Positions 1 through 8,787 of a DNA stretch of 8,787 bases are shown piece by piece. The stretch spans positions 1-8,787 of the forward strand of contig SLKF01000243.1 of NCBI GenBank assembly GCA_007134725.1. The letters are read 5' to 3'. Positions within the stretch are counted from its first letter, which is position 1. The number at the start of each line of letters is the position of its first letter. The notes below the pieces were generated by a model, which was given only the letters and a program-made list of their open reading frames with translations, searched no databases and was not told the origin of the DNA. The DNA comes from Clostridiales bacterium (GTDB lineage Bacteria; Bacillota; Clostridia; Peptostreptococcales; T1SED10-28). Made by a program: the position numbers and the translations under genes.

Positions 1-149
1 CGCTCGAGTAGTGTTGTAAAGCAATTGTTAAAACGGTTATTTTTTACGGGTTTCACACCCAAATTTGTTACAAATCTCCTCTCATGGGGTAAATATCCCT
101 TAAGCAGAAAAAAAGCTGTTGATAGAGTCTATTGGAGGAGGAGAAAATA

Positions 150-548
150 ATGAAAAAACGAAGTGTGTTGATGATACTGTTGGCCCTGCTGATGGTGCTG
201 GTATTGGTCGCTTGTGGCAACGGCAATGATAACGGAGACGACAACGGAGTTGAAAACGGTGTGGAGAACGGTGCGGAAGATCCCGCCGATGACGATGAAG
301 CCGCCGAAGAGGAATTGCCGGTGATGACTATGGCAGAAGTCGCCGAAAATGATGGATTGGACGGGGCCAGAGCCTACGTTGTAGTAGAGGGAATCGTATA
401 CGATGTTACGGACTCCCCGAGATGGGTGGATGGAAATCATAATGGAAATCAGGCAGGACAGGATTTAACCGATGAAATTCTGGGAGATTCCCCCCATGGC
501 AGAAGTGTACTGGATCGTTTTGAACCCATTGGAAGAATTGAAGAATAA
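150..548 (+). CDS. Exported lipoprotein with cytochrome b5-like heme-binding domain
   Basis: The 132-residue product starts with a lipoprotein signal peptide: MKKR, a hydrophobic run to about residue 18, then lipobox LVAC with the acylated cysteine at C22. A low-complexity acidic Asn/Gly/Asp/Glu linker (about 23-56) includes two VENG units. The rest (about 58-132) resembles the small bacterial cytochrome b5-like heme-binding domain: AYVVVEGIVYDVTDSPRW (75-92), then H97 in GNHNG and H116 in SPHG, which are the likely heme ligands. It should be anchored on the outer face of the membrane and may carry electrons or bind heme; its partner is unknown. ATG 150 is chosen because GGAGGAGG lies just upstream; an in-frame TTG at 132 would precede that site. 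The gene is monocistronic, with a terminator directly downstream. The fold call is from sequence resemblance only. Confidence 0.85.
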   Translation: MKKRSVLMILLALLMVLVLVACGNGNDNGDDNGVENGVENGAEDPADDDEAAEEELPVMTMAEVAENDGLDGARAYVVVEGIVYDVTDSPRWVDGNHNGNQAGQDLTDEILGDSPHGRSVLDRFEPIGRIEE

Positions 549-560
549 ATATAATAAGGG

Positions 561-588
561 AAAGGCTCTTGGATAAGGGCCTTTTTTT
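561..588 (+). terminator. Intrinsic terminator of the heme-domain lipoprotein gene
   Basis: Bases 561-570 (AAAGGCTCTT) pair with 575-584 (AAGGGCCTTT) around a four-base GGAT loop. This is ten pairs including one U-G, followed by a seven-T run (582-588). It lies 12 bp after the stop codon and separates the first gene from the TRAP transcription unit. Confidence 0.92.
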
Positions 589-590
589 AC

Positions 591-619
591 TTTACTTATA
601 AATATCCTTGTGATATTAT
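591..619 (+). promoter_or_regulatory. Candidate sigma-A promoter for the TRAP operon
   Basis: TTTACT (591-596) and TATTAT (614-619) are separated by 17 bp and match the -35 and -10 consensus at four and five of six bases. Transcription would begin near 626, upstream of the antiterminator and terminator hairpins, leaving a leader of roughly 150 bases before dctP. An alternative -10 (CATAAT, 648-653) has no good -35 and would cut into the first hairpin. Confidence 0.4.
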
Positions 620-651
620 TGATTTAGTGCAGAAAAAGTCCATAGTACATA

Positions 652-685
652 ATAGTTATGACAGGAGAATAGGAGTGTCAACTAT
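652..685 (+). promoter_or_regulatory. Candidate antiterminator hairpin in the dctP leader, loop GAGAATAGGAG
   Basis: Bases 652-657 (ATAGTT) pair with 680-685 (AACTAT), and 660-663 (GACA) with 676-679 (TGTC), with a two-base bulge at 658-659. The 12-nt loop (664-675) contains GAGAATAGGAG. Bases 678-685 are also the 5' arm of the downstream terminator, so the two hairpins exclude each other, as in attenuation. The 11-base loop sequence recurs exactly at 5430-5440 before the glp terminator. The pairing is read directly; stabilisation of this form by GlpP is inference. Because the loop is AGGAG-rich it could also be a ribosome binding site for a leader peptide starting at GTG 675. Confidence 0.55.
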
Positions 686-736
686 ATTAACACACAGTGA
701 GCGAAGCTTCATGTGTTCTATAGTTGATGTTTTTTT
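678..736 (+). terminator. Leader terminator (attenuator) upstream of dctP
   Basis: TCAACTATA (678-686) pairs perfectly with TATAGTTGA (719-727). Inside it, AACACA (689-694) pairs with TGTGTT (712-717), and the tip folds around GC-GAA-GC (701-707). The stem is followed two bases later by seven Ts (730-736). It lies 42 bp before the dctP start, so it would stop transcription before the gene unless overridden. Its 5' arm is shared with the hairpin at 652-685, giving an on/off choice. Confidence 0.75.
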
Positions 737-778
737 GCGCAAATTGAGGATGTATTCAAATTATAAGGAGGAAGATTA

Positions 779-1834
779 ATGAAAAAAGTTCTGTTGATTT
801 TACTGGCATTGGCCATGGTTTTCAGTTTAGCAGCCTGTGGAAACGGTGCTGATGATTCCGAAGGGGGAGATTCTTCAAACGGAGAAGCCTCGGGCAATGA
901 GAACGTTGAAACAAAGGTTATTACCGTAAGTACCAAGTTTGTAGACGACGAGCAAACCGCAATTTCGCTTAAGAAAGTGGTAGAAGCGGTAAATGAAAGA
1001 AGCGACGGATCTTTAGAATTACAACTATTTACCAGTGGCGTACTGCCAATCGGTAAAGACGGTATGGAACAAATTGTTCAAGGTTCTGACTGGATCTTAG
1101 TTGAAGGGGTAAACTTCCTTGGAGACTATGTACCGGACTACAACGCCGTAACCGGACCTTTCCTTTACAGCACCTTTGATGAGTACTTTGCCATGATGCA
1201 AACCGATTTGGTTCAGAACTTAAACCGACAAATCGAAGAAGATCACGGTGTGAAGGTTCTTTCTTTGGACTGGGTATTCGGTTTCAGAAGCATGATGACC
1301 AACAAGCCGATCACATCTCCGGACGACATGAATGGAATGAATATCCGCGTTCCTACCAGTCAGTTATACACCTACACCATTGAAGCCATGGGAGGAAACC
1401 CGGTTTCCATGCCTTACCCGGACACCTATGCAGCGATTCAGCAAGGGGTAATTGACGGAGTGGAAGGTTCTATTATGACCTACTACGGAACCCAACAATA
1501 TGAAAACGTAAAAGAATACTCTTTAACCAACCACTTATTAGGAGTATCTGCAATATCCATCTCTACCGACCTTTGGGACACCTTAACGGAAGAAGAGCAA
1601 ACCATTATCGTAGAAGAGTTTGAAAAAGGTGCGGAAGACAACCTTACAGAAACCATTAAAGCAGAAGAAGAGTATGCAGATCTTCTTAAAGAAGAAGGGG
1701 TTACCTTCCACGAAGTAGACGCAGCAGCTTTCTTAGAAGCAGCAGAGCCCGTATATTCCAAGTTCCCACAGTGGACTCCGGGAATTTACGAAGAGATCTT
1801 GGAAGAACTGGAAAAAATCAAAGCAGAGCAGTAA
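779..1834 (+). CDS. dctP: TRAP transporter substrate-binding lipoprotein (DctP family)
   Basis: This is the extracytoplasmic receptor of a tripartite TRAP transporter; it binds solute outside the membrane and delivers it to DctQM. The 351-residue protein has a lipoprotein signal peptide with lipobox LAAC (C20), as expected in a Gram-positive, and a Ser/Gly/Glu/Asn linker to about 45. The DctP fold follows. R170 (GFRSMMTN) and R190 (NIRVP) are 20 residues apart, like R127 and R147 of the sialic acid receptor SiaP, where R147 binds the carboxylate. Further family signatures are EAMGGNPVSMPYPDTYAAIQ (202-221) and GVIDGVEG (223-230). These arginines favour an acidic ligand, but the actual substrate cannot be read from sequence. 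AAGGAGGA (765-772) fixes ATG 779. Its leader carries an attenuator. The symbol is the generic family name and does not imply dicarboxylate specificity. Confidence 0.95.
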   Translation: MKKVLLILLALAMVFSLAACGNGADDSEGGDSSNGEASGNENVETKVITVSTKFVDDEQTAISLKKVVEAVNERSDGSLELQLFTSGVLPIGKDGMEQIVQGSDWILVEGVNFLGDYVPDYNAVTGPFLYSTFDEYFAMMQTDLVQNLNRQIEEDHGVKVLSLDWVFGFRSMMTNKPITSPDDMNGMNIRVPTSQLYTYTIEAMGGNPVSMPYPDTYAAIQQGVIDGVEGSIMTYYGTQQYENVKEYSLTNHLLGVSAISISTDLWDTLTEEEQTIIVEEFEKGAEDNLTETIKAEEEYADLLKEEGVTFHEVDAAAFLEAAEPVYSKFPQWTPGIYEEILEELEKIKAEQ

Positions 1835-1858
1835 TAAGGCAGTAACAGAGCCGTAATT

Positions 1859-1897
1859 CATTATATAAAGACATTATATAAAGACATTATATTAAGA
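1859..1897 (+). repeat. Three tandem copies of a 13-bp unit
   Basis: CATTATATAAAGA occurs at 1859-1871 and 1872-1884, and once more at 1885-1897 with a single A-to-T change. The array sits in the 178-bp gap between dctP and dctQ, just before a long hairpin. It is AT-rich and contains TATATAA-like strings that could resemble a -10 box, but no matching -35 is evident. It may be simple slippage. Confidence 0.9.
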
Positions 1898-1909
1898 CAC
1901 AAAAACACA

Positions 1910-1954
1910 CTAATAGCATTCCTTTTACATAATCGGTAGAGGGAGTGCTATTAG
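1910..1954 (+). promoter_or_regulatory. Long intercistronic hairpin without a T-run, between dctP and dctQ
   Basis: Bases 1910-1922 (CTAATAGCATTCC) pair with 1942-1954 (GGAGTGCTATTAG) over 13 pairs with one U-G, around a 19-base loop. The bases that follow are AAAGTT, so it does not look like an intrinsic terminator on the + strand. Hairpins placed after a binding-protein gene and before membrane-subunit genes commonly act as mRNA stability or processing elements that keep the receptor message more abundant; that role here is inferred. Confidence 0.7.
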
Positions 1955-2012
1955 AAAGTTAAGCAGGGTCAGGATCGATGGAAAACGAATATTTATCGGA
2001 ATGGAGGATACC

Positions 2013-2540
2013 ATGAAGACGTATTTAAGAAAACTCGGTGTGAATTTTGAGCTGTATCTGGGATCGTTTTTTTTGTTGATTACATCGGTTATTGTAATTG
2101 TTAATGTATTTACCCGTTATTTTTTAAACTTTACATACCACTGGGCGGAAGAAATTGCCGTAGGGGCCTTTGTATGGGTAATCTTTTTAGGCTTTGCCAA
2201 TGCTTTTAAAACCAGATCTTTGATCGGGGTGGAGGTTTTGACCAATTTGGTTCCGGAAAAAGGACGACCGGTGCTGATTTTTATCACCTCGCTGGTGGTT
2301 TCCGTGCTTTCGGGTACCATGTTTTATCTTAGTTATTTATATGTCGCCGGATCAACGAAAATAACAGCAGCCCTGGAGCTGTCTTACAAATATATTTATA
2401 TATCCATGGTTTTTGCCTTTGGGCTGATCACCATTTATTCCCTGTACTTTTTGGTACAGAGTTTTCGAAAGATCTTTATGAAAAAAGATGTACGGATTGA
2501 TGTGGATCCGGAATTAGTGAAAGGGGAGGTGCGACGATAA
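2013..2540 (+). CDS. dctQ: TRAP transporter small membrane subunit (DctQ family)
   Basis: This small membrane subunit joins DctM to form the TRAP permease. The 175 residues show four membrane segments at about 16-36, 49-66, 86-109 and 124-146. The family signature NVFTRYFLN (31-39) is followed by HWAEE (43-47) at the start of the second helix. The tail is charged and cytoplasmic. I place the start at ATG 2013, since GGAGG (2003-2007) precedes it; an in-frame ATG at 2001 overlaps that site and lacks one of its own. The stop codon overlaps the dctM start (TAATG), so the two are translationally coupled. A 12-codon frame (ATG 1978 to TGA 2016) also overlaps this start but has only a weak ribosome site. 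Confidence 0.93.
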   Translation: MKTYLRKLGVNFELYLGSFFLLITSVIVIVNVFTRYFLNFTYHWAEEIAVGAFVWVIFLGFANAFKTRSLIGVEVLTNLVPEKGRPVLIFITSLVVSVLSGTMFYLSYLYVAGSTKITAALELSYKYIYISMVFAFGLITIYSLYFLVQSFRKIFMKKDVRIDVDPELVKGEVRR

Positions 2541-3826
2541 TGGGTTCTTTAACACCGGTAGCGGTTTTATTCATACTGTTTTTCTTAAACATCCCTGTTG
2601 CCTTCGCGCTGATGGGAGCATCCCTGTTTTACTTCGTATTTATCAACACCTCCATGCCTATGGAGATGATCATTCAACAGTTCGTCACTTCTGTGGAATC
2701 CTTTCCCTATTTGGCGGTGCCCTTCTTTATCATGGTAGGGTCCGTAATGAACTACTCGGGCATCAGTGGCGCCTTAATGGATTTCGCCGATGTTCTGGTA
2801 GGCCATACCAAAGGAGGACTGGCCCAGGTAAACGTACTGCTTAGTGCGTTGATGGGAGGAATTTCCGGGTCCGCCAATGCGGATGCGGCCATGCAGTCCA
2901 AGATTTTGGTACCGGAAATGGAGCGAAAGGGCTTTTCAAAGGCATTTTCCGCAGCGGTAACCGCAGGGTCCTCCGCCATCAGCCCGGTAATCCCTCCGGG
3001 AACAAATCTGATTTTATACGCACTGATTGCCGGTGTCCCCGTGGGGAATATGTTCCTTGCGGCTTATATGCCGGGAATTCTAATGGCCGTAGCCCTGATG
3101 ATCACGGTGCATATTATTGCGGTTAGACGAGACTACAAACCCAGTAGGGACCGGATGTCCAGCTTTTTAGAAATCCTAAAACAGTTCGGGAAATCCATCT
3201 GGGCATTATTTATTCCCTTCGGAATTATTATGGGAATGCGCTTCGGAATCTTTACGCCGACGGAGGCGGGAGGGATCGCCGTAGTATTTTCCATCATCGT
3301 AGGATTTATCGTATACAAACAGTTAAAGCCGGTTCATATTCCACTCATTTTAATGGATACGGTAAAGGGAACCGGTGGAGTCATGGCCATTATTGCCAGC
3401 GCCCGGGTTTTTGGGTACTACTTAACCTTAGAGCGAATTCCTCAAATGATTACGGAGAGTTTAGTGAACTTTACTGATAGTACCTTCGTTTTACTGATTG
3501 TCATCAATCTATTACTCTTATTCATCGGAATGTTTTTAGAGGGTGGGGCAGCACTGGTAATCCTGGCACCACTACTGGTTCCTGCAGTTGTGGCCTTTGG
3601 GGTGGATCCCATTCACTTTGGAATGATTTTTATCGTAAATATTATGATCGGTGGATTGACACCGCCCTTCGGGTCCATGATGTTTACCGTAAGTACCATC
3701 GTCAATGTAAAACTGGAGGATTTTATCAAGGAAATCTGGCCCTTTATCGGAGCCTTGGTTGCGGTACTACTATTGATTACCTACTCCGAGACGGTTGCCC
3801 TGTTTACACTGAATCTGTTTAAATAA
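2540..3826 (+). CDS. dctM: TRAP transporter large membrane subunit (DctM family)
   Basis: This is the large permease subunit, which carries the ion-coupled (usually Na+) transport path. The 428 residues are hydrophobic throughout, with about a dozen membrane segments, normal for the family. Signatures appear in order: PFFIMVGSVM (61-70), SGSANADAA (109-117), ISPVIPPG (147-154), FTPTEAGG (238-245) and GGLTPPFG (371-378). The two proline-rich motifs mark the inverted halves of the elevator-type transporter. The first is usually IPPS, and here reads IPPG. The start ATG shares its first base with the dctQ stop, with GGGGAGGTG just upstream. It ends 34 bp before the HAD phosphatase gene with no terminator between, so that gene is probably cotranscribed. 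Confidence 0.95.
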   Translation: MGSLTPVAVLFILFFLNIPVAFALMGASLFYFVFINTSMPMEMIIQQFVTSVESFPYLAVPFFIMVGSVMNYSGISGALMDFADVLVGHTKGGLAQVNVLLSALMGGISGSANADAAMQSKILVPEMERKGFSKAFSAAVTAGSSAISPVIPPGTNLILYALIAGVPVGNMFLAAYMPGILMAVALMITVHIIAVRRDYKPSRDRMSSFLEILKQFGKSIWALFIPFGIIMGMRFGIFTPTEAGGIAVVFSIIVGFIVYKQLKPVHIPLILMDTVKGTGGVMAIIASARVFGYYLTLERIPQMITESLVNFTDSTFVLLIVINLLLLFIGMFLEGGAALVILAPLLVPAVVAFGVDPIHFGMIFIVNIMIGGLTPPFGSMMFTVSTIVNVKLEDFIKEIWPFIGALVAVLLLITYSETVALFTLNLFK

Positions 3827-3860
3827 TCCCTGGACCATTGGCAAAAGGAGGACGCTTACT

Positions 3861-4649
3861 GTGACATTACAAGAGAAAAACGTATTTCTGTTGGATATGG
3901 ACGGAACCATTTATTTAGGAGACGAGTTGATTGAAGGGGCCAAGGATTTTTTAGCCGCCTTAAGGGAACGGGGAAAGCGCTACATCTTTCTGACCAACAA
4001 CTCCTCGAAAAATAAAGAAGTGTATGTGGAAAAACTGAATAAACTGGGCATCAAGGCCACAGAAGAGGAAGTCTTTACCTCCGGGGAAGCCACCACCCTC
4101 TATCTTAATAAGGAAAAACCGGGAGCTCGAGTGTATCTTTTGGGTACTCCCGCCTTGGAAAAGGAATTTACCGATGCAGGTTTTGTCATCGAAAAAGAGC
4201 GAAAAAAAGAAGTGGACTATGTGGTCCTGGGCTTTGATACCACCCTAACCTATGAAAAACTGTGGGGAGCCTGTGAGTACATTGCCAAGGACGTGGCCTA
4301 TATCGCCACCCATCCGGATTTTGTCTGTCCCTTGCCAAACAACGAGTTTATGCCCGATGCGGGAGCCATGGCGGCGCTGATTGAAGCCGCCACGGGAAAA
4401 ACTCCCAAGGTTATGGGAAAGCCCAATAAACAGGTAGTGGAAAGCATCGCCTTAAAATACGGCCTTGAAAAGAAGGATATGGCCATGGTGGGAGACCGGC
4501 TATATACCGATGTTGAGACGGGAAACAACGCAGGCATCGCCTCGGTAATCGTCTTCTCGGGAGAAACCAAGGAAAAAGACTATGAAATGAGCCCCATTCG
4601 GGCCACCTTCGCCTATCCTTCCGTAAAAGAGATGATTGAAGAGGTCTAA
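3861..4649 (+). CDS. HAD-superfamily IIA phosphatase (NagD/AraL/YutF-like)
   Basis: This is a soluble phosphohydrolase of 262 residues, typical for HAD subfamily IIA. All four catalytic motifs are present: DMDGT with nucleophile D12 and acid/base D14; TNN (45-47) within FLTNNSSK; K187 in GKPN; and GDRLYTD with D212 and D217 for Mg2+. The C2 cap lies between about 70 and 180 and includes HPDFVCPLPN (151-160) and PDAG. Relatives act on small phosphorylated metabolites, including nucleotide, sugar, glycolate and glycerol phosphates. Its place after a TRAP transporter and before glpP makes a G3P-type substrate attractive, but this is inference. The start is GTG 3861, 8 bp after AAGGAGGA (3845-3852). 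Confidence 0.9.
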   Translation: MTLQEKNVFLLDMDGTIYLGDELIEGAKDFLAALRERGKRYIFLTNNSSKNKEVYVEKLNKLGIKATEEEVFTSGEATTLYLNKEKPGARVYLLGTPALEKEFTDAGFVIEKERKKEVDYVVLGFDTTLTYEKLWGACEYIAKDVAYIATHPDFVCPLPNNEFMPDAGAMAALIEAATGKTPKVMGKPNKQVVESIALKYGLEKKDMAMVGDRLYTDVETGNNAGIASVIVFSGETKEKDYEMSPIRATFAYPSVKEMIEEV

Positions 4650-4680
4650 GTTAGCACCCCCCTTCTCTTGTTTTTTTTTA
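4638..4680 (+). terminator. Weak possible terminator after the HAD gene
   Basis: GAAGAGG (4638-4644), at the very end of the HAD gene, can pair with CCTTCTC (4661-4667), with one mismatch and one G-U. A T-rich run (4671-4679) follows. The stem is poor, so read-through into glpP is likely. Confidence 0.3.
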
Positions 4681-4695
4681 TAAAAAGACTATAAT
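4668..4695 (+). promoter_or_regulatory. Candidate glpP promoter
   Basis: A perfect -10 box TATAAT (4690-4695) lies 16 bp after TTGTTT (4668-4673), which matches the first half of the -35 consensus. Transcription would start near 4702, giving a leader of about 70 bases before glpP. Confidence 0.5.
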
Positions 4696-4713
4696 AGAAA
4701 CAACAGGTTCTTT

Positions 4714-4741
4714 AAATCTCAGTATTTGAGAATAGAGATTT
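4714..4741 (+). promoter_or_regulatory. Leader hairpin before glpP with a near copy of the loop motif
   Basis: AAATCTC (4714-4720) pairs with GAGATTT (4735-4741). Alternatively CTCA (4718-4721) pairs with TGAG (4727-4730), so two folds compete. The sequence GAGAATAGAG (4728-4737) is one base short of the GAGAATAGGAG found in the dctP and glp leaders. No T-run follows, so any control would not be by simple termination. It could be autoregulation or coincidence. Confidence 0.4.
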
Positions 4742-4772
4742 AGGGCATCGAAAGTCGTGAAGGGATGATCAA

Positions 4773-5339
4773 ATGACAGAGAACATCTTCAATCACATCG
4801 AAACCAATCCGGTGATCGCCGCGGTGCAAAATATCGAGGATGTGGACATCGCCGTAGGCTCCCAGGTGGGCATGATTATTTTGATGTGTGCCAACATCAT
4901 GAATGCCCGGGACATGGTGGATAAAATCCGAAAATCCGGGAAACTGGTAATCATTCATATGGATTTCTTAGAAGGCATCGGCCGGGACCAAAAAGCGGTA
5001 GAGTACGTGGCAACGGTGCTTGGCCCCGACGGGATCATCAGCACCCGCAACAGTCATATCAAGCACGCAAAGCAGTGTGGGATATTTGCGATCCAGCGTT
5101 TCTTTCTTATCGACAACAAATCCTATGAAACGGCCATATCCAGCGTCAAAAGCAATAAGCCGGATATGATTGAAATTATGCCCGGGGTGATGCCCACTAT
5201 CATCAAACGGATCACCAAAGATCTTATGATTCCCGTCATTGCGGGAGGACTGATCAGTACCAAACAGGACATCATGGAAGCCCTGCAGGCAGGAGCCATT
5301 GCCGCCTCCACCGGGAAAAAATATTTGTGGGAGTTATAA
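4773..5339 (+). CDS. glpP: Glycerol-3-phosphate-responsive antiterminator GlpP
   Basis: GlpP is a TIM-barrel RNA-binding regulator. In Bacillus subtilis it binds G3P and then leader RNA of glp genes, preventing termination. This 188-residue protein has the normal length and the family motifs: HMDFLEGIGRD (62-72), GIISTRN (87-93), IEIMPGVMP (133-141), IAGGLIST (156-163) and AGAIAASTGKKYLWEL (173-188). The last two are the likely phosphate-binding loops. The ATG at 4773 has AAGGG (4760-4764) upstream. It stands immediately before the GlpA-like gene, whose leader carries an intrinsic terminator, which fits its job. The TRAP operon leader has a related layout, so that may be a second target (inference). 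Its own leader is structured and may be autoregulated. Confidence 0.94.
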   Translation: MTENIFNHIETNPVIAAVQNIEDVDIAVGSQVGMIILMCANIMNARDMVDKIRKSGKLVIIHMDFLEGIGRDQKAVEYVATVLGPDGIISTRNSHIKHAKQCGIFAIQRFFLIDNKSYETAISSVKSNKPDMIEIMPGVMPTIIKRITKDLMIPVIAGGLISTKQDIMEALQAGAIAASTGKKYLWEL

Positions 5340-5426
5340 TCCCTAAAATTCGGGTATAAATATAAGTAGAAATGGAACTGCAGCAAAACACAATATATCT
5401 GCTGAAAAAGCAAAACTGAATAAAAA

Positions 5427-5444
5427 GGCGAGAATAGGAGAGCC
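5427..5444 (+). promoter_or_regulatory. Candidate antitermination site before the glp terminator, loop GAGAATAGGAG
   Basis: GAGAATAGGAG (5430-5440) is identical to 665-675 in the dctP leader. Here GGC (5427-5429) can pair with GCC (5442-5444), again giving a 12-nt loop. Bases 5443-5444 are also the first pairs of the terminator, so the stem would compete with it. Three pairs are too weak alone, which would suit a protein-stabilised site. Binding by GlpP is inferred from the adjacent gene and family knowledge. Confidence 0.5.
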
Positions 5445-5492
5445 GTGCACAGAATCTATGATAACCATAGGTTTTTGTTGTACGGTTTTTTT
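5443..5492 (+). terminator. Leader terminator upstream of the GlpA-like gene
   Basis: CCGTGCA (5443-5449) pairs with TGTACGG (5479-5485) with one G-U. After a one-base bulge the stem continues through 5450-5454, and CTATG (5456-5460) pairs with CATAG (5466-5470) around an AUAAC loop. Seven Ts (5486-5492) follow. It lies 32 bp before the start codon and 103 bp after the glpP stop. I find no convincing promoter in 5340-5440, so transcripts may come through from glpP. This is the expected type of target for a GlpP antiterminator. Confidence 0.85.
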
Positions 5493-5524
5493 AATGGAGT
5501 GATGAATTTAAAGGAGGAAGTAGA

Positions 5525-6967
5525 ATGTATGATATAACCGTAATCGGAGCCGGGATCACCGGAACCTTTATTGCCAGGGAGCTGTCCCGGTACGACCTGA
5601 ATATTTTACTGCTGGATAAGGAAAACGACGTAGCCAACGGGACCACCAAGGCCAACAGTGCCATCGTTCATGCGGGCTATGACGCAGCGGAGGGGACCCT
5701 GAAGGCAAGGTTCAACGTAAGGGGAAATAAAATGTACGACGAAATCTGCAGGGACTTGGATGTGCCCTTTAAGCGGGTGGGATCTTTGGTTACCGCCTTT
5801 AACGAGGAGGAGATGGAAACTATTCAGTGTCTATACCAGCGGGGGATTACCAACGGCGTACCGGATATGAAGATTCTGGACAAAGAAGAAGTCCTTGCAA
5901 TGGAAGGGAACTTAAAAGAAGACATTAAAGGGGCCCTTTATGCAAAAACCGGAGGGATTGTAGGCCCTTGGGAGCTGGCCATTGCCCTGGCGGAAAACGC
6001 CGTGGAAAACGGTGTGGAGCTTCGACTGAACAGTCCCGTAACCGCCATAAAAAAAGTGGAGAAGGGCTACCGGGTAAGCGCAGGAGAAAAAACCTATAAA
6101 ACGAAGGTGGTCATCAACTGTGCCGGAGTCTATGGGGACCAAATCGATCAGATGATCAATGAAAAGACCTTTGAAATACTTCCCAATCGGGGAGAGTACA
6201 ATCTCTTTGATAAATCCGTAGGGGATATGGTAAAAACCGTGGTATTCGGTTGTCCTTCGGCGGCAGGGAAAGGCACCGTGATTTTGCCCACGGTTCATGG
6301 CAACTTACTACTGGGACCTACCGCGGACCCCATTGATAATAAAGAGGATACCAGAACCACTTTTGATGGATTGACTTCAATTAACGATCATGCCAAGGCA
6401 ACCTTAAAACAGATCGGATTTCAGGATGTGATCACTTCCTTTAGCGGCATCCGGGCCAAGGTGGCCAGGAAGGACTTTATCATTGAAAAAGCCCGGGGAC
6501 GGGAGGATTTTATCAATGTGGCGGGAATTGATTCCCCGGGACTGACCGCGGCACCGGCTATTGCAGAGTACGTGGTGGAAATGGTACAAGCATCGGCGAC
6601 GTCGCTGGAGATGCCCCTTAGGGAAAAGGAAAACTTTAATCCTCGACGAACCCCGTCGATCCACTTTATGGATTTAAGTACCAAAGAGCAGGAAAAACTG
6701 ATTGCAAAAGATGCCCGTTTCGGACGGATCATCTGTCGATGTGAGAACATCACCGAAGGGGAAATTGTGGACGTCATTAAAAGAAAAGCGGGAGCCACCA
6801 CCTTAGACGGCGTAAAACGACGGGCACGACCGGGCTCGGGACGTTGTCAGGGAGGATTCTGTGCACCGAGGGTAATGGAAATTATCGCCCGGGAGCTGGA
6901 CGTGGATATGAAGGATGTATTAAAGGACGGAAAAGGGTCCTACATTCTAACGGAGAAAACCAAATAA
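5525..6967 (+). CDS. GlpA-like FAD-dependent oxidoreductase with C-terminal [2Fe-2S] domain
   Basis: This is probably the catalytic subunit of an anaerobic G3P dehydrogenase-type complex, oxidising G3P to dihydroxyacetone phosphate. The N-terminal FAD (DAO) fold has GAGITG (8-13), D31 ending the second strand, and NSAIVHAGYD (44-53), shared with GlpA and 2-hydroxyglutarate oxidases. AGIDSPGLT (333-341) is the second flavin-binding stretch. A BFD-like [2Fe-2S] domain follows at about 400-460, with C404, C406, C441 and C446 as ligands. At 480 residues it is shorter than Escherichia coli GlpA (about 540). AAGGAGGA (5511-5518) fixes the ATG. A leader terminator lies upstream and the partner oxidoreductase 23 bp downstream. 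L-2-hydroxyglutarate or another hydroxyacid is the alternative substrate; the adjacent glpP favours G3P. Confidence 0.9.
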   Translation: MYDITVIGAGITGTFIARELSRYDLNILLLDKENDVANGTTKANSAIVHAGYDAAEGTLKARFNVRGNKMYDEICRDLDVPFKRVGSLVTAFNEEEMETIQCLYQRGITNGVPDMKILDKEEVLAMEGNLKEDIKGALYAKTGGIVGPWELAIALAENAVENGVELRLNSPVTAIKKVEKGYRVSAGEKTYKTKVVINCAGVYGDQIDQMINEKTFEILPNRGEYNLFDKSVGDMVKTVVFGCPSAAGKGTVILPTVHGNLLLGPTADPIDNKEDTRTTFDGLTSINDHAKATLKQIGFQDVITSFSGIRAKVARKDFIIEKARGREDFINVAGIDSPGLTAAPAIAEYVVEMVQASATSLEMPLREKENFNPRRTPSIHFMDLSTKEQEKLIAKDARFGRIICRCENITEGEIVDVIKRKAGATTLDGVKRRARPGSGRCQGGFCAPRVMEIIARELDVDMKDVLKDGKGSYILTEKTK

Positions 6968-6990
6968 CACCGGGAAGAGGAGGAATCACA

Positions 6991-8259
6991 TTGTTAAACT
7001 ATGAGATTGTGGTCATCGGCGGAGGTCCTGCGGGACTTGCGGCAGCCATTGAAGCGAAAAAGAACGGCGCGAAAGAAATCCTGGTCTTAGAGCGGGACTT
7101 GGAACTGGGAGGGATTCTCCAGCAGTGTATCCATAACGGATTCGGTCTTCATGTATTCAAAGAGGAGCTGACGGGCCCGGAATATGCGGAGCGTTTTATT
7201 CAGGAACTGAAGGATATGGGCATTGAATACAAACTGGATACCATGGTACTGGAGGTATCCGATGATAAAAAGGTGAGGGCCATGAACCGGGAGGAAGGGA
7301 TCTTAAACATCCGGGCAAAAGCCGTAATTCTGGCCATGGGATGTCGGGAGCGAACCCGTGGGGCCATTCGAATTCCCGGAACCCGGCCCGCAGGGGTAAT
7401 GACCGCCGGTACCGCCCAACGATTTGTCAACATGGAGGGGTATATGACCGGGAAACGGGTATTGATTCTTGGTTCCGGAGATATCGGACTCATTATGGCA
7501 AGAAGACTGACCTTAGAAGGTGCCGAGGTTCTGGGAGTCGCGGAGCTGATGCCCTTTTCCGGAGGCCTGAACCGAAACATCGTTCAGTGTCTGGAGGATT
7601 TTGATATCCCCCTTTATCTACAGCATACGGTCATTGATATCGAAGGGAAGGACCGGGTAGAAGCGGTAACCATCGCAAAAGTGGATGAGCGGTATAAGCC
7701 CATTAAAGGGACAGAAAAACGCTTTGACTGTGATACCTTACTCTTATCCGTGGGACTGATTCCGGAGAATGAATTGTCGAAATCCGCAGGGATTACCTTG
7801 GACAAGATCACCGCAGGTCCCAGAGTAAACGAAGCCATGGAGACCAGTGTGGAAGGGGTCTTCGCCTGTGGCAACGTGGTCCACGTCCATGATTTGGTGG
7901 ACTGGGTAACGGAGGAGAGTCGAAAAGCAGGAAGAAATGCGGCTAGGTACGTATCCGGGGCCTTGAAAAATAAGGGAAACAAGATTGCCGTACAGGGAAT
8001 CAACGGGGTTCGCTACGTGGTACCCCAGGAAATTCGACCGGAAAATCTGACGGGAAAAACGGAATTTATGATGCGGGTGGACGCCGTATATCAAAACGTA
8101 ACACTGGTAGCGAAAATCGGAGAGGAAGTTCTCAGAAGCGTAAAAAGGCGACATGTGGCTCCGGGAGAGATGGAAAACCTGGTGCTGGACCTTGGAAATA
8201 TCAATCCGAACAATATGGAAAACCTGACCATTGAATTGGTTCAAGAGGAGGGTGCCTGA
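6991..8259 (+). CDS. FAD/NAD(P)-binding oxidoreductase, partner subunit of the GlpA-like enzyme
   Basis: This 422-residue pyridine-nucleotide-disulfide-oxidoreductase-like flavoprotein has an FAD motif GGGPAG (10-15), the conserved block ILAMGCRERTRGAIRIPGTR (113-132), a second nucleotide fold GSGDIG (161-166), and ACGN (292-295) near the flavin. There is no CXXC redox pair, only isolated cysteines such as C46 and C118, so it is not a disulfide reductase. It probably passes electrons from the GlpA-like flavin to NAD(P) or a carrier, in the place E. coli GlpB fills. The start is TTG 6991, 7 bp after AGGAGG (6978-6983). A longer frame from 6844 would overlap the previous gene by 124 bp and adds residues unlike the family. 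It overlaps the next gene by one base. Confidence 0.9.
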   Translation: MLNYEIVVIGGGPAGLAAAIEAKKNGAKEILVLERDLELGGILQQCIHNGFGLHVFKEELTGPEYAERFIQELKDMGIEYKLDTMVLEVSDDKKVRAMNREEGILNIRAKAVILAMGCRERTRGAIRIPGTRPAGVMTAGTAQRFVNMEGYMTGKRVLILGSGDIGLIMARRLTLEGAEVLGVAELMPFSGGLNRNIVQCLEDFDIPLYLQHTVIDIEGKDRVEAVTIAKVDERYKPIKGTEKRFDCDTLLLSVGLIPENELSKSAGITLDKITAGPRVNEAMETSVEGVFACGNVVHVHDLVDWVTEESRKAGRNAARYVSGALKNKGNKIAVQGINGVRYVVPQEIRPENLTGKTEFMMRVDAVYQNVTLVAKIGEEVLRSVKRRHVAPGEMENLVLDLGNINPNNMENLTIELVQEEGA

Positions 8260-8657
8260 TGGAAAAAAAAGAAATGATTTGTATCGTATGTCCCGTGGGG
8301 TGTCATATGGAGGTTGTCAAGAACGGAAAGTCGGAAGAGGGCTACGAAGTAAGCGGCAATCAGTGCCTACGGGGAAAGGTCTACGGAATTAAAGAGATGA
8401 GCAATCCCACAAGAGTGCTGACCACCACGGTAAAAATCACCGAGGGAAAACTGCCCAGACTGCCGGTGAGTACCAAAGGAGCCATTCCCAAGGGCATGAT
8501 GATGGAAGCGATGAAGGTCATCAATCAGGTGGAAGTCCAAGCCCCGGTAACGGTGGGAAAAGTAGTCATTAAAAACCTGCTAAACACCGGTGTGGATGTG
8601 GTAGCGACCCGAAGTATGGAAGCGGATTCCCGGTCTCAATCCCAAAAAGTCAGTTGA
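8259..8657 (+). CDS. DUF1667 small protein with Fe-S-like cysteine motif
   Basis: This 132-residue protein matches the DUF1667 family, regularly found after the two oxidoreductases in clostridial and Thermotogales glycerol clusters. Cysteines C8, C11, C15 and C36 give C-x2-C-x3-C-x20-C within ICIVCPVGC and NQCLRGK. This resembles the N-terminal [4Fe-4S] site of molybdopterin oxidoreductases, although no molybdopterin domain is present. An electron-transfer role in a three-subunit complex with the two upstream flavoproteins is therefore likely but inferred. The middle (about 48-80) has NPTRVLTTTVKITEGKLPRL, and the C-terminus is polar. Its ATG overlaps the preceding stop (TGATG), indicating translational coupling. 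No terminator is evident downstream, so further genes probably follow. Confidence 0.88.
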   Translation: MEKKEMICIVCPVGCHMEVVKNGKSEEGYEVSGNQCLRGKVYGIKEMSNPTRVLTTTVKITEGKLPRLPVSTKGAIPKGMMMEAMKVINQVEVQAPVTVGKVVIKNLLNTGVDVVATRSMEADSRSQSQKVS

Positions 8658-8697
8658 AATCACCGATTATTTCTCAAATTCGTATAGTTGAACTCAA

Positions 8698-8723
8698 CCC
8701 TAGTATCCTAACGATTGCTAGGG
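8698..8723 (+). other. Short inverted repeat downstream of the DUF1667 gene
   Basis: CCCTAG (8698-8703) pairs with CTAGGG (8718-8723), extended by a U-G and an A-U pair to eight pairs. No T-run follows (GAAACATCG), so it is not an intrinsic terminator. It lies in the 130-bp tail of the window. An ATG at 8782 with purine-rich sequence upstream may start the next gene, but too little is visible to call it. Confidence 0.4.
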
Positions 8724-8787
8724 GAAACATCGATTAAATAGCAGTGGAATCATTAGCTGGAAGGAAAGGCGGAAGAAGAACATGTTA

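Follow-up and report, generated by a model that had tools for sequence, protein, structure and literature searches.

Two leaders in an 8,787-nucleotide stretch of clostridial DNA (the window), one preceding a TRAP-HAD-glpP operon and the other a glpABC-like operon, are very probably antiterminators at which GlpP permits glycerol-3-phosphate (G3P)-dependent read-through into both operons. Both elements share a strand with a predicted terminator, are conserved in relatives, co-occur with glpP, and stand before genes of G3P or glycerol metabolism. These observations support the proposal of the initial annotation that a common control element links a TRAP transporter to G3P oxidation, with support from conservation, covariation, co-occurrence with glpP, and gene context.

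Antitermination by GlpP and G3P is known for the glpD, glpFK, and glpTQ leaders of Bacillus subtilis. By analogy with that system, from which GlpP binding, a G3P requirement, and the sense of the control are predicted, G3P-loaded GlpP would bind the hairpin in both leaders and hold it, and transcription would then read through the terminator into the TRAP-HAD-glpP and glpABC-like operons. Since glpP lies behind the TRAP leader, the circuit would feed back positively, with imported G3P raising the levels of its transporter, of its sensor, and of the enzymes that oxidize it.

The features of the window are collected in the table below. Genes for DctP, DctQ, and DctM occur together, the first and last recognized by family models and DctQ, for which an NCBIfam scan returned no match, by its position and homologues. 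Three NCBIfam G3P models match the glpA-like protein, every one under its curated cut-off. The window is not enriched in promoter-like sites relative to shuffled sequence; most of the stretch holding the promoter-like site of the TRAP leader is kept in three related genomes (G001 to G003).

Table. Coordinates of predicted leader elements and genes in the window
Feature	Position	Strand	Basis or remark
Promoter-like site, TRAP leader	591..619	+	TTTACT, 17 nt, TATTAT; TG ahead of -10
Predicted GlpP box/antiterminator, TRAP leader	652..685	+	Arms 652-656 and 659-663 with 676-685; loop 664-675
TRAP-leader loop GGAGAATAGGAG, 12 nt	664..675	+	Contains the motif of the initial annotation, 665-675
Predicted intrinsic terminator, TRAP leader	676..736	+	Seven Ts 730-736; 5' arm includes box 3' arm
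dctP, TRAP solute-binding protein	779..1834	+	Nearest solved relative 4pfb (FN1258, glycerol phosphate bound)
dctQ, TRAP small permease	2013..2540	+	Position, length, homologues in relatives; start codon assumed
dctM, TRAP large permease	2540..3826	+	TIGR00786
HAD-IIA family phosphatase-like protein	3861..4649	+	Family-model scan
glpP, G3P-responsive antiterminator family	4773..5339	+	PF04309, E 7.7e-64; solved relatives 3kts, 1vkf
Predicted GlpP box/antiterminator, glp leader	5427..5444	+	GGC 5427-5429, GCC 5442-5444
Predicted intrinsic terminator, glp leader	5442..5492	+	Seven Ts 5486-5492; z -5.06
glpA-like G3P dehydrogenase/oxidase	5525..6967	+	DAO + BFD [2Fe-2S]
glpB-like pyridine nucleotide-disulphide oxidoreductase	6991..8259	+	Family-model scan
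DUF1667 protein	8259..8657	+	Often third gene in glp operons of this type

The sequence GAGAATAGGAG is exact at 665-675 and 5430-5440. At both positions it falls in a predicted loop of 12 nt, and the 3' strand of the stem closing this loop overlaps a predicted seven-T terminator; this confirms, to the base, the arrangement first described by the initial annotation. The TRAP-leader stem pairs GACA (660-663) with TGTC (676-679), and variation in its loop is confined to three middle bases among ten aligned leaders; the glp-leader loop is GAGAATAGGAGA (5430-5441, 12 nt). In predicted folds of both leaders, the hairpin forms when the downstream part is absent and the terminator forms instead when it is present. 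Taken alone, the box hairpins do not exceed shuffled sequence in stability (z -0.17 and -0.34). A near-match, GAGAATAGAG, lies at 4728-4737 directly ahead of glpP, with no terminator seen behind it; it is absent from the HAD-glpP gap of G002, and G011 has true-looking boxes with the same shorter loop.

Identity of the 11-mer was considered as evidence and ruled out. The window holds 62 same-strand 11-mer pairs, far from the nine or so that had been expected by chance, and the motif is enriched neither in the window with up to two mismatches (4 found versus 2.88 expected) nor in the genome with up to one (26 versus 28 for the reversed pattern). A third exact genomic copy (G000:C72, L033), just ahead of an ORF start, looks like chance. 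Identity alone thus carries no weight, and it is conservation in relatives that does.

Two models were used to follow the element. R1 was seeded with 21 of 32 collected elements, chosen mainly for one spacing, and it scores the window's TRAP leader, itself a seed, at 42.6 bits. R2, from which TRAP leaders and every element of the window's own family were withheld, finds the glp leader of the window at E 7.5e-8 and the TRAP leader at E 0.082 in 8.8 kb; at E ≤ 1, it did not detect the TRAP leaders of L034, L035, and L063, and of the two in L075 it detected one. At E ≤ 0.05, R1 gave 82 matches in 74 sources. Among the 78 that were inspected, 70 are followed by genes that include glp, GDPD, or TRAP matches, 7 are not (L074, L076, L078, L079, L083, L100, and L101), and 1 has no ORF (L077).

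The curated alignment A4 covers 45 of the 74 sources in 70 rows; the omitted sources include L061, L074, L076, L078, L079, L083, and L101, as well as L084 and L096, which contain good glpA matches, and L073, which contains the box of genome G063. In this alignment, which was fitted to the stem, 99.0% of stem cells are paired over 67 distinct elements, and at most 44.4% are paired when the partner is slid along. A G-C pair is replaced by A-U at one stem position in 9 sequences. None of 500 shuffles matched the paired percentage, the double-change cells, or the covariation score, and the two pair-type counts were matched by 20 and 23 of 500. Compensatory stem changes, by which the initial annotation proposed to judge the element, are thus present across the clostridial family; inside the TRAP subset, covariation of the outer stem is not significant. 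In 65 of the 70 rows, the 3' arm also pairs within the hairpin downstream, compared with 20 to 34 when the tail is shuffled; this count takes the densest, last T-run, and a rule taking T-runs inside hairpins gave 37 of 70.

A hairpin with a GAGAnnnGGAG-type loop followed by a terminator recurs in the window's order before glpA, glpP, glpF, MFS, GDPD, and TRAP genes. With one duplicate place (L041/L102) excluded, 67 of 69 curated elements precede such genes: glpA in 36 cases, glpP in 11, dctP in 7, glpF in 6 (called by length, two of them checked with Pfam), MFS in 2 (both checked), GDPD in 2, and glpK, DUF1667, and mgtC in 1 each. The element stands before nine TRAP operons in four families. 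In G000 to G003, the promoter, the loop frame GGAGAnnnGGAG, the stem, and the terminator of the TRAP leader are all kept, and in G002 the binding protein behind this kept leader is just 41 to 45% identical. R1 also matches TRAP leaders that were not seeds, with per-genome E values of 6.7e-10 (G003), 1.4e-12 (G068), 2.0e-8 and 5.0e-8 (G070), 9.4e-13 (G224), and 1.6e-11 (G175); G068 and G070 contributed other elements to the seeds, and in one G070 element a stem pair is broken. R1 gave no match in the TRAP locus of G050 (L046).

The loop is also found at Bacillales glpP loci, of which the best 80 of at least 557, ranked by similarity to Listeria GlpP, were searched with a plain loop pattern and T-run, no stem being required. 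In these 80, the glpP strand has 78 occurrences in 53 loci, against 1 on the other strand and 1 in the reversed sequence, and 75 of the 78 precede glp genes (glpP 23, glpF 9, glpK 1, and glpD-like 42). Priestia megaterium (L170) carries an exact GAGAATAGGAG at 8611, and none of the 8 Listeria glpP loci has a box. R1 gave only 10 weak matches in Bacillales at E ≤ 1, probably because the spacing differs; judged by eye, the gap between 3' stem and loop is 0 to 1 base in clostridia and about 2 in Bacillales. Stem cells of these best-80 loci, taken without selection, are paired at 64.7% (shuffled mean, 48.5%; maximum, 58.2%; slid registers, 32.8 to 48.7%), which is supportive, not strong. Conservation before both operons therefore holds, with the TRAP element in G001, G002, G003, and three further families and the glp element in the order and in Bacillales.

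The genome that carries both leaders also encodes glpP (PF04309), and this association extends to other genomes. In a sample of the order, R1 at E < 1e-5 matched 29 of 51 genomes with glpP, one of which (G013) is counted solely through a match before an unrelated gene (L078), and 1 of 47 without glpP (P = 5e-10). With the 13 seed genomes removed, the counts are 16 of 38 and 1 of 47 (P = 3e-6), and in a class-wide sample, to which the window's genome belongs, they are 12 of 98 and 2 of 193 (P = 6e-5); gene context was inspected for the matches in G000, G007, G175, and G224 of that sample. Under these stricter filters, R1 matched nothing in 22 of the 51 order genomes with glpP (E < 1e-5) and in 86 of the 98 class genomes with it (E ≤ 1e-5). 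R1 is not fully specific, as L074 (E 2.7e-8), L076, L078, L079, L083, and L101 precede unrelated genes. Matches in genomes without glpP occur in G063, where the box is followed by ORFs with matches to glpB and DUF1667 that look like the remains of an operon, and in G183 and G227; in G062, also without glpP, a weaker match precedes a PucR-type gene.

Could the hairpin itself sense G3P or another metabolite independently of GlpP? A small riboswitch of this kind would show the same conservation of the loop, covariation in the stem, and overlap with a terminator, and the G063 box does lie in a genome without detected glpP. However, that box precedes apparent glp remnants, the element co-occurs with glpP in two samples, and about 20 conserved nucleotides on a stem of 3 to 5 bp are, on general knowledge, small for a metabolite pocket. 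The curated Rfam models, moreover, gave no match in the window at gathering scores, nor in the two leaders at E ≤ 1, and we consider a riboswitch improbable. We give even less credence to a different RNA-binding regulator, such as a BglG/LicT-type or ANTAR-type antiterminator, at this hairpin. Such proteins likewise use hairpins that overlap terminators, yet Pfam or NCBIfam scans of the nine window proteins found GlpP as the sole member of an RNA-regulator family and no BglG-family antiterminator, and the element tracks glpP across genomes and precedes glp genes in Bacillales too.

An element acting mainly on mRNA stability or processing, instead of termination, has a precedent in the dual role that Glatz et al. 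in 1996 are said to have described, in which GlpP and the glpD leader of B. subtilis act in both antitermination and mRNA stability. Stability control alone needs no terminator, however, and the 3' arm is common to the predicted terminator in nearly all A4 rows, which makes this reading very improbable. As for an accidental recurrence of a Shine-Dalgarno-like purine string in two leaders, the motif is indeed purine-rich, and the 11-mer pairs and the third genomic copy would fit; the conservation, the 78-to-1 strand bias, the covariation, and the gene context contradict it, and it is exceedingly improbable. GlpP-dependent antitermination is the reading that we retain.

The ribonucleic antiterminator (RAT) of BglG/LicT systems is a protein-stabilized hairpin whose 3' strand overlaps the terminator. 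The leaders described here resemble RAT leaders in their predicted working and differ from them in the protein family involved and in having no BglG-family gene in the window. They resemble the B. subtilis GlpP system in combining a GlpP-family protein with leader terminators before G3P or glycerol genes; PMC9604022 describes three GlpP-activated promoters, each followed by a 5' untranslated region with a terminator and a site for GlpP binding. The GAGAnnnGGAG loop also stands before glpP, glpF, and glpD-like genes in the Bacillales compared, which are species other than B. subtilis itself. Unlike in B. subtilis, the putative targets here are a TRAP-HAD-glpP operon and a glpABC-like operon without glpF. 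GlpP antitermination itself is already known; we did not find the clostridial element or a TRAP transporter in a GlpP regulon in the literature searched, and the sequence or consensus of the B. subtilis site may already be in print (Glatz 1996, 1998; Darbon 2002; Holmberg; PMC9604022, figure S1).

The TRAP system likely imports G3P, as its binding protein is a close homologue of FN1258 (4pfb; 507 bits over residues 35-349). The G002 DctP is nearest to 4n6k, with diglycerol phosphate bound (436 bits), and its operon contains a GDPD gene. PMC11668362 describes glycerol phosphate and diglycerol phosphate in the binding proteins FN1258/4PFB and 4N6K, the latter named Desal_0342. Compared with those TRAP transporters, the window genes are distinguished by the predicted GlpP-box leader before them.

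We think it likely that these leaders belong to a Firmicutes-wide family of GlpP-recognition RNAs, marked by the GAGAnnnGGAG loop and the terminator overlap, which would govern glycerol use and a TRAP importer of glycerol-3-phosphate or glycerophosphodiesters, so that the cargo induces importer, GlpP, and oxidation at the RNA level; G002 would have kept the switch and swapped the transporter for one of other specificity. GlpP antitermination is a classic case, and with a consensus of its RNA target to search for, the regulon could be read straight off genome sequences. TRAP transporters, often annotated merely as dicarboxylate carriers, would gain a testable substrate, and one of them would be placed under the control of its likely cargo at the level of RNA.

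Two leaders in the window, one ahead of dctP and the other ahead of a glpA-like gene, carry what appears to be one regulatory element: a predicted hairpin whose 3' stem strand overlaps a predicted intrinsic terminator and which is probably a target of GlpP. Genes run in the order cytochrome-b5-like ORF, dctP, dctQ, dctM, HAD phosphatase-like gene, glpP, glpA-like gene, glpB-like gene and DUF1667 gene. The initial annotation had proposed the element from an 11-mer, GAGAATAGGAG, common to both leaders, and both copies are exact and lie in 12-nt loops as described (see table), flanked by GACA/TGTC in the TRAP leader and GGC/GCC in the glp leader. Folded without its downstream part, each leader is predicted to form the hairpin, with a stability no better than that of shuffled sequence; once the downstream part is included, the terminator replaces the hairpin. 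In these window folds the terminator base includes a further pairing, between the AGGAG of the loop and the T-run, and a protein bound to the loop would then probably disturb the terminator in two ways. The identity of the 11-mer is no evidence in itself, because the window holds 62 same-strand 11-mer pairs, not the nine or so estimated earlier, and a third genomic copy of GAGAATAGGAG looks accidental. No terminator is visible behind a near-copy of the loop at glpP, GAGAATAGAG; boxes in the relative G011 have this same shorter loop, there ahead of terminators.

Features of the window and of related loci (L, locus; G, genome)
Locus	Position	Feature
Window	132-548	Cytochrome-b5-like ORF (lipoprotein-like, weak domain), upstream of TRAP leader
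Window	557-588	Terminator-like site of that ORF itself, downstream of it
Window	664-675	Loop, TRAP leader
Window	5430-5441	Loop, glp leader
Window	665-675; 5430-5440	GAGAATAGGAG
Window	4722-4743	GAGAATAGAG, 10-nt loop between AAATCTC and GAGATTT, immediately 5' of glpP
L022	620-1345 (-)	MgtC-family gene (PF02308)
L035	5022-5693	MgtC-family gene (similarity to L022 gene)
L036	5536-6207	MgtC-family gene (similarity)
L044	7889-8470	MgtC-family gene (similarity)
L046	13881-14462	MgtC-family gene (similarity)
L075	6962-7684; 12862-13299	MgtC-family genes (similarity)
L222	1-513	MgtC-family gene (similarity)
L102	531-3191	Pyruvate or dihydroxyacetone kinase genes
L040	1662-4198	Pyruvate or dihydroxyacetone kinase genes
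L080	1340-3178	Pyruvate or dihydroxyacetone kinase genes
L073 (G063)	5826-5864	Box
L046 (G050)	9220-9330; 13800-13860	Leaders near divergent glpP
L035 (G002)	11900-12180; 9250-9480	Intergenic repeats

In a curated alignment of the element (A4; 70 rows, 67 distinct), whose fit to the stem was imposed by the model, standard pairs make up 99.0% of stem cells. At the middle position 54 elements have G-C, 9 A-U, 2 G-U and 2 some other combination; compensatory changes, which the initial annotation had set as a check, are present as G-C to A-U in 9 of the 67. Among 500 shuffles, none equalled the alignment in percentage paired, in number of double-change cells or in covariation score, and 20 and 23 reached the two pair-type counts; sliding the stem partner by 1-3 columns left at most 44.4% paired. 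When each row is folded from element to T-run, 65 of 70 have the 3' arm paired within the terminator (20-34 with the tail shuffled), and the element folded alone forms the hairpin in 61 of 70.

Conservation was followed among 98 genomes of relatives, almost all belonging to families of the window's order other than its own; 51 of them have glpP (PF04309 above its cut-off), and the glpP neighbourhoods were compared. A loose motif search of these neighbourhoods found the loop with stem and terminator adjoining glpP or glpA in many relatives. A covariance model, R1, seeded with 21 of 32 collected elements, matched 30 of the 98 genomes at E<1e-5, 29 of them with glpP; in one of the 29, G013, the counted match (L078) precedes unrelated genes and a second, weaker, true-looking match precedes a likely glpF (L048). 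With 13 seed genomes excluded, matches occur in 16/38 glpP genomes versus 1/47 without glpP. Across a class-wide sample of 291 genomes, R1 matched 14 at E<=1e-5, the window's own included, with 12 of the 14 among the 98 that have glpP, and at E<1e-6 all 10 matched genomes have glpP. The converse association is weaker: 86 of those 98 glpP genomes have no match at E<=1e-5, so R1 may capture a single form of the element, the unmatched genomes having different forms or no such element. Some R1 matches precede unrelated genes (L074, L076, L078, L079, L083 and L101). The G063 box lies in a genome without detected glpP, ahead of short ORFs matching glpB and DUF1667, apparently remnants of a glp operon.

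Of 78 R1 matches inspected before curation, 70 are followed by genes that include glp, GDPD or TRAP matches, and 67 of 69 curated elements precede glpA, glpP, dctP, glpF, an MFS transporter, GDPD, glpK, DUF1667 or an MgtC-family gene. One of the other two has no ORF before the contig end, and the second, from a genome lacking glpP, precedes a PucR-type regulator. The recurrence near glp and TRAP genes that the initial annotation anticipated is seen in relatives. In several families MgtC-family genes recur within glp/TRAP operons or next to them, and one in G070 is preceded by a box of its own.

Family-wide alignment and recurrence ahead of TRAP operons are the evidence that points to a shared element on TRAP and glp leaders. 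The dctP leader aligns through promoter, hairpin and terminator in the window's genome and three relatives (G001-G003), its loop varying in three middle bases only. In G002 this leader is followed by TRAP genes of a different type, with dctP 41-45% identical, and then by a GDPD gene; intergenic gaps of the TRAP-glp region in G002 are filled by short repeats of tandem-like form, either gcaaaatagt-type or gaactgcaggaagg-type. GACA/TGTC-type elements precede TRAP operons in G068, G070 (twice, one with a broken pair, TGAC), G224 and G175, the last two from another order of the class. G175 repeats the window's layout (box, TRAP, HAD, glpP, box, glpABC-like), its dctP reading as two pieces. The window DctP is matched at E<=1e-55 by 10 proteins from 9 of the 98 genomes, and a box lies directly ahead of the TRAP operon for 7 of the 10. 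The G011 TRAP genes follow a glpABC-like operon whose box has the shorter loop, the G022 contig ends 278 nt upstream, and the G050 TRAP locus has no R1 match. In the class sample, the G288 contig ends before the expected leader position. At E<=1, R1 has no match in five DctP loci of greater divergence (30-34% identity). All nine genomes have glpP, as do G175, G224 and G288. That of G050 is divergent (32% identical), and two nearby leaders show by eye GAGACTTGAG-like or AGAGTGCAGAG-like strings that precede T-run hairpins and may represent a diverged box.

A second model, R2, built from 34 elements with TRAP leaders and the window's family excluded, gave exactly two matches in the window at E<=1, at 7.5e-8 for the glp leader and at 0.082 for the TRAP leader. 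Across ten further loci it found one G070 TRAP leader (8.3e-5) and that of G068 (0.038), and missed those in L034, L035 and L063 and the second in L075. On its own this test supports the TRAP leaders weakly; the stem change from G-C to A-U lowers the score.

The proposed mechanism, GlpP antitermination, is already known: according to excerpts of PMC9604022, B. subtilis GlpP with glycerol-3-phosphate (G3P) acts on the leader terminators of glpD, glpFK and glpTQ. The B. subtilis site sequence may also be known, since the same excerpts refer to a drawn binding site and older leader papers exist. The literature searched, with those older papers beyond its scope, yielded neither an RNA element across Clostridia and Bacillales nor a TRAP transporter under a GlpP-type element, and Rfam 15 has no match to the element in the window. 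Among the best 80 of 557 Bacillales glpP loci, found by GlpP alignment, ranked by similarity to Listeria GlpP and exclusive of B. subtilis itself, 53 contain GGAGAnnnGGAG followed by a T-run. The glpP strand carries 78 copies and the opposite strand 1, and reversed sequence gives 1; the 78 precede glpP (23), MIP (glpF; 9), glpK (1), glpD-like genes (42, so labelled from 60.8-100% identity to a Priestia megaterium protein with DAO and DAO_C domains) and other ORFs (3). Eight Listeria glpP loci contain no loop copy.

Pyruvate kinase or dihydroxyacetone kinase genes lie behind boxed glpP genes of relatives, and the regulon may therefore reach into lower glycolysis. The best solved relative of the window DctP is 4pfb (507 bits) and that of the G002 DctP is 4n6k (436 bits); excerpts of PMC11668362 give the bound ligand as glycerol phosphate for FN1258 (4PFB) and as diglycerol phosphate for 4N6K, and an excerpt of PMC5812351 counts G3P/diglycerol-phosphate among TRAP ligands. 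A glycerol kinase-family gene is present in 5/5 genomes of the window's genus, and in the four examined for a box none lies within roughly 1.5 kb of it. An MIP facilitator is present in 0/5. This gene content would fit a genus that takes up G3P rather than glycerol.
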